From: Rhodopseudomonas sp. P2A-2r
GTDB lineage: Bacteria > Pseudomonadota > Alphaproteobacteria > Rhizobiales > Xanthobacteraceae
Assembly (NCBI RefSeq): GCF_026015985.1
Contig: NZ_CP110389.1
Span: 1,396,001 to 1,460,000 of the forward strand
Direction of reading: 5' to 3'
Length of the DNA: 64,000 nucleotides
In this document: positions 1-64,000 of the stretch, one piece after another
How the letters are laid out: each line of letters opens with the position of its first letter
Numbering within the stretch: position 1 is the first letter of the stretch
Made by a program: the position numbers and the translations under genes
The notes under the pieces: model-generated
What the model was told of the DNA's origin: nothing
What the model saw: only the letters and a program-made list of their open reading frames with translations
The model's database searches: none

Positions 1-149
1 AATTTAACGATTTCAATGGCATATCACCCCTGCAATTGATCCCCGGGGTGTCCGCGGCGAATTGCCAAGACATCGTCGCCTTGGAACCAAACTTCCGACA
101 CATCAAAACGGCCACTAGGGCCATCCCATACCCCTTGGAAGGGAACCTC

Positions 150-2477
150 GTGGCGCCCAAATCCCTGCCGCTTCTCGCTTTGCTATGTGTGCTGATGGCC
201 GCTCCTGCGGCCGCGCAGACCGCCGCGCCGGCGCCCGCCCCCAGCGCCGATTCCCTGACGCCGGAGCAGGCCAGCCGTGCGCTGGAGACCTTGCAGGACG
301 ACGGCAAGCGCGCCCAGATGATCGACACGCTGAGGGCCATTGCCAAGGCGACCCCGGCGACACCGGCGGCGGCGAAGCCTGCCGCGCCGCTGGCGCCGGA
401 CAGCCTGGTCGCGCAATTGCTGCTCGCGGTTTCCGAACAGGTCAGCGATCTCGGGCGTGAGATCGATGCTGCGGCACGTTCGGTGGTGCGCTTCCCGGCG
501 CTTTGGTATTGGCTACAGAGAACGGCGCAGGACCCCGAGACCTATCAACTCCTGTTCGATATTGCGTGGAAGCTGGCGCTGGTTTTCAGCAGCGCATTCG
601 CGGCCGAATCCCTGGTGTGCCGGCTGCTGCGAAGACCACAGCAACTGCTTGAGGCCCGGATTCCCTATGCGGCGCGCGCACCGGTCCAGGTTCTGGAGCG
701 GATCGATCCACCATCCTCGATGGCGGATATCAGCGAGGTGCCGGATCTGCAGCGGCGCCATCGCAGCCTGACCCGTGCGTGGCAATCGCTGGTGCGGCTG
801 CCGTTCGTCCTCGGCCGGCTGGCGCTCGAACTGCTGCCGGTCGTGGTATTTGCGGGCGTCGTCGTCATGCTGCTCGGCACCGGGATCGGCGACGCCGGCA
901 TCGCGCGTCTGGCGATCCTCGCCATCGTCAATGCCTATCTGATCTGCCGCGCCATCGTTTGCGTCGTGCGGTCGCTGTTCGGTCCGCTCGGCCTGATTAC
1001 GCTGCGCGAAGAGACCGCGGCCTATATCGAGATCTGGACCCGGCGCATCGCGACCGTCTGCGTCTCCGGAATTGCACTGGCCAATATCGCATTGCTGCTC
1101 GGATTGTATCGCGGGGGCTACGATGCGCTGGTGCGGCTGGTGATGCTGGCCGTGCATCTGCTCGTGGTCGTGGTCATCCTGCAGTGTCACAGGCAGGTGG
1201 CGGGAGCGATCCGTGCGCCGGAGGGACGCATTGGCGTCATGGCGATGCTGCGCAATCGCTTCGCCGGGATCTGGCACGTGCTGGCGATCGCTTTGGTGCT
1301 CGCATTGTGGGCTGTCTGGGCGCTGCATATCAAGAACGGCTACGCGCTGCTGCTGCAGTACTTCGTCGGGACGGTGATGGTCGTCGCGGCGGCCAGACTG
1401 ACTCTTGTCGTTCTGCTGGGCCTGATCGATCGCGGCTTTCGTATCCAGCCCGAAATCCTGCAGCGTTTCCCCGGCCTGGAGGCGCGCGCCAATCGCTATC
1501 TGCCGTTGCTGCGCCAGGTCGTGTCCGGCCTCGTCGGCACGATCGGCCTTGTCGCACTGCTCGAGGTGTGGGGCATCGATGCCATCGTCTGGTTCTATGG
1601 CGGTCAGGTCGGTGGGCGCGTGGTGTCGGCTGTGGTGACCATCGGTGTTGCCGCGCTGGCTGCCGTCGCGGTGTGGGAGGGCAGCAATGCGCTGATGGAT
1701 CGGCAACTGGCGTTGCTGACGCGCAATTCGCATTTCGCGCGCGCGGCGCGGCTGCGCACGTTCCAGCCCATGCTGCGCACGACGTTGCTGTGTGTGATCG
1801 TCGCCGTGGTCGGGCTGACGGCGCTGAGCGAGATCGGCGTCAACGTGGCGCCGCTCTTGGCCGGCGCCGGCATCGTCGGTATCGCCATCGGCTTCGGTTC
1901 GCAGAAGCTGGTCCAGGACGTCATCACCGGCCTGTTCCTGCTGCTCGAGAACACCGTGCAGGTCGGCGACAATGTCACTGTGTCGGGCCTGTCCGGCGTC
2001 GTCGAGAACGTCTCGATCCGTACCATCCGGCTGCGCGCCGGCGACGGTGCGGTGCACATCGTGCCGTTCAGCGCGGTGACGACCATCACCAACGCCAGTC
2101 GTGGTGCCGGCAACGCTGCTGTCAGCGTCAATGTCGCCTACAAGGAAGACACCGACCGCGCCGGGCAGGTCCTCAAGGAGATTGTCGCCGAGATGCGCGG
2201 CGAGCCGGAGTTCCGTCAGGCCATCCGCAGCGATCTGGAATTGTGGGGCGTCGACAAGGTGGACGGATCGATGGCCTCCATCGTCGGGCAGATCCGCTGC
2301 ACCGATTCCGGACGTTGGCCGGTGCAGCGCGAGTTCAACCGCCGCATGAAGCGCCGCTTCCAGGAAAACGGCATCGAGATTGCCAGTGCCGGGCAGACCA
2401 TTCTGATGCAGCTTCCCGCGCCCGAGACCGACGACACCGCCGAAGCTCCCACCTCGCGGCGCCGGGCAACCGCCTGA
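150..2477 (+). CDS. MscS-family mechanosensitive ion channel protein
   Basis: A 775-residue inner-membrane protein. The GTG at 150 is chosen because GGAAGGGA lies just upstream and it places a clean signal peptide (hydrophobic core LPLLALLCVLMAAPAAA) at the N terminus; an upstream start at 36 would put 38 unlikely residues in front. After an Ala/Pro-rich periplasmic stretch there are about ten hydrophobic segments. The MscS pore and beta domain follows at roughly residues 570-740, with the family-typical GAGIVGIAIGFGSQ and QVGDNVTV segments. By family such channels release solutes on hypo-osmotic shock, and the large multi-helix N terminus resembles the MscK/YbdG-type long forms. The C-terminal tail is short and Thr/Arg-rich. 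Family is firm; gating role is inferred. Confidence 0.9.
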   Translation: MAPKSLPLLALLCVLMAAPAAAQTAAPAPAPSADSLTPEQASRALETLQDDGKRAQMIDTLRAIAKATPATPAAAKPAAPLAPDSLVAQLLLAVSEQVSDLGREIDAAARSVVRFPALWYWLQRTAQDPETYQLLFDIAWKLALVFSSAFAAESLVCRLLRRPQQLLEARIPYAARAPVQVLERIDPPSSMADISEVPDLQRRHRSLTRAWQSLVRLPFVLGRLALELLPVVVFAGVVVMLLGTGIGDAGIARLAILAIVNAYLICRAIVCVVRSLFGPLGLITLREETAAYIEIWTRRIATVCVSGIALANIALLLGLYRGGYDALVRLVMLAVHLLVVVVILQCHRQVAGAIRAPEGRIGVMAMLRNRFAGIWHVLAIALVLALWAVWALHIKNGYALLLQYFVGTVMVVAAARLTLVVLLGLIDRGFRIQPEILQRFPGLEARANRYLPLLRQVVSGLVGTIGLVALLEVWGIDAIVWFYGGQVGGRVVSAVVTIGVAALAAVAVWEGSNALMDRQLALLTRNSHFARAARLRTFQPMLRTTLLCVIVAVVGLTALSEIGVNVAPLLAGAGIVGIAIGFGSQKLVQDVITGLFLLLENTVQVGDNVTVSGLSGVVENVSIRTIRLRAGDGAVHIVPFSAVTTITNASRGAGNAAVSVNVAYKEDTDRAGQVLKEIVAEMRGEPEFRQAIRSDLELWGVDKVDGSMASIVGQIRCTDSGRWPVQREFNRRMKRRFQENGIEIASAGQTILMQLPAPETDDTAEAPTSRRRATA

Positions 2478-2570
2478 GGGCTGATCTTCACCGGCATGTT
2501 CAACGCCCGGCGCGTGTCCGAAGGTCGAGCACAAGGACCCGGACAAGCCGCCTGATCGGTCGGCGAACCG

Positions 2571-2753
2571 CTAATGCAGCGCCTTGCCGCTGCCGCGTTT
2601 GATATTGCAGGGAATCGCAGCTGCATAAAGCTGCTGCAATTCGGCTTCCAGCTGCTCGTTGACCAGCAGAAGCGCTTTCAACGCACCGTGGATATCGCCG
2701 TTGCAGGCGGCGATAATTTCATCGATCGCGACGTCACTGGGCGCGCGGGCCAT
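2571..2753 (-). CDS. small conserved hypothetical protein (60 aa)
   Basis: A 60-residue acidic helical protein with no recognised domain name. The ATG at 2753 has GGAGA seven bases upstream; a longer reading from 2783 lacks such a site. The sequence is predicted mostly alpha-helical (DEIIAACNGDIHGALKALLL, then an NEQLEAELQQLY stretch). It is convergent with the MscS gene and divergent from the DUF3750 gene. No function is assigned. Confidence 0.65.
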   Translation of the reverse strand: MARAPSDVAIDEIIAACNGDIHGALKALLLVNEQLEAELQQLYAAAIPCNIKRGSGKALH

Positions 2754-2945
2754 CGAACATTCTCCGATTTTTGTCAGGATCATTTTCCGATTTTATTGGG
2801 AAGATATTACGGCAAGGCGCCCGGCGACCCTGTGGATAGCGTGGATAGCTTCGGCCGGCTGCATGGCGACCATCGGCCGCGGCGCGGTGGTGAAATCGGG
2901 CGCGATCCCCATATGGGGCGGGTTGCTTCATTTGGGCTGCCAGCG

Positions 2946-3680
2946 GTGAGAAAAATCGTGATCGTCCTGTTGCTTCTGCTGGTGGTCCCCATCGGCGCCT
3001 CGGCGTTGAAATACTGGTTTGGCGATCGTTCGGTTGATTGGCAGAGCGCCGACCGCTCAAGCGCCGGGCTGCTGCCCCAACCGGCCGCGCATCCTGAAGC
3101 CCTGGTGCGCGTCTTCGCTGCGCGCACCGTGCGTTGGCGCGGCATCTTTGCGGTTCACACCTGGGTAGTGGTCAAGGAGCGCAATGCGCCGCGCTACACC
3201 CGCTATGACTACACCGCGTGGGGCGAGCCGATCCGCGTCAACGGCTTCGCGGCCGATGGCCGCTGGTTCGGCGACATGCCGGAGGCGCTCGCCGCTGCGG
3301 ATGGCCAAGCCGCCGAAGCCATGATCCCGAAAATCCGCTCGGCCATCGAAAGCTACAAGCTGCGCGCCTATGGCGACTACCGGGCGTGGCCGGGGCCGAA
3401 TTCCAACACCTTCGTTGCCGCCGTGCTGGCGTCGGTCCCGGAACTGAAGATCGCATTGCCGCCGACCGCCATCGGCAAGGACTATCCCTGGAGCGGCGAT
3501 GCCTTTGGCCGGACTCCGTCCGGCACCGGCCTGCGCGCCACCCTCGGCGGCTATCTCGGCGTGACCGTCGGCTGGATCGAAGGCATCGAGGTCAATTTTC
3601 TCGGCGCGGTGTTCGGCGTCGATATCCGACGTCCGGCGCTCAAGCTGCCTGGAATCGGGCGCCTCGGCCTAGCCGCGTGA
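2946..3680 (+). CDS. DUF3750 domain-containing protein
   Basis: A 244-residue protein with an N-terminal transmembrane or signal segment (IVIVLLLLLVVPIGASAL) followed by a soluble periplasmic region containing WRGIFAVHTWVVVKE and the YRAWPGPNSNTF segment, which I associate with the DUF3750 family. The GTG at 2946 gives a normal signal-anchor. An ATG at 2913 would add eleven residues and cannot be excluded, since neither has a strong ribosome-binding site. It is followed 46 bases later by a hydrolase gene on the same strand. No biochemical function is known to me for the family. Confidence 0.75.
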   Translation: MRKIVIVLLLLLVVPIGASALKYWFGDRSVDWQSADRSSAGLLPQPAAHPEALVRVFAARTVRWRGIFAVHTWVVVKERNAPRYTRYDYTAWGEPIRVNGFAADGRWFGDMPEALAAADGQAAEAMIPKIRSAIESYKLRAYGDYRAWPGPNSNTFVAAVLASVPELKIALPPTAIGKDYPWSGDAFGRTPSGTGLRATLGGYLGVTVGWIEGIEVNFLGAVFGVDIRRPALKLPGIGRLGLAA

Positions 3681-3726
3681 TCCGGACCGCCGCGAAACCG
3701 ATCTGCCGTCGCTGCGTAGCTGAAGC

Positions 3727-4716
3727 GTGCGCAACCATCCCCGGATCATATCGATGATAGCGATCTGCCTGATCGCCACGCTTGCCGCGCTGGCGTTGAT
3801 CACCCAGGCCGGCGTCGCCGTGCTGGAGCGGAAATATCCAGCTCACAGCCGCTTCGTCGATGTCGCCGGCGGGCGGATTCACGTGGAGGATATCGGCCCG
3901 CGCGATGCCGCCGGTCCGCCGATCGTGCTGATCCACGGCGCCACCTCCAGCCTCGAGACCATGCGCTTTCCGCTCGGCGACATGCTGGCCAGAAATCACC
4001 GCGTGATCCTGATCGACCGGCCCGGACTCGGCTGGAGCAGCCGAGACGATCTGAAAAATTCGTCGCCGGCGATTCAGGCGCGCATGATCGACGAGGCACT
4101 GGGACAACTCGGTATAGAGTCCGCCGTCCTTGTGGTGCATTCGCTGGCCGGCGCGCTCGGGGCGTTGATGGCACTGGACTATCCGCAGCGCGTCGCCGGG
4201 CTGGTGATGCTGGCCGGCGTCACCTATCCTTGGCCGGGCGGGGTCGGCACTTACAACGACGTCGTCACCACGCCGCTGATCGGCCCGCTGCTGGCCTACA
4301 CCATCACTTTGCCGCTCGGCTATTTCCTGATGGAGCCCGGTGCCCGCAGTGTATTCCGGCCGCAGGTCATGCCCGAGGGATATGTGCAGCAGACTGCGAC
4401 GCCGCTGGTGCTGCGGCCGCGAACCTTCCTGGCCAATGCGTGGGATCTGGTGACGTTGAAAGCCGCGGTCACCGAACAGGCGCCGCGCTATGGCGAGATC
4501 AAGGTGCCCACCGTGGTGATATCAGGCGATGCCGACACCACGGTGTCACCGCAGATCCATTCCCGCCGCTTCGCCGCGACCGTGCCACATGCCCGGCTGA
4601 TCATATTACCTGATGTCGGTCACATCGTGCAGAATGCTGCGCCCGATCTCGTTGTCAGCGAGATCGAAGGCATGATTGCCGCCGCTGACACACGACCGAC
4701 GGCAGTGCTGCGGTAG
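3727..4716 (+). CDS. alpha/beta hydrolase
   Basis: A 329-residue alpha/beta-hydrolase-fold protein with an N-terminal membrane anchor (MIAICLIATLAALALITQ). The oxyanion-hole segment VLIHGATSS, the nucleophile elbow VVHSLAGALGAL (Ser in H-S-L-A-G), the acid in SGDADTTV and the catalytic His in DVGHIVQ are all visible. The start is either the GTG at 3727 or the ATG at 3754; both keep the anchor. Substrate is unknown; lipase or esterase-type activity is an inference from the fold only. Confidence 0.82.
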   Translation: MRNHPRIISMIAICLIATLAALALITQAGVAVLERKYPAHSRFVDVAGGRIHVEDIGPRDAAGPPIVLIHGATSSLETMRFPLGDMLARNHRVILIDRPGLGWSSRDDLKNSSPAIQARMIDEALGQLGIESAVLVVHSLAGALGALMALDYPQRVAGLVMLAGVTYPWPGGVGTYNDVVTTPLIGPLLAYTITLPLGYFLMEPGARSVFRPQVMPEGYVQQTATPLVLRPRTFLANAWDLVTLKAAVTEQAPRYGEIKVPTVVISGDADTTVSPQIHSRRFAATVPHARLIILPDVGHIVQNAAPDLVVSEIEGMIAAADTRPTAVLR

Positions 4717-4789
4717 CATTCCTTTGGCACTATCCGCCGCCTCAGGCGTTGAGGTCGCGTCCATCCACACCCATCCCATGGAGTATTGC

Positions 4790-5218
4790 ATGACCACGAC
4801 TTTCGGTTCAGCCAAATGGCAGGGCGGCATCAAGGACGGCAAGGGCGCCATCTCGACCAAGAGCGGCGCGCTGACGGATTATCCCTACGGCTTCGCCAGC
4901 CGCTTCGAGGGCAAGCCCGGCTCCAACCCCGAAGAACTGATCGGTGCGGCCCACGCCGCCTGTTTCACCATGGCGCTGTCGCTCATTCTCGGCGAGGCCA
5001 AGCTCACCGCCGAGCAGATGGAAACCAAGGCCGACGTCACTCTTGAGAAAGAAGGCGACGGGTTTGCCATCACCAAGGTGCACCTGACGCTGTCGGCGAA
5101 GATCCCCGGCGCCGACAAGGCAAAATTCGACGAGTTGGCGGCAAAGGCCAAGGCCGGCTGCCCGGTCTCGAAGCTGCTGAAGGCCGAGATCACGCTGGAC
5201 GCGACGCTGCTGGGCTAA
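4790..5218 (+). CDS. OsmC family peroxiredoxin
   Basis: A 142-residue OsmC-type thiol peroxidase. Both redox cysteines are present in their family contexts: AAHAACF near residue 61 and AGCPVSKLL near residue 126. The N-terminal segment GSAKWQGGIKDGKGAIST is typical of OsmC rather than Ohr. By family it reduces organic hydroperoxides in the cytoplasm under stress. The start is the ATG at 4790. The gene stands alone, convergent with pyk across a dispersed repeat. Confidence 0.9.
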   Translation: MTTTFGSAKWQGGIKDGKGAISTKSGALTDYPYGFASRFEGKPGSNPEELIGAAHAACFTMALSLILGEAKLTAEQMETKADVTLEKEGDGFAITKVHLTLSAKIPGADKAKFDELAAKAKAGCPVSKLLKAEITLDATLLG

Positions 5219-5231
5219 GCCGCCCAACCTC

Positions 5232-5372
5232 TGCTCGGCTGTCGTCGCCCGCGAAAGCGGGCGACCCAGTAAACACCATCGTCCCGGTTTTATCACGGGC
5301 ATCGCGGAATACTGGATCGCCCGGTCCCGGCGCGCAAGTGCGCACCAGGCCGGGCGATGACAGTGGAGTTTG
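5232..5372. repeat. dispersed palindromic intergenic repeat, family C
   Basis: The spacer between convergent OsmC and pyk holds two hairpins: GCCCGCgaaaGCGGGC near 5247, and a longer imperfect palindrome ending in CCGGGCGATGACAG. Its style (hairpins with cgaaag loops ending in GGGCGATGACA) is that of short dispersed repeats common in Bradyrhizobium-group genomes. It may also act as a bidirectional terminator for the two flanking genes. Confidence 0.55.
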
Positions 5373-5406
5373 TTGATACGGGGTAAGGTCAGTCCCGCGC
5401 CGCTAC

Positions 5407-6843
5407 CTACATCTCCGCGTCAGCCTTCGGGCCGACATAGGCTATGCGCACCATGTTGGTGGCGCCGGGAGTGCCGAGCGGCACGCCGGCGACGATGATG
5501 ACGCGCTGGCCGGCCTTGGCGAAGCCATCGCGAAACGCGATGCTGCCGGCGCGATCGACCATGTCGTCCTGATCGTGCGCGTCTTCGGCCACCACGCAAT
5601 GCACGCCCCACACCACCGCCAGCCTGCGGCCGGTGGCGGCGTTCGGCGTGATCGCCACCACCGGCGGTTTCGGCCGCTCGCGTGCAACGCGGATCGCGGT
5701 GGATCCTGAACTGGTCCAGCAGATGATCGCGGACAGGTCGAGCGTCTCCGCAATCTGCCGCGCGGCGCCGGCGATGGCGTCGCCCGCGGTGGCTTCCGGC
5801 TCCGGCCGCTGCGCGGTGAGCACGCTGCGATAGATCGGGTCGCGTTCGACCTCCTCGCCGATGCGGTTCATGGTGGCGACAGCCTCGACCGGAAATCTAC
5901 CGGCCGCCGATTCCGCCGACAGCATGATGGCGTCGGCGCCTTCATAGACGGCCGTGGCGACGTCCGAGACTTCGGCGCGCGTCGGCACCGGGCTCTGGAT
6001 CATCGATTCCAGCATCTGCGTGGCCACCACCACCGGCTTGCCGGCGCGGCGCGCCATGCGCGTCATCTGCTTCTGCAGGCTCGGCACGCGTTCCAGCGGC
6101 AGTTCGACGCCGAGATCGCCGCGCGCCACCATCAGCGCGTCGGACACGTCGAGGATTTCAGCCAGTCGGTCGATGGCCTGAGGCTTCTCGATCTTCGACA
6201 TCACCGCGGCGCGGCCACGAATCAGCTTCTTGGCCTCGATGACGTCGTCGGCGCGCTGCACGAAGGACAGCGCCACCCAGTCGATCCCGGTCTCCAGCGC
6301 GGCTTCGAGGTCGGCGCGATCCTTCGGTGTCATCACCGAGATAGGCAGGTCGGTATCGGGCAGGCTGACGCCCTTGCGGTCCGACATCCGGCCGCCGATC
6401 ACCACACGGGTCACGGCGCGGTCCGGCGAGCACTCCTCGGCAATCAGGCGGACCTTGCCGTCGTCGAGCAGCAGCGCGTGGCCGGGGCGCAGCGCCGCGA
6501 GAATCTCCGGATGCGGCAGCTGCACCCGGGTGTTGTCGCCGGGGGTCTTGTCGGAATCCAGCGTGAAGGTCTCGCCGTTCCTGAGCTGGATGGCGCCATC
6601 GGCGAACGAGCCGAGCCGCAGCTTCGGCCCTTGCAGATCGACGAGGATGCCGATCGGGCGGCCATAGCTGCTCTCGACATTGCGGATGGTCTTCACCAGC
6701 TCGCGCATCTTGTCGTGCGAGGTGTGGCTCATATTGATGCGAAACACGTCCGCGCCCGCTTCGAACAGCTTGCGGATCATCGTGCTGTCCGATGACACCG
6801 GACCCAGCGTTGCGACAATCTTGATGCGTCGCATGCGCCTCAT
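5407..6843 (-). CDS. pyk: pyruvate kinase
   Basis: A 478-residue pyruvate kinase converting phosphoenolpyruvate and ADP to pyruvate and ATP in glycolysis. Visible motifs are RIKIVATLGPVS at the N terminus, FRINMSH, VDLQGPKLRLG, the active-site SKIEKPQAI and MVARGDLGVELP segments, and GADAIMLSAESAAG. Length is normal for the short bacterial isoform. The ATG at 6843 is chosen because it overlaps the stop of the upstream DUF1036 gene as ATGA, implying translational coupling; an internal ATG at 6834 is the alternative. Complete, with no odd residues seen. Confidence 0.96.
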   Translation of the reverse strand: MRRMRRIKIVATLGPVSSDSTMIRKLFEAGADVFRINMSHTSHDKMRELVKTIRNVESSYGRPIGILVDLQGPKLRLGSFADGAIQLRNGETFTLDSDKTPGDNTRVQLPHPEILAALRPGHALLLDDGKVRLIAEECSPDRAVTRVVIGGRMSDRKGVSLPDTDLPISVMTPKDRADLEAALETGIDWVALSFVQRADDVIEAKKLIRGRAAVMSKIEKPQAIDRLAEILDVSDALMVARGDLGVELPLERVPSLQKQMTRMARRAGKPVVVATQMLESMIQSPVPTRAEVSDVATAVYEGADAIMLSAESAAGRFPVEAVATMNRIGEEVERDPIYRSVLTAQRPEPEATAGDAIAGAARQIAETLDLSAIICWTSSGSTAIRVARERPKPPVVAITPNAATGRRLAVVWGVHCVVAEDAHDQDDMVDRAGSIAFRDGFAKAGQRVIIVAGVPLGTPGATNMVRIAYVGPKADAEM

Positions 6844-7430
6844 GGCTTGGATCCCGGCGTGACGCTGGGCGGCAGCGTGCCGGGAAGCGGATTGCCCGGT
6901 GCGTTCGGCATTCCCGGCAGGCCGCCCTGTCCGGGCGGGCCCGCTGGCCCCGGAACGCCGGGCAGCTTTGGCGGATTTTGTTCGTTGGATTCGGTCAGCT
7001 GGACGGTCCATGCGCGCTGTTCGCCCGTGTCGACCTCGAAGAACCCGGTGCGATCGAAGCCGCGCGCCAGACAATTCTCGGTGCCCTTGATGGTGAATTC
7101 CTTGTCGCGCGAGCACATGAAGGCCTGGCCGGACCATTCGCCGCCGCGGTCGTAGTCGAGCGCGTAGATGTAATAGAAGCGGGCCACAAGGGTGCCGCGC
7201 AGCAGGGTTTCGCAGGCCCGCGACGACACGTTCCACCAGCCTTCGGTGGTCCAGCCGTCGGCGTCCTTGTAGCCCAGCGCGATGCCGACCCGGCTCGACG
7301 TATTGTTGCACAGGCGGAAATCGGCCGCCGCCGGACTGGTCGACAGCCACATCAGGGCAAGCGCCAGCACCGGCCAGAGCGCGGCGGCGCGAGGAAGTCG
7401 GGAGCGGCAATAGGAATCTGCAGAGGTCAT
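6840..7430 (-). CDS. DUF1036 domain-containing exported protein with collagen-like tail
   Basis: A 196-residue secreted protein. A signal peptide (ALWPVLALALMWLS, cleavage near AAA-DF at residue 36) is followed by the DUF1036 domain (FRLCNNTSSRVGIALGYKD, EGWWNVSSRACETL, YYIYALDYDRGG). The last ~45 residues are Gly/Pro-rich with repeated G-x-P/G-P-x steps resembling a short collagen-like segment. Its stop overlaps the pyk start by four bases, so the two are co-transcribed. DUF1036 has no established function that I know of; the periplasmic location is predicted. Confidence 0.85.
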   Translation of the reverse strand: MTSADSYCRSRLPRAAALWPVLALALMWLSTSPAAADFRLCNNTSSRVGIALGYKDADGWTTEGWWNVSSRACETLLRGTLVARFYYIYALDYDRGGEWSGQAFMCSRDKEFTIKGTENCLARGFDRTGFFEVDTGEQRAWTVQLTESNEQNPPKLPGVPGPAGPPGQGGLPGMPNAPGNPLPGTLPPSVTPGSKP

Positions 7431-7603
7431 CGAGAGAGGCTATATCAATTCATTGACGATTTCGCGCGAGCCGTCGGATCTGTCCACGGTCGCGGAACCT
7501 GCGATGCAGAAGCTTGTTTGGCCGGCGAAGTGGCAAAATCTGTGACAGAGCACCACTTTATGTAAAACCGGGCAAACCACCAACGAGAATAGCGAGACCA
7601 GCC

Positions 7604-7936
7604 ATGACGGTTGACAAAACTGCGTCCGACAGCGCGGCGCTTGACGAAAAAACCCGGACCGAGCTGGAAGCCGCGGCCTTCCGGCGCCTGGTCGCACATT
7701 TGCGCGAACGGACAGATGTCCAGAACATCGACCTGATGAATCTGGCGGGCTTCTGCCGCAATTGTCTGTCGAACTGGCTGAAGGAGGAGGCCGACGCCAA
7801 GGGGGTCCCGATGAGCAAGGACGACAGCCGCGAGGCGGTCTACGGCATGCCCTACGAGGCCTGGAAAACGCTCCACCAGGCGCCGGCAACCCCTGAGCAG
7901 GCCGCCGCATTCAAGAAGAGCCATTCCGGGCATTGA
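7604..7936 (+). CDS. DUF1244 domain-containing protein
   Basis: A 110-residue cytoplasmic protein of the DUF1244 family, recognised by LVAHLRERTDVQNIDLMNLAGFCRNCLSNWL and the YGMPYEAWK motif. The conserved Cys pair in FCRNC is present. The ATG at 7604 is favoured over 7514 because the upstream extension covers the divergent promoter region and is not protein-like. It is divergent from the DUF1036-pyk pair. Biochemical role is unknown. Confidence 0.85.
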   Translation: MTVDKTASDSAALDEKTRTELEAAAFRRLVAHLRERTDVQNIDLMNLAGFCRNCLSNWLKEEADAKGVPMSKDDSREAVYGMPYEAWKTLHQAPATPEQAAAFKKSHSGH

Positions 7937-8107
7937 CGCGCTTTTCGCGCTGCTGTTCCGTGCGGAAAATGAAAGTTGTGGGGGCACTGTGGATGACCGC
8001 GATGCTGTCTTGACGCCGGCCGTCCCACTCTTGAGTGTCTTTTTAACTTACGGGCGCGCATAACGTCGCTCCCCTGTCCACCAAACCAATCCCACTAGGA
8101 GTATCCG

Positions 8108-8383
8108 ATGGCAAACACGGCCACGTCCGTTCTGGACGATCAGGCGACGCATTCTTTCGCCAAGGACCAGCTCAAGGCCATCGTCGAGCGCATCGAGCGG
8201 CTGGAAGAAGAAAAGAAGACCATTTCTGACGACATCAAGGATGTCTACGGCGAAGCCAAGGGCAACGGCTACGACGTCAAGGCGCTGCGCACCATCATCC
8301 GCATGCGCAAGCAGGATGCCAACGAGCGCGCCGAGCAGGAAACCATCCTGGATACCTACATGCAGGCCTTGGGGATGCTCTGA
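8108..8383 (+). CDS. gapR: GapR/UPF0335 (DUF2312) DNA-binding protein
   Basis: A 91-residue DUF2312 protein, orthologous in family to Caulobacter GapR, which binds overtwisted AT-rich DNA and stimulates type II topoisomerases during replication. Signature segments are [42 protein letters not shown] and the RMRK stretch. GGAG lies seven bases before the ATG. It is followed by a dispersed repeat that probably also ends transcription. Confidence 0.92.
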
Positions 8384-8397
8384 GGCGATGGCGTCGC

Positions 8398-8660
8398 TGT
8401 CTTTCTTCCCCTCTCCCCGCGCGCAGCGTAGCTGCGCGAAGGTGGGAGAGGGTGCATAGGCGGCATTCTGCCGCCGTTATTGGACGGACGCCGATGCGAA
8501 GCATCGGCTACGCGAAGTGAGGGCGGGAGAGGGGGAGTAGCCGCGCGCACTTCAGAAGACGCCCCCTCCCGTCTCGAACCCGCTACGCGTGTTCGATCCA
8601 CCATCTACCCCCAGACGCAGCTGCGCTGCACCCGAGAGAGGGGAAAGCCAGTCGATTTAT
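8398..8660. repeat. dispersed repeat, family A (copy 1)
   Basis: A noncoding block between gapR and the DUF882 gene. It starts with CCCTCTCCCC...GGGAGAGGG, continues through an ATAGGCGGC...GCCGCCGTT hairpin and a GGACGCCGATGCGAAGCATC hairpin, then GCGGGAGAGGG. The same order of modules recurs at 45623-45862, so it is a modular repeat rather than chance. No coding potential is seen. Confidence 0.75.
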
Positions 8661-8681
8661 TGAAGTTATTGTCGCTGCGCC

Positions 8682-10313
8682 TCAGCGCAGTTCGGCGGTC
8701 CGGGTGAACGGCGTGGTTGCCAGCGTGGTGATGGCCGTACCGGTGAACCGGTCGCAGACGAGGCCGAGCTGCGGATCGTCAGCGAAGCTCATGGTCACCG
8801 CAGCCTGCGGTTTGACGAAATGTGCACGCAAGACGGTGAGATCGCCGTCGCCCATCACCGTCGTGGACATCGACGTGATCGCGCTCGGTGCCAGGATCAT
8901 CATGCGCGTCCAGACACTCTCGTCGCGGCCCGGTGCGGCGGAGAGCCGTGCGGAGGTGGAGATCGCGCTGATCTGGCCATGGCTGCCCTTGGCCAGCACG
9001 GTGGTGATGCTGGTGACCGCCATCGGATTGCGGGCCGGCGAGGCCGGGCGTGCGCTGCGCGGAATCGGCGCGCTGGCGGCCACGATCTGGCTGCGGTCAA
9101 GCGGTGCCGACGGCGGCGCATAGGCCAGCGCCTGCTGGAAGGCGGAGGCGGCGGCCGATTGCGGCTCGGCGGCATTGGCCAGGGCCTGGCGGGCGCTGAT
9201 GGCAGCCACCTGGGCCGGGCTTGCCTGCTTCGGCGCGGCCGGCATCTGGTCCCAGAAGCCGCGGGCATTGATAATGTCGGCGGGCGTCTGCGGCTTTGTC
9301 GCGGTGTCCCCGGCTAGACCGGCAGGCGGGCGAGGCGCCGGATTGCCATCCGACGCCATCCGCGGCGCGGGCGGTACGATGTCAGCCGAGGCGACCTGGA
9401 AGCTGGCAGCCCGGGCCGGCTTGGCGCGAGGCATCGGAACCGGTTCGGCAGATTTCGCGGGCATCGCGGCGGCCATCAGGCCAATGGTCGAGGGCTTGGC
9501 GGGAGCGGCGGGGGCCGCGCCTTCTTCGTCGTCGTCATTCGACTTGCCGCGAAACAGCGAGGTGAACAGGCCGGGCTTGCTCTTGGCGAGGGCGGCGCTG
9601 TCGCCGTCGCCGCGCTTCTCGATGTCGGCCATGGCCAGCTGGTAGCCCGGCAGGGGATTGCCATCGGACGGCACATGTACGGTGCGGCCATCCGGGAATA
9701 CCCGTGCCAGCTGATCGTGGGTCATGCGCGGCCAGTGGCGGATGCTGCCGGTGTCGAGATGGACGAACGGCGAGCCCGATGTCGGGTAGAAGCCGACGCC
9801 GCCGCGTTGCAGGCGCAGTCCGGCGAAACGGATCTGTTCGAGCGGCACCGCCGGGATGAAGAAGTCCATGGCGTGGCCCAGCATGTGCTGGCTGGCGCGC
9901 GCCACGCCGGACGACCGGCGGCGCAGCATGGCGTTGGTGGCAGGGGAGCGGTAGGCGGAGATGATCTGGATGGGCTGCTTGCCGTCGACGTCGCGGTAGA
10001 CTTCCCAGAGGATGTCGAACAGGCGACGATCCATGGTGGTGGAGTCCTGGCTGCGCCAGTCGCGGAGGAAATGGTTGATCTGTTTCAGCGCATCTTCGTC
10101 GTAGCGACCGTTGCGCTTGAAGGTGACGGTCAGGTCTTCGCCGGAATGGGTGTGGTGGAAGGACAGGGTGCGGTTGTCGCCCAGCGCGGTCGCATCGTGA
10201 ACCGTGCCTGCGGCTGCGATCAGCAGCAGCGACGACAGGCAGGCGTGAAAGCCGGCGCGCGCAGACAGCGATTTGAGATTGCGTGCGAAACCAACCAGCA
10301 CGTATGAGCCCAC
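8682..10313 (-). CDS. DUF882 / M15-family peptidase-like exported protein
   Basis: A 543-residue protein. After an N-terminal signal segment (ACLSSLLLIAAAGTVHDATA) lies a DUF882/YcbK-like domain of the M15A peptidase clan at about residues 45-205. The metal-ligand and catalytic segments are visible in SAYRSPATN, ASQHMLGHAMDFF and PFVHLDTG. Residues 250-543 are low-complexity Ala/Pro-rich with a long tail that likely spans the envelope. By family it is a zinc-dependent peptidoglycan peptidase or LAS-type enzyme. The start is the GTG at 10313; it lacks a strong ribosome-binding site. Confidence 0.82.
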   Translation of the reverse strand: MGSYVLVGFARNLKSLSARAGFHACLSSLLLIAAAGTVHDATALGDNRTLSFHHTHSGEDLTVTFKRNGRYDEDALKQINHFLRDWRSQDSTTMDRRLFDILWEVYRDVDGKQPIQIISAYRSPATNAMLRRRSSGVARASQHMLGHAMDFFIPAVPLEQIRFAGLRLQRGGVGFYPTSGSPFVHLDTGSIRHWPRMTHDQLARVFPDGRTVHVPSDGNPLPGYQLAMADIEKRGDGDSAALAKSKPGLFTSLFRGKSNDDDEEGAAPAAPAKPSTIGLMAAAMPAKSAEPVPMPRAKPARAASFQVASADIVPPAPRMASDGNPAPRPPAGLAGDTATKPQTPADIINARGFWDQMPAAPKQASPAQVAAISARQALANAAEPQSAAASAFQQALAYAPPSAPLDRSQIVAASAPIPRSARPASPARNPMAVTSITTVLAKGSHGQISAISTSARLSAAPGRDESVWTRMMILAPSAITSMSTTVMGDGDLTVLRAHFVKPQAAVTMSFADDPQLGLVCDRFTGTAITTLATTPFTRTAELR

Positions 10314-10512
10314 CCAGTTCGATCGATACTTCTTCCGCTACCCCATGTGGCGAAAGAGAGTGAACGCAGTCTTAAAACGGGAGGGTCAAACGAGATCCAA
10401 GGCCCCATCCCCCAAGTCGGAGATCAACCTAACCCCCTGAGTATGGCGAAAAATAGCCCATTGCCGCTTTGCGGATGGAGGATGGTTAATGCGGGCAGGG
10501 CGGTCCACCCTA

Positions 10513-10546
10513 TAAAAAGGGCCCCGCATCAGCGAGGCCCTTGATT
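10513..10546 (-). terminator. intrinsic terminator of the L,D-transpeptidase gene
   Basis: On the minus strand AAGGGCCTCGC, a TGAT loop and GCGGGGCCCTT are followed by TTTTTA. It lies 24 bases after the L,D-transpeptidase stop codon. Confidence 0.85.
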
Positions 10547-10569
10547 TTGTTGGCTATTATGTCGCCTGC

Positions 10570-12684
10570 CTAGCGGATGATTCGGCGCTGGCGCTGGTTT
10601 CCGGTGGGCACTGGCGCGGGGGTCGGTCCGCCGAACAGCCGTTCGAAGAACGACGGGCCGCTGTTGCTGCTGTTGCCACCGCCGAAGGAGTCATTGAACG
10701 CGACGCCCTGCGGAATGTCGGCCTTCGGACGGGCATAGCTCGGCTGGGCATGAGCGACGACGCTCTCCAGATCCTTGCCCTTGGCGTTGCGCAGGATCGC
10801 CAGCATCTGCGCGTCGCGCCCGTAGACGTCCTTGCGCAACTGCAGCTTGCCGGCGTCATCGACGAAGGCGGTCTGGTAGGTGATGTTGACCGGGATCGGT
10901 GTCGGGAATTTCAGGTCGATCTCGCTCTTGCCGTACATGCCGCGGATCTTCTCCGGCGTGTAGCGCTCGCCCGGCATGATGATGTTGAGCAGGGTCGCCG
11001 CGTACTGGTCCGGGTTCTGCACGCGCATGCAGCCGTGGCTGAAGGCGCGTTCGTCGCGGGCGAACAGGTTTTTGTCCGGCGTATCGTGCTGATAGACCAG
11101 GAACTTGTTCGGGAAGTTGAAGCGGATGCGGCCCAGCGCATTGGCTTCGCCGGGCGGCTGCGCAATGTGGATGCTGCCGTCGGAGTTGCGCGTGAGCTTG
11201 AGGCCCATGCGTTGCAGGACCGTCGGATCCTGCTGCAAGGCTGGCAAATACTCATTGTAGATGATCGATGGCGGCACGTTCCAGGTCGGATTGACGGTGA
11301 TGTACTTCATCGTTTCCGTCAGCAGCGGCGTGGCATGATTGCCGGGCTTGCCGACCACGACGCGCGTGGTCCAGGCCTGTGCGCCGTTGTGCATGACCTT
11401 CAGCGAATAGTCGGGAATGTTGAGAATGACATAGGCGTTGCCGATAGCAGCCGCACCGAGCTGACGCGGCAGCCAGCGCCAACGCTCCATGTTGACGATG
11501 ACGGTGTCGATCTGGCGATCGCGCTTGGGCGCGTTCATGGCGCGCACGGTGGCCTCGTCGAGCACGCCGCTCGCTTTCAGCTCGTTGCTGGCCTGGAATT
11601 TGCGCACGGCGTCCGCAACGGCGGCATCGTATTTCGTGTCGTCAGGATTATCGACGTTGAGCCGGGCGCGCAGCAGCGGCACGCGCGGGTCCTCCATCAC
11701 GGCCGCTGCCTGCTTCTTCGTCGGCTTGACGAACTTCAGCGCGGGGCCTTCGCCGATCGGCTGCTGCAGCGTGCCGGTCTCGCCGCGCAGTTCGGCGAGC
11801 TTCTTCTTCAATTCCTGATAGGCCTTGTGCGGCGGGTTGTAGCCGTCGAGCGCCGCCGAGGGGTTCTTCGCTGTCGAGACATTCACCAGCACTTCGGTCG
11901 GATCGATCGGGTGCTCGGGATACTGGATGTCGCCGGAGACCTGAGACCAGTGCATGCGACCGCTCTGGGCCTGGCGGGCATAGTCCAGCACGCTGGCAGT
12001 CAGTTTCAGTTCGGCTTCGGCCAGTGCGTCGGGCGAAGTCGCGGCGGCGAAATCCGGAATCGGATAGTCGGCGGCGTTGAGGCCGTCGGACCCGGCGTCC
12101 TTCAGTCGCGCGACGACGCTCTTGGCGATGGCGGTCACGGTACCGGCCTGCGTCCACAGCGGTGCGAAGTTGCGGGTGGTGTAGAACTTCTCAACGGCCG
12201 CGCGCTCGCCCTTGCGATCGAACAGGCGCGACGTCTTCGCGCCCAGCATCTCGCGCAGTTTGTCGACCACCGGCTGATCCGCGGATGCCACGGTGCTCGC
12301 CGGCTTGGCGGCTTCCGTCGACGTTTCCTTGGCCTGCTCCTTCGCGGGTTCGACGGCAGTCGGTGCAGCGGTCGCAGTCGATGCAGCCGGCGTGACCGAT
12401 TCAGGAGTCGCGGCGGCAGGTTTTGCTTCGGTGGCCGTGACGGTGGTCTTCGCCGCGTCGGGCGTCGAGGCCGTGACGTCGGACTTGAAGTCGCCGGCGG
12501 TGGGCGGTGGGACGTTGGCCGGCTCGGGGCGTGGCACGGCCGCATCGATGGCCAGATCGGCAGCGCTGCTGCGGGCAGGTTCTGCCTGCGCGAAAGCCGC
12601 CGAGGTAGTGACCGTCAGGAATGTAGCGGCCACGGCCATCAGCACGCGGTCAAATCCCGAGCGGCCATTCGAATAGTCACGCAT
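10570..12684 (-). CDS. L,D-transpeptidase family protein (YcbB-like)
   Basis: A 704-residue exported cell-wall enzyme forming 3-3 (meso-DAP to meso-DAP) peptidoglycan crosslinks or linking proteins to peptidoglycan. Order: signal peptide (VLMAVAATFLTVTTSAAFA), a ~150-residue Ala/Thr/Pro linker, a YcbB-like scaffold domain, a peptidoglycan-binding repeat (AVADAVRKFQ...SGVLDEATVRAMN), and the YkuD catalytic domain with the Cys in HGCMRVQNP. The ATG at 12684 has GGGG spaced eight bases upstream; a TTG at 12717 is less likely. It ends at a good terminator. Confidence 0.9.
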   Translation of the reverse strand: MRDYSNGRSGFDRVLMAVAATFLTVTTSAAFAQAEPARSSAADLAIDAAVPRPEPANVPPPTAGDFKSDVTASTPDAAKTTVTATEAKPAAATPESVTPAASTATAAPTAVEPAKEQAKETSTEAAKPASTVASADQPVVDKLREMLGAKTSRLFDRKGERAAVEKFYTTRNFAPLWTQAGTVTAIAKSVVARLKDAGSDGLNAADYPIPDFAAATSPDALAEAELKLTASVLDYARQAQSGRMHWSQVSGDIQYPEHPIDPTEVLVNVSTAKNPSAALDGYNPPHKAYQELKKKLAELRGETGTLQQPIGEGPALKFVKPTKKQAAAVMEDPRVPLLRARLNVDNPDDTKYDAAVADAVRKFQASNELKASGVLDEATVRAMNAPKRDRQIDTVIVNMERWRWLPRQLGAAAIGNAYVILNIPDYSLKVMHNGAQAWTTRVVVGKPGNHATPLLTETMKYITVNPTWNVPPSIIYNEYLPALQQDPTVLQRMGLKLTRNSDGSIHIAQPPGEANALGRIRFNFPNKFLVYQHDTPDKNLFARDERAFSHGCMRVQNPDQYAATLLNIIMPGERYTPEKIRGMYGKSEIDLKFPTPIPVNITYQTAFVDDAGKLQLRKDVYGRDAQMLAILRNAKGKDLESVVAHAQPSYARPKADIPQGVAFNDSFGGGNSSNSGPSFFERLFGGPTPAPVPTGNQRQRRIIR

Positions 12685-12880
12685 TCTCGCACCCCTTGGA
12701 TGAAGCTGTCCCGCCAAGGAACAGGTCCTGTTTCACGTCACGGCAGCTGCTGAAGCGCCTGCATTAGTAGGCCGGCACGCCACGATTCCTACGCGGACGA
12801 TACACACGCCCGAAACAAGCGCCAGCGCATCCCGGGGTATCTCACGACAAACTGACCGCAACGTGGCGCTTTTGCAATGT

Positions 12881-12905
12881 AAAGCGCGGTTCTGACGCGC
12901 TTTTT
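12881..12905 (+). terminator. hairpin with T-run in the spacer before the NtrC-type gene
   Basis: AAAGCGCG, loop gttctga, then CGCGCTTTTT. It sits in the 296-base spacer 12685-12980, where I see no gene. The hairpin lies 75 bases downstream of the minus-strand regulator and may end it, but the better T-run is on the plus strand, where no plus-strand gene is known upstream. Confidence 0.5.
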
Positions 12906-12980
12906 GAGTGGTGTGTCACCGCGCCGCCACGGTTCGAAGTTCCCTCTGATATCGATCGCGCCGGTATTGCGCGTGCGTGT

Positions 12981-14492
12981 TCAGCTGGTCGTTTCGGAGC
13001 CGGTAGTCAGTGCGTCTTTGTCCTTGTCCGCAGCTTCATCGAGCTTGCGGTAAAGTGTCGAGCGGCCGATTTTCAGCCGGCGCGCCACCTCCGACATCTG
13101 ACCGCGGTAGTGCGCAATGGCAAAGCGGATGATCTCCGCTTCCATATCTTCCAGCGCGCGGACTTCGCCGGCGGGCGTCATCAATGCGAGGCTGGCCGCG
13201 CCGGCGAATGGCGCGATGGGGATGTCGGCGCCCGATACCATTGCCGGCGCCGTCGCGTGGAATCCCGGCTCGATCATCAGCGGTTCTGCTGCGTGTTCAG
13301 CCATGGTCGGCGTCAGTGCCGCCGCCTGCGGGAAATCTGCCAGCCCGAGCTGGTCGCCCTCGCTCATCACCACTGCACGGTAGACGACGTTTTCGAGCTG
13401 GCGGATGTTGCCCGGCCAGTCGAGCTGCGCCAGCCTGGCCATTGCCTCGCCGGAGATCCCGGTGATCGGCCGGTTCTCCTCGGCGCAGAACCGCGCCAGG
13501 AAATGCCGCAGCAGATGCGGAATATCCTCGCGCCGGTCCCGCAGCGGCGGCAGCGTCAGCGGCAGGACATGGAGCCGGTAGAACAGGTCTTCACGGAATT
13601 GCCCGGCCTTGACGCGCTCGAGCAGCTTGCGATTGGTGGCCGAAACGATGCGGACATCGACCTTGGTCGGCTTGCGACCACCGACGGCTTCGACGGATCC
13701 CTCCTGCAGCGCGCGCAGCAGCTTGACTTGCGCTGCCAGCGGCAACTCGCTGACCTCGTCGAGAAACAGCGTGCCGCCAGAGGCTTCGACGAACTTGCCT
13801 AGATGCCGCTCGGTGGCACCGGTGAAGGAGCCCTTCTCGTGCCCGAACAGGATCGACTCCACGAGATTGTCGGGAATCGCGCCGCAATTGACGGCGACGA
13901 ACGGCTTGCTGGCGCGCTCGCCGGAGCCATGGATGGCGCGCGCGATCAACTCCTTGCCGACGCCGGATTCACCCTCGATCAGCACTGGAATGGTGGATGT
14001 CGCCGCCTTGCGCGCGGTGCGCACGACGTTGTCCATCGCCGCGCTGCGGGTGATGATGTCTGCAAAGGTCAGCCGTCCTTCGCGGCTGTGCTTGATGCGC
14101 TGCAGTTCGCCCTTCAGCGCGCTGGCATTGAGTGCGTTGCGCAGGGACACCTGCAGCCGCTCGAGTCCGACCGGCTTGACCACGAAGTCGTGTGCGCCGG
14201 CGCGCATCGCCGACACCACATTGTCGATGCCGCCATGGGCGGTCTGCACGATCACGGGAACGCCGAGGCCGGCCTCGCGGATCTTGCCGAGCACGCCCAT
14301 GCCGTCGAGGCCGGGCATCACCAGGTCAAGCACGACGGCATCGACCGGCGGCGCGTCCGGATCGGTCAGCCGGGCGAGCGCGGCATCCCCGCTGTCGACA
14401 ATGATGGCCTCATAGCCGCAGCGAAGGACCATGTTTTCCACCAGACGGCGCTGAATGGCGTCGTCGTCGGCCACGAGAATGCGTTCGGCCAT
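12981..14492 (-). CDS. sigma-54-dependent response regulator, NtrC family
   Basis: A 503-residue three-domain activator. The receiver domain (residues 1-120) has the acidic pocket ADDD and phospho-acceptor Asp56 in LDLVMPG. The AAA+ domain follows, with Walker A GESGVGKE, Walker B GGTLFLDEV and the sigma-54 contact loop read as GSFTGA instead of the commoner GAFTGA. A Fis-type helix-turn-helix ends the protein (VARRLKIGRSTLYRKLDE). GGAG precedes the ATG at 14492. No sensor kinase is adjacent, so its partner and target promoters are unknown. Confidence 0.93.
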   Translation of the reverse strand: MAERILVADDDAIQRRLVENMVLRCGYEAIIVDSGDAALARLTDPDAPPVDAVVLDLVMPGLDGMGVLGKIREAGLGVPVIVQTAHGGIDNVVSAMRAGAHDFVVKPVGLERLQVSLRNALNASALKGELQRIKHSREGRLTFADIITRSAAMDNVVRTARKAATSTIPVLIEGESGVGKELIARAIHGSGERASKPFVAVNCGAIPDNLVESILFGHEKGSFTGATERHLGKFVEASGGTLFLDEVSELPLAAQVKLLRALQEGSVEAVGGRKPTKVDVRIVSATNRKLLERVKAGQFREDLFYRLHVLPLTLPPLRDRREDIPHLLRHFLARFCAEENRPITGISGEAMARLAQLDWPGNIRQLENVVYRAVVMSEGDQLGLADFPQAAALTPTMAEHAAEPLMIEPGFHATAPAMVSGADIPIAPFAGAASLALMTPAGEVRALEDMEAEIIRFAIAHYRGQMSEVARRLKIGRSTLYRKLDEAADKDKDALTTGSETTS

Positions 14493-14585
14493 AGGGCACT
14501 CCAACAGGGGCAACTTGTCCCGATTTGGGCCACCATGGCGAGGAAACCGTTAATGCTTTCCTAACGGCGTGGTGTGTTTCCACCG

Positions 14586-15233
14586 CTATCTGGATGTCAG
14601 CGTCTGGGCGTGAGGCCAAACCTCGAGCGCGCCGCGATAGATCATGTCGCCGGCCACATACAGGATGATGGCGAGGCCGACATAGGCGATCCAGCGGTGG
14701 TTCTGCAGCAGCTTGGCGATGAAGCTGGCGGCAAGACCCATCAAGGCGATCGACAGCGCAAGGCCGAAGATCAGGATGGTGGGATGATCGCGCGCCGCAC
14801 CGGCGACTGCCAGCACGTTGTCGAGCGACATGGAGACGTCCGCCAGCGTGATCTGCCAGATTGCCTGTCCGAGCGTCTTGCGCGGGCCGGCCGGCGTGCC
14901 GTCGGCATTGAGCTGGTTTTCCAGCGCGTCGAGGTCGTGCTCATGGCCGGCGCGCAGTTCGCGCCACATCTTCCAGCAGACCCACAGCAGCAGTACGCCG
15001 CCGGCGAGCAGCAGGCCGATGATCTGCAGCAGTTGCACGGTGACGCTGGCGAAGCCGATGCGCAGGAGCGTGGCGGCGATGATGCCGATCAGGATCGCCC
15101 TTCCGCGCTGCTCTTTGGGCAGTCCGGCAGCGGCAAGGCCGATGACGATGGCGTTGTCGCCGGCCAGCACCAGGTCGATCATCACGACCTGGAAAAATGC
15201 AGACAGGGCTTCGGGGGTGAAAAGTTCGGTCAT
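14586..15233 (-). CDS. TerC/YjbE family integral membrane protein
   Basis: A 215-residue membrane protein with about six hydrophobic helices. The TerC-family acidic ion-binding motifs are intact: VLAGDNAIVIGLAAAGLP in the first half and ADVSMSLDNVLAVAGAA in the second. The family is linked to metal (manganese) export and tellurite resistance; the substrate here is not shown. A charged loop (HEHDLDALENQLNADG) separates the halves. The upstream leader was checked for a manganese riboswitch without success. Confidence 0.88.
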   Translation of the reverse strand: MTELFTPEALSAFFQVVMIDLVLAGDNAIVIGLAAAGLPKEQRGRAILIGIIAATLLRIGFASVTVQLLQIIGLLLAGGVLLLWVCWKMWRELRAGHEHDLDALENQLNADGTPAGPRKTLGQAIWQITLADVSMSLDNVLAVAGAARDHPTILIFGLALSIALMGLAASFIAKLLQNHRWIAYVGLAIILYVAGDMIYRGALEVWPHAQTLTSR

Positions 15234-15349
15234 GGGCCGCTCCGTTGAACGTCCAGTCCGACATCACAGTTCACATGAACTGCCAGAGGGGCCCGGGCCT
15301 GGACGTGATTACAATAAAAGTCCGCGAGGATCGCCCGCGGGTGTCGTTT

Positions 15350-15688
15350 CTAGTCTGGTCGCTCCGGTTGCGAAACGAGCCGGACCATCTGGTCTGGCTC
15401 GATGAGGATAGTGATGCCGATACCGACAAATGTCAGCACGCCGGCAATGTCGAACCAAGTCAGTCGCAGGCCGTCGCGATGACACAGCATTGCGATGCCG
15501 GCAGTTGTTGCAGCCATCGCGAACGCCAAGGTCGCCACCGCCGGTGCCAGTGCGTCGAGGGAGATAATCGCTCGCAATGCGAGCGCTATCACCAACATGA
15601 CAAGCAGAACGGTCGCGAACAGTTCCCTGGTCCGGCCGAGGCCGGGCGCATAGCGGCTATCAATAGGGTTTCGGTCGGTGAATGCCAT
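15350..15688 (-). CDS. small membrane protein, hypothetical (112 aa)
   Basis: A 112-residue protein with about three hydrophobic helices (LFATVLLVMLVIALAL, AVATLAFAMAATTAGIAML, FDIAGVLTFVGIGITIL). I recognise no family. It is divergent from the XRE regulator, and a perfect TTGAT-N4-ATCAA sequence lies about 113 bases upstream of its start. The ATG has only a weak GAGATG site upstream. Confidence 0.6.
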   Translation of the reverse strand: MAFTDRNPIDSRYAPGLGRTRELFATVLLVMLVIALALRAIISLDALAPAVATLAFAMAATTAGIAMLCHRDGLRLTWFDIAGVLTFVGIGITILIEPDQMVRLVSQPERPD

Positions 15689-15733
15689 GCTGCATCTCGT
15701 CGCGGCCCGTGATGTTCACCCAGCCGGCCAGCC

Positions 15734-16117
15734 ATGCTACGAAAAAGTCGTCACGTCGACCAATTCAAATTGGATAGTTTCGTAATCATGAAACTTGATC
15801 GAGATCAAGTCAAGCCTGCCGAAGGACGGCAGGGCAAGCCTGTGCCCGAGGCCAGGCTGGCACGAAAGCAGGCTGGCGATTGGCTGAAGCAGCGGCGCGC
15901 CGAAGCCGGGCTTTCCCAGGTCGATCTCGCCGGGCGGCTCGGTCTCAAATATTACACCTTCATCTCCCAGGTAGAGAACGGGTTCAGCCGGGTGCCCACC
16001 GAGGCCATGGAAGCGTGGGCCACCCAGTTGGGCCTCGATCCCTCCGTTTTCGCAAGGCACCTGCTGTTCTACTACGAGCCGGAACTGCACCGGCTGCTGT
16101 TCGGGGTGAAGCCATGA
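15734..16117 (+). CDS. XRE-family helix-turn-helix transcriptional regulator
   Basis: A 127-residue DNA-binding protein with one central HTH_3 domain: WLKQRRAEAGLSQVDLAGRL, then the recognition helix in YYTFISQVENGFSRVP. The C terminus (FARHLLFYYEPELHRLLFG) is conserved-looking. The start is uncertain: ATG 15734, ATG 15788, or a GTG at 15842 if the FixK-like sequence at 15795 is regulatory. Its stop overlaps the next gene by ATGA, so the two are a unit. Confidence 0.85.
   Translation: MLRKSRHVDQFKLDSFVIMKLDRDQVKPAEGRQGKPVPEARLARKQAGDWLKQRRAEAGLSQVDLAGRLGLKYYTFISQVENGFSRVPTEAMEAWATQLGLDPSVFARHLLFYYEPELHRLLFGVKP
15795..15808. promoter_or_regulatory. perfect FixK/FNR-type palindrome (TTGAT-N4-ATCAA)
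   Basis: TTGATCGAGATCAA matches the FixK/FNR consensus exactly. It falls inside the predicted N-terminal codons of the XRE gene and about 113 bases upstream of the divergent small membrane protein gene at 15688, so a regulatory role is possible but ambiguous. Confidence 0.35.
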
Positions 16118-16544
16118 ATGTGATCGCATTCGCGCAAAGACCAGCCTCCGGCGCCTGGAGCGAGGCTGAACTGAACATCGTTGTAGCCGCGCTCAATCTT
16201 CCCGATGGCGACTGGGAAACAGGCACCACCGAATGCGGCGATGCGCAGCTGTATCTGCTTGGACCGCGTCCGGAGCAGGCCTGCGAACTGTGCGTCTCGC
16301 GCATCGACGGCCGTTACATTCTGGAGGATGGCGCCGGCCGGCTGCTGTTCGATCACGAAAACCTGGCCCTTGTTGCGCAGCAGGCGAGGGCGCCCTTCGC
16401 CGCACGAATTGGTGGCTTGTCGCACGGGTGGTTGTCTTGTGGTGTACGATTCGCCATGTGATTCATGACAAGATCGAACCCTTGCTCACCGAAAGCGAAG
16501 AGCTGCTGGTCCATCTCACACCGCAGCTTGTCGCCTTTGCCTAA
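16114..16544 (+). pseudogene. conserved hypothetical protein, single-base frameshift
   Basis: The ATG at 16114 overlaps the XRE stop as ATGA. The first ~90 residues (MNVIAFAQ..., GDAQLYLLGPRPEQACELCVSRIDGRY, LLFDHENLALVAQQA) read as a normal protein. The frame then runs into unlikely sequence and stops at 16461. One frame back, a protein-like continuation (LRRTNWWLVARVVVLW, then HDKIEPLLTESEELLVHL) runs to a TAA at 16544, eleven bases before pepF. One missing base near 16385-16395 (GCGCC for GCGGCC would fix it) restores a ~143-residue protein with a C-terminal helix. This may be a sequencing error or a real mutation. Function unknown. Confidence 0.7.
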
Positions 16545-16555
16545 TTGCTGCGCCA

Positions 16556-18454
16556 ATGAAAGTGCCCATGACGAGATCTGCGACGTCCTACCGCACCGCC
16601 AAGGCTGCCCGTAAATCGCTCTCCCGCAAGGCGGCGCCGGCCGCCAAGGCAACTCGCTCACCGGCGGCCAAATCCAAGGCGGCCAAACTGCCGGAATGGA
16701 ATCTGGCCGACCTGTACTCGGCAATCGATGCGCCGGAAGTGGCCCGCGACCTCGACCGGATTGACGCCGACTGCGCCGCCTTCGAGGCGGACTACAAGGG
16801 CAAGCTGGCGACCGAAACTGCCAAGCCGGGCGGTGGCGCCTCGCTGGCGGCTGCCGTGAAACGCTACGAGGCCATCGACGATCTCGCCGGACGGCTCGGT
16901 TCATATGCCGGCCTGATCCACGCCGGCGACAGCGTCGACCCCGCGATCTCGAAATTCTACGGCGACGTGTCCGAGCGCATCACCGCCGCGTCGGTGCATC
17001 TGCTGTTCTTCGGGCTGGAGCTCAACCGCATCGACGATGCGGTGATCGAACAGGCCATGCAGACCCCGGAGCTGGGCCACTACCGGCCGTGGATCGAGGA
17101 CAGCCGCAAAGACAAGCCGTACCAACTCGAGGACCGCGTCGAGCAGCTGTTTCATGAAAAATCCCAGACCGGCTACGGCGCCTTTAACCGGCTGTTCGAC
17201 CAGACCATCTCCGGCCTGCGATTCAAGGTCGGTGGCAAGGAGCTGGCGATCGAGCCGACGCTGACCATGCTGCAGGATCGTCTGCCCGCCAGGCGCAAGG
17301 CGGCCGGACAGGCGCTGGCCAAGACCTTCAAGGCCAATGAGCGGACCTTCGCGCTGATCACCAACACGCTGGCCAAGGACAAGGAAATTTCCGACCGCTG
17401 GCGCGGTTTTGCCGATGTCGCGGACTCCCGCCACCTCAACAACCGGGTCGAGCGCGAAGTTGTCGACGCGCTGGTAACTTCGGTGCGTGCGGCCTATCCA
17501 CGGCTGTCGCATCGCTATTACGCCCTCAAGGCGCGCTGGTTCGGCAAGAAGAAGCTGGCACACTGGGATCGCAATGCACCGCTGCCGTTTGCAGCCACCG
17601 GCAGCATTCCGTGGGACGAAGCCCGGAGCATGGTGCTGACGGCCTACACCGCGTTCTCGCCGGAAATGTCCGATATTGCCAAGCGCTTCTTCACCGATCG
17701 CTGGATCGACGCTGCCGTGCGGCCCGGCAAGGCGCCCGGCGCGTTCTCGCATCCGACCACGCCGTCGGCGCATCCCTATGTGCTGATGAACTACCAGGGC
17801 AAGCCGCGTGACGTCATGACTTTGGCCCATGAACTCGGCCACGGCGTGCACCAGGTGCTGGCGGCGAAGAACGGCGCGCTGATGGCGCCGACGCCGCTGA
17901 CGCTGGCCGAGACCGCCTCCGTGTTCGGGGAGATGCTGACCTTCAAGCGGCTGCTGTCGCAGACCAAGAATGCCAAGCAGCGTCAGGCGCTGCTGGCCGG
18001 CAAGGTCGAGGACATGATCAACACGGTGGTGCGGCAGATCGCGTTCTATTCCTTCGAGCGCGCGATCCACACCGAACGCCGCAACGGCGAACTGACCGCC
18101 GAGCGGATCGGCGAGATCTGGCTGAACGTGCAGCGCGAAAGCCTCGGGCCGGCGATCGACATCAGACCGGGCTACGAGAACTTCTGGATGTACATCCCGC
18201 ACTTCATCCATTCGCCGTTCTACGTCTACGCCTACGCATTCGGCGACTGCCTGGTGAACTCGCTCTACGCCGTCTACGAAAATGCCCAGGATGGCTTCGC
18301 CGAACGCTACCTCGCCATGCTCGCGGCTGGCGGCACCAAGCATTATTCCGAACTGCTGATGCCGTTCGGGCTGGATGCCAAGGATCCCAAATTCTGGGAC
18401 GGTGGGCTGTCGGTGATCTCCGGCATGATCGATGAGCTGGAGGCGATGGGGTAA
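16556..18454 (+). CDS. pepF: M3 family oligoendopeptidase (PepF type)
   Basis: A 632-residue cytosolic zinc metallopeptidase cleaving short peptides. The M3 catalytic motif HELGHGVHQ lies near residue 425, and the distal Glu in LAETASVFGEML, the third ligand, is present. The N terminus carries a basic Ala/Lys-rich extension before the family-typical EWNLADLY. Two starts are possible: ATG 16556, or ATG 16568, which has GAAAG upstream. The long hairpin at 18478-18525 probably ends this transcript. Confidence 0.92.
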   Translation: MKVPMTRSATSYRTAKAARKSLSRKAAPAAKATRSPAAKSKAAKLPEWNLADLYSAIDAPEVARDLDRIDADCAAFEADYKGKLATETAKPGGGASLAAAVKRYEAIDDLAGRLGSYAGLIHAGDSVDPAISKFYGDVSERITAASVHLLFFGLELNRIDDAVIEQAMQTPELGHYRPWIEDSRKDKPYQLEDRVEQLFHEKSQTGYGAFNRLFDQTISGLRFKVGGKELAIEPTLTMLQDRLPARRKAAGQALAKTFKANERTFALITNTLAKDKEISDRWRGFADVADSRHLNNRVEREVVDALVTSVRAAYPRLSHRYYALKARWFGKKKLAHWDRNAPLPFAATGSIPWDEARSMVLTAYTAFSPEMSDIAKRFFTDRWIDAAVRPGKAPGAFSHPTTPSAHPYVLMNYQGKPRDVMTLAHELGHGVHQVLAAKNGALMAPTPLTLAETASVFGEMLTFKRLLSQTKNAKQRQALLAGKVEDMINTVVRQIAFYSFERAIHTERRNGELTAERIGEIWLNVQRESLGPAIDIRPGYENFWMYIPHFIHSPFYVYAYAFGDCLVNSLYAVYENAQDGFAERYLAMLAAGGTKHYSELLMPFGLDAKDPKFWDGGLSVISGMIDELEAMG

Positions 18455-18461
18455 CTTCGTC

Positions 18462-18528
18462 GTACAACATATGTTGAACAAGGCCGCAGGGTGTTGTACG
18501 TTTGTACAACATCCCGCGGCCTTGTTTT
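18462..18528. promoter_or_regulatory. nested palindromes: pepF terminator and likely TA-operon operator
   Basis: A perfect 12-base palindrome CAACATATGTTG (18465-18476) is followed by a 22-base-arm hairpin (18478-18525) with loop GTTT and a T-run after it. The sequence GTACAACA occurs at 18462 and 18504 and inverted at 18492. The layout serves as an intrinsic terminator for pepF and offers paired sites for an AbrB-type dimer just ahead of the antitoxin gene. Confidence 0.6.
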
Positions 18529-18582
18529 GTAAGGAGGTCGAACGAGACGCGAGCAACTGTGATCCATGAGAAGGAACTGAAG

Positions 18583-18807
18583 ATGAAGCTCGAAATCAAA
18601 AAGATCGGCAATTCAGACGGCCTTCTGTTGCCGAAGGAATTGATGCAGCGGCTTGACCTCAAACGGGGACAGGAACTGCATGTGACGGAGTTGGCGGGCG
18701 GCGGGTTGCAGTTGATGCCTTACGACCCGGACTTTGAAGAAACGATGGAAATTGCCGACCAGACCATGGACAAGTATCGCGACACGTTAGCGGCACTTGC
18801 AAAATGA
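18583..18807 (+). CDS. AbrB/MazE-type antitoxin
   Basis: A 74-residue protein with an N-terminal swapped-hairpin AbrB/SpoVT DNA-binding domain (LEIKKIGNSDGLLLPKELMQRLDLKRGQ) and an acidic C-terminal tail (FEETMEIADQTMDKYRDTL) of the kind that neutralises a toxin. AAGGA precedes the ATG at 18583. It lies 12 bases upstream of a Doc-family toxin, so an antitoxin role and autoregulation are inferred from context. Confidence 0.85.
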   Translation: MKLEIKKIGNSDGLLLPKELMQRLDLKRGQELHVTELAGGGLQLMPYDPDFEETMEIADQTMDKYRDTLAALAK

Positions 18808-18819
18808 CAGGGATGAGGC

Positions 18820-19221
18820 ATGAGCGAGCTGCTCGAGCCCCGATGGATCACGTATGAGCAGGCTGTCGCGATCCATAGCCGGCAACTCCGTCGTTTTGGC
18901 GGTGCGACGGGATTGCGAGACGAAGGTATGCTGCGCTCCGCGCTTGAGCGCCCGGTCAACAAATGGCGCTACGAGCAAGCCGAGTTGGCCGAGCTAGCCG
19001 CTGCCTATGCCTACGGATTGGCGAAGAATCATGCTTTCGTCGATGGCAACAAACGCATCGCATTCTTGAGCATGAGGGTATTCCTCATCAAGAACGGAGT
19101 TCAATTCGCTCCCGATCCTGCTCACGCAACTTCCATCATCCTCTCCCTCGCCGCCGGAGAGGTCAGCGAGGAAAGCCTCGCTCGCTGGATTCGGGACAAC
19201 TGGCCGGCTGCGCCAGTCTGA
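18820..19221 (+). CDS. doc: Fic/Doc-family death-on-curing toxin
   Basis: A 133-residue Doc protein. The Fic-fold catalytic loop is intact as HAFVDGNKR (residues 71-79), matching Doc H-x-F-x-(D/N)-x-N-K-R, and the N-terminal FGGATGLRDEGMLRSALERP is typical of the family. P1 Doc phosphorylates EF-Tu; the same reaction is likely but not shown here. It forms a two-gene unit with the AbrB-type antitoxin instead of the classical Phd. It appears complete. Confidence 0.9.
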   Translation: MSELLEPRWITYEQAVAIHSRQLRRFGGATGLRDEGMLRSALERPVNKWRYEQAELAELAAAYAYGLAKNHAFVDGNKRIAFLSMRVFLIKNGVQFAPDPAHATSIILSLAAGEVSEESLARWIRDNWPAAPV

Positions 19222-19343
19222 ATTCCGGCAAACGGCATTGCTTGCGAAACGACGCGACATGCCGGCTGGTGCCACCGCCGTTGCTCTCCCTCCCGATTGC
19301 GCTAATTCCAAGGCAACATGCGCACCAAGGCTGGAGACGCCCG

Positions 19344-19496
19344 ATGTCAGACCATAACGAAGTTGCCTACACCACCGCCGACGGCAACGATTATCCCGCC
19401 CATGAGCAGACCTATGAAGGGTTCATCATGCTGGTGAAGTACGGCACGGCAGGCGTCGTCGCCATCGTCGCCCTGATGGCGATCTTTCTGACCTGA
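19344..19496 (+). CDS. aa3-type cytochrome c oxidase subunit IV
   Basis: A 50-residue single-helix protein (MLVKYGTAGVVAIVALMAIFL) with an acidic, His-containing N terminus (HEQTYEGF) typical of the small bacterial aa3 subunit IV family. GGAG stands six bases before the ATG at 19344. It precedes the pnt genes and could share their promoter. The core oxidase subunits are not in this window. Confidence 0.85.
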   Translation: MSDHNEVAYTTADGNDYPAHEQTYEGFIMLVKYGTAGVVAIVALMAIFLT

Positions 19497-19574
19497 TCCA
19501 TCGCGGCTGCGCCGCGAAAGCGGCATTGTCGCCCCGATTTGCTCACGCGCGCGCCGTGCGCCGCCGGAGGCCCT

Positions 19575-20705
19575 ATGAAGATTGCCGTCGCCAAGGAAAT
19601 CGATCCCTCCGAGCCGCGCGTGGCGATCTCGCCCGATACGGTGAAGAAGTTCAAGGCGCTGGGCGTCGAGATCGCCATCGAGCCGGGCGCCGGCACCAAA
19701 TCCGGCATGCCGGATTCGGATTTTACGGCCATGGGCGCTACCGTCAGCGCCGATGCGGTGAAGGACGCCGACATCGTCATCAAGGTGAAGCGGCCCGAGG
19801 CGTCCGAGCTGGCGAATTACAAGCGCGGCGCGCTGGTCATCGCCATCATGGATCCCTATGGCAACGACGCCGCGCTGAAGGCGATGGCTGAAGCGGGCGT
19901 CTCCGCCTTTGCGATGGAGCTGATGCCGCGCATCACCCGTGCCCAGGTGATGGACGTGCTGTCGTCGCAGGCCAACCTGGCCGGCTACCGTGCCGTGATC
20001 GAGGCCGCCGAGGCCTTCGGCCGGGCTTTCCCGATGATGATGACGGCCGCCGGCACCATTCCTGCCGCAAAGGTGTTCGTGATGGGCGTCGGCGTCGCCG
20101 GCCTGCAGGCGATCGCCACCGCACGCCGGCTCGGTGCCGTGGTCACCGCCACCGACGTGCGGCCCGCGACGAAAGAGCAGGTCGAGTCGCTCGGCGCCAA
20201 ATTCCTCGCGGTCGAGGACGAGGAATTCAAGAACGCCCAGACCGCCGGCGGCTACGCCAAAGAAATGTCCAAGGAATACCAGGCCAAGCAGGCCGCGCTC
20301 ACCGCCGAGCACATCAAGAAGCAGGACATCATCATCACCACCGCGCTGATCCCGGGCCGGCCCGCGCCGCGCCTGGTCACTGCCGACATGGTCGCATCGA
20401 TGAAGCCGGGCTCGGTGCTGGTCGATCTCGCGGTCGAACGCGGCGGCAACATCGAAGGCGTCAAGCCCAACGAGGTGGTCGACCTCAACGGCGTCAAACT
20501 GGTCGGCTACACCAACCTCGCCGGCCGCGTTCCCGCTTCTGCCTCCAGTCTCTACGCGCGCAACCTGTTCGCTTTCATCGAGACCCTGATCGACAAGTCG
20601 ACCAAGGCGCTGGCGGTGAACTGGGACGACGATCTGGTCAAGGCGACGGCCCTGACCAAGGACGGCGCCGTCATCCATCCGAATTTCCAGCCGAAAACCG
20701 CGTAA
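19575..20705 (+). CDS. pntA: NAD(P) transhydrogenase subunit alpha, soluble part (PntAA)
   Basis: A 376-residue dI component that binds NAD(H) in the proton-translocating transhydrogenase. Recognised by MKIAVAKEIDPSEPRVAISPD, the Rossmann segment VMGVGVAGLQAIATARRLGA and VTADMVASMKPGSVLVDLAVERGGNIEG. A perfect GGAGG precedes the ATG at 19575. The alpha polypeptide is split, with the membrane part in the next gene, as is usual in alphaproteobacteria. The complex supplies NADPH using the proton gradient. Confidence 0.95.
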   Translation: MKIAVAKEIDPSEPRVAISPDTVKKFKALGVEIAIEPGAGTKSGMPDSDFTAMGATVSADAVKDADIVIKVKRPEASELANYKRGALVIAIMDPYGNDAALKAMAEAGVSAFAMELMPRITRAQVMDVLSSQANLAGYRAVIEAAEAFGRAFPMMMTAAGTIPAAKVFVMGVGVAGLQAIATARRLGAVVTATDVRPATKEQVESLGAKFLAVEDEEFKNAQTAGGYAKEMSKEYQAKQAALTAEHIKKQDIIITTALIPGRPAPRLVTADMVASMKPGSVLVDLAVERGGNIEGVKPNEVVDLNGVKLVGYTNLAGRVPASASSLYARNLFAFIETLIDKSTKALAVNWDDDLVKATALTKDGAVIHPNFQPKTA

Positions 20706-20717
20706 GGGAGACCCGCC

Positions 20718-21035
20718 ATGGATCATATCGCACAGGCCGTCGACCCCTTCGTGTTCCGGCTCTCGATCTTCGTTCTCGCGGTGTTTGTCGGCTATTTCGT
20801 GGTGTGGTCGGTGACCCCCGCGCTGCATACGCCGCTGATGTCGGTGACCAACGCCATTTCCTCGGTCATCGTGGTCGGCGCATTGCTGGCCGTCGGCGTC
20901 ACCATGGTCGGCAGCGGCGGCATCTGGGCACGCGGCTTCGGTTTTGTCGCATTGATCTTCGCATCCGTGAATATTTTCGGCGGCTTTCTGGTGACCCAGC
21001 GCATGCTGGCGATGTACCAGAAGAAAAAGAAGTAA
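20718..21035 (+). CDS. NAD(P) transhydrogenase subunit alpha, membrane part (PntAB)
   Basis: A 105-residue membrane protein with three to four helices ([55 protein letters not shown]), matching the C-terminal transmembrane part of PntA. It is placed 12 bases after pntAA and 10 before pntB, in one operon. Confidence 0.94.
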
Positions 21036-21045
21036 GGGCAGCCCG

Positions 21046-22446
21046 ATGAACGCCAATCTCGCTGCAGTCCTGTATCTCGTCGCAGGCGTCCTGTTCATCC
21101 TGTCGCTGCGCGGGCTTTCCAGCCCCGCCTCCAGCCGGCAGGGCAATTTCCTCGGCATGGCCGGCATGGCCATCGCGGTGGCCACCACGCTTGCTGCCCA
21201 TCCGCCCGCGGACGGCATCGGCTGGGTGCTGGTGATCCTCGGCGTCGCCATCGGCGGCGGCATCGGTGCCGTGATCGCCAAGCGCGTGCCTATGACCTCG
21301 ATGCCCGAACTGGTCGCGGCCTTCCACTCGCTGGTCGGCATGGCCGCGGTGCTGGTCGCCGCCGGCGCGTTCTACGCGCCCGAAGCGTTCGACATCGGCA
21401 CCCCCGGTAACATCCATGGCGCCAGCCTGGTCGAAATGTCGCTCGGCGTCGCCATCGGCGCGCTGACCTTCACCGGCTCGGTGATCGCCTTTGCGAAACT
21501 GTCCGGCCGCATGAGCGGCTCGCCGATCATCCTGCCGTTCCGCCACATCATCAATATCGTGCTGGCGATCCTGCTGGTGGTGTTCATCGTCGGCCTGGTC
21601 AAGACCGGCAGCGTGGTCGACTTCTGGCTGATCGTGATCCTGGCGCTGGCGCTCGGCGCGCTGCTGATCATCCCGATCGGCGGCGCCGACATGCCGGTCG
21701 TGATCTCGATGCTGAACTCGTATTCCGGCTGGGCCGCGGCGGGTATCGGCTTCACGCTTGGCAACTCGGCGCTGATCATCACCGGCGCGCTGGTCGGCTC
21801 CTCCGGCGCGATCCTGTCCTACATCATGTGCCACGCCATGAACCGGTCCTTTATCTCGGTGATCCTCGGCGGCTTCGGCGGCGATTCCGCCGCGGCAGGC
21901 GCCGGCGCCGGCGGCGAAGTGCGCCCGGTCAAGCTCGGCTCGGCGGACGATGCGGCCTTCATCATGAAGAACGCGCAGAAGGTCATCATCGTGCCCGGCT
22001 ACGGCATGGCGGTGGCGCAGGCGCAGCACGCATTGCGCGAGATGGCCGACAAGCTCAAGGCCGAGGGCGTCGAAGTGAAGTACGCCATCCATCCGGTGGC
22101 TGGCCGCATGCCCGGGCACATGAACGTGCTGCTGGCGGAAGCGAACGTGCCCTATGACGAGGTGTTCGAACTTGAGGACATCAACTCGGAATTCGCCCAA
22201 GCGGACGTGGCCTTCGTGATCGGCGCCAACGACGTCACCAACCCGGCCGCCGAGGACGACAAGACATCGCCGATCTACGGCATGCCGGTGCTGCAGGTCT
22301 GGAAGGCCGGCACCGTGATGTTCATCAAGCGCTCGCTGGCGTCCGGCTATGCCGGCATCGACAACCCGCTATTCTACCGCGACAATACCATGATGCTGCT
22401 CGGCGACGCCAAGAAGATGACCGAGAATATCGTCAAGGCGATGTAG
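21046..22446 (+). CDS. pntB: NAD(P) transhydrogenase subunit beta
   Basis: A 466-residue subunit. About nine transmembrane helices are followed by the NADP(H)-binding dIII domain with VIIVPGYGMAVAQAQHALREM, HPVAGRMPGHMNVLLAEA and the FVIGANDVTNPAA segment. Length and motifs are normal. A strong bidirectional terminator follows within 20 bases of the stop. Confidence 0.97.
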   Translation: MNANLAAVLYLVAGVLFILSLRGLSSPASSRQGNFLGMAGMAIAVATTLAAHPPADGIGWVLVILGVAIGGGIGAVIAKRVPMTSMPELVAAFHSLVGMAAVLVAAGAFYAPEAFDIGTPGNIHGASLVEMSLGVAIGALTFTGSVIAFAKLSGRMSGSPIILPFRHIINIVLAILLVVFIVGLVKTGSVVDFWLIVILALALGALLIIPIGGADMPVVISMLNSYSGWAAAGIGFTLGNSALIITGALVGSSGAILSYIMCHAMNRSFISVILGGFGGDSAAAGAGAGGEVRPVKLGSADDAAFIMKNAQKVIIVPGYGMAVAQAQHALREMADKLKAEGVEVKYAIHPVAGRMPGHMNVLLAEANVPYDEVFELEDINSEFAQADVAFVIGANDVTNPAAEDDKTSPIYGMPVLQVWKAGTVMFIKRSLASGYAGIDNPLFYRDNTMMLLGDAKKMTENIVKAM

Positions 22447-22466
22447 AGCGATTGGCTCACCGCATG

Positions 22467-22496
22467 AAAACGCCCGGCCGCAAGGCCGGGCGTTTT
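22467..22496. terminator. bidirectional intrinsic terminator between pntB and the VOC gene
   Basis: AAAACGCCCGGCC, loop gcaa, GGCCGGGCGTTTT: a perfect 13-base stem with A and T tracts on both sides. It serves converging pntB (+) and the VOC protein (-). Confidence 0.95.
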
Positions 22497-22511
22497 GCTG
22501 TTGGCGCCAGC

Positions 22512-22904
22512 TTACGCGGCCGGGTCTTTCGGCATGCGGTACAAGGCGCACAGCTTGTTGCCGTCGAGGTCGCGGAGATAAGCGAGGTAGAGCTTCACGC
22601 CGCCCATGTCGCGCACGCCCGGCGGATCTTCGCAGGTCGTTCCGCCATGGGCGACGCCGGTGGCGTGCCAGGCGTCAACTTCGGCAGTCGATGCCGCGGC
22701 AAAGCCGACCGTGCCGCCATTGGCCGGTGTGGCAGGTTTGCCGTCGATCGGTTTGGACACGGAAAAAGTGCCGGTCTTGGTGCGGTAAAACACCCTGTGG
22801 CGGTCGACCGCACCCTGCGGAACGCCGAGCGTGCCGAGCAGCTTGTCGTAGAACGACTTTCCCGCGTCGAGGTCATTGGTGCCGATCATAATATGTGAAA
22901 ACAT
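22512..22904 (-). CDS. VOC family protein (glyoxalase/bleomycin-resistance fold)
   Basis: A 130-residue vicinal-oxygen-chelate protein. The N-terminal FSHIMIGTNDLDAGKSFYDKLLGTLG and C-terminal LYLAYLRDLDGNKLCALYRM segments are typical; metal ligands His4 and the Asp/Glu-rich C-terminal strand are plausible. The ATG at 22904 follows GGAG. Substrate is unknown. Confidence 0.88.
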   Translation of the reverse strand: MFSHIMIGTNDLDAGKSFYDKLLGTLGVPQGAVDRHRVFYRTKTGTFSVSKPIDGKPATPANGGTVGFAAASTAEVDAWHATGVAHGGTTCEDPPGVRDMGGVKLYLAYLRDLDGNKLCALYRMPKDPAA

Positions 22905-23090
22905 TTCGTTTCTTCTCCCGATATTTTGCAGGCTCACCTTAAGGCGATAGCCAGTTATAAACATCGAACGCCGTTTGGCGAGCCGGCTGATCTGTTCATC
23001 TCATGTGGCAACCGATGGCGCGGTCTCGCGTTGGTTCCGTGTTGCCTCTCTCTCCCTGCTTTCCGCTTCTCTCGTTCCCGGACCCGCCAG

Positions 23091-24182
23091 ATGTCATTGA
23101 ACACCATTCCCAGGTCGTCCTGGATCTTTCCTGCCTTGGCTGTGGTCTTCGTGGCGGCATCGGCCGGCATGCGACTGACGTTCACGCCTTCGGCCTCGGG
23201 GATGCTGTTCGCTGCGGCGCTGCTGGTGATCCTGTTCGGCACCGTATTCGCCGCGGTTCACCACGCCGAGGTGATTGCCCACAAGATCGGCGAACCCTAC
23301 GGCACGCTGCTGCTGACATTGTCGGTGATCATCATCGAGGTCGCCGTCATTGCAACCATCATGCTGGGCGACAAGGCCGTTCCGACACTGGCGCGCGACA
23401 CGGTGTTCGCCGTCGTGATGATCGTCTGCAACGGCTTGGTGGGGCTTTGCATCCTGGCCGGCGGTCTGCGTTTCCAGGAGCAGGAATTCCAGGTCAGCGG
23501 CGCCAAAGTCTATTTGATCGTGCTGATCGTCCTCGCGACCATCTCGCTGATCCTGCCGAACTACACGCTGACCACGCCAGGCCCGCTCTATTCGGCCCTG
23601 CAGCTCGCCTTCGTCGGCGTCATCACGCTGATCCTGTATGGCCTGTTTCTATACACCCAGACGATACTGCATCGGGATTACTTCATCACCAGCGGCGACG
23701 ACGACGAGGATGAGAGCGACGCATCGAACCGGGTGCTCTCGATCAGTGCCATCCTCCTGGTGATCTCCCTGGTCGCCGTCGTGCTGCTGGCGAAGTCATT
23801 CTCGGTGGTCGTCGATGCCGGCGCTGCCGCGATCGGCGCGCCGCCGGCATTCTCCGGCATTGTCGTGGCGCTGCTGGTGCTGCTGCCGGAAAGCGTCGCT
23901 GCGATCTCCGCGGCACGCCACAACAAGTTGCAGAAGAGCATCAACCTGTCGCTGGGCTCGGCGCTGGCCACTATCAGCCTCACCGTTCCGGCGGTGGCGC
24001 TGGTCGCCTACCTGCTGGACAAGCCGCTGGTGCTGGGCCTCGCGCCGCGCGAAATGGTGCTGATGGTGATGACCTTCGCGATCAGCATGCTGACCTTCGC
24101 CACGGGCGTGACGAATATCCTGTTCGGCATGGTGCATCTGCTGGTGTTTGCGGTATTCCTGCTCGTGGTATTTGTGCCTTAA
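23091..24182 (+). CDS. chaA: ChaA-type calcium/proton exchanger (CaCA family)
   Basis: A 363-residue inner-membrane cation/proton antiporter. Two alpha-repeats are visible: HHAEVIAHKIGEPYGTLLLTLSVIIIEVAV and VVALLVLLPESVAAISAARHNKLQKSINLSLGSALATI, separated by an acidic cytoplasmic loop (SGDDDDEDES). Length matches E. coli ChaA (~366). The start ATG at 23091 lacks a strong Shine-Dalgarno. Transport of Ca2+ (and possibly Na+/K+) is by family. Confidence 0.88.
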   Translation: MSLNTIPRSSWIFPALAVVFVAASAGMRLTFTPSASGMLFAAALLVILFGTVFAAVHHAEVIAHKIGEPYGTLLLTLSVIIIEVAVIATIMLGDKAVPTLARDTVFAVVMIVCNGLVGLCILAGGLRFQEQEFQVSGAKVYLIVLIVLATISLILPNYTLTTPGPLYSALQLAFVGVITLILYGLFLYTQTILHRDYFITSGDDDEDESDASNRVLSISAILLVISLVAVVLLAKSFSVVVDAGAAAIGAPPAFSGIVVALLVLLPESVAAISAARHNKLQKSINLSLGSALATISLTVPAVALVAYLLDKPLVLGLAPREMVLMVMTFAISMLTFATGVTNILFGMVHLLVFAVFLLVVFVP

Positions 24183-24199
24183 CCGATCGAAGGACCTGA

Positions 24200-24490
24200 A
24201 TGATGCTCGCTGCCCAATCCGACGTCCAGCAGGACACGCCCGAAGTTCGCGTCACCGAATGGCGTCTGGCGCCGGGGGCGGCGACCGGTCACCACACCCA
24301 CGGGATGGATTATGTGATCGTGCCGATCACCACGAGCGTGATGACCATCGTGGCGCCGGACGGCACCCGCTCGCAGGCGCCGATCACCACCGGCAAATCC
24401 TATTTCCGCAAAGCCGGCGTCGAGCACGACGTGCTCAACGAGACCGACAAGGAAATCGTGTTTCTCGAGGTCGAGGTGAAGAAGGTCTAG
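24200..24490 (+). CDS. cupin domain-containing protein
   Basis: A 96-residue single-domain cupin with motif 1 GHHTHGMDYVIVP (three His) and a second beta motif KAGVEHDVLNETDKEIVFLEVE. GAAGGA lies six bases before the ATG; a second Met follows directly. It starts 17 bases after chaA and is probably co-transcribed. Ligand and activity are unknown. Confidence 0.85.
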   Translation: MMLAAQSDVQQDTPEVRVTEWRLAPGAATGHHTHGMDYVIVPITTSVMTIVAPDGTRSQAPITTGKSYFRKAGVEHDVLNETDKEIVFLEVEVKKV

Positions 24491-24519
24491 GCGCTGCCGA
24501 CCGCGGTCATGCAAGCGGG

Positions 24520-24545
24520 CTTCCGGATTCCAGCGGAACCGGAAG
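24520..24545. terminator. hairpin after the cupin gene, no T-run
   Basis: CTTCCGG(a)TTCC, loop agc, GGAACCGGAAG: an eleven-base stem with one bulge, 29 bases after the cupin stop. No U-tract follows, so a termination role is uncertain. Confidence 0.4.
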
Positions 24546-24672
24546 CTGTGGCCTGCGCCCGACGATGCGTCATAAATCTTCTTACTCGTTTCGGCACTGC
24601 CACCGATCTGTCGCGATTGATCCCTCAATCAGCCTCAAAGTTCCCGCATGTCAGCGTGGGGAGAGGCTGATC

Positions 24673-25556
24673 ATGCTGAAATACGTTTCCAAATTCGTGC
24701 TCGATATTCTGCCGTCGGTGGTGGCGACCATCGTCGGCGCATATATCGTTAACCACTACATCATCCCGAAGCCGGATGCCGGCAAGCCGGCGGCTGCGGT
24801 CGCCTCGACGCCGGATCCCGCCGCAGCGAACAAGGCTGCCAGCGCCAAGCCCAGCGAGACCTCTTCCGATCTGGCCAATGTGCCGGCTCCCGCCGTATCC
24901 AGGGCCAAGAGTGGCGAAAAAGGTGGCGATAAGCCAGTCGTCGAGAAAGCTGCCCTCGACAAGTCCGAGAAGCCGGATAGCCTCGGCGCGCCGGCCGATT
25001 CGCGCCGTCACCAGCCCGCGGCCCGTGACAAGGCCGTCGCCAAGGCGGCGCCGGCAGCCGCCGTGGTCGCGCCACCGGTCGCCACGGTGAGCGTTGCGCC
25101 GTCGAGTGCTGCGCCGGCCGAGAGCGCGCCGACCGCGGATGAACGCCGCGATGCCAATGATCTGGCCCGCGCCGCCATTGAGCGGCTGCGTGGCGCCAAG
25201 GAGGCCCAGCCGGCCCCCAGGAAGCCGCACGGGCTCCCGAGGTGCCGCGTGTTCAGGAAGCCGTGCGCAGCGAGCCTGCGCCCGCGATGCCGCAGTTGCC
25301 GCCGCCCATCATGGTCTCGACGCCGAGCGTTGAAACCTTCGGTTCGGTGCCGTCACGGCCGCCTTACGCGCCGGAGCGCAGCGCCGATCCGCGCCGTCCG
25401 CGGCCTCCCGGCGAAATTCCGTCGCCGCCGCCTCTCGACCTGCAGGCCGATGCCACCGGCTCGACCCGGCGCGACCGAACCAGCGTTGCCGAAGACGTCC
25501 TGTCGGCCGCCAAGTCGGTGTTCCAGTCGGTTATCCCCAAGGAATTCGAGCGCTAA
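24673..25556 (+). pseudogene. membrane-anchored Ala/Pro-rich protein, single-base frameshift
   Basis: The ATG at 24673 follows GGGGAGAGG. The N terminus is amphipathic with a membrane segment (FVLDILPSVVATIVGAYIVNHYI), then a ~150-residue Ala/Lys/Pro-rich region ending in ARAAIERLRGAKEAQPAP. From here the frame becomes Arg/Cys-rich nonsense running to 25560. One frame back is a sensible continuation (VQEAVRSEPAPAMPQLPPPI ... LSAAKSVFQSVIPKEFER) with stop at 25556. One extra C in the GGCCCCCAGG run near 25215 joins them as APQEAARAPEVP. The joined protein is ~294 residues. No family recognised; error or decay cannot be told apart here. Confidence 0.72.
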
Positions 25557-25581
25557 TTAGCAAGCGGGCGATTGCTCTGCG

Positions 25582-26244
25582 TCAGCCGGCCCGGCCGCCC
25601 ATGCGAGCGAGACCGTTGCGGGCGGCGTCGTCCTTTGGTCGCAGCGTCACCGCGCGGCTGTAGGACTCTGCCGCCTTCGCGCGGTCGCCGATTCGCTCAT
25701 AGGCCGTGCCGCGGGCGAGCCAGATCTGTCCGTTTTGCGGCGCCGCCTGAACGGCCTCATCGAGGTCGGCAGCGGCTTCCTGGTTCTTGCCGAGGGCGAG
25801 ATAGCACTGCGCGCGGCTCAGCAGCGGGTCGGCCTGTAGCGGCGTCAGGCCGTTGGCCGAGGTGAAATCGGCAATGGCGAATTCGTACTGCTTCTCGGAC
25901 TGGTACAAGATTCCGCGCTGATAGAACGCCTGCGCGTTGTGCGGATCGAGATTGAGCGCAGTGCTGAACTCAGCCCGTGCCTCTGCGGATTTGCCCGATT
26001 GCGCGAGTGCCTGTGCGCGGGCGAGATGCAGCAGTGCGTCGGCGGGATTGGTGTCGTTGGCTTCCGACGTCGATCCAGCGGGCAGGGGAGAGGCCTGGGG
26101 CGCCGCGTTCTTGCTCGAGCCCGGTGTCAGCGACGACAGGTCGAACGAGCACCCGGCGCTGCAAAGGCCGGTGGCGAGCAGCACGACCAACGCGAGGCCG
26201 CGTGCGCAGGTGCGGAGGGCCTGGTCGCGAACCGGAGCTGCCAT
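25582..26244 (-). CDS. tetratricopeptide-repeat lipoprotein
   Basis: A 220-residue predicted lipoprotein: hydrophobic segment, lipobox LCSAGC with Cys32, a Ser/Pro linker, then three to four TPR units (AEARAEFSTALNLDPHNAQA, FYQRGILYQSEKQYEFAI, DPLLSRAQCYLALGKNQEAA, IWLARGTAYERIGDRAKAAESY). It is likely a periplasmic scaffold, with partners unknown. It is convergent with the frameshifted gene upstream. Confidence 0.85.
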   Translation of the reverse strand: MAAPVRDQALRTCARGLALVVLLATGLCSAGCSFDLSSLTPGSSKNAAPQASPLPAGSTSEANDTNPADALLHLARAQALAQSGKSAEARAEFSTALNLDPHNAQAFYQRGILYQSEKQYEFAIADFTSANGLTPLQADPLLSRAQCYLALGKNQEAAADLDEAVQAAPQNGQIWLARGTAYERIGDRAKAAESYSRAVTLRPKDDAARNGLARMGGRAG

Positions 26245-26310
26245 GGTCGCAAATCTCGCAGGGCTGGTGGGCGCTATAGGTAACCCGCCGCGCGGCGAAA
26301 AGCACCGGTC

Positions 26311-26340
26311 AAAAATAACGCGGGCTCTGGGCCCGCGCTA
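26311..26340 (-). terminator. intrinsic terminator of rpsU
   Basis: On the minus strand CGCGGGC, a short loop and GCCCGCG are followed by TTATTTTT, 24 bases after the rpsU stop. Confidence 0.85.
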
Positions 26341-26363
26341 TTCAAATCAGTCGCTTCGCAAGA

Positions 26364-26672
26364 TCAGCGCGGACCGCGCGGACCCGCGCTGGCACCGGCA
26401 CCCGGACCGCTGCGGCCGCCACGATCACCACCGGGACCTGCGCCGAACACCGGCTTCGGCTTCATCGGCAGCAGGCCTTCGCGCTGCAGCTTCTTGCGGG
26501 CCAGCTTGCGTGCACGGCGCACGGCTTCCGCCTTCTCGCGAGCCTTCTTTTCAGACGGCTTTTCGTAATGACCGCGGAGCTTCATCTCGCGGAAAATACC
26601 CTCGCGCTGCATCTTCTTCTTCAGCGCCTTGAGAGCTTGATCGACGTTATTATCGCGAACGAGAACCTGCAC
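26364..26672 (-). CDS. rpsU: 30S ribosomal protein S21
   Basis: A 102-residue bS21. The core ([48 protein letters not shown]) is standard; S21 sits near the 3' end of 16S rRNA and aids initiation. The last ~30 residues are a Gly/Pro/Arg-rich extension ([17 protein letters not shown]...) beyond the usual ~70-residue length. It ends at a clean terminator and is divergent from aqpZ. Confidence 0.96.
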
Positions 26673-26950
26673 GCGGCATCCTCTTCAATTGATCGGATTG
26701 GAATTCGGGTAAAGCGAAGGGCCGACGAAAGGCCAAGCCCTCAACCTCAAGGGCGCGGATGTACCAGATCGAATCCGGAATGTCCACCTCGCAGCGCGGT
26801 CGTTTTGAGCCTCCGATGGTCGAAAAGTGCGGATTTTTGCGGTCTTTTCGGCAAATTGCACGGCGCCCCCGGTCTCGACAGCGGCTCGGGCGCGGCGGCA
26901 TAGTTCCCGAACGATTCGATCTTCAAAGCCATCTTCCGGGGAATCCCATC

Positions 26951-27673
26951 ATGAATACAAGAAAATATGCAGCCGAAGCGATCGGCACCTTTTGGCTGAC
27001 TTTCGCGGGGTGCGGCAGCGCCGTGATCGCCGCGGCGTTCCCGCAGGTCGGCATCGGCCTCGTCGGCGTCTCGCTGGCGTTTGGACTCAGCGTCGTCACC
27101 ATGGCCTACGCGATCGGTCACGTCTCCGGATGCCATCTCAATCCTGCTGTCACGGTTGGCCTTGCGGCGGGCGGACGATTTCCTGCTGGTCAGATCCTGC
27201 CCTATATCGTCGCGCAAATCGTCGGCGCGGTGGCGGGCGCCGCTGTACTGTATGTGATTGCCAGCGGTGCGGCGGGCTTCGATGTCGCGAAGGGCTTTGC
27301 GTCGAACGGCTATGATGTCCATTCGCCCGGCAAATACAGCCTGATGGCGTGCTTCCTGATGGAAGTGGTGATGACGATGATGTTCCTGTTCGTCATCATG
27401 GGCGCGACCCACGGCAAAGCCCCTGCAGGCTTCGCGCCGCTGGCCATCGGTCTGGCGTTGGTGATGATTCATCTGGTCAGTATTCCTGTGACCAACACTT
27501 CGGTGAATCCCGCGCGCAGCACCGGGCCGGCACTGTTTGTCGGCGGCTGGGCGATCCAGCAACTGTGGCTGTTCTGGGTGGCGCCGCTGATCGGCGGCGT
27601 GCTGGGCGGGGTGATCTATCGCTGGCTCAGCGACACTCCGGAAGGCGTCGTCGAAGGCAAGGTGTCGGCCTGA
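26951..27673 (+). CDS. aqpZ: aquaporin Z
   Basis: A 240-residue water channel with six helices and both NPA boxes: [14 protein letters not shown] and [14 protein letters not shown]. The selectivity-filter residues (His in the helix-5 region, Arg after the second NPA) fit a water-selective aquaporin. The ATG at 26951 is chosen; an upstream extension to 26759 reads as noncoding leader. Confidence 0.96.
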
Positions 27674-27719
27674 CACGCGCCGGGACCATGGTCCGCTGAG
27701 CGGTGAATATGTTGCGGCG

Positions 27720-27755
27720 GCGTTGCGGCAAACTTCAGGCAGGCTGCCGCAACGC
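27720..27755. terminator. inverted repeat between converging aqpZ and purK
   Basis: GCGTTGCGGCA and TGCCGCAACGC flank a 14-base loop: a perfect 11-base stem. There is no T-run, so it may stop both transcripts weakly or be a binding site. Confidence 0.4.
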
Positions 27756-27763
27756 TGGCCGGC

Positions 27764-28867
27764 CTATTTTGCGGCCGGCGGCGTCACTTCGGTGACGTGG
27801 CCCATCTTGCGACCGGGCCGCGGGGCGCCCTTGCCGTACAGATGCACCGTGGTGCCGGGGACTGTCAGCCACTTTGCGTAGTCGAGGACGTCGTCGCCGA
27901 TCAGGTTGGTCATGGTGACCTGGCCATGGCGCAGCGGCTTGCCCAGCGGCCAGCCGGCGATGGCGCGGATGTGCTGCTCGAATTGCGATACCGAGGCGCC
28001 GTCCAGGGTCCAGTGTCCGGAATTATGCACCCTTGGTGCGGTCTCGTTGACCAGCAGTGTTGGCCCATTCTCGCCGGGCACCACGAACAGCTCCACCGCA
28101 AACACGCCGACATAGTCCAGCGCGCTGGCGATCTTTTCGGCAATGGCACGGGCCTGCGCGGCCACCGCTTCGGAGACGTCGGCAGGGGCAGTCGAGAATT
28201 TCAGGATGTGGTCGCGATGCTGGTTCTCGGTGACGTCGAAGCACTCGACGTGACCGTCGGCGCCGCGCGCGGCAATCACCGAAATCTCGCGTTCGAACGG
28301 CACGAAGGCCTCGAGAATCGCCGAGCGGGTGCTGAGATCGTCCCAGACCTGCTGAGGATCGTCGCCCTCGCGGACGATGGCTTGGCCCTTGCCGTCATAG
28401 CCGAAGCGGCGCGTCTTGATCACCGCGGGCAGGCCGATCTTCGTCATGGCGGTGCGCAGCTCCGCGGCCGAGCCGACGTCGGCATAGGCCGCGGTGCCGA
28501 TGCCCAGTTTGGTAACAAAATCCTTCTCGGCGAGGCGGTCCTGGGTGGTCTGCAGGATGCTGAGATTCGGCAGCACTGGCTTGCGCGCCGCCAGCACCAT
28601 CGCGGTGCCGGCCGGGATGTTCTCGAATTCGTAGGTGATGACGTCGCAGTCGTTGGCGAACAGTTCGAGCGCTTCGACGTCGGCATATTCCGCGCAGGTA
28701 GCGTTCTGCACCACGTCGAAGGCCGGCGAATCCGGGTCCGACGAAAAGACCTGGCAGCGCAGCCCGAGCCGTGCCGCGGCCATCGCCAGCATGCGGCCGA
28801 GCTGGCCGCCGCCGAGAATACCGATGGTGTCGCCGGGCTTGAGGATCGGCTGCGGGATCGAATTCAC
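27764..28867 (-). CDS. purK: N5-carboxyaminoimidazole ribonucleotide synthase
   Basis: A 367-residue ATP-grasp enzyme converting AIR, bicarbonate and ATP to N5-CAIR in purine synthesis. Motifs: [39 protein letters not shown], and [14 protein letters not shown] near the C terminus. The start GTG at 28867 overlaps the purE stop as GTGA. Standard purE-purK operon. Confidence 0.96.
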
Positions 28868-29352
28868 GCCGTCTCCTCCGGTCGCTCGGCAATCGCCGCG
28901 GTCTGCGCCTTGCGCCAGGCGGCCAGCCGGGTCGCCAGCGCGGGGTCATGCAGCGCCAGCACGGCGGCCGCCAGCAACGCGGCATTGACCGCACCGGCCT
29001 TGCCGATCGCCAGCGTGCCGACCGGAATGCCGGCGGGCATCTGCACGATCGAGTACAGCGAATCGACACCCGACAGGGCTTTCGATTGGATCGGTACACC
29101 GAACACCGGCAGCTCGGTCAGGGATGCTGCCATGCCCGGCAGGTGCGCGGCGCCGCCGGCGCCGGCAATGACGATCTGGAATCCTTCGGCCTTGGCGCCC
29201 TTGGCAAATGCATACAGCCGGTCCGGGGTACGATGCGCGGAGACGATGCGAGCCTCGCTGGCGATGTCGAGCGCGGTCAGGGTGGCTGCGGCGTGGCGCA
29301 TGGTCTCCCAGTCCGACTGGCTTCCCATGATGATGGCAACGGGCACGGTCAT
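28864..29352 (-). CDS. purE: N5-carboxyaminoimidazole ribonucleotide mutase (class I PurE)
   Basis: A 162-residue enzyme converting N5-CAIR to CAIR, the step after PurK. Signatures [39 protein letters not shown] and [27 protein letters not shown] are all present, with the catalytic His in SAHRTP. The ATG at 29352 (MTVPVAI) is preferred; a longer reading from 29412 has no homologous look. Confidence 0.97.
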
Positions 29353-29499
29353 TCCGATATTTCTTTCGAGAATCCAGAAGGATAGAGTGAAATACAGATC
29401 GCCCTTGGGCATGGCAAGGCGTGTCGAATGGACTATCCTGTCTTGGTAAAGACCGGCAAGCGTTTAGCAAATCCCGAACACATTCCCGAAGAAAATCCG

Positions 29500-30201
29500 A
29501 TGAAAAAGAAGCGCGTGCCGCCCGGGCGGAAGTCCGGAAAGCGCCCCATGGGGAGCGGCAAGCCTCTGTTCCTGCAGCCGAAAGAGCGCGCCCCCGCCGG
29601 TTCCGCGATCGCAGGCCGGCCCGCTTTGCGCGGCGTGCATCTGCCTGCCGCGGCGCTGACGATTCGCCGGCTGGAGCACCGCCTGGCCGAGGCCGAGGCG
29701 CGGATCGCGGAACTGCGTGCCTCCGCCGAGACCGATTTCCTGCTCGATATCCTCAACCGCCGCGGCTTCGAGCGCGAGCTCAACCGCGCCATCGCCTACA
29801 TCGCGCGCTACCGCGCCTCCGGTGCGCTGATCGTGCTCGATGTCGACCGGCTGAAGCCGATCAACGACGCCTTCGGTCATGCCGCCGGCGACGCGGTGCT
29901 GAAGGCGGTGGTCGGCGTACTCAGACGCCATGTCCGCGCCTCCGACGTGATCGGCCGGCTCGGCGGCGACGAGTTCGTGCTGTTGCTGTGGAATCTCGGC
30001 GAAGCCGATGCGCAGATCAAGGCGGCGGCACTGGAAGCGGCCATCGACCAGCTCACCTTCGTGTTTCGCGAAAGCCGGGTCTCTGCCGGAGCCTCCGCCG
30101 GCGTGGCGCTGCTCGGCCCCGGCGTCGATGCCACCGTGGCGCTCGCACAGGCCGATCGCGCGATGTATGCGCGGAAGAAGGAACGGCGCGGGCCGGAGTA
30201 A
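29500..30201 (+). CDS. GGDEF domain diguanylate cyclase
   Basis: A 233-residue cytoplasmic protein making c-di-GMP from two GTP. A basic N terminus and a short coiled segment (RRLEHRLAEAEARIAELRAS) lead into a complete GGDEF domain from about residue 76. The active site is GGDEF at 155-159, and the allosteric I-site RASD (146-149) sits exactly five residues upstream, so product inhibition is expected. The ATG at 29500 follows GAAGAAA; an ATG at 29428 (257 aa) is possible. No sensor domain is seen. Confidence 0.88.
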   Translation: MKKKRVPPGRKSGKRPMGSGKPLFLQPKERAPAGSAIAGRPALRGVHLPAAALTIRRLEHRLAEAEARIAELRASAETDFLLDILNRRGFERELNRAIAYIARYRASGALIVLDVDRLKPINDAFGHAAGDAVLKAVVGVLRRHVRASDVIGRLGGDEFVLLLWNLGEADAQIKAAALEAAIDQLTFVFRESRVSAGASAGVALLGPGVDATVALAQADRAMYARKKERRGPE

Positions 30202-30379
30202 GCGCTGAGCGTTGGCAAGGCCTGTGAACAAAAGCGCTGAAAATGCCGAGCGATTTCACTCAATTGTGGGTTGAGTTGTCGTCGCGCCTGACGTTCAATG
30301 AGCCATTGCTCCAGTTGATGTTGGCGAATTTTTTGATGACCTGACGGCGGCAATCGATGATGCCGCCTGCGAGCGGATC

Positions 30380-31479
30380 ATGCGGATCGCATTTCATCGG
30401 CAAGTCTGGACCTGGGTCGGCATTTTCACCGCGGTCGTCGGCATTGCCTTGGGGTTTGTCGTTCTCACGCCCGACCGACAGCGCGAGAGCAAGGTGCTTG
30501 TTGGTACCGCGCCCACCCCGACCACCTTTGAAGTTCGACCGGTTTCGGCCCAATCCGGAATCGAGGCGCCATCGAAAGCTGCGGCGACCCACTGGCGGAA
30601 AAAGCTGGCGACCATCGACGGCGCCGGCGACGATACGCGTTACGCGACCATTATGGGCGGGCATTTCGGTGGTCAGATCGGCAGCGTGGCGGGCACCCTG
30701 GGGAAGCTCCTGCCGTTCGATGACAAGCCGGGCGCACCGATTGCGCCAGCGGCGCCGCCTTCACCTCCGCCGCCAGCAACTGCTGCGTCGGCGCCACCCG
30801 CCGCTCCGGCAGCGGCAAGTGCCGCGGCGGACGAGGCGGCGTGCCGGGAGAAGATGCGGCATCTCGGCGTGGTCAGTGCCGGGCCTTGCATCGATGTCAG
30901 CGGCATCGTCGAAAATCTCGCGCACGGCAAATACCTCTTCAACAAACCGAAGACCGCCTACGTCGGCGAATCCTTCCGGGTACTGCTCGCGCTGCAAACC
31001 GCACCCGGTCAGGACGCCCGCGCGCTTTTTCTGCGACGGCCGGTGAGGTCACCGAACGCGAAGGCAGGTTTGCCCAGTCGCTTGAAGCCACGTTGGGCGG
31101 CGATGATGTCAAGGTTGAGCCGTCCGGACCGCAGGCGCGCACGGCGACCATGGCCGAAGCCGTGCAATGGGAGTGGACGCTGACGCCGCAAAGCGGCGGT
31201 CAGAAAACCATGGTCATCGAAGTCGCTGCCACGATCCTTGCCGGGCCGGACAAGCATCGCGTCCAGGTCACGACCTTGCGCGAGCCGATCGTGATTGAGG
31301 TGGGCGTGGTGCAGCGGATCAAGCTTTATCTCGCCGAGGTCAACGGCGTTGCCGCCGCCTTCGTCGCTCTGTTCACCACGCTCGGCGGGTTGTTTGGCTT
31401 CGTGCCGCCGGTGCGCCGCTTCGTGCTCAAATATATCGGTCATGCCGACCGCAACGAGGCGCCGAACACGCCGGCATAA
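30380..31479 (+). pseudogene. two-ended membrane protein with W-x-W-x-x-x-P beta domain, frameshifted
   Basis: The reading from ATG 30380 has an N-terminal helix (WVGIFTAVVGIALGFVVL), a Pro/Ala-rich linker, then a conserved-looking segment (CREKMRHLGVVSAGPCID, NKPKTAYVGESFRVLLALQ). At about 31026 the frame breaks in a TTTTT run. One frame back continues FSATAGEVTEREGRFAQSLE and AVQWEWTLTPQSGGQ, then a C-terminal helix to a stop at 31479. One added T restores a ~366-residue protein. The V-G-E/K-S-F...W-E-W-x-x-x-P beta-sandwich pattern resembles adaptor-like domains of bacterial signalling proteins; that assignment is tentative. Confidence 0.7.
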
Positions 31480-31542
31480 TGTGGCTTGGGCGGATTGTTT
31501 CCGGCTGTGAAGCAGCGCGCGAGCGCGGTGCGCATTGTTCGC

Positions 31543-32421
31543 TCACAATCCGAACGCTTCCAGCAGCGCCGTCTCCGCCTTGCTCGGATGGCGCTGCTTG
31601 TGGCGCAGCAGGTAGAAGGCGCGGCGCGGCAGGTCGAACGTTACGCGATGCAACGCGCCGGCTTCCAGCGAGCGGGCCACCACCAGGTCGGAAATCGCGG
31701 TGGCGCAGTCGCCGGATTCGACCGCGGCACGCACCGCTTCGTTGGAGGGCAGCTCCAGCACGACGCGCAGCTGCGATGGCTTGACGCCAAGCCGCTTCAA
31801 CGCCGCCTCGAACATCGCGCGCGTGCCGGAGCCGGGTTCGCGTAGTACCCAGCCGGTGGTGACGAGTTGCTTTGCGGTGACGCGTTTCTGTGTCGTCCAT
31901 GGATGGCCCATGCCGACAACCACCACCAGTTCGTCGCCGTCGATCTGGCGTGCGGCGAGCAGCGGATCGGCCACCGTGCCCTCGACAAAGCCGAGGTCGG
32001 CGGCGCCATCGTGCACCGCCTGCGCCACCTGTTCGGTGTTGGCGATGCTAACGTGAATGTCGATGCCGGGATGGGCCTGCCGAAAGGCCTGCAGCCGCGG
32101 CGGCAGCCAGTAGTTCGCCACCGTCTGGCTGGCGGCCACTGCCAGCGAGCCGCGCTTCAATCCGGCGAGGTCGTTCAGCACCTGCACGGCGTCTTTGGCG
32201 CGGCCGATCACGGCGCGGGCCTCTACCAGAAAGTCGCGGCCGGTCTGGGTCAGGACGATGCCGCGGCCGATGCGGTCGAACAGCTTGATGCCGTAGCGCG
32301 CTTCCAGCGCGGCGATGGCGGCGCTGGTCGACGACTGGGTCAGGTTCAGCTCGCTGGCGGCCTGGGTCACGTGCTGCCTGTCGGCGACCGCGATGAAGAT
32401 GCGAAGCTGTTCCAGCGTCAT
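31543..32421 (-). CDS. LysR-family transcriptional regulator
   Basis: A 292-residue LysR protein: N-terminal winged HTH (LEQLRIFIAVADRQHVTQAASELNLTQSSTSAAIAALE) and a periplasmic-binding-type effector domain. It lies five bases downstream of yeiH on the same strand, so it is co-transcribed with it and probably controls it in response to a sulfur or related signal. The effector is not deducible. Confidence 0.92.
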   Translation of the reverse strand: MTLEQLRIFIAVADRQHVTQAASELNLTQSSTSAAIAALEARYGIKLFDRIGRGIVLTQTGRDFLVEARAVIGRAKDAVQVLNDLAGLKRGSLAVAASQTVANYWLPPRLQAFRQAHPGIDIHVSIANTEQVAQAVHDGAADLGFVEGTVADPLLAARQIDGDELVVVVGMGHPWTTQKRVTAKQLVTTGWVLREPGSGTRAMFEAALKRLGVKPSQLRVVLELPSNEAVRAAVESGDCATAISDLVVARSLEAGALHRVTFDLPRRAFYLLRHKQRHPSKAETALLEAFGL

Positions 32422-32425
32422 TGCA

Positions 32426-33487
32426 CTATCCGATCAGCTTGATCAGCGCCAAACTGAAGCCGGCGATGAACAGGAAGGCGAGGGCGCCGAGCAGCGCCGG
32501 CCGGAAACCGCGGGCGGCGAGCTTGTTGATATCGGTCTCCAGTCCCATCGCCGCCAGCGCCACCGACAGCAGGAAGGTGGTCAGCGCCACGATCCACAGC
32601 CTGGCTTCTGTGGGAATGCTGATGACGCTGTTGATGCCGACCATGGCAACAAAGCCAAGCACGAACCACGGCATCGGCGGTCGCGCGGTCGATCCGTGCG
32701 GGCCGGCGTCGGAACGCCGGGCGGCGCGGGCGGCCATGGCGCCGAGCGCAATCACCATGGGCGCCAGCAGCATCACGCGCGTCAGCTTGGCGACGGTCGC
32801 GGATTCGCCGGCGCTCTGGCCGTCCTGGAATGCCGCGGCGACCACCTGGGCGATCTCGTGGATCGAGGCGCCGCTCCACAGGCCGAAGGCATGCGGATCG
32901 AGCTGCAGCAGGCCGGGCAGCAACGGATAGAGCAGCATGGCCACCGAGCCGAACACGGTGACGCAGGCCACTGCATAAGCGACATCCTCGTCCGGCGCCC
33001 GCACCACGGTGTTGGTCGCAATCACTGCCGAGGCGCCGCAGATCGAGGTGCCCGCGGCGATCAACTGCGCGAGCCGGCGCTCGACGCCGAGCAGACGCCC
33101 CATCCACACCGTGGCGGCGAAGGTCGCCACCAGGGTGGCAGCGATGATGCCGACGCCGCGACCGCCGACCTCGATCACCTGGAACGCCGTGAGCTGCAGG
33201 CCGAGCAGGATGATGGCAACGCGCAGCAGCCGGCGCATGGCGAACGTCACGCCGGCCTTTGCCCGGGCGGGGGTGCCGACCAGGTTGTGAAACGCCATGC
33301 CGACCACGATGGCCAGGATCATCGGACTGAAGCTCGCCAGACCCGGCAAGTGTCGCAGCGCGTAGGCCGACCCGGCACATCCCGTCGCAAGTGCGAGGCC
33401 GGGGATGATGCTGGCGGCAGGAAAGCTGGCGCGGGGAGCGGCAAGGGCCAGCGGCGTTTGCGCGTCGATGTCGGGGATCGTTGTCAC
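32426..33487 (-). CDS. yeiH: YeiH family putative sulfate exporter
   Basis: A 353-residue membrane protein with about ten helices of the UPF0324/YeiH family: [32 protein letters not shown], the hallmark [13 protein letters not shown] near residue 145, and [17 protein letters not shown]. Export of sulfate or related anions is by family annotation only. It is paired with a LysR gene downstream and has an AT-rich upstream region with an inverted repeat. Confidence 0.9.
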
Positions 33488-33536
33488 GGGGCCGCTCCAT
33501 CAATTGTCCAACCCAGTTTCTACGTCTTCAATCGAT

Positions 33537-33551
33537 CAATCCAACAGATTG
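33537..33551. promoter_or_regulatory. inverted repeat upstream of yeiH (candidate LysR operator)
   Basis: CAATC-caaca-GATTG, about 50 bases upstream of the yeiH start, in an unusually AT-rich stretch (33520-33585). It is consistent with a LysR-type binding site for the co-transcribed regulator, but unproven. Confidence 0.4.
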
Positions 33552-33692
33552 TAAATGTATAATATATCGATTTTATGAATGATTGGAAGGCGCCCGCCGC
33601 ATTCATGTCCGGCCGGTCGAGTTGATCGAGCGCAATGATTTGCGCCGGCGGGCGGCGGTAACAACAGACCGTACTCTTTGAAAGGAGTTGCC

Positions 33693-34061
33693 ATGACAGG
33701 ATTTCGGGCGAGATTCAGTCTCGTAGCCGCCGTCGCGGCGGCGCTGTTGTTCGCCGGCTGTGGTAACAGGCCGGCGGCTTCCGCACCGTTGGAGATCGCC
33801 GATGGCGTCGGCAACAGCCACGCCGTAAAGGCCACCGATATCAGCGCGCGCCGCCGCCATCGCCACGTCCGCCGCTATCGTGTCTACCGGCCTTACGTTG
33901 GCTACTATCGACCCTACGGCTACTACCGGCCCTATTACGGTTACTATCGGCCGCGACCTTATTATTACGGGCCGGGCTTCTACGGACCCAGCTACTACGG
34001 TCCCAGCTACTATCGTCCAGGCATTAGTTTCGGTTTCGGATTCGGTCCCGGCTTCTGGTAG
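33693..34061 (+). CDS. Tyr/Gly-rich predicted lipoprotein
   Basis: A 122-residue protein: signal with lipobox LLFAGC (Cys23), a basic RRRHRHVRRYR patch, then a tail of repeated YYRPY/YYGP units and a final GFGFGPGFW. AAAGGAG sits six bases before the ATG. Such Tyr-rich repeats are seen in small exported proteins of this group. Function unknown. Confidence 0.78.
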   Translation: MTGFRARFSLVAAVAAALLFAGCGNRPAASAPLEIADGVGNSHAVKATDISARRRHRHVRRYRVYRPYVGYYRPYGYYRPYYGYYRPRPYYYGPGFYGPSYYGPSYYRPGISFGFGFGPGFW

Positions 34062-34121
34062 CGCGCATGGGCCGCGCTCATGGCGCTTTCGCGCAGCATG
34101 AGCGCGGCCGACGCGCGTTAG

Positions 34122-34373
34122 CTAAAGGGAACTGAGGTCGTCCGGCACGTCGCCGAACTTTTTCAGCAGTTGGGCGTCGCTGAACTCGCCCATCATCGGA
34201 TCGCCGGTGCGGCTGAATGCCACTGCGCCGATGCTGCCCGGTGCGCGTGACAACTGTTCGGCGCGGCGGATTGCGCCGGACGGGCTTTGGCATTCCTCAG
34301 CGGCGCCGCCGACCGGCGATCCCGCATCATCCTGCAGAAACGGCAGCGCAACGTAATAGGTGACATCAGCCAT
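34122..34373 (-). CDS. small conserved hypothetical protein (83 aa)
   Basis: An 83-residue cytoplasmic protein beginning ADVTYYVALPFLQDD, with a central CQSPSGAIRRAEQLSR and C-terminal DAQLLKKFGDVPDDLSSL. It has the look of short Bradyrhizobium-group proteins handling low-copy tasks, but I recognise no domain. GGGGT precedes the ATG. Confidence 0.68.
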   Translation of the reverse strand: MADVTYYVALPFLQDDAGSPVGGAAEECQSPSGAIRRAEQLSRAPGSIGAVAFSRTGDPMMGEFSDAQLLKKFGDVPDDLSSL

Positions 34374-34776
34374 GGGCGACCCCGGAGAGCGATATGCTCG
34401 ATAGTGTTCTTATTTTGTTCTTTCGTCAAGCAGGGCAACGCGGTCTGTCCTGATCATCCGGACCGACCGCATTGAATTGCGACGCAGTGCGCGCATCGCC
34501 CGCAATGCCAGGCCGTCCTGAAACTCGCGCGGGTTTCACCGGGCCCGTCGCCGGACTACGAACGCATACCTGCGTCTGTGTGGGCTGCGACTTCATCTTC
34601 ACCGCACGCGTGGAGTGAAGGGCAAGCGGCGTGACGTGGTTGCGTTGATCGCGGCTTGCAGGATGGCATGGTAACGACGTTCACTCGTCCTGCGCTTGCT
34701 GCAGATTTGCTGCGATCGCCTACGATCGCAGCGATCTCTGACGATCGCGGCAACGCTGACGATGTTAGCGCTCGTG
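34374..34776. other. 403-base spacer without a gene
   Basis: No convincing coding sequence on either strand. It holds a perfect ten-base-arm hairpin at 34710-34733 and a cluster of GATCG motifs; otherwise nothing recognised. Confidence 0.6.
34710..34733. repeat. perfect inverted repeat rich in GATCG
   Basis: GCTGCGATCG, loop ccta, CGATCGCAGC. It lies 44 bases downstream of the minus-strand YdcH gene and has no T-run, so it is either a weak terminator or a structured or protein-binding site. Confidence 0.5.
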
Positions 34777-34986
34777 CTACGCAATGATATCGGGCGTGAT
34801 CTGGTCTTCGATGAAGGAGATGCGGTCGCGCAACTGCAGCTTGCGTTTCTTAAGGCGCTGCAGCCGCAACAGATCCGGCGCCGGCGAGTGATGCAGGGCA
34901 TCGATGGCGGCGTCGAGATCGCGGTGTTCCTGCTGCAACCGGGCCAGTTCGGCCGCGAGTTCGCGATCGTTATTGTCGTCATTCAT
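34777..34986 (-). CDS. YdcH family (DUF465) protein
   Basis: A 69-residue helical coiled-coil protein of the DUF465/YdcH family: LARLQQEHRDLDAAIDALHH followed by LLRLQRLKKRKLQLRDRISFIED, the family's K-K-R-K-L-x-L-R-D signature. Family role is unknown. A second copy of the family lies 258 bases away on the other strand. Confidence 0.88.
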   Translation of the reverse strand: MNDDNNDRELAAELARLQQEHRDLDAAIDALHHSPAPDLLRLQRLKKRKLQLRDRISFIEDQITPDIIA

Positions 34987-35243
34987 AGGATTAGGCGCTA
35001 ACTGAGATCGCGGGACTGTCGCGACAGGCTGCAGGGGTCGATTGAGCGACTATCGCCGGTGCGCGCGCACCGCGCAAGCCATTCGGTTCCGGCTTGTTCG
35101 ATCCGCTCCGGTCACGATTCGTTGCACATGATATGCAAATATGATTCTGCAATTTTCAAGACCCATCGACAGATCTCCACGGTCATGTAAACTTCACACG
35201 GTCCAACCGAATCTGAGGTTCAATCCTACCGAGGAGATTTCGA

Positions 35244-35429
35244 ATGGCTTTACAGGCGCATCTCGTTGAACTGGAACGGAAGCACAAGGTTCTGGAAAAC
35301 GAATTGCACGACGCGCTCGTGCATCTGTCCACAGACGATCTGCGTATTGTGGAATTGAAGCGTCGAAAGCTGATGGTTCGCGACGAAATTCAACGGCTCA
35401 AGGGCGGCGTCAGCGATACGCTGCATTAG
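35244..35429 (+). CDS. YdcH family (DUF465) protein
   Basis: A 61-residue DUF465 protein with LVELERKHKVLENELHDALVH and the signature LKRRKLMVRDEIQRLK. GAGGAG lies seven bases before the ATG. It is divergent from the paralogue at 34777-34986, and the two are diverged copies rather than a recent duplication. Confidence 0.9.
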   Translation: MALQAHLVELERKHKVLENELHDALVHLSTDDLRIVELKRRKLMVRDEIQRLKGGVSDTLH

Positions 35430-35602
35430 TCGTCGTCACCGTTTCCACCGCGCGCTGCCGATATCCGAGGTGCCGCCTGCTACGGCACAGCTGGTCCGCT
35501 GACGAGCGAGCCTCGGGGTATTGCTGCAGGCGTTCGGTCCTCCATCGAGGCTCGCCTTAAAGGCCCGCTCCTCGTGACCAATTTTTTACTCATGGCGGCG
35601 CC

Positions 35603-36706
35603 TCATTCGCTCGCCATCTGTGCGACATCGTCGGCGATGGCCAGCGATGCGGTGAGCCCCGGCGATTCGATGCCGAACAGGTTGATCAATCCGCTGACGC
35701 CGTGGGCCTTCGGTCCCTGGATCATGAAATCCTGCACCGCCACGGCCGGCGGCACGATCTTCGGCCGCATCCCCGAATAGCTCGGCATCAATGCACCATC
35801 GGGCAGCGCCGGCCAGTAGCGCCGGATCGCCGGATAGAAGCGCTCGGCGCGGGCCGGGTCGACCACGTAGTCGATGCGATCGACCCACTCCACGTCGGGA
35901 CCGAAGCGGGCCTGTCCCGCAAGGTCGAGCGTGAGGTGAACGCCGAGCCCGCCGGGCTCCGGCACCGGATAGATCAGCCGCGAGAACGGCGCCTTGGCAC
36001 TGCAGCTGAAATAGTTGCCCTTCGCCAGATAGGCGGTCGGCACCTTGTCGAGCGGCATGCCGGTGAGACGGCGTGCGATGGCCGGCGCGGACAGGCCGGC
36101 GGAATTGATCAGCAGGTCGCAGCCAAGCTGCATCGGTGCGTCGCCGCCGACCTCCAGCACAAAGCCGTCGGCCGTGACCATGCCGCTGTCCAGTGGCGCG
36201 AGGAACGCAAAGGCCGCACCGGCGGCCTCGGCGTCGCCGCGCAGCGCCAGCATGTAGGCATGGCTGTCGATGATGCCGGTGGATGGCGACAGCAGCGCCG
36301 CCTCGCAGCGCAACGCCGGCTCCAGGGCGCGCGCGTCCGCCCCGCTCAGCAGAGTGAGGTCATCGACGCCATTGGTCTCGGCATGGGACCGGATCGCGCC
36401 GAGCCGGTCGACCTCGGCGGCGGAGGTGGCCACGATCAGCTTGCCGGAGTTGCGGTGCGGAATGCCATGGTCGCGGCAATAGGCGTACAGAGCGCGCCTG
36501 CCCTGGACACACAGCCGGGCCATTCGGCTGCCGGCCGGATAGTAGATTCCGGCGTGAATGACCTCGCTGTTGCGCGACGAGGTCACGGTGCCGATGGCGT
36601 CGGCCGCCTCCAGCACGATGACCTCGCGGCCCGCTTGCGCCAGCTTTCGGGCGATCGCAAGGCCGACCACACCGGCGCCGATCACGATACACTCAACCCT
36701 GTCCAT
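35603..36706 (-). CDS. lhgO: FAD-dependent oxidoreductase, L-2-hydroxyglutarate oxidase-like
   Basis: A 367-residue DAO-fold flavoprotein. The FAD dinucleotide-binding motif is [21 protein letters not shown] at the N terminus. [27 protein letters not shown] is the signature of the LhgO/YgaF group, and the C-terminal [20 protein letters not shown] completes the FAD site. By family it oxidises L-2-hydroxyglutarate to 2-oxoglutarate, passing electrons to quinone. Substrate is not proven. Confidence 0.88.
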
Positions 36707-36906
36707 CGCAGTCCTGTGTCCGCTTGCGAACTATCAAACGTAGTCGCATGCGCTTGATCCCATTCAGCTTCCGCAGCTTAGCGAATCGTTAGGCATGCCA
36801 GTCGAATACCGTCGGAACCGCCACATTCGACGGTTGTAAACGTATCCGTTTACCGGATTCCAACACATCTCGCCGGAAACTGCGGCTGCGCATACGCGGG
36901 TGTGGA

Positions 36907-39249
36907 ATGGCTGGCAAGACTTTGCTTAGGACCTGGCTCAAGACTTGTCTCAAGACTCGGCTGACTGGCGGGAAGGCGCTGACTCCGGCGGTCGTCGTGG
37001 CGTGTCTGACTGGCCTTGCGCTGACTGGCAACGCGGCCTTCGCGGCGACCCGGTTCGCCCCGCCTGACTACATCGGCTCGCTCGATCCGAATCTGATCTG
37101 GGAGATCCTGCTCGGCGGTTTTGTCGTGCTGTCCTTCCTGGCCGCGGTGGTGGTCTGGGTGGTGTCGGCGTTTCGCCGCGTGCAGCGGCAGCAATTGCGG
37201 CGCGACACCTTTGTCAGTTCGGCGTTCAACCATCTCGGTCAGGGTGTGGTGATCCTCGATGCCGACCGGCGCCTGCTGTTCTGCAACGAACGCTATCTCG
37301 ACATCTACGGCCTGAAACGCTCGGAGATATTCAAAGGCATCACCTCCACAGGGCTGCGCGAGTTGCGCAGCGCCCGCGGCACGCTGGATGCGGAATCCGT
37401 GGAATTTTTCGCGCACCCGATGCCGAAGGGGAGTTTTGTTGCGACCTTGCCCGACGCGCGGTCGGTGGTCGTCAAGGTCAACCCGCTGCCAAACGGCGGC
37501 TTCATCGGCATCCATGAGGAATGCACCGAGCAGCGCAAGCTGGCGCAAGAGCTCGAAAGCACCAAGAAATTCCTCGAGATGGTCGTCGACAACATTCCGG
37601 TGGCGTTGATCGTCCAGAACGTAGAGGACGGCCGCTACCTGCTCGCCAACCGCGGCTCCGAGGCGGTCATCAATCGTCGGCGCGAGGACATTACCGGGTT
37701 GACCACCGAGGATATCTTCAACGCCAGGGAAGCCAAGCTGATCGTCAGCCGTGATCAGGCCGCGATCCACAAGCGCGGCATGATTTCCGAAGAGCATCCG
37801 ATCAGCACCGAAGCCGGGTTGCGGCTGTTCCTGACCCGCCGGGTCACGGTGCTCGGCGATGGTGGCGCGCCGCAATATCTCATCAAGACCTATGAGGACG
37901 TGACCGACCGGCGCCAGACCGAAGCGCGCATGGCCCACATGGCCTATCACGATGGCCTCACCGACCTGCCGAACCGCCCGGCCTTCATGCAGGCGCTGGC
38001 GCAGATGATCGAGGCCTGCGGCAACGTCGCCGAGGAATTTGCGGTGCTGTCGATCGATGTCGACGGCCTCAAGGAGATCAACGACGTGTTCGGCTATGCG
38101 ATCGGCGACAAGGTGCTGATCGAGGTCGGGCAGCGGATCCAGGGTGCGGCGGGTGGCGGCGTTGTGGCACGGCTCGGCGGCGACGAATTCGGACTGATCA
38201 TCGACGGCAAGCAGCCGCAGGGTGGCCGCGCCATCGCCGAGCGCATTGCCGAACTGCTCGGTCACCAGTTTTCCATCGACGGCAAGTCGGTGCACGCCGG
38301 CGTCACCATCGGCATCTCGCTGTTCCCTCGCGACGGCACCGATGCCGCGGCGCTGCTCGCCAATGCCGGCGCCGCCCTGTTCCGCGCCAAGGCGACCTCC
38401 CGCGGCTCTATCAGCATCTTCGAACCGGAGATGGACCAGCAACTGCGCGACCGCCGGTTGCTGCATCAGGACCTCTCGGCGGCAATCCACAACGGCGAAT
38501 TGTCGCTGCACTACCAGCCGCAGGCCCGGGCCGGCCAGACCGTTGTCGATGACGACATCACCGGCTTCGAAGCTCTGGCGCGCTGGATCCATCCGAGCCG
38601 CGGCTTCGTGCCACCCGGCGAGTTCATTCCGCTGGCGGAGGAGAGTGGCCTGATCGTCGAGATGGGCGAGTGGATCCTGCGCCAGGCTTGCGTCGAGGCG
38701 GCGTCGTGGCCGGTGCCGCTGCAAATCGCCGTCAACCTGTCGCCGGCGCAGTTCATGCACGGCGACCTTGTCGGCCTGGTCCATTCGATCCTGTTCGACA
38801 CCGGGCTGCAGCCCGGGCGGCTCGAGCTGGAGATCACCGAGGGCGTGCTGATTGAGGATTTCGAGCGCGGTCTCGCACTGCTGCGCCGCCTCAAGGCACT
38901 GGGGGTGCGGATCTCGATGGACGATTTCGGCTCGGGCTACTCCTCGCTGACCTATCTTCAGGCCTTCCCGTTCGACAAGATCAAGATCGACCGCGCCTTC
39001 GTCACCAATCTCGGCCACAACCCGCAGTCGGCGGCGATCGTGCGTGCGGTGATCGGGCTTGGCCATGGCCTCGACGTCTCCATCGTCGCCGAAGGCGTCG
39101 AGACTCAGGAACAGCTGTCCTTTCTGGCCAAGGAAGGCTGCGACGGCGTGCAGGGCTATTTCATCGGCCGTCCGGCGCCGATCGGCCAGTATGCCGGCCT
39201 GATCGGCCGCGCGCCGGCAGTCCGCGACGTCGAGCGCAAGGCAGGCTGA
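36907..39249 (+). CDS. membrane-anchored PAS-GGDEF-EAL protein
   Basis: A 780-residue c-di-GMP protein: short N-terminal hydrophobic stretch, one transmembrane helix (residues ~65-90), two PAS-like domains, then GGDEF with intact RLGGDEFGLIID and a complete EAL domain (EALARW, DDFGSGYSSLTYL, VAEGVET). No RxxD I-site precedes the GGDEF. Whether it makes or breaks c-di-GMP in the cell is not predictable, but the EAL metal ligands seen suggest an active phosphodiesterase. It stands upstream of, but apart from, the Pot-like transporter. Confidence 0.9.
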   Translation: MAGKTLLRTWLKTCLKTRLTGGKALTPAVVVACLTGLALTGNAAFAATRFAPPDYIGSLDPNLIWEILLGGFVVLSFLAAVVVWVVSAFRRVQRQQLRRDTFVSSAFNHLGQGVVILDADRRLLFCNERYLDIYGLKRSEIFKGITSTGLRELRSARGTLDAESVEFFAHPMPKGSFVATLPDARSVVVKVNPLPNGGFIGIHEECTEQRKLAQELESTKKFLEMVVDNIPVALIVQNVEDGRYLLANRGSEAVINRRREDITGLTTEDIFNAREAKLIVSRDQAAIHKRGMISEEHPISTEAGLRLFLTRRVTVLGDGGAPQYLIKTYEDVTDRRQTEARMAHMAYHDGLTDLPNRPAFMQALAQMIEACGNVAEEFAVLSIDVDGLKEINDVFGYAIGDKVLIEVGQRIQGAAGGGVVARLGGDEFGLIIDGKQPQGGRAIAERIAELLGHQFSIDGKSVHAGVTIGISLFPRDGTDAAALLANAGAALFRAKATSRGSISIFEPEMDQQLRDRRLLHQDLSAAIHNGELSLHYQPQARAGQTVVDDDITGFEALARWIHPSRGFVPPGEFIPLAEESGLIVEMGEWILRQACVEAASWPVPLQIAVNLSPAQFMHGDLVGLVHSILFDTGLQPGRLELEITEGVLIEDFERGLALLRRLKALGVRISMDDFGSGYSSLTYLQAFPFDKIKIDRAFVTNLGHNPQSAAIVRAVIGLGHGLDVSIVAEGVETQEQLSFLAKEGCDGVQGYFIGRPAPIGQYAGLIGRAPAVRDVERKAG

Positions 39250-39350
39250 GCGAAGGCTCCGCTCCGTCCCAGGCGAAAACGCGGGGAAGGCTTCCGAGTG
39301 CCATTGCGAGCACGGTTGAGCCCGCGCGGTTCCGCCGCTAGCGTGCGGCC

Positions 39351-40517
39351 ATGACATCGAGAGAACTCATCAGCGACGACCTCGCCGCAGCCCCGGCGCC
39401 GGCCATCGCATTTCCGACCCCGCTGCTGCGCATCGATGCGGTGACCAAGACATTCGGCGGCTTCACCGCCGTCGACGGCCTGTCGCTCGACATCAAGGCC
39501 GGCGAGTTTTTCGCGCTGCTGGGGCCGTCGGGCTGCGGCAAGACCACGCTGCTGCGCATGCTGGCGGGCTTCGAGACGCCGGATGCCGGCACCATCCTGC
39601 TCGACGGCGCCGACATGGCGCCGGTGTTGCCGCATCAGCGGCCGGTCAACATGATGTTCCAGAACTACGCGCTGTTTCCGCACCTCAACGTGCGCGACAA
39701 TATCGGCTTCGGCCTCAAGCGCGCCGGCCTGTCGCGCGCCGAGATCGACGTCCGCGTCGCCGAAATGGTGGCGCTGGTGGAGCTTGGCGGGCTGGAGAAG
39801 CGCAAGCCCGATCAATTGTCCGGCGGGCAGAAGCAGCGGGTGGCGCTGGCCCGGGCGCTGGCGCGGCGGCCGCAACTGCTGCTGCTCGACGAGCCCTTGG
39901 CAGCGCTCGACAAGAAACTGCGCGAAAGCACCCAGCGCCAGCTCATGGCGCTGCAGCGCCGGCTCGGCACCACCTTCGTCATCGTCACCCACGACCAGGA
40001 AGAGGCCATGACCATGGCCGACCGCATCGGCGTGATGAAGAACGGGCGGCTCGAACAGGTGGCGACGCCGCGGCAGCTCTACGAGGCGCCGGCGTCGCGC
40101 TGGGTCGCCGGCTTCGTCGGCGACATCAATTTGTTCGAGGGCGAGGTGACCTGGCATGACGAACATCGCGTCACCGTCACCACGCCGGACGCCGGCGGCA
40201 TTTCCGCAGCAGAGCCGCGCCAGCCTTTGGCGGGCAAGGCGGCCTGCGTCGCCATCCGGCCGGAAAAGATCCGGCTGTCGCGGCGCGGCCCGGCATCGGA
40301 TGCCGGTCACAGCGTCGCGATGAACCGGCTCGACGGAGTGGTCAGCGATATCAGCTATCTCGGCGGCGTCTCGGTGTACCAGATCAAGCTCGATCGCGGT
40401 GCGACGTTGCGCGCGGCTCTGGCCAACACCACACGGCTCGACGTCGATGCCTATCCGGTCGGCGAACGCGTGGTGGCGTGGTTCACGCCCGACGATTGCG
40501 TGGTGCTGGAGCCATGA
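39351..40517 (+). CDS. polyamine-type ABC transporter ATP-binding protein (PotG-like)
   Basis: A 388-residue ATPase with Walker A GPSGCGKTT, signature LSGGQKQR, Walker B LLLLDEP, switch His in VTHDQEEA and a C-terminal TOBE domain (CVAIRPEKIRLS). By family it powers spermidine/putrescine uptake. The stop overlaps the permease start as ATGA. No substrate-binding protein gene is next to it, so the specificity is inferred. Confidence 0.9.
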   Translation: MTSRELISDDLAAAPAPAIAFPTPLLRIDAVTKTFGGFTAVDGLSLDIKAGEFFALLGPSGCGKTTLLRMLAGFETPDAGTILLDGADMAPVLPHQRPVNMMFQNYALFPHLNVRDNIGFGLKRAGLSRAEIDVRVAEMVALVELGGLEKRKPDQLSGGQKQRVALARALARRPQLLLLDEPLAALDKKLRESTQRQLMALQRRLGTTFVIVTHDQEEAMTMADRIGVMKNGRLEQVATPRQLYEAPASRWVAGFVGDINLFEGEVTWHDEHRVTVTTPDAGGISAAEPRQPLAGKAACVAIRPEKIRLSRRGPASDAGHSVAMNRLDGVVSDISYLGGVSVYQIKLDRGATLRAALANTTRLDVDAYPVGERVVAWFTPDDCVVLEP

Positions 40518-41422
40518 GCGCGCGCGACCTGTTCACGCGTCCGGCGCGTTGGGCCTCGACCGCGCCCTATGGCTGGATGGTGCTGTTCTTCCTGCTGCCG
40601 TTCGGCTTCGTGCTGAAGATCAGCCTGTCGCAGACCGCGGTGACGCAGCCGCCCTATCTGCCGCAGTTCGATCTCACCGATCCCGCCGGGCTGAAGGCGG
40701 CGTTCGCCATGCTGTCGCTGGACAACTTTCGCCTCTTGCTGTCGGACAGTCTCTATCTCGCGTCATATCTGCGCAGCGTGATGGTTGCGCTGGTCTCCAC
40801 TGCCATCCTGCTGTGCATTGGCTATCCCGTCGCCTATGCCATGGCGCGGCTGCCGCAGCGCTGGCAGAGCGTGGCGATGCTGCTGGTGATCGTGCCGTTC
40901 TGGACCTCCTTCCTGATCCGCATCTATGCCTGGATCAATATCCTGCAGCACGACGGCCTGCTCAACCAGGTGCTGCTGGCGCTGCACATCGTCTCTGCAC
41001 CCGTGGTGTGGCTGTCCACCGACCGCGCGATGATCCTCGGCATGGTCTATTCCTACCTGCCGTTCATGATCCTGCCGCTCTATGCGACGCTGTCGAAGCT
41101 CGACGACGCGCTGCTGGAGGCTGCCTCCGACCTCGGGGCCTCGCGCACCGATGCGTTCTGGCTGGTGACATTTCCGCTGTCGCTGCGCGGCGTGTTCGCC
41201 GGCGTGCTGCTGTGCTTCATTCCCATCGTCGGCGAATTCGTGATCCCGGACCTGCTGGCCGGCTCGGAGTCGCTGATGATCGGCCAGACGCTGTGGCTGG
41301 AATTCTTCACCAACCGCGACTGGCCGGTGGCTTCGGCGACGGCCATCGTGCTGCTGGCGCTGCTGCTGCTGCCACTGCTGGTCTACGACCGGTTGCAGCG
41401 CGGTGTGCTGGAGGCAAAGTGA
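40514..41422 (+). CDS. polyamine-type ABC transporter permease (PotH-like)
   Basis: A 302-residue permease with six helices and the EAA loop (LDDALLEAASDLGASRTDAFWLVTFPL). The N-terminal YGWMVLFFLLPFGFVLKISL is typical of PotB/PotH. The start ATG overlaps the ATPase stop. A dispersed repeat follows before the second permease. Confidence 0.9.
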   Translation: MSARDLFTRPARWASTAPYGWMVLFFLLPFGFVLKISLSQTAVTQPPYLPQFDLTDPAGLKAAFAMLSLDNFRLLLSDSLYLASYLRSVMVALVSTAILLCIGYPVAYAMARLPQRWQSVAMLLVIVPFWTSFLIRIYAWINILQHDGLLNQVLLALHIVSAPVVWLSTDRAMILGMVYSYLPFMILPLYATLSKLDDALLEAASDLGASRTDAFWLVTFPLSLRGVFAGVLLCFIPIVGEFVIPDLLAGSESLMIGQTLWLEFFTNRDWPVASATAIVLLALLLLPLLVYDRLQRGVLEAK

Positions 41423-41456
41423 TGGTGAGGTTTGCCGTTGCCATGCGCGCCGTGCG

Positions 41457-41597
41457 CTCCCTCCCCCCGAGCGCAGCGAAGGGTGGGGAGGGCCGGGGTG
41501 GGGGCGCCACACGTACAGCTTTCCATGTTGCGCCCCCACCCTCGACCCTCCCGCCACGCGCAGCTTCGCTGCGCGCGGGGAGGGGAGAAGGTGGGGC
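41457..41597. repeat. dispersed GC-rich repeat, family A-like, inside the transporter operon
   Basis: CCCTCCCCCCGAGCGCAGCG ... GGGGAGGGG modules with a GCGCAGCTTCGCTGCGC hairpin, resembling the copies at 8398 and 45623. It separates the two permease genes, which are normally adjacent or overlapping. Confidence 0.65.
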
Positions 41598-41602
41598 CGC
41601 TC

Positions 41603-42418
41603 ATGACCGCGCGCACCCTCGGCCTGTCCCGCTTCAACGCCGTCTCGCTGGCGCTCGGCCTCGCCTTTCTCTATCTGCCCATCGTCATCCTGGTGATCTA
41701 TTCCTTCAACGCTTCCAGGCTGGTGACGGTGTGGGGCGGCTGGTCGACGCGCTGGTACACCGAGTTCTTCCACGATCAGGCGATGCTCGATGCGGCCTGG
41801 ATGAGTCTGCGCGTCGGCGCGGTGTCGGCGACGGTGGCGACGCTGCTCGGCACGCTGGCGGCCATCGCGCTATCGCGCGGCGCGGGGTTTCGCGGCCGCA
41901 CGCTGATGTCCGGGATGCTCTACGCACCATTGGTGATGCCGGAAGTGATCACCGGCCTGTCGCTGCTGCTGCTGTTCGTCGCCATCGATGCCGGCCGCGG
42001 CTTCTGGACCGTGACCATTGCGCATACCACGCTGACCATGTGCTTCGTCGTGGTCGTCGTGCAGTCCCGGCTCGCCGGTCTCGACCGCAGCTATGAGGAA
42101 GCGGCGATGGATCTCGGCCGCGATCCGGTGCGGGCGTTCATTGCGGTGACGTTGCCGCTGATCGCGCCGGCCATCGCCGCGGGCTGGCTGCTGGCCTTCA
42201 CGCTGTCACTCGACGATCTCGTCATCGCCAGCTTCACCACCGGGCCGGGCTCGTCGACGCTGCCGATCCGGATCTATTCGGAGGTGCGGCTCGGCGTGAA
42301 GCCGGAGATCAATGCGATCTGCACGCTGATCGTCGGCTTCATCGCGGTGCTGATCGTCGCGGCTTCGCTGGCGTCGAAGCTGTCGAGTGCGAGGGGTGAG
42401 AGCGCGGCGCCGCTCTAG
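41603..42418 (+). CDS. polyamine-type ABC transporter permease (PotI-like)
   Basis: A 271-residue permease with six helices and an EAA loop (YEEAAMDLGRDPVRAFIAVTLPL). LAFLYLPIVILVIYSFNAS at the N terminus is typical of PotC/PotI. The ATG at 41603 follows GGAGAAGG-like sequence from the repeat; a longer reading back to 41432 only translates the repeat and is rejected. Confidence 0.9.
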   Translation: MTARTLGLSRFNAVSLALGLAFLYLPIVILVIYSFNASRLVTVWGGWSTRWYTEFFHDQAMLDAAWMSLRVGAVSATVATLLGTLAAIALSRGAGFRGRTLMSGMLYAPLVMPEVITGLSLLLLFVAIDAGRGFWTVTIAHTTLTMCFVVVVVQSRLAGLDRSYEEAAMDLGRDPVRAFIAVTLPLIAPAIAAGWLLAFTLSLDDLVIASFTTGPGSSTLPIRIYSEVRLGVKPEINAICTLIVGFIAVLIVAASLASKLSSARGESAAPL

Positions 42419-42464
42419 TATCCGGTCGAGACCGCGATCGCTCCGCTTTTGGCCGGCAGCTGCC

Positions 42465-43487
42465 TCACTTGTCCGGAGCGACGGTCGGCATCGCTTCAAA
42501 CAATGCCACTGCTGCGTCCGCTGCGTGCTGATGGATCGCCGCGCGGTCGACACCGGGCGCATCGACGCAGTTCGGCGGAGAATCGCGGCGGCCGGCATCG
42601 GTGGCCTCGGGCAGGAAGATGTAGTGCCCGACATCTGCCGGCAGCACGTCGAGTACGCTGGCGCGCAGCCGCGGATGCAGCCACCGGGCGGCAGGCAGTG
42701 CGGGGTCGGCACCGCCGACGATGATGCGTGCGGGGGTATCGATGACTGTAAGGCTCGCCGCGTTGAACCCTAGCAATCCGCGTCCTGGCGCCAGCAGCAG
42801 CGCCGCCTTCAGGCGCGGATCGCGGTAGTCGTTCGACATGCGCGCCCAGGATTCGCGAAAGACCGCGCTACTCTCAAGCAGGCCGGGGAGGTGATCGGCG
42901 AGGTCGGGAAATTCCGGCACGCCCCGAGCGGGGTTGGGATTGGCCGCGGAACGCTGGAAGCGCGAGGTTTCGGTGATCGCGCCGAGCAACGAAGCGACGG
43001 CGCAGCCGCCTAGCGAATAACCGGCAGCAAAGACGCGGTTCACATCGATGCGATCGGCGAACTCGCTGTGCGACACCATCCGGTCGAGCAGCACTGAGAG
43101 ATCGCGGGGGCGTTCCCACCAGCACAGAAATCCCTCGGCACGGTAGGGCTCGTTCAGCGTATTGCCGTGGTGAGCGACGCCGATGGCCATGAAACCGTAT
43201 TGCGCCAGCCGCCGCCCGAGCCAGCCGAGACCGAGCGCGCTGCCGCCGGTGCCGTGTGATAGCAGGACGAGCGGGAGGCGCTGCGGCGTGGCGCGCAACG
43301 CCGCATTCGCGGCCATCGGACCGATGCTATAGGTCGGAGCGGACCGCGGACCGAGCAGCCGTTCATGCGTGATGGCATCATCGGAGGCCGGATACCACGC
43401 AGTCCAGGCCAGCGGGCGCGGGCCATTGCCGTCCCAGTTCGGGCGGGCGGGATCTTCAAAGCGGCCTGTGCGATATCCAACTTTCAT
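42465..43487 (-). CDS. alpha/beta hydrolase family protein (dienelactone-hydrolase-like)
   Basis: A 340-residue hydrolase-fold protein: LPLVLLSHGTGGSALGLGWL for the oxyanion region, the nucleophile Ser in AAGYSLGGCAVASLL, acid in VGGADPALPA and the C-terminal His in VGHYIFLPE. The ATG at 43487 (MKVGYRTG) is preferred to a TTG at 43505. It resembles the platelet-activating-factor acetylhydrolase-like/isoform II group. Substrate unknown. Confidence 0.82.
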   Translation of the reverse strand: MKVGYRTGRFEDPARPNWDGNGPRPLAWTAWYPASDDAITHERLLGPRSAPTYSIGPMAANAALRATPQRLPLVLLSHGTGGSALGLGWLGRRLAQYGFMAIGVAHHGNTLNEPYRAEGFLCWWERPRDLSVLLDRMVSHSEFADRIDVNRVFAAGYSLGGCAVASLLGAITETSRFQRSAANPNPARGVPEFPDLADHLPGLLESSAVFRESWARMSNDYRDPRLKAALLLAPGRGLLGFNAASLTVIDTPARIIVGGADPALPAARWLHPRLRASVLDVLPADVGHYIFLPEATDAGRRDSPPNCVDAPGVDRAAIHQHAADAAVALFEAMPTVAPDK

Positions 43488-43532
43488 CGCGCCCAAGCGC
43501 CTCAATTTGTAGCCGGGCGATTGCGAATCGAC

Positions 43533-45476
43533 TCAATTCGACTTCGGTGCCGCATCCGCGGGGACTGCTGCCGCCGGCGCAGTCTCCGTCGGCACATCCG
43601 TCGCCGCCGCCGGCGCCTGCTTCGCGCCGCCGGTAAACCGCTCCAGCACCGAGCGCACCGCATCACGGGTCTTGCGATCCTTTACTGCGTCGAGCAGCGG
43701 TGCGGCGCCGGGCGAGCGGCGGATCAGGCTTTCCGGATCGGGGAAGATCAGCGGATCGTCCCATGGGCCCTGGATCACGAAGGGCAGGTCGAAGCCGCCT
43801 GTCGCGCTCGTTGAGGTCAGGCTGGCGACGCCTTTGAGGTCGTATTCCCTGGAGGGGACCGAGGCGGTGCCGGTCAGGCTCAACCGTGCGGTCGGGCCTT
43901 CGATGCGGATGTCCTGCGCGGTGGCGGTGCCGTCGTTGAACTTGACGGACATGTTGAGGGTCGTGAACGGCGTGTTGCCGGAGCGGAAATTGCCGCCGCC
44001 GGACAGCGGCCGGCGCTCCAGACGCTTCAGCAGCTGTTCGACATTGAAGCCGCTGATGGCGCCGTCATGGCCGGTCAGGGTGGCGGTGCCGTCGAGCGAC
44101 TGGACGAGGCCGAACGGGCTCGAGCCCGAGGCTTCCAGCGCCATGGTGAGATTGCCGCGGCCGGTCAGCTTGCTGATGCCGAACAGGTCGGAGGCCGTGG
44201 CCTGCAGGTCGACGTCGGTGAACTGGAACTGGGCCTTCACGTCCGCCACGGCGTCGGAATGCGCCACGCCGAACGAGCCGCGGACGATGCCGCCATACAT
44301 CTGCGCCTCGCCCACCGACAGCGCCAGCGTGCCGCCGCGCAGGTTGGCACCCAGCGCGGTGCGGCCGAGCACCGAGGAGCCGACGGTGACCTTGGCCGCC
44401 GACAGCCGCATGTCGAGGTCGGTGGTGGACAGCGCGTTGAGATCGAACAGCTGCCGGTTCCAGTCGCGCGCGCCGGAGGCCAGCAGCCTTACGGTGGAAA
44501 TGTAGGGGGTGAAGTCGAGCGCACCGGCGGCCAGCGTCGCCTGCAGGGTCTGGCGGCCGTTGTTGCTGTAGGTCATCACGCCCTCGGCGACATTGCCGTC
44601 GAGCTCGACATTGACGTTGGTCAGCGCCAGCGACGGCCCGACCAGGCTGGCGCGGGCCTTCAGCGCGAAGCGGCCGAAGCCGCCGGCGCCGGGCGGCGCC
44701 TGGCCGGCCCAGCGCAGCGCATTACGCAGCGACAGGTTGTCGGCGGTGAGGGTGCCTTCCATCATCAGGCTGGCGCGGTTGGCGACGGTACCGTCGAAGC
44801 CCAGCTTGATCGGCGCGCTGACCAGTCGCGCCTTCAGGCCGGAGCGGTCGCCGGACAAAGCGGCGACGAAGTCGCTGACGCTGAAGCTGCCGTCGACGCG
44901 CTCGCCGCGCCAGTCGAACTGGCCGGTGGCGGCAAACGAGCGCGAGATCGACGGCCAGGCCAGCGACAGGTCGATGTCGTCGAGCTTTTCGGTGTTGTGC
45001 GGGTCCTGGTAGCTCAGCGTGCCGTCCTGGATGCGGATCTCGGAGAACGACAGCGGATTGTCGGCGCCGGGCTTCATGGTCCGGGCGATGTTTTCGATGA
45101 ACGGCGTCCAGTTGCTGCCGCCGGCGCCGTCGCGGACCACGTGGATGCGTGGCCGCAGCATGATCATGTCGGCGATCTCGAAGCGCTGGGTCAGCAGCGG
45201 CAGCAGCCGCAGATTGGCGGTCAGCACGTCCACCGACAACGCCGGGTCGATCTCGCCGCCGCCCTTCAGGCCGACGTCATGGAACGAGATGTAGCTGCCG
45301 GGGAACACCGAGACGTCGACGCTGCCGTTGACCACCAGGTCGAGCCCGGTGACCGCGCGGATCTGGGCTTCCACGGCGTGGCGCAGAGCATCGCGGTTGA
45401 GCAGCCAGGACATGGCGAACAGCCCGATCAGCGCGACGCCAATGAGGGCCGCAACCGGCATCCCCAGGCGTTTCAT
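43533..45476 (-). CDS. AsmA family protein
   Basis: A 647-residue single-pass membrane protein: N-terminal anchor (PVAALIGVALIGLFAMSWLL), an AsmA N-terminal domain with the DVSVFPGSYISFHDVGLKG segment, a long beta-rich periplasmic region, and an AsmA_2-like C-terminal part (GNTPFTTLNMSVKFNDGTATAQDIRIEG). By family it bridges the membranes and helps lipid or outer-membrane assembly. The start is set at ATG 45476; TTG 45494 or ATG 45461 are alternatives. Confidence 0.88.
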   Translation of the reverse strand: MKRLGMPVAALIGVALIGLFAMSWLLNRDALRHAVEAQIRAVTGLDLVVNGSVDVSVFPGSYISFHDVGLKGGGEIDPALSVDVLTANLRLLPLLTQRFEIADMIMLRPRIHVVRDGAGGSNWTPFIENIARTMKPGADNPLSFSEIRIQDGTLSYQDPHNTEKLDDIDLSLAWPSISRSFAATGQFDWRGERVDGSFSVSDFVAALSGDRSGLKARLVSAPIKLGFDGTVANRASLMMEGTLTADNLSLRNALRWAGQAPPGAGGFGRFALKARASLVGPSLALTNVNVELDGNVAEGVMTYSNNGRQTLQATLAAGALDFTPYISTVRLLASGARDWNRQLFDLNALSTTDLDMRLSAAKVTVGSSVLGRTALGANLRGGTLALSVGEAQMYGGIVRGSFGVAHSDAVADVKAQFQFTDVDLQATASDLFGISKLTGRGNLTMALEASGSSPFGLVQSLDGTATLTGHDGAISGFNVEQLLKRLERRPLSGGGNFRSGNTPFTTLNMSVKFNDGTATAQDIRIEGPTARLSLTGTASVPSREYDLKGVASLTSTSATGGFDLPFVIQGPWDDPLIFPDPESLIRRSPGAAPLLDAVKDRKTRDAVRSVLERFTGGAKQAPAAATDVPTETAPAAAVPADAAPKSN

Positions 45477-45962
45477 TCCTTGGGCTATCGTCAATGATCT
45501 ATCCGGGTTGGGTTACGTTTGGCGCAGCGGGCGTCTGATCGCGCGCCCCTTGTTCGCAAGCGCGCAATTTGATCGTTTTTCTTGACGCTTTCAAGGCCGC
45601 AGAGGGGGCTATGGGGTCGCAGGAGGGCTTCTTCTTCCCTCTCCCCCAGCGCTGCGAATCGGCGCGCAGTGGGCGAGGGGCCTAGGCGGCCTTTGGCCGC
45701 CGTTCTTAAGAAGGACGCCGATGCGTAGCGTCGGCTATGGCGAAGCGAAGGCGGGAGAGGGCCTTCCGCGCGGCGCCCCTCTCCCGGCCGCGCTGGCGCG
45801 CGTCCACCCTCTCCCACCTGCGCAAAGCTTCGCTTTGCTTGGGGGAGAGGGGAAGAAAGCACCCCTCCCATTTGACGCCCTGCAAAGAATTCGCCTAATA
45901 ATCCACGCAATAAGACCGGCCGCGTGCCATTCAGCGCTTTCCTCCATCAGGTCGAATCTCCC
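45477..45962. other. 486-base spacer holding a dispersed repeat
   Basis: No gene on either strand. Most of it (45623-45862) is a family A repeat; the rest is the divergent leader of asmA and the scoA leader. No clear promoter was fixed. Confidence 0.7.
45623..45862. repeat. dispersed repeat, family A (copy 2)
   Basis: CCTCTCCCCC ... TAGGCGGCC...GGCCGCCGTT, then GGACGCCGATGCGTAGCGTC, then GCGGGAGAGGG and a final AGCTTCGCTTTGC hairpin with GGGGGAGAGGGG. Same module order as 8398-8660. Confidence 0.75.
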
Positions 45963-46691
45963 ATGAACAAGGTCTATCCCGACGCCAAATCGGCCCTCGA
46001 CGGCATTCTCAAGGACGGCATGATGGTCATGTCCGGCGGCTTCGGCCTGTGCGGCATCGCCGAGGCGCTGTCCGACGCGCTGCGCGAATCCGGCGTCAAG
46101 GACCTCACCGTGGTCTCCAACAATGCCGGCGTCGACGGCATCGGCCTCAGCCGTCTGCTGGAAACCCGCCAGATCAAGAAGATGATCTCGTCCTATGTCG
46201 GCGAGAACAAGCTGTTCGCCGCGCAATTCCTGGCCGGCGAACTGGAACTCGAATTCTCCCCGCAGGGCACGCTGGCCGAGCGCATCCGCGCCGGCGGCGC
46301 CGGTATTCCCGGCTTCTACACCAAGACCGGCGTCGGCACGCTGATCTCGGAAGGCAAGGAGACCATGGAATTCAACGGCGAAAAGTACATGCTGGAGCGC
46401 GGCCTGTTTGCCGACCTGGCCATTGTGCATGCCTGGATGGGCGATACCGCCGGCAACCTCGTCTACCGCAAGACCGCGCGCAACTTTAACCCGATGATGG
46501 CCACTGCGGCCAGGATCACCGTCGCCGAGGTCGAGCATCTCGTTCCCGCCGGTCAGATCAATCCCGATCACATCCACACGCCGGGTATTTTCGTGAAGCG
46601 CATCGTCGAGGTCGGCACCGCGCAGAAGCGGATCGAACAGCGCACCACGCGCAAGCGCCCCGCACCCGCCGCAACCGGAGAGGAAGTCTGA
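45963..46691 (+). CDS. scoA: 3-oxoacid CoA-transferase subunit A
   Basis: A 242-residue alpha subunit transferring CoA from succinyl-CoA to acetoacetate (ketone-body or PHB use). Markers: [43 protein letters not shown], and [20 protein letters not shown]. Length is typical. The stop overlaps the subunit B start as TGATG. Confidence 0.94.
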
Positions 46692-47341
46692 TGGCCTGGA
46701 CCCGCGACCAAATGGCTGCCCGCGCAGCCAAGGAACTGAAGGACGGCTTCTACGTCAACCTCGGTATCGGTATCCCGACCCTGGTGTCGAACTACATTCC
46801 GGAAGGTGTCGACGTGCTCCTGCAGAGCGAGAACGGCATGCTCGGCATGGGCCCGTTCCCCTATGAAGGGGAAGAGGATCCCGACCTGATCAATGCCGGC
46901 AAGCAGACCGTCACCGAACTGCCCGAGACCAGCTATTTCTCGTCGTCGGATTCATTCGCCATGGTGCGCGGCGGCCATATCGACCTGTCGATCCTCGGCG
47001 CCATGCAGGTGGCGCAGAACGGCGACCTCGCCAACTGGATGATCCCCGGCAAGATGGTCAAGGGCATGGGCGGCGCCATGGACCTGGTCGCCGGCGTCAA
47101 ACGCGTCGTGGTGGTGATGGAGCATTCCGCCAAGGACGGTGCCAAGCTGCTGAAGAGCTGCAACCTGCCGCTGACCGGCGAGCGGGTGGTCGACATGGTG
47201 GTCACTGATCTTGCGGTGTTCACCATCGACAAGCACGGCAAGGACGGCATGGCGCTGATCGAGCTCGCCGACGGCGTCACGCTCGATGAGGTGAAGGCCA
47301 AGACCGAAGCCGAATTCCGCGTCGCGCTGACCAATACGTAA
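46691..47341 (+). CDS. scoB: 3-oxoacid CoA-transferase subunit B
   Basis: A 216-residue beta subunit carrying the catalytic Glu47 in [13 protein letters not shown], which forms the thioester with Co[20 protein letters not shown] and [18 protein letters not shown] are also typical. With subunit A it links acetoacetate to central metabolism, which fits the phasins and PHB storage elsewhere in the window. Confidence 0.95.
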
Positions 47342-47351
47342 GCGGCAAGTC

Positions 47352-47490
47352 CCGTTTCCCGGACGCGGTGCGGCATTCTTATGCCGCTCCGCAGATCGGG
47401 GATCCCGGTTTTTCCGCACAATACCGGGCCTCCGGATCAGCAGCGCACCACGTCGCAAGTGTGACGCGTTGCGCAGCATCCGGGGCACGC
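47352..47490. repeat. dispersed repeat, family B (copy 1)
   Basis: Modules CCCGGACGCGGTGC, a GCGGCATTCTTATGCCGC hairpin, CCGCAGATCGGGGATCC, then GCGCAGCATCCGGGGC. Shared with 48583-48708. Lies between scoB and the AI-2E transporter gene. Confidence 0.65.
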
Positions 47491-47511
47491 GCTCTCACAG
47501 AACGAGCCCCC

Positions 47512-48573
47512 ATGCGCGATCATCTCGAAGACAAGGCCTTCCTGATCCTGATCGTGGTGGTCTCGGTCGCGTTTGCCTGGATTCTCACCTCGTTCTACGG
47601 CGCCATCCTGTGGGGCGTCGTCATCGCCCTGATGTTCGCGCCGCTGCATCGCCAATTGCTGCGCAAGATGCCGCAGCGTTCGAACCTCGCAGCATTGGTG
47701 ATGATCCTGCTGATCGTCATGATCGTGATCCTGCCGCTGACGCTGATCGCGGCGTCGTTGACCCAGCAGGCCGCCACGGTGGTCGGCAGGATGCAGTCCG
47801 GCGAACTCAACTTCGGAAAGCTGCTGCAGCAGATGCTCGATGCGCTGCCAGGCTGGGCCACCGGGCTGCTCGACCGCTTCGGCGTCGCCAGCCTCGGCGA
47901 CATGCAGGAAAAACTCACGGCGGGTCTGGTCAAGGGCGGCCAGACCATCGCGGCGCAGGCGCTGGACATCGGCCAGAGCACGTTTGCGTTCATGGTCAGC
48001 CTGGTGATCATGCTCTATCTGCTGTTCTTCCTGTTCCGCGACGGCGATGCGCTGGCGCTCCGCGTCAAGGATGCGATCCCGCTGCGCGCCGGCCTGCGCG
48101 ACGAACTCCTGGAAAAATTCACCGTGGTGATCCGCGCCACGGTCAAGGGCAGCCTGCTGGTGGCGCTGGCGCAGGGCGCGCTCGGCGGCCTGATCTTCTG
48201 GATCCTCGGCATCAATGCGGCGCTGCTGTGGGCCGTGCTGATGGCGTTCCTGTCGCTGCTGCCCGCGGTCGGCGCCGGGCTGGTCTGGATGCCGGTGGCG
48301 CTGTATCTGCTCGCCACCGGTTCATACATCCAGGGCGCGATCCTGATCGCCTACGGCTTCTTCGTCATCGGCCTGGTCGACAACATCATGCGCCCGATGC
48401 TGGTCGGCAAGGACACCAAGCTGCCGGACTATGTGGTGCTGATCTCGACGCTGGGCGGCATCGAGGTGTTCGGGCTCAACGGTTTTGTCATCGGCCTGGT
48501 GATCGCCGCGATGTTCATCGCGGCGTGGGATATTTTTTCGACCCAGCGCAAGCAGGACAGCGTGGCGGGGTAG
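47512..48573 (+). CDS. AI-2E family transporter (UPF0118)
   Basis: A 353-residue membrane protein with about eight helices in the family arrangement: N-terminal pair (FLILIVVVSVAFAWILTSF, LVMILLIVMIVILPLTLI), a hydrophilic loop, and the C-terminal GINAALLWAVLMAFLSLLP, FFVIGLVDNIMRPMLVGK and ISTLGGIEVFGLNGFVIGLV. Some members export AI-2 or ions; function here is unknown. Start at ATG 47512. Confidence 0.92.
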   Translation: MRDHLEDKAFLILIVVVSVAFAWILTSFYGAILWGVVIALMFAPLHRQLLRKMPQRSNLAALVMILLIVMIVILPLTLIAASLTQQAATVVGRMQSGELNFGKLLQQMLDALPGWATGLLDRFGVASLGDMQEKLTAGLVKGGQTIAAQALDIGQSTFAFMVSLVIMLYLLFFLFRDGDALALRVKDAIPLRAGLRDELLEKFTVVIRATVKGSLLVALAQGALGGLIFWILGINAALLWAVLMAFLSLLPAVGAGLVWMPVALYLLATGSYIQGAILIAYGFFVIGLVDNIMRPMLVGKDTKLPDYVVLISTLGGIEVFGLNGFVIGLVIAAMFIAAWDIFSTQRKQDSVAG

Positions 48574-48582
48574 GTCACTTGC

Positions 48583-48708
48583 CCCGGACGCGATGCAATA
48601 CGAAGTATTGCTTCGCAGATCCGGGGCCTTGCCGGGCGCCGGCGTTCGCGACGGTCCCGGCTCTGCGCAGCGGCATGAGAATGCCGCAGCGCGTCCGGGA
48701 CAGGTGAC
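48583..48708. repeat. dispersed repeat, family B (copy 2)
   Basis: CCCCGGACGCGATGC, hairpin ATGCAATACGAAGTATTGC, CGCAGATCCGGGGCC, then GCGGCATGAGAATGCCGC and CGCGTCCGGGA. Between converging AI-2E transporter and fbpB. Confidence 0.65.
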
Positions 48709-50352
48709 CTACGCGGGCCCCTCCGGCAGGTCGGCGAAGCGCGTCAGCCACAGCACCGGGCCGACGCTCGCCGCCACGATCAGCAATGCGGCCAGCGCAC
48801 CGTCCTCGAAACTGCCGCGGCTGGCATGCTGATAGATCGAGGTCGCCAGCGTGTCGACGTTGAGCGGACGCAGCAGCAACGTCGCCGGCAATTCCTTGAG
48901 GCCGTCGACGAACACCACGATCACCGACCCGACCAGCGCCGGCCGCAGCAGCGGCAACTGGATGCGCCTGAGCGCGGTGAGCAGCGGTGCGCCGGCGGCC
49001 TGCGCGCTGTCGTCATAGTCGAGGGGAATGCGCGCGGCACCGGCCTTGACGAAGCCCGTGGGCACCGCGAGGAAGCGGATCACATAGGCGATCACCACGG
49101 CGGCGCCGGAGCCGACCATCACCAGCCCCGGCGGCGTCATGCCGACCGACGCCGCCATCGCGTTGAGTGCGCCATCGATGGCCAGCACCGGCGTCAGCAG
49201 GCCCAGCGCCAGCACCAGGCCGGGCAATGCGTAGCCGGCCTGTGCCGCGGCGAGGCTGAGATTGCTCGGCCATGTCGGGCGCCAGCGTTGCGCGAGCACG
49301 ACCGTCAGCCCGAGCAGTACGGCAATCACCGTCGCGCTCGAGGCCAGCGCCACCGAATGCCAGGCATCGCGCCACAGCGTCGGATCGAAGCGCGCGAACA
49401 ACCCGCGCTGGATCGCCTCGCGGATCAGGTACAGCATCGGCACCACGAAGCCGAGCAGCGCCGGCGTGACGCAGGCAGCGAAGGCAAGCGCGGCCGGCGC
49501 GCCGGAGAGCCGCCGGCGCGGCGACAGGCGCGGGCTCTCGGCGGAGAATTCGATGTTGACGTCGCGGCGCCCGCGACGCTCCACCGCGATCAGCACCGCC
49601 ACCGCGGCCAGCATGACCAAGGACAATTGTGCGGCGCCGCTCAGGCTGCCGCGGTTCAGCCAAGTGGTGAAGATCGAAACGGTCAGCGTGCGAACGCCGA
49701 GATATTCGCTGGCGCCGATATCGTTCAGCGTCTCCAGCGATACCAGCGCGACGCCGACCGCCAGTGCCGGCCGCGCGATCGGCAGCACGACCCGCCAGAA
49801 GATCGTCCACCGTCCGGCGCCGAGGACTTTGGCGGCTTCGGCGAAATCCGCGCTCTGCGCCTGGAACATCGCCCGCGCCGAGAGATACACATAGGGATAC
49901 AGCACGAGGCCGATGACGAAGACGGCGCCGGGCAGCGAGCGCAGGTTCGGCAGCAAAGCGACGGCGTCGCGCAGGGGCATCACGGTCGCCAGCGCACGAT
50001 GCATCAGGCCGAGCGGCTCGAACAGATCGACATAGACGTAGGCCGCGATGTAGGTGGGAATCGCCAGCGGCAGCGGCATCAGCCAGATCAGCAGCGTGCG
50101 GCCGCGAAAGTCATAAGTGGAAATCAGCCACGCCGCGCCGGCGCCGATGACGAGCGTCAGACTGCCGACGCCGAACAGCAGCAGCGCGGTGTCGCGCAGC
50201 GCCTGCGGCAGCACATAGGCGATCAGATGCGACCACAGATCCGGATCGGGCGTCAGCGCAAGCAGCGCGATGGATAGTACAGGCGCGGCGACGGCCAGCG
50301 CGGTGAGCGCGGCGATAATGGTGGCGAGGCGAGAGATGGGGGAGTGATTCAC
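48709..50352 (-). CDS. fbpB: ferric iron ABC transporter permease (FbpB type)
   Basis: A 547-residue fused permease with about twelve helices and two EAA-like loops (SADFAEAAKVLGAGRWTIFWRVVLP, and SAQAAGAPLLTALRRIQLPLL). The double-length single-chain layout is characteristic of FbpB/SfuB. The GTG at 50352 (VNHSPISRL) is chosen, since translation from 50439 would run through a repeat. Partner of fbpA upstream; no ATPase gene is adjacent. Confidence 0.9.
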   Translation of the reverse strand: MNHSPISRLATIIAALTALAVAAPVLSIALLALTPDPDLWSHLIAYVLPQALRDTALLLFGVGSLTLVIGAGAAWLISTYDFRGRTLLIWLMPLPLAIPTYIAAYVYVDLFEPLGLMHRALATVMPLRDAVALLPNLRSLPGAVFVIGLVLYPYVYLSARAMFQAQSADFAEAAKVLGAGRWTIFWRVVLPIARPALAVGVALVSLETLNDIGASEYLGVRTLTVSIFTTWLNRGSLSGAAQLSLVMLAAVAVLIAVERRGRRDVNIEFSAESPRLSPRRRLSGAPAALAFAACVTPALLGFVVPMLYLIREAIQRGLFARFDPTLWRDAWHSVALASSATVIAVLLGLTVVLAQRWRPTWPSNLSLAAAQAGYALPGLVLALGLLTPVLAIDGALNAMAASVGMTPPGLVMVGSGAAVVIAYVIRFLAVPTGFVKAGAARIPLDYDDSAQAAGAPLLTALRRIQLPLLRPALVGSVIVVFVDGLKELPATLLLRPLNVDTLATSIYQHASRGSFEDGALAALLIVAASVGPVLWLTRFADLPEGPA

Positions 50353-50369
50353 GACGGCGAAAATGAAAT

Positions 50370-50409
50370 CCCTCCCTCCCGCGAAGCTGCGCTTCGCCGG
50401 GGGAGGGAT
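50370..50409. repeat. short dispersed repeat between fbpA and fbpB
   Basis: CCTCCCTCCC, hairpin GCGAAGCTGCGCTTCGC, then GGGGGAGGGA. It resembles the ends of the family A repeats and sits in the operon spacer. Confidence 0.6.
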
Positions 50410-50435
50410 GAGGAAGAGCGCGCTACCTGTAGTCC

Positions 50436-51461
50436 TCAATTATCGAACCCGACTTTGTCCACCAGCATTGCCGCGGCCTTGCGGTTGGTGGCGATGCTGG
50501 CGATCGGCATGGTATCCGGCGTGAGCTTGCCGTAGCCGGCGATGGTCGGGTTGACCTTGACGCCGGCGCGCACCGGATATTCGTAGTTGGCGTCGGCATA
50601 CATCTGCTGTGCCGTTTCGCCAACCAGCCATTCGATCAGCTTGATCGCATTGGCCCTGTTCGGCGCGTTCTTGGCCAGCAGCACCGCGGACAGGTTCACA
50701 TGGGTGCCGCCGCCGGCGAAGGTCGGCAGGATCACGCGTGTGGCTTGGGCCCAGGGCTTCTTCTCGGGATCGGCATTCATCATCAGTGCCCAGTAGTAGG
50801 TGTTGCCGATGCCGATGTCGCACTTGCCGGCGGCCACGTCGCGCGCCGCCTCGCGGTCGCCGCCCGACGGCTTCTGCGCGAGGTTGGCCTTGAGGCCGCG
50901 CAGCCATTCCTCGGCCTTCGCCTCGCCGTGCTTGGCGACATAGGCGGCGAACAGGCCGTTGTTGTAGATGTGCTGGCCGGAGCGGATGCAGATCTTGCCC
51001 TTCCACTTGGGATCGGCAAGCTCCTCATAGGTGATGGCGTCCTGCTTGACGCGGTCCTTCGACGCATAGACCACGCGGGCGCGCATCGAGATGCCGGCCC
51101 AGTGCCCGGCCGGATCGCGGTACTGCGCCGGCACGATCTTGTCGATGACGTCGGACTTGATCGGCTGGGTGATGCCGGCCTGCACGGCGTCGTCGATGCG
51201 GCCGATATCCACCGTCAGCAGGACGTCGGCCGGGCTGCTGGCGCCCTCGGCCTTGATGCGCTGCTCGAGTCCGGAGCTGGCCGAAATCACGTTGACCTTG
51301 ACGCCGGTGTCCTTGCTGAAGGCGTCGAACAGCGGCTGCACCAGCTTGGTCTCGCGATAGGTGTAGACGTTGACCTCTTCGGCGGCCTGCAGTGCGGAGG
51401 CGCCGAGCGCGGCGAACGCGACAGCAGCGGACGTGATGGCGAGCATGCGACGTTTGATCAT
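50436..51461 (-). CDS. fbpA: ferric iron ABC transporter substrate-binding protein (FbpA type)
   Basis: A 341-residue periplasmic Fe3+-binding protein: signal peptide (TSAAVAFAALGASALQAA), EVNVYTYRE at the mature N terminus, and the adjacent ligand tyrosines in GNTYYWALM. A transferrin-like fold is typical. The ATG at 51461 is preferred to a TTG at 51467. A sequence near 51552 resembles an iron-control element. Confidence 0.92.
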   Translation of the reverse strand: MIKRRMLAITSAAVAFAALGASALQAAEEVNVYTYRETKLVQPLFDAFSKDTGVKVNVISASSGLEQRIKAEGASSPADVLLTVDIGRIDDAVQAGITQPIKSDVIDKIVPAQYRDPAGHWAGISMRARVVYASKDRVKQDAITYEELADPKWKGKICIRSGQHIYNNGLFAAYVAKHGEAKAEEWLRGLKANLAQKPSGGDREAARDVAAGKCDIGIGNTYYWALMMNADPEKKPWAQATRVILPTFAGGGTHVNLSAVLLAKNAPNRANAIKLIEWLVGETAQQMYADANYEYPVRAGVKVNPTIAGYGKLTPDTMPIASIATNRKAAAMLVDKVGFDN

Positions 51462-51551
51462 GAACAAGGCCCCGGTGGATGAGCAGCAATGCCGTGTCAG
51501 TAGCGCAGCAGGCGCAGCGCTGTCCCCGACACAATGTCGCAGGAGTCGCCA

Positions 51552-51568
51552 TTTAGAGCGATTCCAGG
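51552..51568. promoter_or_regulatory. possible Irr/ICE-like iron-control box upstream of fbpA
   Basis: TTTAGAGCGATTCCAGG resembles the Irr-binding iron control element (about TTTAGAA-N3-TTCTAAA): the left half and central TTC match, the last bases do not. It is about 91 bases upstream of the fbpA start, on a gene for iron uptake. Candidate only. Confidence 0.4.
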
Positions 51569-51629
51569 CAGCAAGCTCGTCCGCCTCGATCGGCAGTCGA
51601 TAGCCGGAACGTGCCGTATTCCATGTCGC

Positions 51630-53228
51630 TTAGTGGTCCGCCTCCAGCGCGCGCCTGAGCCGGCGGATGATGACGCCGCGGGCGCGGTCGTCGGCCGCGG
51701 CGCGCATCTGATCGTTGATGTCGAGAATGAGCTTCGACATGTCGTTGTGCCAGTCGAGTGCGACCACCGCTTCGGGGGCGAGCCGGCGGCGGTGTGTGCC
51801 GTCGAGCAGCGTCGGAGCCGACGTCGAAAGCTCGTAGATGTCATCGAGAACCGGCTGGAAGATTTTTGCCCCCGGAACGATCCGGCCGGAGATCAACTCG
51901 GACAGGCCGGCGATCGCAGGCTCTTCGCCGTGAACCAAAAATATCCCGCGCTGGATCGGGCGCCGGGCGGCGATCCAGCGCGACAATTCGGCATTGTCGG
52001 CGTGGCCGGAATAATCATCGATCTGGCGGATGCGGGCAGCGACACGGATCTCTTCGCCCTGAATACGGACCGCCTTGGCGCCGTCGGCAATGAAACGTCC
52101 GAGCGTGCCCTGGGCCTGGAAACCGACCAGCAGCACCGTGCCGTTGCTCTTGCACAGCCAGCGTTTGAGATGATGACGGATGCGGCCGGCGTCGCACATG
52201 CCACTGGCTGCAATGATCACATGAAAGCCGTTGAGCCTGGCGATCGACTTGCTTTCGTCGACGGTCTCGGTGAAGCGGAGATGGGGAGAACTGAGCAGTC
52301 GATTGACGTCGACACCTTGATCCAGGCTGGCAGCGTGGTTGCGGAACACTTCCGTGGCACGGATCGCCAGCGGCGAATCGAGAAAGATCGGTGCCGTCGG
52401 TACCTCGCCATGGTCCATCAGATCGACCAGATCGACGATCAGTTCCTGGGTGCGTTCGACCGCGAAGGCGGGAATCACCAGCGCGCCCCTGGCCGCAGCG
52501 GCGTCGCGGACTTCGGCGGCAAGGCGCTGGCGACGCTGCTGCGGCGTGATTGGCGCACGTGCACGGTTGCCATAGGTGGATTCCGACATCACGTAGTCGA
52601 ATCCGGCCGGCGCTTCTGGATCTGGTTGCAGCAGCTTCGCATCGGGGCCGATATCGCCCGAGGCCAGCAGCCGCAAGGGTTTGCCGCCTGCGCCTTCGCC
52701 GGCGAATTCAATTTCGATCGAGGCCGAACCAAGCAAGTGACCGGCGTTCCAGTAACGCGCGCGAACGCCCGGGATGACGTCGGCCCAGGTCTCGTATTCG
52801 ACGGGCCTGAACGCGTCCAGCGATGCGATGGCATCGGCCTGGGTGTAGATCGGACTGACCTCGGGCCGCCCGCGCGCAATATTGCGCCTGTTGAGCGCCG
52901 CGACCTCCGATTCCTGAATGCTTCCGGCATCGGGCAGCATGTACGAGCAGAGATCGATCGTGCCGCGCGTCGCCAGAATCGGTCCGCCAAATCCTTCGCT
53001 GACCAGTTTCGGCAGTAGTCCGCTGTGATCGATATGTGCGTGCGTCAGCAGCACGGTGTCGATGTCGGCGGGAGCAAATGGAAAGGCGCCGTAGTTCAGT
53101 TCCTTGAGGGTTTTCTGCCCCTGGAACAATCCGCAATCGACCAGGAAGCGTCCGGTTTGCGTCCGGAACAGATAGCAGGAGCCAGTCACGGTGCGGGCAG
53201 CCCCGCAGAATTGGATGGTCACGCTCAT
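51630..53228 (-). CDS. MBL-fold beta-CASP metallo-hydrolase (RNase-like)
   Basis: A 532-residue metallo-beta-lactamase-fold protein with a beta-CASP insertion and RMMBL C-terminal domain, as in RNA-processing nucleases. Zinc motifs: HAHIDHSG (motif 2), a GHLLGSASIEIEF segment, GDIG, and the later YGNR and SGHADN (motif B/C region). Its start overlaps the prs stop as ATGA, so it is the last gene of a coupled three-gene operon. RNase activity is inferred; the long C-terminal tail is unassigned. Confidence 0.88.
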   Translation of the reverse strand: MSVTIQFCGAARTVTGSCYLFRTQTGRFLVDCGLFQGQKTLKELNYGAFPFAPADIDTVLLTHAHIDHSGLLPKLVSEGFGGPILATRGTIDLCSYMLPDAGSIQESEVAALNRRNIARGRPEVSPIYTQADAIASLDAFRPVEYETWADVIPGVRARYWNAGHLLGSASIEIEFAGEGAGGKPLRLLASGDIGPDAKLLQPDPEAPAGFDYVMSESTYGNRARAPITPQQRRQRLAAEVRDAAAARGALVIPAFAVERTQELIVDLVDLMDHGEVPTAPIFLDSPLAIRATEVFRNHAASLDQGVDVNRLLSSPHLRFTETVDESKSIARLNGFHVIIAASGMCDAGRIRHHLKRWLCKSNGTVLLVGFQAQGTLGRFIADGAKAVRIQGEEIRVAARIRQIDDYSGHADNAELSRWIAARRPIQRGIFLVHGEEPAIAGLSELISGRIVPGAKIFQPVLDDIYELSTSAPTLLDGTHRRRLAPEAVVALDWHNDMSKLILDINDQMRAAADDRARGVIIRRLRRALEADH

Positions 53229-54145
53229 GTCTGAATCTCCGGACGGATCTGGCCTTTGGTTTCGTCACGCAAGGCCGCGACGAACAATTCGTCGAGCACG
53301 ATCGCATTGGTTGGATGCGGCACGCTGTGGGTCGAGCGGATCGAACGGATGCCCGCGTCAGTGAATTGGGCGATCGTGTCGGCCGGGAACAGCGCGTGCG
53401 TGACGACGGCATCGATCTGTGTGGCGCCCGCCGCTGTCAGCGCCCTCGCGCAGGTGATCAGCGTGCCGCCCGAGGAGACGATGTCATCGACCAGCAGGGC
53501 CGGGCGACCTGCGATCAGTCGCGGATCGGAAAATCCGATCTCCACGGATCGATCGCCATGGCGGATTTTTTGCGCAACGGTGTATGTGAGGCCAAGCCGG
53601 CCCGCCAGATCGCTCACCCATTGCCGGGATTCGGCATCGGGTCCGATCAAGACCGTTGCGGGATCGAGGTGGGTCTTGCGCAGCGCATCGGCGATTGCAG
53701 GCATGGCCGAGAGGTTTTCCGCGGCGATGCCGGGAAACACGGTTCTGATGTCCGGGGTGCGATGCAGATGCGCGTCGACCGTGATCACGCGATCGACGAT
53801 TCCGGCAAGCAGTCGGCCGATCGCCTTCTGGCTGATCGCCTCGCCGTCGTGAAAGGCCGTATCCTGGCGCATGTAGCAGAGATATGGCGCCAGCAGGATG
53901 AGGCGCTTGCAACCGTCGCGCCGCAGCGCTTCCGCGGCGAACAGCAGCGCGATGAGCTTGTCGTTGGGCTGGTCGAGCGAAGCATAAATGACAGTCGTTG
54001 GCGTTGCCGGACCAACCGTCACCCGCATTTCCCCGTCAGGGAACGTGTGCAGGGCGATACCATGCACTGGTACGTCAAGCCGCAGCGCGAGCCGCGCGGC
54101 ATCGCTGGCTGAAGCCGGCAGCGCCTGGATGGAGATCTCGTTCAC
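53225..54145 (-). CDS. ribose-phosphate pyrophosphokinase family protein
   Basis: A 306-residue PRPP-synthetase-like protein. The PRPP-loop motif [13 protein letters not shown] is present and the flexible-loop region reads [20 protein letters not shown], closer to archaeal class III enzymes than to bacterial class I. The histidine segment [11 protein letters not shown] replaces the usual VDLHADQIQGFF. Both neighbours overlap by four bases. It may make PRPP from ribose-5-phosphate or work with a ribose-bisphosphate in the adjacent salvage route. Confidence 0.85.
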
Positions 54146-55686
54146 GATGCTGTCCGCTCGATGGGTGAATACTGGCCATCGATCGCGTAGCCGGTATTGG
54201 CCTTCGCTGCTGCCGCCGCCAGATCGTGCTCCGAGCGGTCGAACGTGTAGACCCGGTAGAGCGGTTCTCCCTGATCGACGCGGTCGCCGATCTTCTTGAA
54301 CAACTTGATGCCGGCCCCCTTGTCGATCGGCGCGCCCGCCGTGCGGGCCAGGCGGTTCAATTGCAGGCAGTCGATGCCCACGACCGTTCCGTCCGCCGAG
54401 GCGGTCACGTCGAACGTCGACGTCCCGAGAGTCGTGCGGCAGGATGACGGCCCCTGCGCGTCGATCACCTTTTGCATTTTCTTGAGCGCCGCGCCGCTGT
54501 CGAGCAGTTCGCGGGCGCGCGCATAGCCGCTGCCGCCGCGCAGTTGCGGATCGTATTCGAGCAAATGCGCAGCCAGCCGCAGCGATTTTTCGCGCAGGTC
54601 GGCGGGGGCCATGGGATCGTTGGCGAGAACCGCCATGACATCCTGGGCCTCGAGCACCGGGCCGATGCCGCTGCCGATCGGTTGGCGGCCGTCGGTGGTG
54701 ATCACCTCGACCGAGATGCCGAAATGATCGCCGACGAATTCGAACAGCTTGCGCAGCCGCATCGCTTCCAGTGCATTTGTAACCTTGGCCGTCGGGCCGA
54801 CCGGCAGGTCGATCAGCAGATGGGTCGACCCGGCCGCGAGCTTTTTCGACATGATCGAGGCGACCATCTGCTCGCGGGTGTCGAGGCTGAGCGGACGTTC
54901 GACTGAAATCAGGATGTCATCGGCCGGCGACAGGTTGACATGGCCGCCCCACACCAGACAGCCGTTGCATGCCGCAACGACTTCTTTCATCTCCCCGACG
55001 CCCAGATCGACCCGCGCCAGCACTTCCATCGTGTCGGCCGTGCCAGCCGGCGAGGTAATGGCGCGCGATGATGTCTTGGGAATGGTGAGGCCGTGCGCGG
55101 CGACGATCGGCACCACGATCATCGAGGTGCGATTGCCTGGAATGCCGCCAATGCAATGCTTGTCGACGACAATCGGGCTGCTCCATTTGAGCTGCGTTCC
55201 GGCTCCCGCCATCGCCCGGACGAGCGCGAGCAATTCATCGCTGGTCATGAAGCTGGCCGAGCTGATCAGGAACGCGGCGATTTCCATGTCCGAATAGCGA
55301 TAATGTGTGAGGTCGTCGATGATGGCGTCGATTTGAGCCGCGTTCAGCGTCCGCCCCTGAATCTTGCCACGGACGGCATCGAGACTGTCAGGCGCCGCCG
55401 CAGGCGTGACCATCACCAGCGTGCCGGCCGGTTCGGCGAAGCGCCGGAAGGCGGGTTCGGACAGGCCGATGTCGTCGGGGTCCACCAGCCCATCGTCGTC
55501 GGTGATCAGAAGCGTCGCCAGCAGGACTTTTGAATTGCAGCGCAGTTCGACGCGGCTGAAGCCGCGAAAGATTTCCGGACGCAGCGCCTTTGAGCGGCGC
55601 GAAATGACAACCACGTTTTCCCGGCCCGTATCAAGATTGACGCGGCGGATCATCAACTGCGGGCGAGAGGAATCAGTGGCCTTCAT
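54142..55686 (-). CDS. AMP phosphorylase / thymidine phosphorylase family protein
   Basis: A 514-residue nucleoside phosphorylase. It has an N-terminal domain of about 85 residues absent from ordinary bacterial DeoA (~440 aa), then the phosphorylase core with [16 protein letters not shown] (K-H at 176-177) and [15 protein letters not shown], the latter matching the archaeal AMP-phosphorylase group. Such enzymes convert AMP and phosphate to adenine and ribose-1,5-bisphosphate. The ATG at 55686 is preferred to a GTG at 55692. First gene of the operon; a perfect FixK box lies 115 bases upstream. Confidence 0.85.
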
Positions 55687-55800
55687 GAACACCTAACTCC
55701 GGGAGGGAAATGCAAGGCAGCTCGATTCCAGCATCGTGGCCGACGGTAGCGCGCGAGGCGCGTCATTTCTGGCGAGCCTAGGGCTTCTGCTGGGGGGCGC

Positions 55801-55814
55801 TTGACCCACATCAA
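55801..55814. promoter_or_regulatory. perfect FixK/FNR box between AMP-phosphorylase and cytochrome b561 genes
   Basis: TTGACCCACATCAA fits TTGAY-N4-RTCAA exactly. Its centre is about 61 bases upstream of the cytochrome b561 ATG, which puts a class II start site (41.5 bases downstream) near 55849, 20 bases before the ATG. It also sits ~120 bases upstream of the phosphorylase start. Confidence 0.8.
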
Positions 55815-55868
55815 TGCGTGTCATCGCTCGCACCGTAGGTTTGTCATTTGTCGCGGGAGGGATATGCG

Positions 55869-56423
55869 ATGCAGCTCAGCAACTCCGCAGAGAATTACGG
55901 CGCAATCCCGCAGGCCGTGCACTGGTTGACGGTGGTCCTGGTCGTCGTCGCGTGGCTTCTCGGGATTCTCGGCGATGAATTGCCCAAAGGCGCGCTGCGC
56001 TCTGCGGGGGCATTTTTTCATGACACCGCAGGGCTCGCGGTCATCATCCTGCTGCTGGTGCGTGTCGCGTGGCGTTTGATTGATCCACCGCCGCCTGCCG
56101 AGGCTGTTTCGCTCGGCGTGTGGCAGGATCGCGCAACCGGGCTCGTCCATCTTGCATTGTATGCGTTGCTGCTTGCGGTCCCGGTCGCGGGGATTGTCCT
56201 GCAATTCGCGCGCGGTGATGCACTACCGCTATTCGGGCTGGCGGAAATCCCGTCGCCATGGATCCGTGACCGGGCCTTCGCTCACAATGTTAAGGAAGTA
56301 CATGAAATCATGGCCCACGGGCTTATGCTTCTGGCGGCCCTTCACGCCACCGCGGCCCTGATCCATCATCGGGTCTTTCACGACCGCACGCTGTTACGAA
56401 TGTTGCCGCATTCCGACCGCTAG
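55869..56423 (+). CDS. cytochrome b561 family protein
   Basis: A 184-residue membrane cytochrome with four helices and haem-ligand candidates His18, His51, His145 and His159. HWLTVVLVVVAWLLG, LHLALYALLLAVPVAG-type and AHGLMLLAALHATAALIHH are typical. AGGG stands seven bases before the ATG at 55869. By family it oxidises quinol or accepts electrons from it. The FixK box upstream suggests induction at low oxygen. Confidence 0.9.
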   Translation: MQLSNSAENYGAIPQAVHWLTVVLVVVAWLLGILGDELPKGALRSAGAFFHDTAGLAVIILLLVRVAWRLIDPPPPAEAVSLGVWQDRATGLVHLALYALLLAVPVAGIVLQFARGDALPLFGLAEIPSPWIRDRAFAHNVKEVHEIMAHGLMLLAALHATAALIHHRVFHDRTLLRMLPHSDR

Positions 56424-56490
56424 CGGGTCATCATCAAGCCGAGGTCATCTCCTGCCGGCGCTTTCCCGACCGGCCTCGACTGTTGTTGGT

Positions 56491-59400
56491 CTAGGCCTTC
56501 GCCGGAGCGTGCGAGAACACCACCTCGATCAGCGTGCCGGAGCTCGGCGCGGTCTTGATCTGGAAGCGGGCGCGGTTGGCTTCGACCAGCGCCTTGGTCA
56601 GCGACAGGCTGACGCCGGCGCTTTCCGAAGTGTGATCGGCCGGGGCGTGGCTGTTGAACGGTTCCATGGCAGCGGCCAGTTCATTGTCATTGAGACCCTG
56701 GCCGGTGTCGCGGACCCGCAGCACCACATCGCCGAAATCGCTCAGCGCGGTGGAGACGATGACCTGGCCGCCGGCATTGGCCAGATGGATCGAATTGCCG
56801 ATCAGGTTGAGCGCGATCTGGCGCAGCGCACGGGCATCGGCCACCACGCGCGGCAGCGTATGGGCCAGCGAGGTGCGGATGATGATGCGGCCGCGGTTGG
56901 CCTGCGGCTGCATCACGGCGACGCATTGCTCGACCATCTCGTTGAGGTTCTGGTTGGTAAAGGCGAGATCGAGATTGCCGGTCTCGATGCGGCTGAGGTC
57001 GAGCAGGTCGTTGATGATGGCAATCACGCGCTCGCCGGAGACACGGATGTCCTTCATGTATTCGACGTAGCGCTCGTTGCCGAGCGGGCCGAAGCGCTGC
57101 TCGGTCATCACCTCGGCGAAGCCGATGATGGCGTTGAGCGGGGTGCGAACCTCATGGCTGATACGTGCCAGCACGTCGGCCTTGGCGGTGGCGGCACGGT
57201 CGGCCTGGCGGCGCGCATTGAGCAACTCGGTCTCGGTCTTCTTGATCTGGGTGAGGTCGCGGAATACGGCAAAGAAGTTGGGGCCGTCTTCGCGGGTCCG
57301 GCCCATCATCACCGACAGCGGAACGAGACCGCCTTCGCGCACCTGGCCCAGCGCCTCGCGGCCGTGGTCGAGCATGGCGGCGACGCTCGCGCTCTTGATG
57401 CTGTCGAGATAGTCGCCGACCACGCGCTGGCTCTCCGGCGCGAACAGGTCGACCAGATTGCGTTGCGTCAGCGCGGCGCCGTCATAGCCGAACAGCGCCT
57501 CGGCGCTGCGGTTGCACGAATTGATGTTGCCCTCGGCATCGAACATCACGATGCCTTCGGCTGTGGTGTCGAGGATGGCGCCGAGCTCTTCGGCGTCGGC
57601 GGCGCCATCGCCTTCAGGCACGGCCGGTGTCGCGGGCTCGGGTCGCGGTTCGCTGCCGGCCTGTTCGAAGATCAGCGCCAGCGCCGGGTCGGCGTCCCAG
57701 GTGATGGGGAACAGCTTGGCGTCGGTCGGCTGCAGCGGGGACGCCTGGCCGGCATCGGTACCGGAGATCGTGACGGCCTTGCCGCCATCGGCGGTGCTGC
57801 CGCCGGAGACACTCGGCTCCACATAGAGGACGTCGAGGCCGCCGGCGTCTTCCAGCGCGTGCAGCGTCGGATAGCCGGTGCGGGCCAGGAATGCCGGGTT
57901 GGCATAAAGCAGCCGGTCGAGCCGGTAGATCAGCACGCCAACCGGCATCAGATCGAGCAGGATCTTGTCGCGCATCACCTCGCCGCGCGCCGGCGGCGCC
58001 GGCTCCGCCAGCCAGTCCGGCGCGTCGCTGGCCGAGGCCGGCGCGTCCGACGCCTCGATCTGCGCGAGCATTTCCTCGGCCTCAAGCGGGCTCGGCTGCG
58101 GTTCGCCGGTCAGCCCGGTCTCGGCTTCGAGCCGCGCCGACAACTGCCGCGCCAACTCGTTGAAGGCGCTGTTTTCGACGGGCGTGAGTGCCGGCGATTT
58201 CAGGTCGCTCGCCCGGAAAGGCACGACATTCTTGGGAGGTTCCACGGTGGTGTCCGGTTCGGTTTGATTCTGGGGTTCGCGGGCGGCCGCTTCGATATCT
58301 GATGGTGGGGCGCCGGAGTCGTCCGGCTGGTCGGGATGGTCCGCGGCCGGGCCGGCCTGGACGATGTCCGCCGACAGCGATTGCGGCGGTGGCTCGCCGA
58401 CGAATTCGTGGCGCCGCAACTCCGCGAGCCGGGCCAGCGCGTCGAGATCGCGGCACACGCCGAAGCCGCGGTAGCCGGCGAAATTGCGCGCGCGATCGTA
58501 GACCGGCAGGCCCGACAGCTCGACCGGCAACCGCGCGCCGCCATCCGCCGGAAACAGCAAGGTGATGCCGCTCCAGGTATTGTGTGTGGCCACCGCGCTG
58601 AGCACGCGGCCATCGGGATCGAGGCCGTAATCTTCGGCGATCTCGCGCCAGTGGCGGCCGAAGCTCGCACTGGTGCGGGATCCGAGCAGTCGCGTGAATT
58701 CGTCGGAGCCGAGCGCGAAGCGGCCGTCGGCATCCATCTGCCAGGTGAAGCGCAGCGGCTGGCGACGCACCGGCGGCTCCGGCGGCGTTTCCAGTGCAGT
58801 TTCCATGGCAGGTGTCGGCTGCGCCGGGGCTTCTTCCGCGACCGGCGTTTCCACTGGCGCAGCTTCTGGCGGCGCAGCTTCTGTCAACGCGGGCTGGTCG
58901 GCCACGGCCTCGATAACCGGCGAAGGCTCAAGCGCCGGAAATTCATCAGGTGCTACCGACGAAGTATCTATGGCGGCATGGGCGATGGTGTCGGCGATGC
59001 TGGCTTCCAGAAGTTCTTCGGCAACGCGGTCGGACTCTTCCTCCGCCGCTGCAGCGATGGCGCCCGCTGGTTCGGACACTTCGGTCGCAGCCGGAATTTT
59101 GTGGGGCGTGGGCATGTCGGTTGGTTCGCCGGCGAGCCCTGCAGGTTCGATTTCGGCGACGGCTGGCGCGGGCATTGGCTCCGCCGGAGACGCCGGCGCG
59201 GGTGCGATCAGCGCGACCAGGCCGACATCGGCGCCGCTGCCGACGCGCTGCAGCACCACGTGGCCGAAGCCGATCGGCGTTTCGACGCGGCCATCCTTCA
59301 GCGCGTCGCTGCGCGCGGTCTCGAGGCCGGCTTCGGACAGGTTGCGAAAGCCGAGCAAAGCGCGGGCGGCATCGTTGGCGCCGATGAACAGGCCGTCGCG

Positions 59401-59844
59401 GGCAAAGCTGGCGATCGGCGTGTCGATGCCTTCAACGAGGTTCTGGAGTCGCTCCACCAGCGGCATGCCGCGGCCGGTGAAGGCGGCGGCGACCACCAGG
59501 ATGCCGGCGCTGCCGTCGGCAAATTCGAGCCGTGAACAGGCGCAGGTCATCAGCCCGCCGGGCGCCGCACCGAAGCCGCGCAGCCGTTCCAGCCGCACCG
59601 CGCCGGTCGCGGACAGCCGCGGTGCGAGCTGCGCCAGTTGGCGGCGATGCGGATCGGCGGGGCCGAAGGCCCGGGCCGCCAGCGCCGCGCCGTTGCGCGC
59701 GCCGAACAGCCGTGCGCCGACCGGATTGGCCCACAGGATGCGGGTGCCGTCGACCGACCACAGCCAGACCGGCTGATGGCTGGTCGCATGCACCGCCAGC
59801 CTGGCATCGCCGACGCCCCGCAACTGGAATTCCGCATTGCTCAT
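56491..59844 (-). CDS. PAS-domain sensor histidine kinase, PdhS/PleC-like
   Basis: A 1117-residue cytoplasmic kinase: an N-terminal PAS-like region (SVDGTRILWANPVGARLFG), a long Pro/Glu/Ala linker, several PAS segments (LDLMPVGVLIYRLDRLLYANPAFLARTGYP and GIVMFDAEGNINSCNRSAEALFGY), then the catalytic core. The H-box is ISHEVRTPLNAII (His897) followed by the PleC/DivJ/PdhS-family segment FGPLGNERYVEYMKDI. The N-box and G1 (RDTGQGL) are present, but the G2 box reads AGVSLSLTKAL where GTGLGL is expected. A GTG at 59961 is an alternative start. Likely a cell-cycle polarity kinase. Confidence 0.85.
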   Translation of the reverse strand: MSNAEFQLRGVGDARLAVHATSHQPVWLWSVDGTRILWANPVGARLFGARNGAALAARAFGPADPHRRQLAQLAPRLSATGAVRLERLRGFGAAPGGLMTCACSRLEFADGSAGILVVAAAFTGRGMPLVERLQNLVEGIDTPIASFARDGLFIGANDAARALLGFRNLSEAGLETARSDALKDGRVETPIGFGHVVLQRVGSGADVGLVALIAPAPASPAEPMPAPAVAEIEPAGLAGEPTDMPTPHKIPAATEVSEPAGAIAAAAEEESDRVAEELLEASIADTIAHAAIDTSSVAPDEFPALEPSPVIEAVADQPALTEAAPPEAAPVETPVAEEAPAQPTPAMETALETPPEPPVRRQPLRFTWQMDADGRFALGSDEFTRLLGSRTSASFGRHWREIAEDYGLDPDGRVLSAVATHNTWSGITLLFPADGGARLPVELSGLPVYDRARNFAGYRGFGVCRDLDALARLAELRRHEFVGEPPPQSLSADIVQAGPAADHPDQPDDSGAPPSDIEAAAREPQNQTEPDTTVEPPKNVVPFRASDLKSPALTPVENSAFNELARQLSARLEAETGLTGEPQPSPLEAEEMLAQIEASDAPASASDAPDWLAEPAPPARGEVMRDKILLDLMPVGVLIYRLDRLLYANPAFLARTGYPTLHALEDAGGLDVLYVEPSVSGGSTADGGKAVTISGTDAGQASPLQPTDAKLFPITWDADPALALIFEQAGSEPRPEPATPAVPEGDGAADAEELGAILDTTAEGIVMFDAEGNINSCNRSAEALFGYDGAALTQRNLVDLFAPESQRVVGDYLDSIKSASVAAMLDHGREALGQVREGGLVPLSVMMGRTREDGPNFFAVFRDLTQIKKTETELLNARRQADRAATAKADVLARISHEVRTPLNAIIGFAEVMTEQRFGPLGNERYVEYMKDIRVSGERVIAIINDLLDLSRIETGNLDLAFTNQNLNEMVEQCVAVMQPQANRGRIIIRTSLAHTLPRVVADARALRQIALNLIGNSIHLANAGGQVIVSTALSDFGDVVLRVRDTGQGLNDNELAAAMEPFNSHAPADHTSESAGVSLSLTKALVEANRARFQIKTAPSSGTLIEVVFSHAPAKA

Positions 59845-60192
59845 AGGTATTTCATGACTGATTCTTGTCGGCGTCCGATAATCAGGGACCAGATATGCAC
59901 GGCCAAAGGATGTCAGGCTTAACGCTTCGTTACTATCGCCTGCCGCGACCGTCAGGTCCACGCTGCTGGCCGCCCCGTACAGGCCAAAACGCCAACAGGC
60001 TTAATTGCCGCATGGCCGAAACTCCCGACACAGCCCTGCGTTGCACCAGTTGCAAAACCGGAACAAAGGTTCACGATGCAAGCCGGCCGGCGACGGATGA
60101 CCGCGTCACAGCGGCGACGTCTGCGGTGGTTAACTTCAGTGGGCGAACGGGGAGCCAGGGCTGTGGATGGCCCTGCAACACAGGAGTGGGAC
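59845..60192. other. 348-base spacer with a TGC-N3-GCA motif
   Basis: No gene found unless the histidine kinase starts at the GTG at 59961. It carries the minus-strand kinase leader, the plus-strand phasin leader and one TGCGTTGCA site (60036-60044). Confidence 0.6.
60036..60044. promoter_or_regulatory. candidate PhaR operator upstream of phasin 1
   Basis: TGCGTTGCA fits TGC-R-N-Y-GCA, the PhaR-type PHB-responsive operator pattern. It is about 150 bases before the phasin ATG; the same motif recurs twice before phasin 2. Confidence 0.5.
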
Positions 60193-60567
60193 ATGAGCGA
60201 CGAACGTTTTGAAATTCCCAAGGACATGAAGTCGATGGCGGAAGCGAGCTTCGAGCAGGCGCGCAAGACCTTCGAACACTTTCTGGCCAGCGCCCAGCAG
60301 ACTGCCAGCAGCATTGAGGACAAGGGCGCCACGGTGCGCGCCGGCGCCAAGGACATCAGCGCCCGGGCCATCGGCTTCGCTGAAAAGAACGTGCAGGCGT
60401 CGCTGGATTACGCCCAGCAGCTGCTGCACGCCAAGGATCTCGGCGACGTCATGCGGCTTCACAGCGAATACGTGCAGGCGCAAATGAAGGCACTGGCAGA
60501 GCAGGCCAGCGAGATGGGCCAGATCATGACCCAGACCGCCATGGAAGCGGCCAAGCCGAAAAACTGA
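60193..60567 (+). CDS. phasin family protein (phasin 1)
   Basis: A 124-residue amphipathic helical protein (AEASFEQARKTFEHFLASAQ, RAIGFAEKNVQASLDYAQQLLHAKDLGDVMRLHSEYVQAQMKALAEQASEMGQI) of the phasin_2 type that coats PHB granules. CAGGAG sits six bases before the ATG. It is followed by a second phasin 246 bases downstream; the two are related but distinct. Confidence 0.92.
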   Translation: MSDERFEIPKDMKSMAEASFEQARKTFEHFLASAQQTASSIEDKGATVRAGAKDISARAIGFAEKNVQASLDYAQQLLHAKDLGDVMRLHSEYVQAQMKALAEQASEMGQIMTQTAMEAAKPKN

Positions 60568-60669
60568 CGAGAACCAGAACCGTCAAGAACGGGATACCTT
60601 ACCCTGGGTTGCACGAATCCGGTTCCATTGCCGGGAACGTGCATCTGGGTAAGGGCTGCTATACGTTTT

Positions 60670-60696
60670 TGCGTTGCAATATTCTGTTGCGCTGCA
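60670..60696. promoter_or_regulatory. two candidate PhaR operators upstream of phasin 2
   Basis: TGCGTTGCA (60670-60678) and TGCGCTGCA (60688-60696) both fit TGC-R-N-Y-GCA, with centres 18 bases apart, about 120 bases before the phasin 2 ATG. Confidence 0.55.
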
Positions 60697-60813
60697 CAAG
60701 TCCGACAGGATATTGCTCAATCTCTCTACCGATTGCGTAATTTGCCACCCGGTCGGCGGGGACACGCCGTCAGGGAGCGTGGCACGGTCCCCTCAACACG
60801 AAGGATGCACGTC

Positions 60814-61248
60814 ATGGCTGAATCCAACGATCCGTTCTCCTCCTCCGTCATTCCGTTCCAGATGCCCGAGCAGGTTCGCGCCTTCGCCGAAAAGGGCGTG
60901 TCGCAGGCCCGCGAGAGCTACGCCAAGTTCAAGGACGCCGCCGAAACCCACAACGGCACCGTCGAGGCAGTGTTCTCGACCGCGACCAAGGGCGCGACCG
61001 ACTATTCCGCCAAGCTGCTGGACATCGCCAAGACCAACACCAATGCCGGCTTTGACTTCATGCAGTCGCTGATCGGCGTGAAGTCACCGGCGGCGGCGAT
61101 GGAGCTGTTCAGCGCCTTCGCCAAGAGCCAGGTCGAGACCCTGACCGGCCAGACCAAGGAACTGGCCGAGATAGGCCAGAAGATCGCCTCCGAGACCGCC
61201 GAGCCGATCAAGACCGGCGCGGCAAAGCTGTTCAAGCCCGCCGCCTAA
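60814..61248 (+). CDS. phasin family protein (phasin 2)
   Basis: A 144-residue phasin: IPFQMPEQVRAFAEKGVSQARESYAKFKDAAE and LMQSLIGVK-type segments followed by SAFAKSQVETLTGQTKELAEIGQKIA. GAAGGA precedes the ATG at 60814. It ends at a strong terminator. Coats PHB granules and limits their size by family. Confidence 0.94.
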   Translation: MAESNDPFSSSVIPFQMPEQVRAFAEKGVSQARESYAKFKDAAETHNGTVEAVFSTATKGATDYSAKLLDIAKTNTNAGFDFMQSLIGVKSPAAAMELFSAFAKSQVETLTGQTKELAEIGQKIASETAEPIKTGAAKLFKPAA

Positions 61249-61272
61249 GCGAGCAGGCGAGCGACGATTGCG

Positions 61273-61303
61273 AAGCCCGGGCCGGCGGCCCGGGCTTTGT
61301 TTT
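61273..61303 (+). terminator. intrinsic terminator of phasin 2
   Basis: AAGCCCGGGCC, loop ggc, GGCCCGGGCTT followed by TGTTTTG: an 11-base stem 24 bases after the phasin stop. Confidence 0.92.
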
Positions 61304-61467
61304 GCCGGGATCGGGCGAGCCCGCGCAAGAACTGCCGATTTCGCCGCGCACATCGGCTGAATTCGCCGCAACAAGGCGATTTCAGCCTCCTCGCGGCCTT
61401 GCCAAAGAGATGCGTTGCATCTAGTTTCCCGCCTGTTCGCGACCCCTCGCAGGGGCCGATCAGGGAT

Positions 61468-61544
61468 GCAGTTGTAGCTCAGTTGGTTAGAGCGCCTGTT
61501 TGTGGAGCAGGAGGTCGCTGGTTCGAGGCCAGCCAACTGTACCA
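61468..61544 (+). tRNA. tRNA-His (anticodon GTG)
   Basis: A 77-base cloverleaf with genomically encoded CCA. Anticodon GTG is at 61502-61504; the T-arm is GCTGG-ttcgagg-CCAGC; the acceptor pairs GCAGTTG with CAACTGT. The discriminator is A73 and the first pair is G1.U72, with no encoded G-1. This matches the divergent alphaproteobacterial tRNA-His type. Confidence 0.95.
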
Positions 61545-61753
61545 TGCTCCCCGTCCAGCTTTCAGATCCGGACCGAGCGTCGCCTCATGGTGCATGTCGC
61601 CGTGATGGCTGGATGTATGCGGCCTGCAGGGCAACATCACCCGCCTGACACACCGTGTCACCCCGTCCGCTTTCTCAGCCCCGCGCAGGGCTTGCAAAGG
61701 CGGCGCGCTTCACGGACATTTTGCCGTCGTCAATCACGTCGAGGGAGGATTTG

Positions 61754-62074
61754 ATGGGACGCTGCGGGAGACTGCGCCGCGACACAACGCTGGGCGCGGC
61801 GATCATGCTGTTGCTGCTGGCGGGCGCCGCCCAGGCCTACTCGCCGGAGCAGGAGCAGCTGTGCACCGGTGACGCGATGCGGCTGTGCAGTTCGGATATT
61901 CCCGACGTCGATCGGATCACCGCCTGCATGATCCGTCAGCGGGCGCAGCTCAGCCCCGGCTGCCGGGCCTTCTTTCGCGAGTCCGAACCGTCGCCCGCGC
62001 TGACGCCGGTCACCGCCCGCAAGCCGCTCAGCATCAAGCCGCGCAAGGCGAAGGCTCCGCGCCGCAAGAATTGA
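61754..62074 (+). CDS. small exported Cys-rich protein
   Basis: A 106-residue protein: signal peptide (TLGAAIMLLLLAGAAQA), then a compact four-Cys region (LCTGDAMRLCSSDIPDVDR, ITACMIRQRAQLSPGCRAFF) and a basic tail (KPLSIKPRKAKAPRRK). GAGGGAGGAT lies before the ATG at 61754. The paired-Cys pattern suggests disulfides in the periplasm. The family is common in this order but I cannot name a function. Confidence 0.8.
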   Translation: MGRCGRLRRDTTLGAAIMLLLLAGAAQAYSPEQEQLCTGDAMRLCSSDIPDVDRITACMIRQRAQLSPGCRAFFRESEPSPALTPVTARKPLSIKPRKAKAPRRKN

Positions 62075-62237
62075 AGCGATCGTTGCAGGACGGCGCATCG
62101 GCCGTTCGCTGTGCCGGTCGGCAGCTTGGCCGAACTGCCGCGCTGTCAGTCAACCGGCCGGAAAGTCGCGCCGCGACAAGCTGACGCGTTGGTAACGATG
62201 CCGTCAGGCCACATGTCCGGCGGTGAGGAGAATCATC

Positions 62238-62549
62238 TTGAGCGCTGACTACAAAGCCGAGATCGACCGACATTTCACGCGGTTTGCCGACCGGTTGCCG
62301 CCGAAACCGGCGCAGTTCATCAACTGGCTGCGCAGGCCCTCGTCCCGCCTGCTGAGAATTCCGCTCGCCGGACTATTGGTGGTGGGCGGGACCCTCAGCT
62401 TTCTTCCCGTGCTCGGCCTGTGGATGCTGCCGCTTGGTGTGGCGTTGATCGCCCAGGACGTTCCCATCCTCGAGAAGCCGACGGCGAAGTCGCTGGGATG
62501 GCTGGAGCGCAAGTGGGTCGAGCGTCAGCGCGCGAAACAACACAAATAG
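62238..62549 (+). CDS. small membrane protein (PGPGW-like), hypothetical
   Basis: A 103-residue protein with two hydrophobic segments (LLRIPLAGLLVVGGTLSFLPVLGLWMLPLGVALIAQDVP) and a basic C terminus. The TTG at 62238 has GAGGAG seven bases upstream; a GTG at 62223 overlaps that site and is less likely. The family resembles short membrane proteins with a P-x-L-G-x-W motif. Function unknown. Confidence 0.75.
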   Translation: MSADYKAEIDRHFTRFADRLPPKPAQFINWLRRPSSRLLRIPLAGLLVVGGTLSFLPVLGLWMLPLGVALIAQDVPILEKPTAKSLGWLERKWVERQRAKQHK

Positions 62550-62692
62550 CAGTTTGATAGTTGTCGCAGTCACGGTTCAGTCGCACGACTGACTCATTTT
62601 TAGCCTGCTGCACCGCATTGTGTGCCTCAAAAGACAGCATGGCGGATAAACCCGACCGCTAAAGTGAAGCAGGCGATAAATTTTCCTTTAAC

Positions 62693-62710
62693 GAATCAGC
62701 GCGCTGATTC
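62693..62710. promoter_or_regulatory. perfect 18-base palindrome upstream of parA
   Basis: GAATCAGCGCGCTGATTC, 37 bases before the ParA ATG. No loop, so more likely a dimer-binding operator than a terminator. Confidence 0.45.
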
Positions 62711-62747
62711 ATTTTCGCCTTCTGGGGTCAATCAGGAGGCCGGACAT

Positions 62748-63428
62748 ATGAACGTTATTGTTTTTGCATCGCGTAAAGGTGGCTCGGGAAAAAGCACCCT
62801 TGCCGCTCATCTTGCTGCACAGGTTCACAAGTCTTCCAAGCCGTGCCTGCTGATCGATGCCGATCCGCAGGGATCACTCACGCTTTGGCACAAGCTGCGG
62901 GGCACCAACGAGCCGCCGCTGAAGGTTGCCAATCGCACCGTCAGCGAGATCGTCGCCGCCGCCAAGCGCGATGGAGTCGAGTGGGTGTTCATCGATACCC
63001 CGCCCAACACCTCGGCGGTCGTGGACGATGCCATCAAGAACGCCACCATGGTGATCATTCCGGCGCGTCCCGGCGTGTTCGACGTCAATGCCGTGCAGGA
63101 CACCATTCAAAGCTGCCGCTCCGCCCGCAAGCCCTATGCCGTCGTGATCAACGGTGCACCGGCGCGCCGGGACGACGTGGAGAGCCGCATCGTGACCATC
63201 GCGCGCGAAGCCCTCGCCAAGTTCAAGGCGCCGGTCTGGGCGGGCCAGATCACCAACCGCGCCGATCTGCTGATGGCGCTGGGCAACGGTGAAGGTGCAC
63301 GCGAATACGCCGCCGAGGGTCGCGCGGCCGGCGAAATCAGCAAGCTGTGGGCTGCCATCGAACGCTCGATCAAGGCGATCCGCGGCAGCGCATCGGCCAC
63401 CGGCACCATGCACAAGCAGGCGGCATAA
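62748..63428 (+). CDS. ParA-family ATPase, orphan
   Basis: A 226-residue deviant-Walker ATPase: KGGSGKST at residues 10-17, LLIDADPQGSLTLW and VFIDTPPNTSAVVDDAI (Walker B). No ParB or parS is adjacent, so a plain partition role is unlikely; orphan ParA proteins position cargo or poles. AGGAGG sits seven bases before the ATG at 62748. Ends at an intrinsic terminator. Confidence 0.9.
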   Translation: MNVIVFASRKGGSGKSTLAAHLAAQVHKSSKPCLLIDADPQGSLTLWHKLRGTNEPPLKVANRTVSEIVAAAKRDGVEWVFIDTPPNTSAVVDDAIKNATMVIIPARPGVFDVNAVQDTIQSCRSARKPYAVVINGAPARRDDVESRIVTIAREALAKFKAPVWAGQITNRADLLMALGNGEGAREYAAEGRAAGEISKLWAAIERSIKAIRGSASATGTMHKQAA

Positions 63429-63454
63429 TCTCCGTCTGACTCCGACGACTGAGG

Positions 63455-63477
63455 CGCGCGAGGTTCGCGCGTTTTTT
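63455..63477 (+). terminator. intrinsic terminator of parA
   Basis: CGCGCGA, loop ggt, TCGCGCG then T6, 26 bases after the ParA stop. Confidence 0.92.
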
Positions 63478-63592
63478 GCTGTGGGCGATCGGGCGGTGTT
63501 TGCGCGTGGCGTTGTCCGGCGCCGGCATCGCTGATGCCGAGCCTCTCGCGGTGAGCCTCGACGGCCACGTGCGGCAACCATGCCATCCACGC

Positions 63593-63622
63593 AAAAAAGC
63601 CGGACTCAAATGAGCCCGGCTT
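63593..63622 (-). terminator. intrinsic terminator of the sRNA candidate
   Basis: On the minus strand AAGCCGG...CCGGCTT with an inner CTCA/TGAG pairing, followed by T6. Confidence 0.88.
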
Positions 63623-63727
63623 GAGGTATTGGCCACGTGAGGCCGACACAATCACCTTCCAAGAGGGATAACTGAGAACCCGCTCCGCTGGAGGAGGGGG
63701 ACAAAGCGCAGAACGGGCTCTCAGCGT
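63593..63727 (-). ncRNA. small regulatory RNA candidate with anti-Shine-Dalgarno loop
   Basis: About 135 nt between parA and the LysR gene. On the minus strand a long hairpin (63672-63724; outer stem CTGAGA/TCTCAG and CCCG/CGGG, inner CGCT/AGCG) presents the apical loop GTCCCCCTCCTCC, complementary to Shine-Dalgarno sequence. A second part leads to an intrinsic terminator (63593-63622). A sigma70-like promoter lies just upstream. No ORF fits the stretch. Anti-SD loops are a hallmark of several alphaproteobacterial trans-acting sRNAs. Confidence 0.7.
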
Positions 63728-63733
63728 GCAAGG

Positions 63734-63763
63734 ATTATGTCCCCTGCCGGCGCTGGTGAGCAA
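63734..63763 (-). promoter_or_regulatory. sigma70-like promoter of the sRNA candidate
   Basis: On the minus strand TTGCTC, 18 bases, CATAAT, with the predicted start about 63727, seven bases further on. It lies downstream of the LysR stop. Confidence 0.55.
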
Positions 63764-63811
63764 CGCCTCACCTCGCATGTCAGTCATGCGAGTCCGGGGA
63801 TGGACTGGAAC

Positions 63812-64000
63812 TCACGAAGGCCAGCGCTGCGCCTTGCTGACGATGAAGTCGCGAAACACCTGGACACGTGCCACGGTCTTCAATTCTTCGGGATAGACGA
63901 AGTAGGTATCGAGCTGAATCGAGTCGGACTCGCTGAACAGCTGCACCAGTCGGTTGTTCTCCTCGACCAGATAGTCGGGCAGGGCGGCGATGCCGAGGCC
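63812..64000 (-). CDS. LysR-family transcriptional regulator (C-terminal part, cut by window)
   Basis: The last 62 residues, up to the stop at 63812. GLGIAALPDYLVEEN and LDTYFVYPEELKTVARVQVF followed by FRDFIVSKAQRW are the typical end of the LysR effector domain (conserved G-(I/L)-A-x-L-P-(D/x)-(Y/x) and W near the end). The HTH part lies beyond 64000. Reads into the sRNA region. Confidence 0.85.
   Translation of the reverse strand, partial: GLGIAALPDYLVEENNRLVQLFSESDSIQLDTYFVYPEELKTVARVQVFRDFIVSKAQRWPS

Follow-up and report, generated by a model that had tools for sequence, protein, structure and literature searches.

Organization of the locus

The window (the whole stretch of DNA that was analysed, 64,000 nt from Rhodopseudomonas sp. 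P2A-2r) ended within a LysR-type regulator gene on the minus strand, and a candidate small RNA (sRNA) gene was located directly downstream of it. The gene order at the locus was trxB (fragment), LysR, sRNA. The gap between the stop of the LysR gene (63812) and that of a ParA-like gene (63428) measured 383 bases, as reported in the preliminary description of this DNA. The latter gene, which encoded a ParA-family partition ATPase (62748-63425, plus strand; 144 bits to NF041546, cut-off 180), converged on the sRNA. The following features were assigned:

63593..63727, minus strand: candidate AbcR-like small RNA of approximately 135 nt (fold z-score −6.8, models R1 and R2, covariation)
63671..63725, minus strand: 5' hairpin with an 18-bp stem and a 19-nt loop (minimum-energy fold, covariation)
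63690..63702, minus strand: C-rich anti-Shine-Dalgarno loop GTCCCCCTCCTCC, corresponding in position to AbcR motif M1
63655..63672, minus strand: linker GTTATCCCTCTTGGAAGG, corresponding in position to AbcR motif M2, GUUCCC (three alignments)
63641..63666, minus strand: invariant stretch CCTCTTGGAAGGTGATTGTGTCGGCC, identical in 19 of the 19 sequences of the first alignment
63593..63622, minus strand: Rho-independent terminator, stem 63622-63597 and T run (fold, consensus scan, covariation)
63734..63739, minus strand: predicted −10 hexamer CATAAT (commonest in the lineage: CATACT, CATAGT and CATAAT)
63758..63763, minus strand: predicted −35 hexamer TTGCTC, spacer 18 (commonest in the lineage: TTGCTG)
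63777..63789, minus strand: putative VtlR/LsrB box GCATGACTGACAT at −62 to −50, fitting GCAT-N3-TG-N3-T (consensus in excerpts of PMC7486931 and PMC8844928)
63775-63789, minus strand: dyad GCATGACTGACATGC upstream of the −35 hexamer, pattern GCATG-N-C-N-G-N-CATGC
63812..64000, minus strand: C-terminal part of the LysR-type regulator, a VtlR/LsrB orthologue; the gene leaves the window and extends to approximately 64735 (orthology)

Structure and conservation of the small RNA

The minus strand of 63593-63727 (approximately 135 nt) folded with an energy of −67.3 kcal/mol, compared with a mean of −41.6 (sd 3.8) for shuffled sequences, giving z = −6.8, and none of 200 shuffles reached an equally low energy. 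The predicted layout consisted of a long 5' hairpin, two smaller elements and the terminator. A hairpin previously placed at 63672-63724 was present, the minimum-energy fold pairing 63725-63708 with 63688-63671 and extending about 1 nt further on each side, and GTCCCCCTCCTCC (63702-63690) lay inside its loop, as had been proposed. The terminator (stem 63622-63597 with a T run) was also picked up by a consensus scan. Likewise, the proposed promoter was recovered with TTGCTC at 63763-63758, an 18-nt spacer, CATAAT at 63739-63734 and a start at 63727; overall, the earlier coordinates were accurate to 1-2 bases. A small coding ORF was disfavoured, since the relatives were 129-137 nt long and differed by lengths that were not multiples of three.

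A DNA search with 201 bases gave matches in 19 of 61 genomes, comprising the window's own genome, 16 of 17 congeners and 2 of 19 further genomes of the family; none of the 24 genomes from outside it matched. The single congener lacking a match (G004) was an 81% complete draft. An RNA model (R1) built from these 19 sequences had its best genome-wide match in the window's genome at the sRNA site. R1 matched 256 of 391 genomes of the family at E ≤ 0.01, spread over 29 of 47 genera, and its weaker matches included intermediate sequences. In genome G391, which we take to be B. japonicum USDA 110, R1 located the sRNA at 8121231-8121366 on the plus strand. An exact-pattern scan of named genomes yielded at least 119 stretches; among the matches listed, 105 belonged to Bradyrhizobium, Afipia, Rhodopseudomonas or Tardiphaga and 14 carried broader or odd names. 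When R1 was applied to 25 of the stretches and to two further loci, all 27 matched. The pattern was also carried by a record named Frankia sp. RB7 (L169), probably a mislabelled or contaminated assembly.

For the covariation analysis, 60 of 111 unique CCTCTTGGAAGGTGA-containing sequences were retained after a redundancy cut and aligned with MAFFT. Changes on both sides were found for 17 of the 26 hairpin and terminator pairs (12 of 17 in helix 1). In this alignment 96.2% of the cells paired, compared with 27-47% in slid controls, and none of 500 shuffles reached any of the measures. The loop core CCCCCTCCTCC was present in 57 of the 60 sequences, and loop columns were invariant in the 19-sequence alignment and in a later one. 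The linker was invariant as well, partly by selection in the 60-sequence alignment, whose rows were chosen for the core CCTCTTGGAAGGTGA, but also in the 19 sequences recovered with the 201-base DNA search. Similarly, CCTCTTGGAAGGTGATTGTGTCGGCC served to fetch many of the later rows. In three members of genus g50 (L179, L183, L190; G189, G278, G249), a longer stretch replaced the CUUGGAAGG linker and a CCCCUCCUCC loop was kept, which makes them an additional structural variant. The alignments showed neither stem drift without compensatory change nor an unconserved loop, the pattern named beforehand as speaking against the gene. Compensatory stem changes around a conserved loop indicated selection on an RNA. 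These comparisons strongly supported a small RNA gene that carries an anti-Shine-Dalgarno loop and has its own predicted promoter and terminator.

Promoter region and putative activator box

The −35 hexamer TTGCTC is weak, and a sigma-70 consensus scan of 62500-64000 listed no promoter. This result would suit an untranscribed site consisting of a mere terminator and a fossil hairpin, a reading of negligible probability in view of the RNA-level selection implied by the compensatory changes. A hexamer pair of the form TTG-N3 / (C or T)AT-N2-T was present in 53 of the 60 upstream regions.

Upstream of the −35 hexamer, the dyad GCATG-N-C-N-G-N-CATGC occurred once in the 64 kb window, and the looser 13-base box nine times, counting both strands. 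Among 167 unique sRNA loci (six loci failing the core or terminator test were omitted), the VtlR/LsrB box was found exactly and on the sense strand in 146, mostly at the same distance, and on either strand in 159, counts that are not independent because the loci are related. In G059, a genome from another family of the order, the box was located 60 nt before a match to the Rfam family ar15. At roughly the usual distance, a sequence resembling the box was present on one strand for each of three further AbcR-like RNAs (L271, L275 and L278 in G053, G060 and G055). Excerpts of PMC8844928 place a GCAT-N3-TG-N3-T box at −61 to −49 of the S. meliloti promoter PabcR1, report that its removal cut promoter activity more than 22-fold, and describe S. 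meliloti AbcR1 as dependent on LsrB/VtlR; the published evidence for S. meliloti is conflicting (excerpts of PMC7486931).

The preliminary description had considered that the RNA might be processed from the 3' region of the LysR mRNA. As a 3' UTR fragment, the RNA would have no promoter of its own, and its close proximity to the 3' end of the LysR gene, in the same orientation, would be explained. However, this origin was disfavoured because the −10 and −35 hexamers and the activator box were conserved upstream of the start, in the stretch that separates the sRNA from the LysR gene, and the distance between the LysR match end and the sRNA start ranged from 67 to 718 nt (median 96.5 nt). We consider it highly unlikely.

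Comparison with known RNA families

The Rfam scan of the window listed only tRNA and terC RNA (RF03067; 52 bits, above the gathering score, at 15249-15304 on the minus strand). The covariance comparison of the sRNA site that had been suggested earlier found no family reaching its gathering score there. Weak matches at the site to SMCR2_2, HIV-1_SD, Betaproteobacteria_toxic_sRNA, anti-hemB and MH_s10 looked like chance. The suggested link to BjrC did not hold: BjrC1505 (RF02356, cut-off 50 bits), a conserved sRNA of the same lineage, occupied a different genome position in both genomes tested, with a single match each (5603894 in the window's genome, 1641163 in G391). BjrC68 is reported to be included in Rfam. 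None of the USDA 110 positions given for the northern-validated BjsR1-BjsR10 in the excerpted Table 1 of PMC5082802 agreed with 8121231-8121366. The C-rich loop of the sRNA, and that of the clade as a whole, resembled the CCUCCUCCC motif of other rhizobial sRNAs (excerpts of PMC3927594), including NfeR1 and alpha-r14. Those RNAs repeat the motif in several hairpins (excerpts of PMC3927594, PMC7143759 and PMC8844928), whereas the sRNA carried it once, in hairpin 1. The alpha-r14/NfeR1 type was rejected, as it requires an anti-Shine-Dalgarno motif in three hairpin loops.

The mmgR/suhB family (RF00519, cut-off 41 bits) was also considered. It shares an Rfam clan with ar15, which is said to be partly homologous to SuhB (excerpts of PMC7143759), and a similar CCUCUGGAAGG core was found in relatives of the sRNA. 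The related intermediates L188 and L195 scored 41.1 and 34.4 bits with RF00519, and weak matches of 19-21 bits were located at the sRNA site in G391, G033 and G066. In the window's genome, however, both matches above the cut-off (1366869 and 4994615) were separate copies elsewhere, and the site itself was unlisted even at E ≤ 1. Membership of the sRNA in RF00519 is thus very improbable.

Probable relationship to AbcR

The Rfam model for AbcR1/AbcR2, ar15 (RF02345), gave no match at E ≤ 0.1 in the window's genome (G000). Its gathering score (40 bits) was exceeded in one of 40 genomes searched, G059, which contained three strong loci, two of them in tandem at 127 and 119 bits. Weak ar15 matches were observed in nine genomes of the family, at the R1 site in four (G141, G102, G163 and G093) and away from it in five (G017, G025, G034, G066 and G139). 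The weaker R1 matches in other genera of the family had loops such as CCUCCCAGAU and the linker GUUCCCCUCUGGAAGG, and some of these intermediates scored weakly on ar15 or suhB at the same place.

Two motifs act in Brucella AbcR: CUCCCA (M1) in hairpin 1 and GUUCCC (M2) between hairpins 1 and 2 (excerpts of PMC5461406). M1 was present in 0 of 60 clade sequences versus 8 of 13 intermediates, and M2 in 1 of 60 versus 10 of 13. In the window, CUCCCA was replaced by CCCCCUCCUCC, which leaves the loop anti-Shine-Dalgarno, and GUUCCC by GUUAUCCC (linker GUUAUCCCUCUUGGAAGG). A longer C-rich motif thus stands in for the usual mRNA-binding ones. At the M2 position the window has GTTATCCC, and GTTATCCC or GTAATCCC occurred in 47 of the 60 clade sequences.

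A bridging model (R2) was built from 13 intermediate sequences only, excluding this clade and G059; its members had themselves been found by R1. Among 37 genomes, R2 matched 28 at E ≤ 0.05 and 9 had no match. Its best match in G000 was 1459593-1459727 on the minus strand (E 2.2e-10), and in all 14 clade genomes searched the expected site was the best match (E 2.2e-10 to 0.0106). In G059, the sole three matches (E ≤ 0.05) were the three ar15 loci. Since the R2 members were found with R1, the match in G000 is partly circular, the G059 result less so. Of 20 genomes from other families, 11 had R2 matches, five of which adjoined the LysR orthologue (G046, G048, G049, G051 and G059). Strong matches away from the orthologue were found in G053, G055 and G060, and weak ones that looked like chance in G037, G041 and G058. 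A second, weak R2 match in the window (61269-61388, minus strand; 27 bits, E 0.00135) ended in a GC-rich inverted repeat lacking a T run and is probably also due to chance.

The order trxB, LysR, sRNA corresponded to the published order trxB, vtlR, abcR (excerpts of PMC7486931): as expected of an ar15 member, the sRNA lay downstream of a vtlR/lsrB orthologue that itself follows trxB. The LysR protein of the window and the one beside the ar15 tandem of G059 were reciprocal best matches, with 353 bits versus 137 for the next protein in G000 and 354 versus 125 in G059. In 162 of the 167 unique sRNA loci, an orthologue preceded the sRNA in the same orientation; in the other five, the sRNA was too near the locus end to tell. 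As the protein passed no NCBIfam model, the name VtlR/LsrB rests on this orthology.

Apart from gene order, the sRNA and AbcR1/AbcR2 were alike in having a 5' hairpin with an anti-Shine-Dalgarno loop, a CU-rich linker, a middle hairpin and a terminator, and the GCAT-N3-TG-N3-T box of the sRNA stood at the distance known from PabcR1. They were similar in size (121 and 114 nt in S. meliloti, approximately 135 nt here) and differed in both motifs. Unlike AbcR1/AbcR2, the sRNA was found as one copy, and the Rfam model was unmatched. The LysR protein also differed, as it lacked both of the cysteines that are regarded as the LsrB redox pair. Two cysteines of the G059 LysR protein, 129 residues apart, aligned with valines in the proteins of the window and of G391; from this spacing, they presumably correspond to C144 and C273 of A. 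tumefaciens LsrB (excerpts of PMC11975290). The window orthologue (L001:1723-2646) instead had cysteines at 176 and 243. The orthologue of G046, from another family, had no cysteine at all, so the pair was either lost here or gained elsewhere.

With no Rfam family at gathering score and the known AbcR motifs absent, the sRNA might share no ancestry with AbcR and instead be a trans-acting RNA specific to the lineage, equipped with an anti-Shine-Dalgarno loop and positioned next to the LysR gene by coincidence. Against this stand the graded intermediates with a common layout, the similar box position, the same neighbours, and the recovery of both the clade and the ar15 loci by R2; we regard an unrelated origin as unlikely. 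The support for homology to ar15 in sequence and structure runs solely through the intermediates, in that R2 finds both ends. The sRNA falls short of the formal ar15 family on the Rfam score and on both motifs and is therefore classed as a divergent AbcR variant outside it. It is very probably the Nitrobacteraceae counterpart of AbcR1 by descent and position, an explanation that includes activation by the LysR protein and masking of ribosome-binding sites. The earlier reading as an sRNA with its own promoter, a terminator and a conserved C-rich loop was strongly supported; the AbcR identity and the VtlR/LsrB neighbour had been missed. According to excerpts of PMC7486931, AbcR RNAs are 'found throughout the order Rhizobiales'. 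No recognised report of AbcR in this lineage was found in the literature searched; an earlier mention in Bradyrhizobium is possible, and we do not claim priority.

Proposed mechanism and targets

Given the observed RNA structure and its conservation, the orthology of the locus and the conserved box, published AbcR work suggests how the sRNA may act. Most likely, the GCAT-N3-TG-N3-T box (−62 to −50) is the binding site through which the LysR protein would activate the weak sigma-70 promoter; this step draws on conservation and on experiments published for related bacteria, those for S. meliloti being contradictory. The 135-nt RNA would pair its C-rich hairpin loop CCCCCUCCUCC with Shine-Dalgarno regions and thereby block translation of the mRNAs, and the UCCCUCU linker may pair with such regions as well. 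By analogy with AbcR, Hfq likely assists the pairing, and the targets would probably include many nutrient transporters. The genome contained 67 Peripla_BP_6 matches, some of them fragments, and hence a large transporter repertoire available for regulation.

Pairing was compared between 30 of these 67 substrate-binding-protein matches and 36 ORF starts of the window, with start positions assigned by our own scoring. The loop showed no excess pairing with the 30 substrate-binding-protein starts over the 36 other starts (p 0.45), and 39 of 100 shuffled loops performed as well. For the linker there was an excess (p 0.0095), but the substrate-binding-protein starts also had stronger Shine-Dalgarno sites (p 2.7e-6), a confounding factor, and 58 of 100 shuffles were as good. 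The sequence GGAGGAGGG occurred close before an ATG at seven genome sites (control pattern 0), five of which had reading frames shorter than 40 codons, and was uninformative.

Significance

In rhizobia and Brucella, nutrient uptake is under major post-transcriptional control by AbcR. A counterpart throughout the Bradyrhizobium lineage would be a candidate for controlling uptake globally, both in soybean symbionts and in Rhodopseudomonas. In Rhizobiaceae and Brucellaceae, AbcR is present in multiple copies (excerpts of PMC3712013). The results suggest that an entire branch escapes the Rfam ar15 model, and they offer a natural experiment in which an sRNA swaps its binding motifs yet retains its promoter and partner.

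Tentatively, the AbcR circuit may have been rewired in the Bradyrhizobium-Rhodopseudomonas-Afipia-Tardiphaga lineage, with both motifs replaced, the box, its spacing and the neighbour kept, and an activator that lacks the cysteine pair, yielding an unstudied global regulator of translation. If so, the changes from CUCCCA to CCCCCUCCUCC and from GUUCCC to GUUAUCCC or GUAAUCCC would give a different or broader target set. The activator would work without the presumed redox-switch cysteines, so that the input signal would differ too. The RNA would then regulate translation globally in soybean symbionts and phototrophs.
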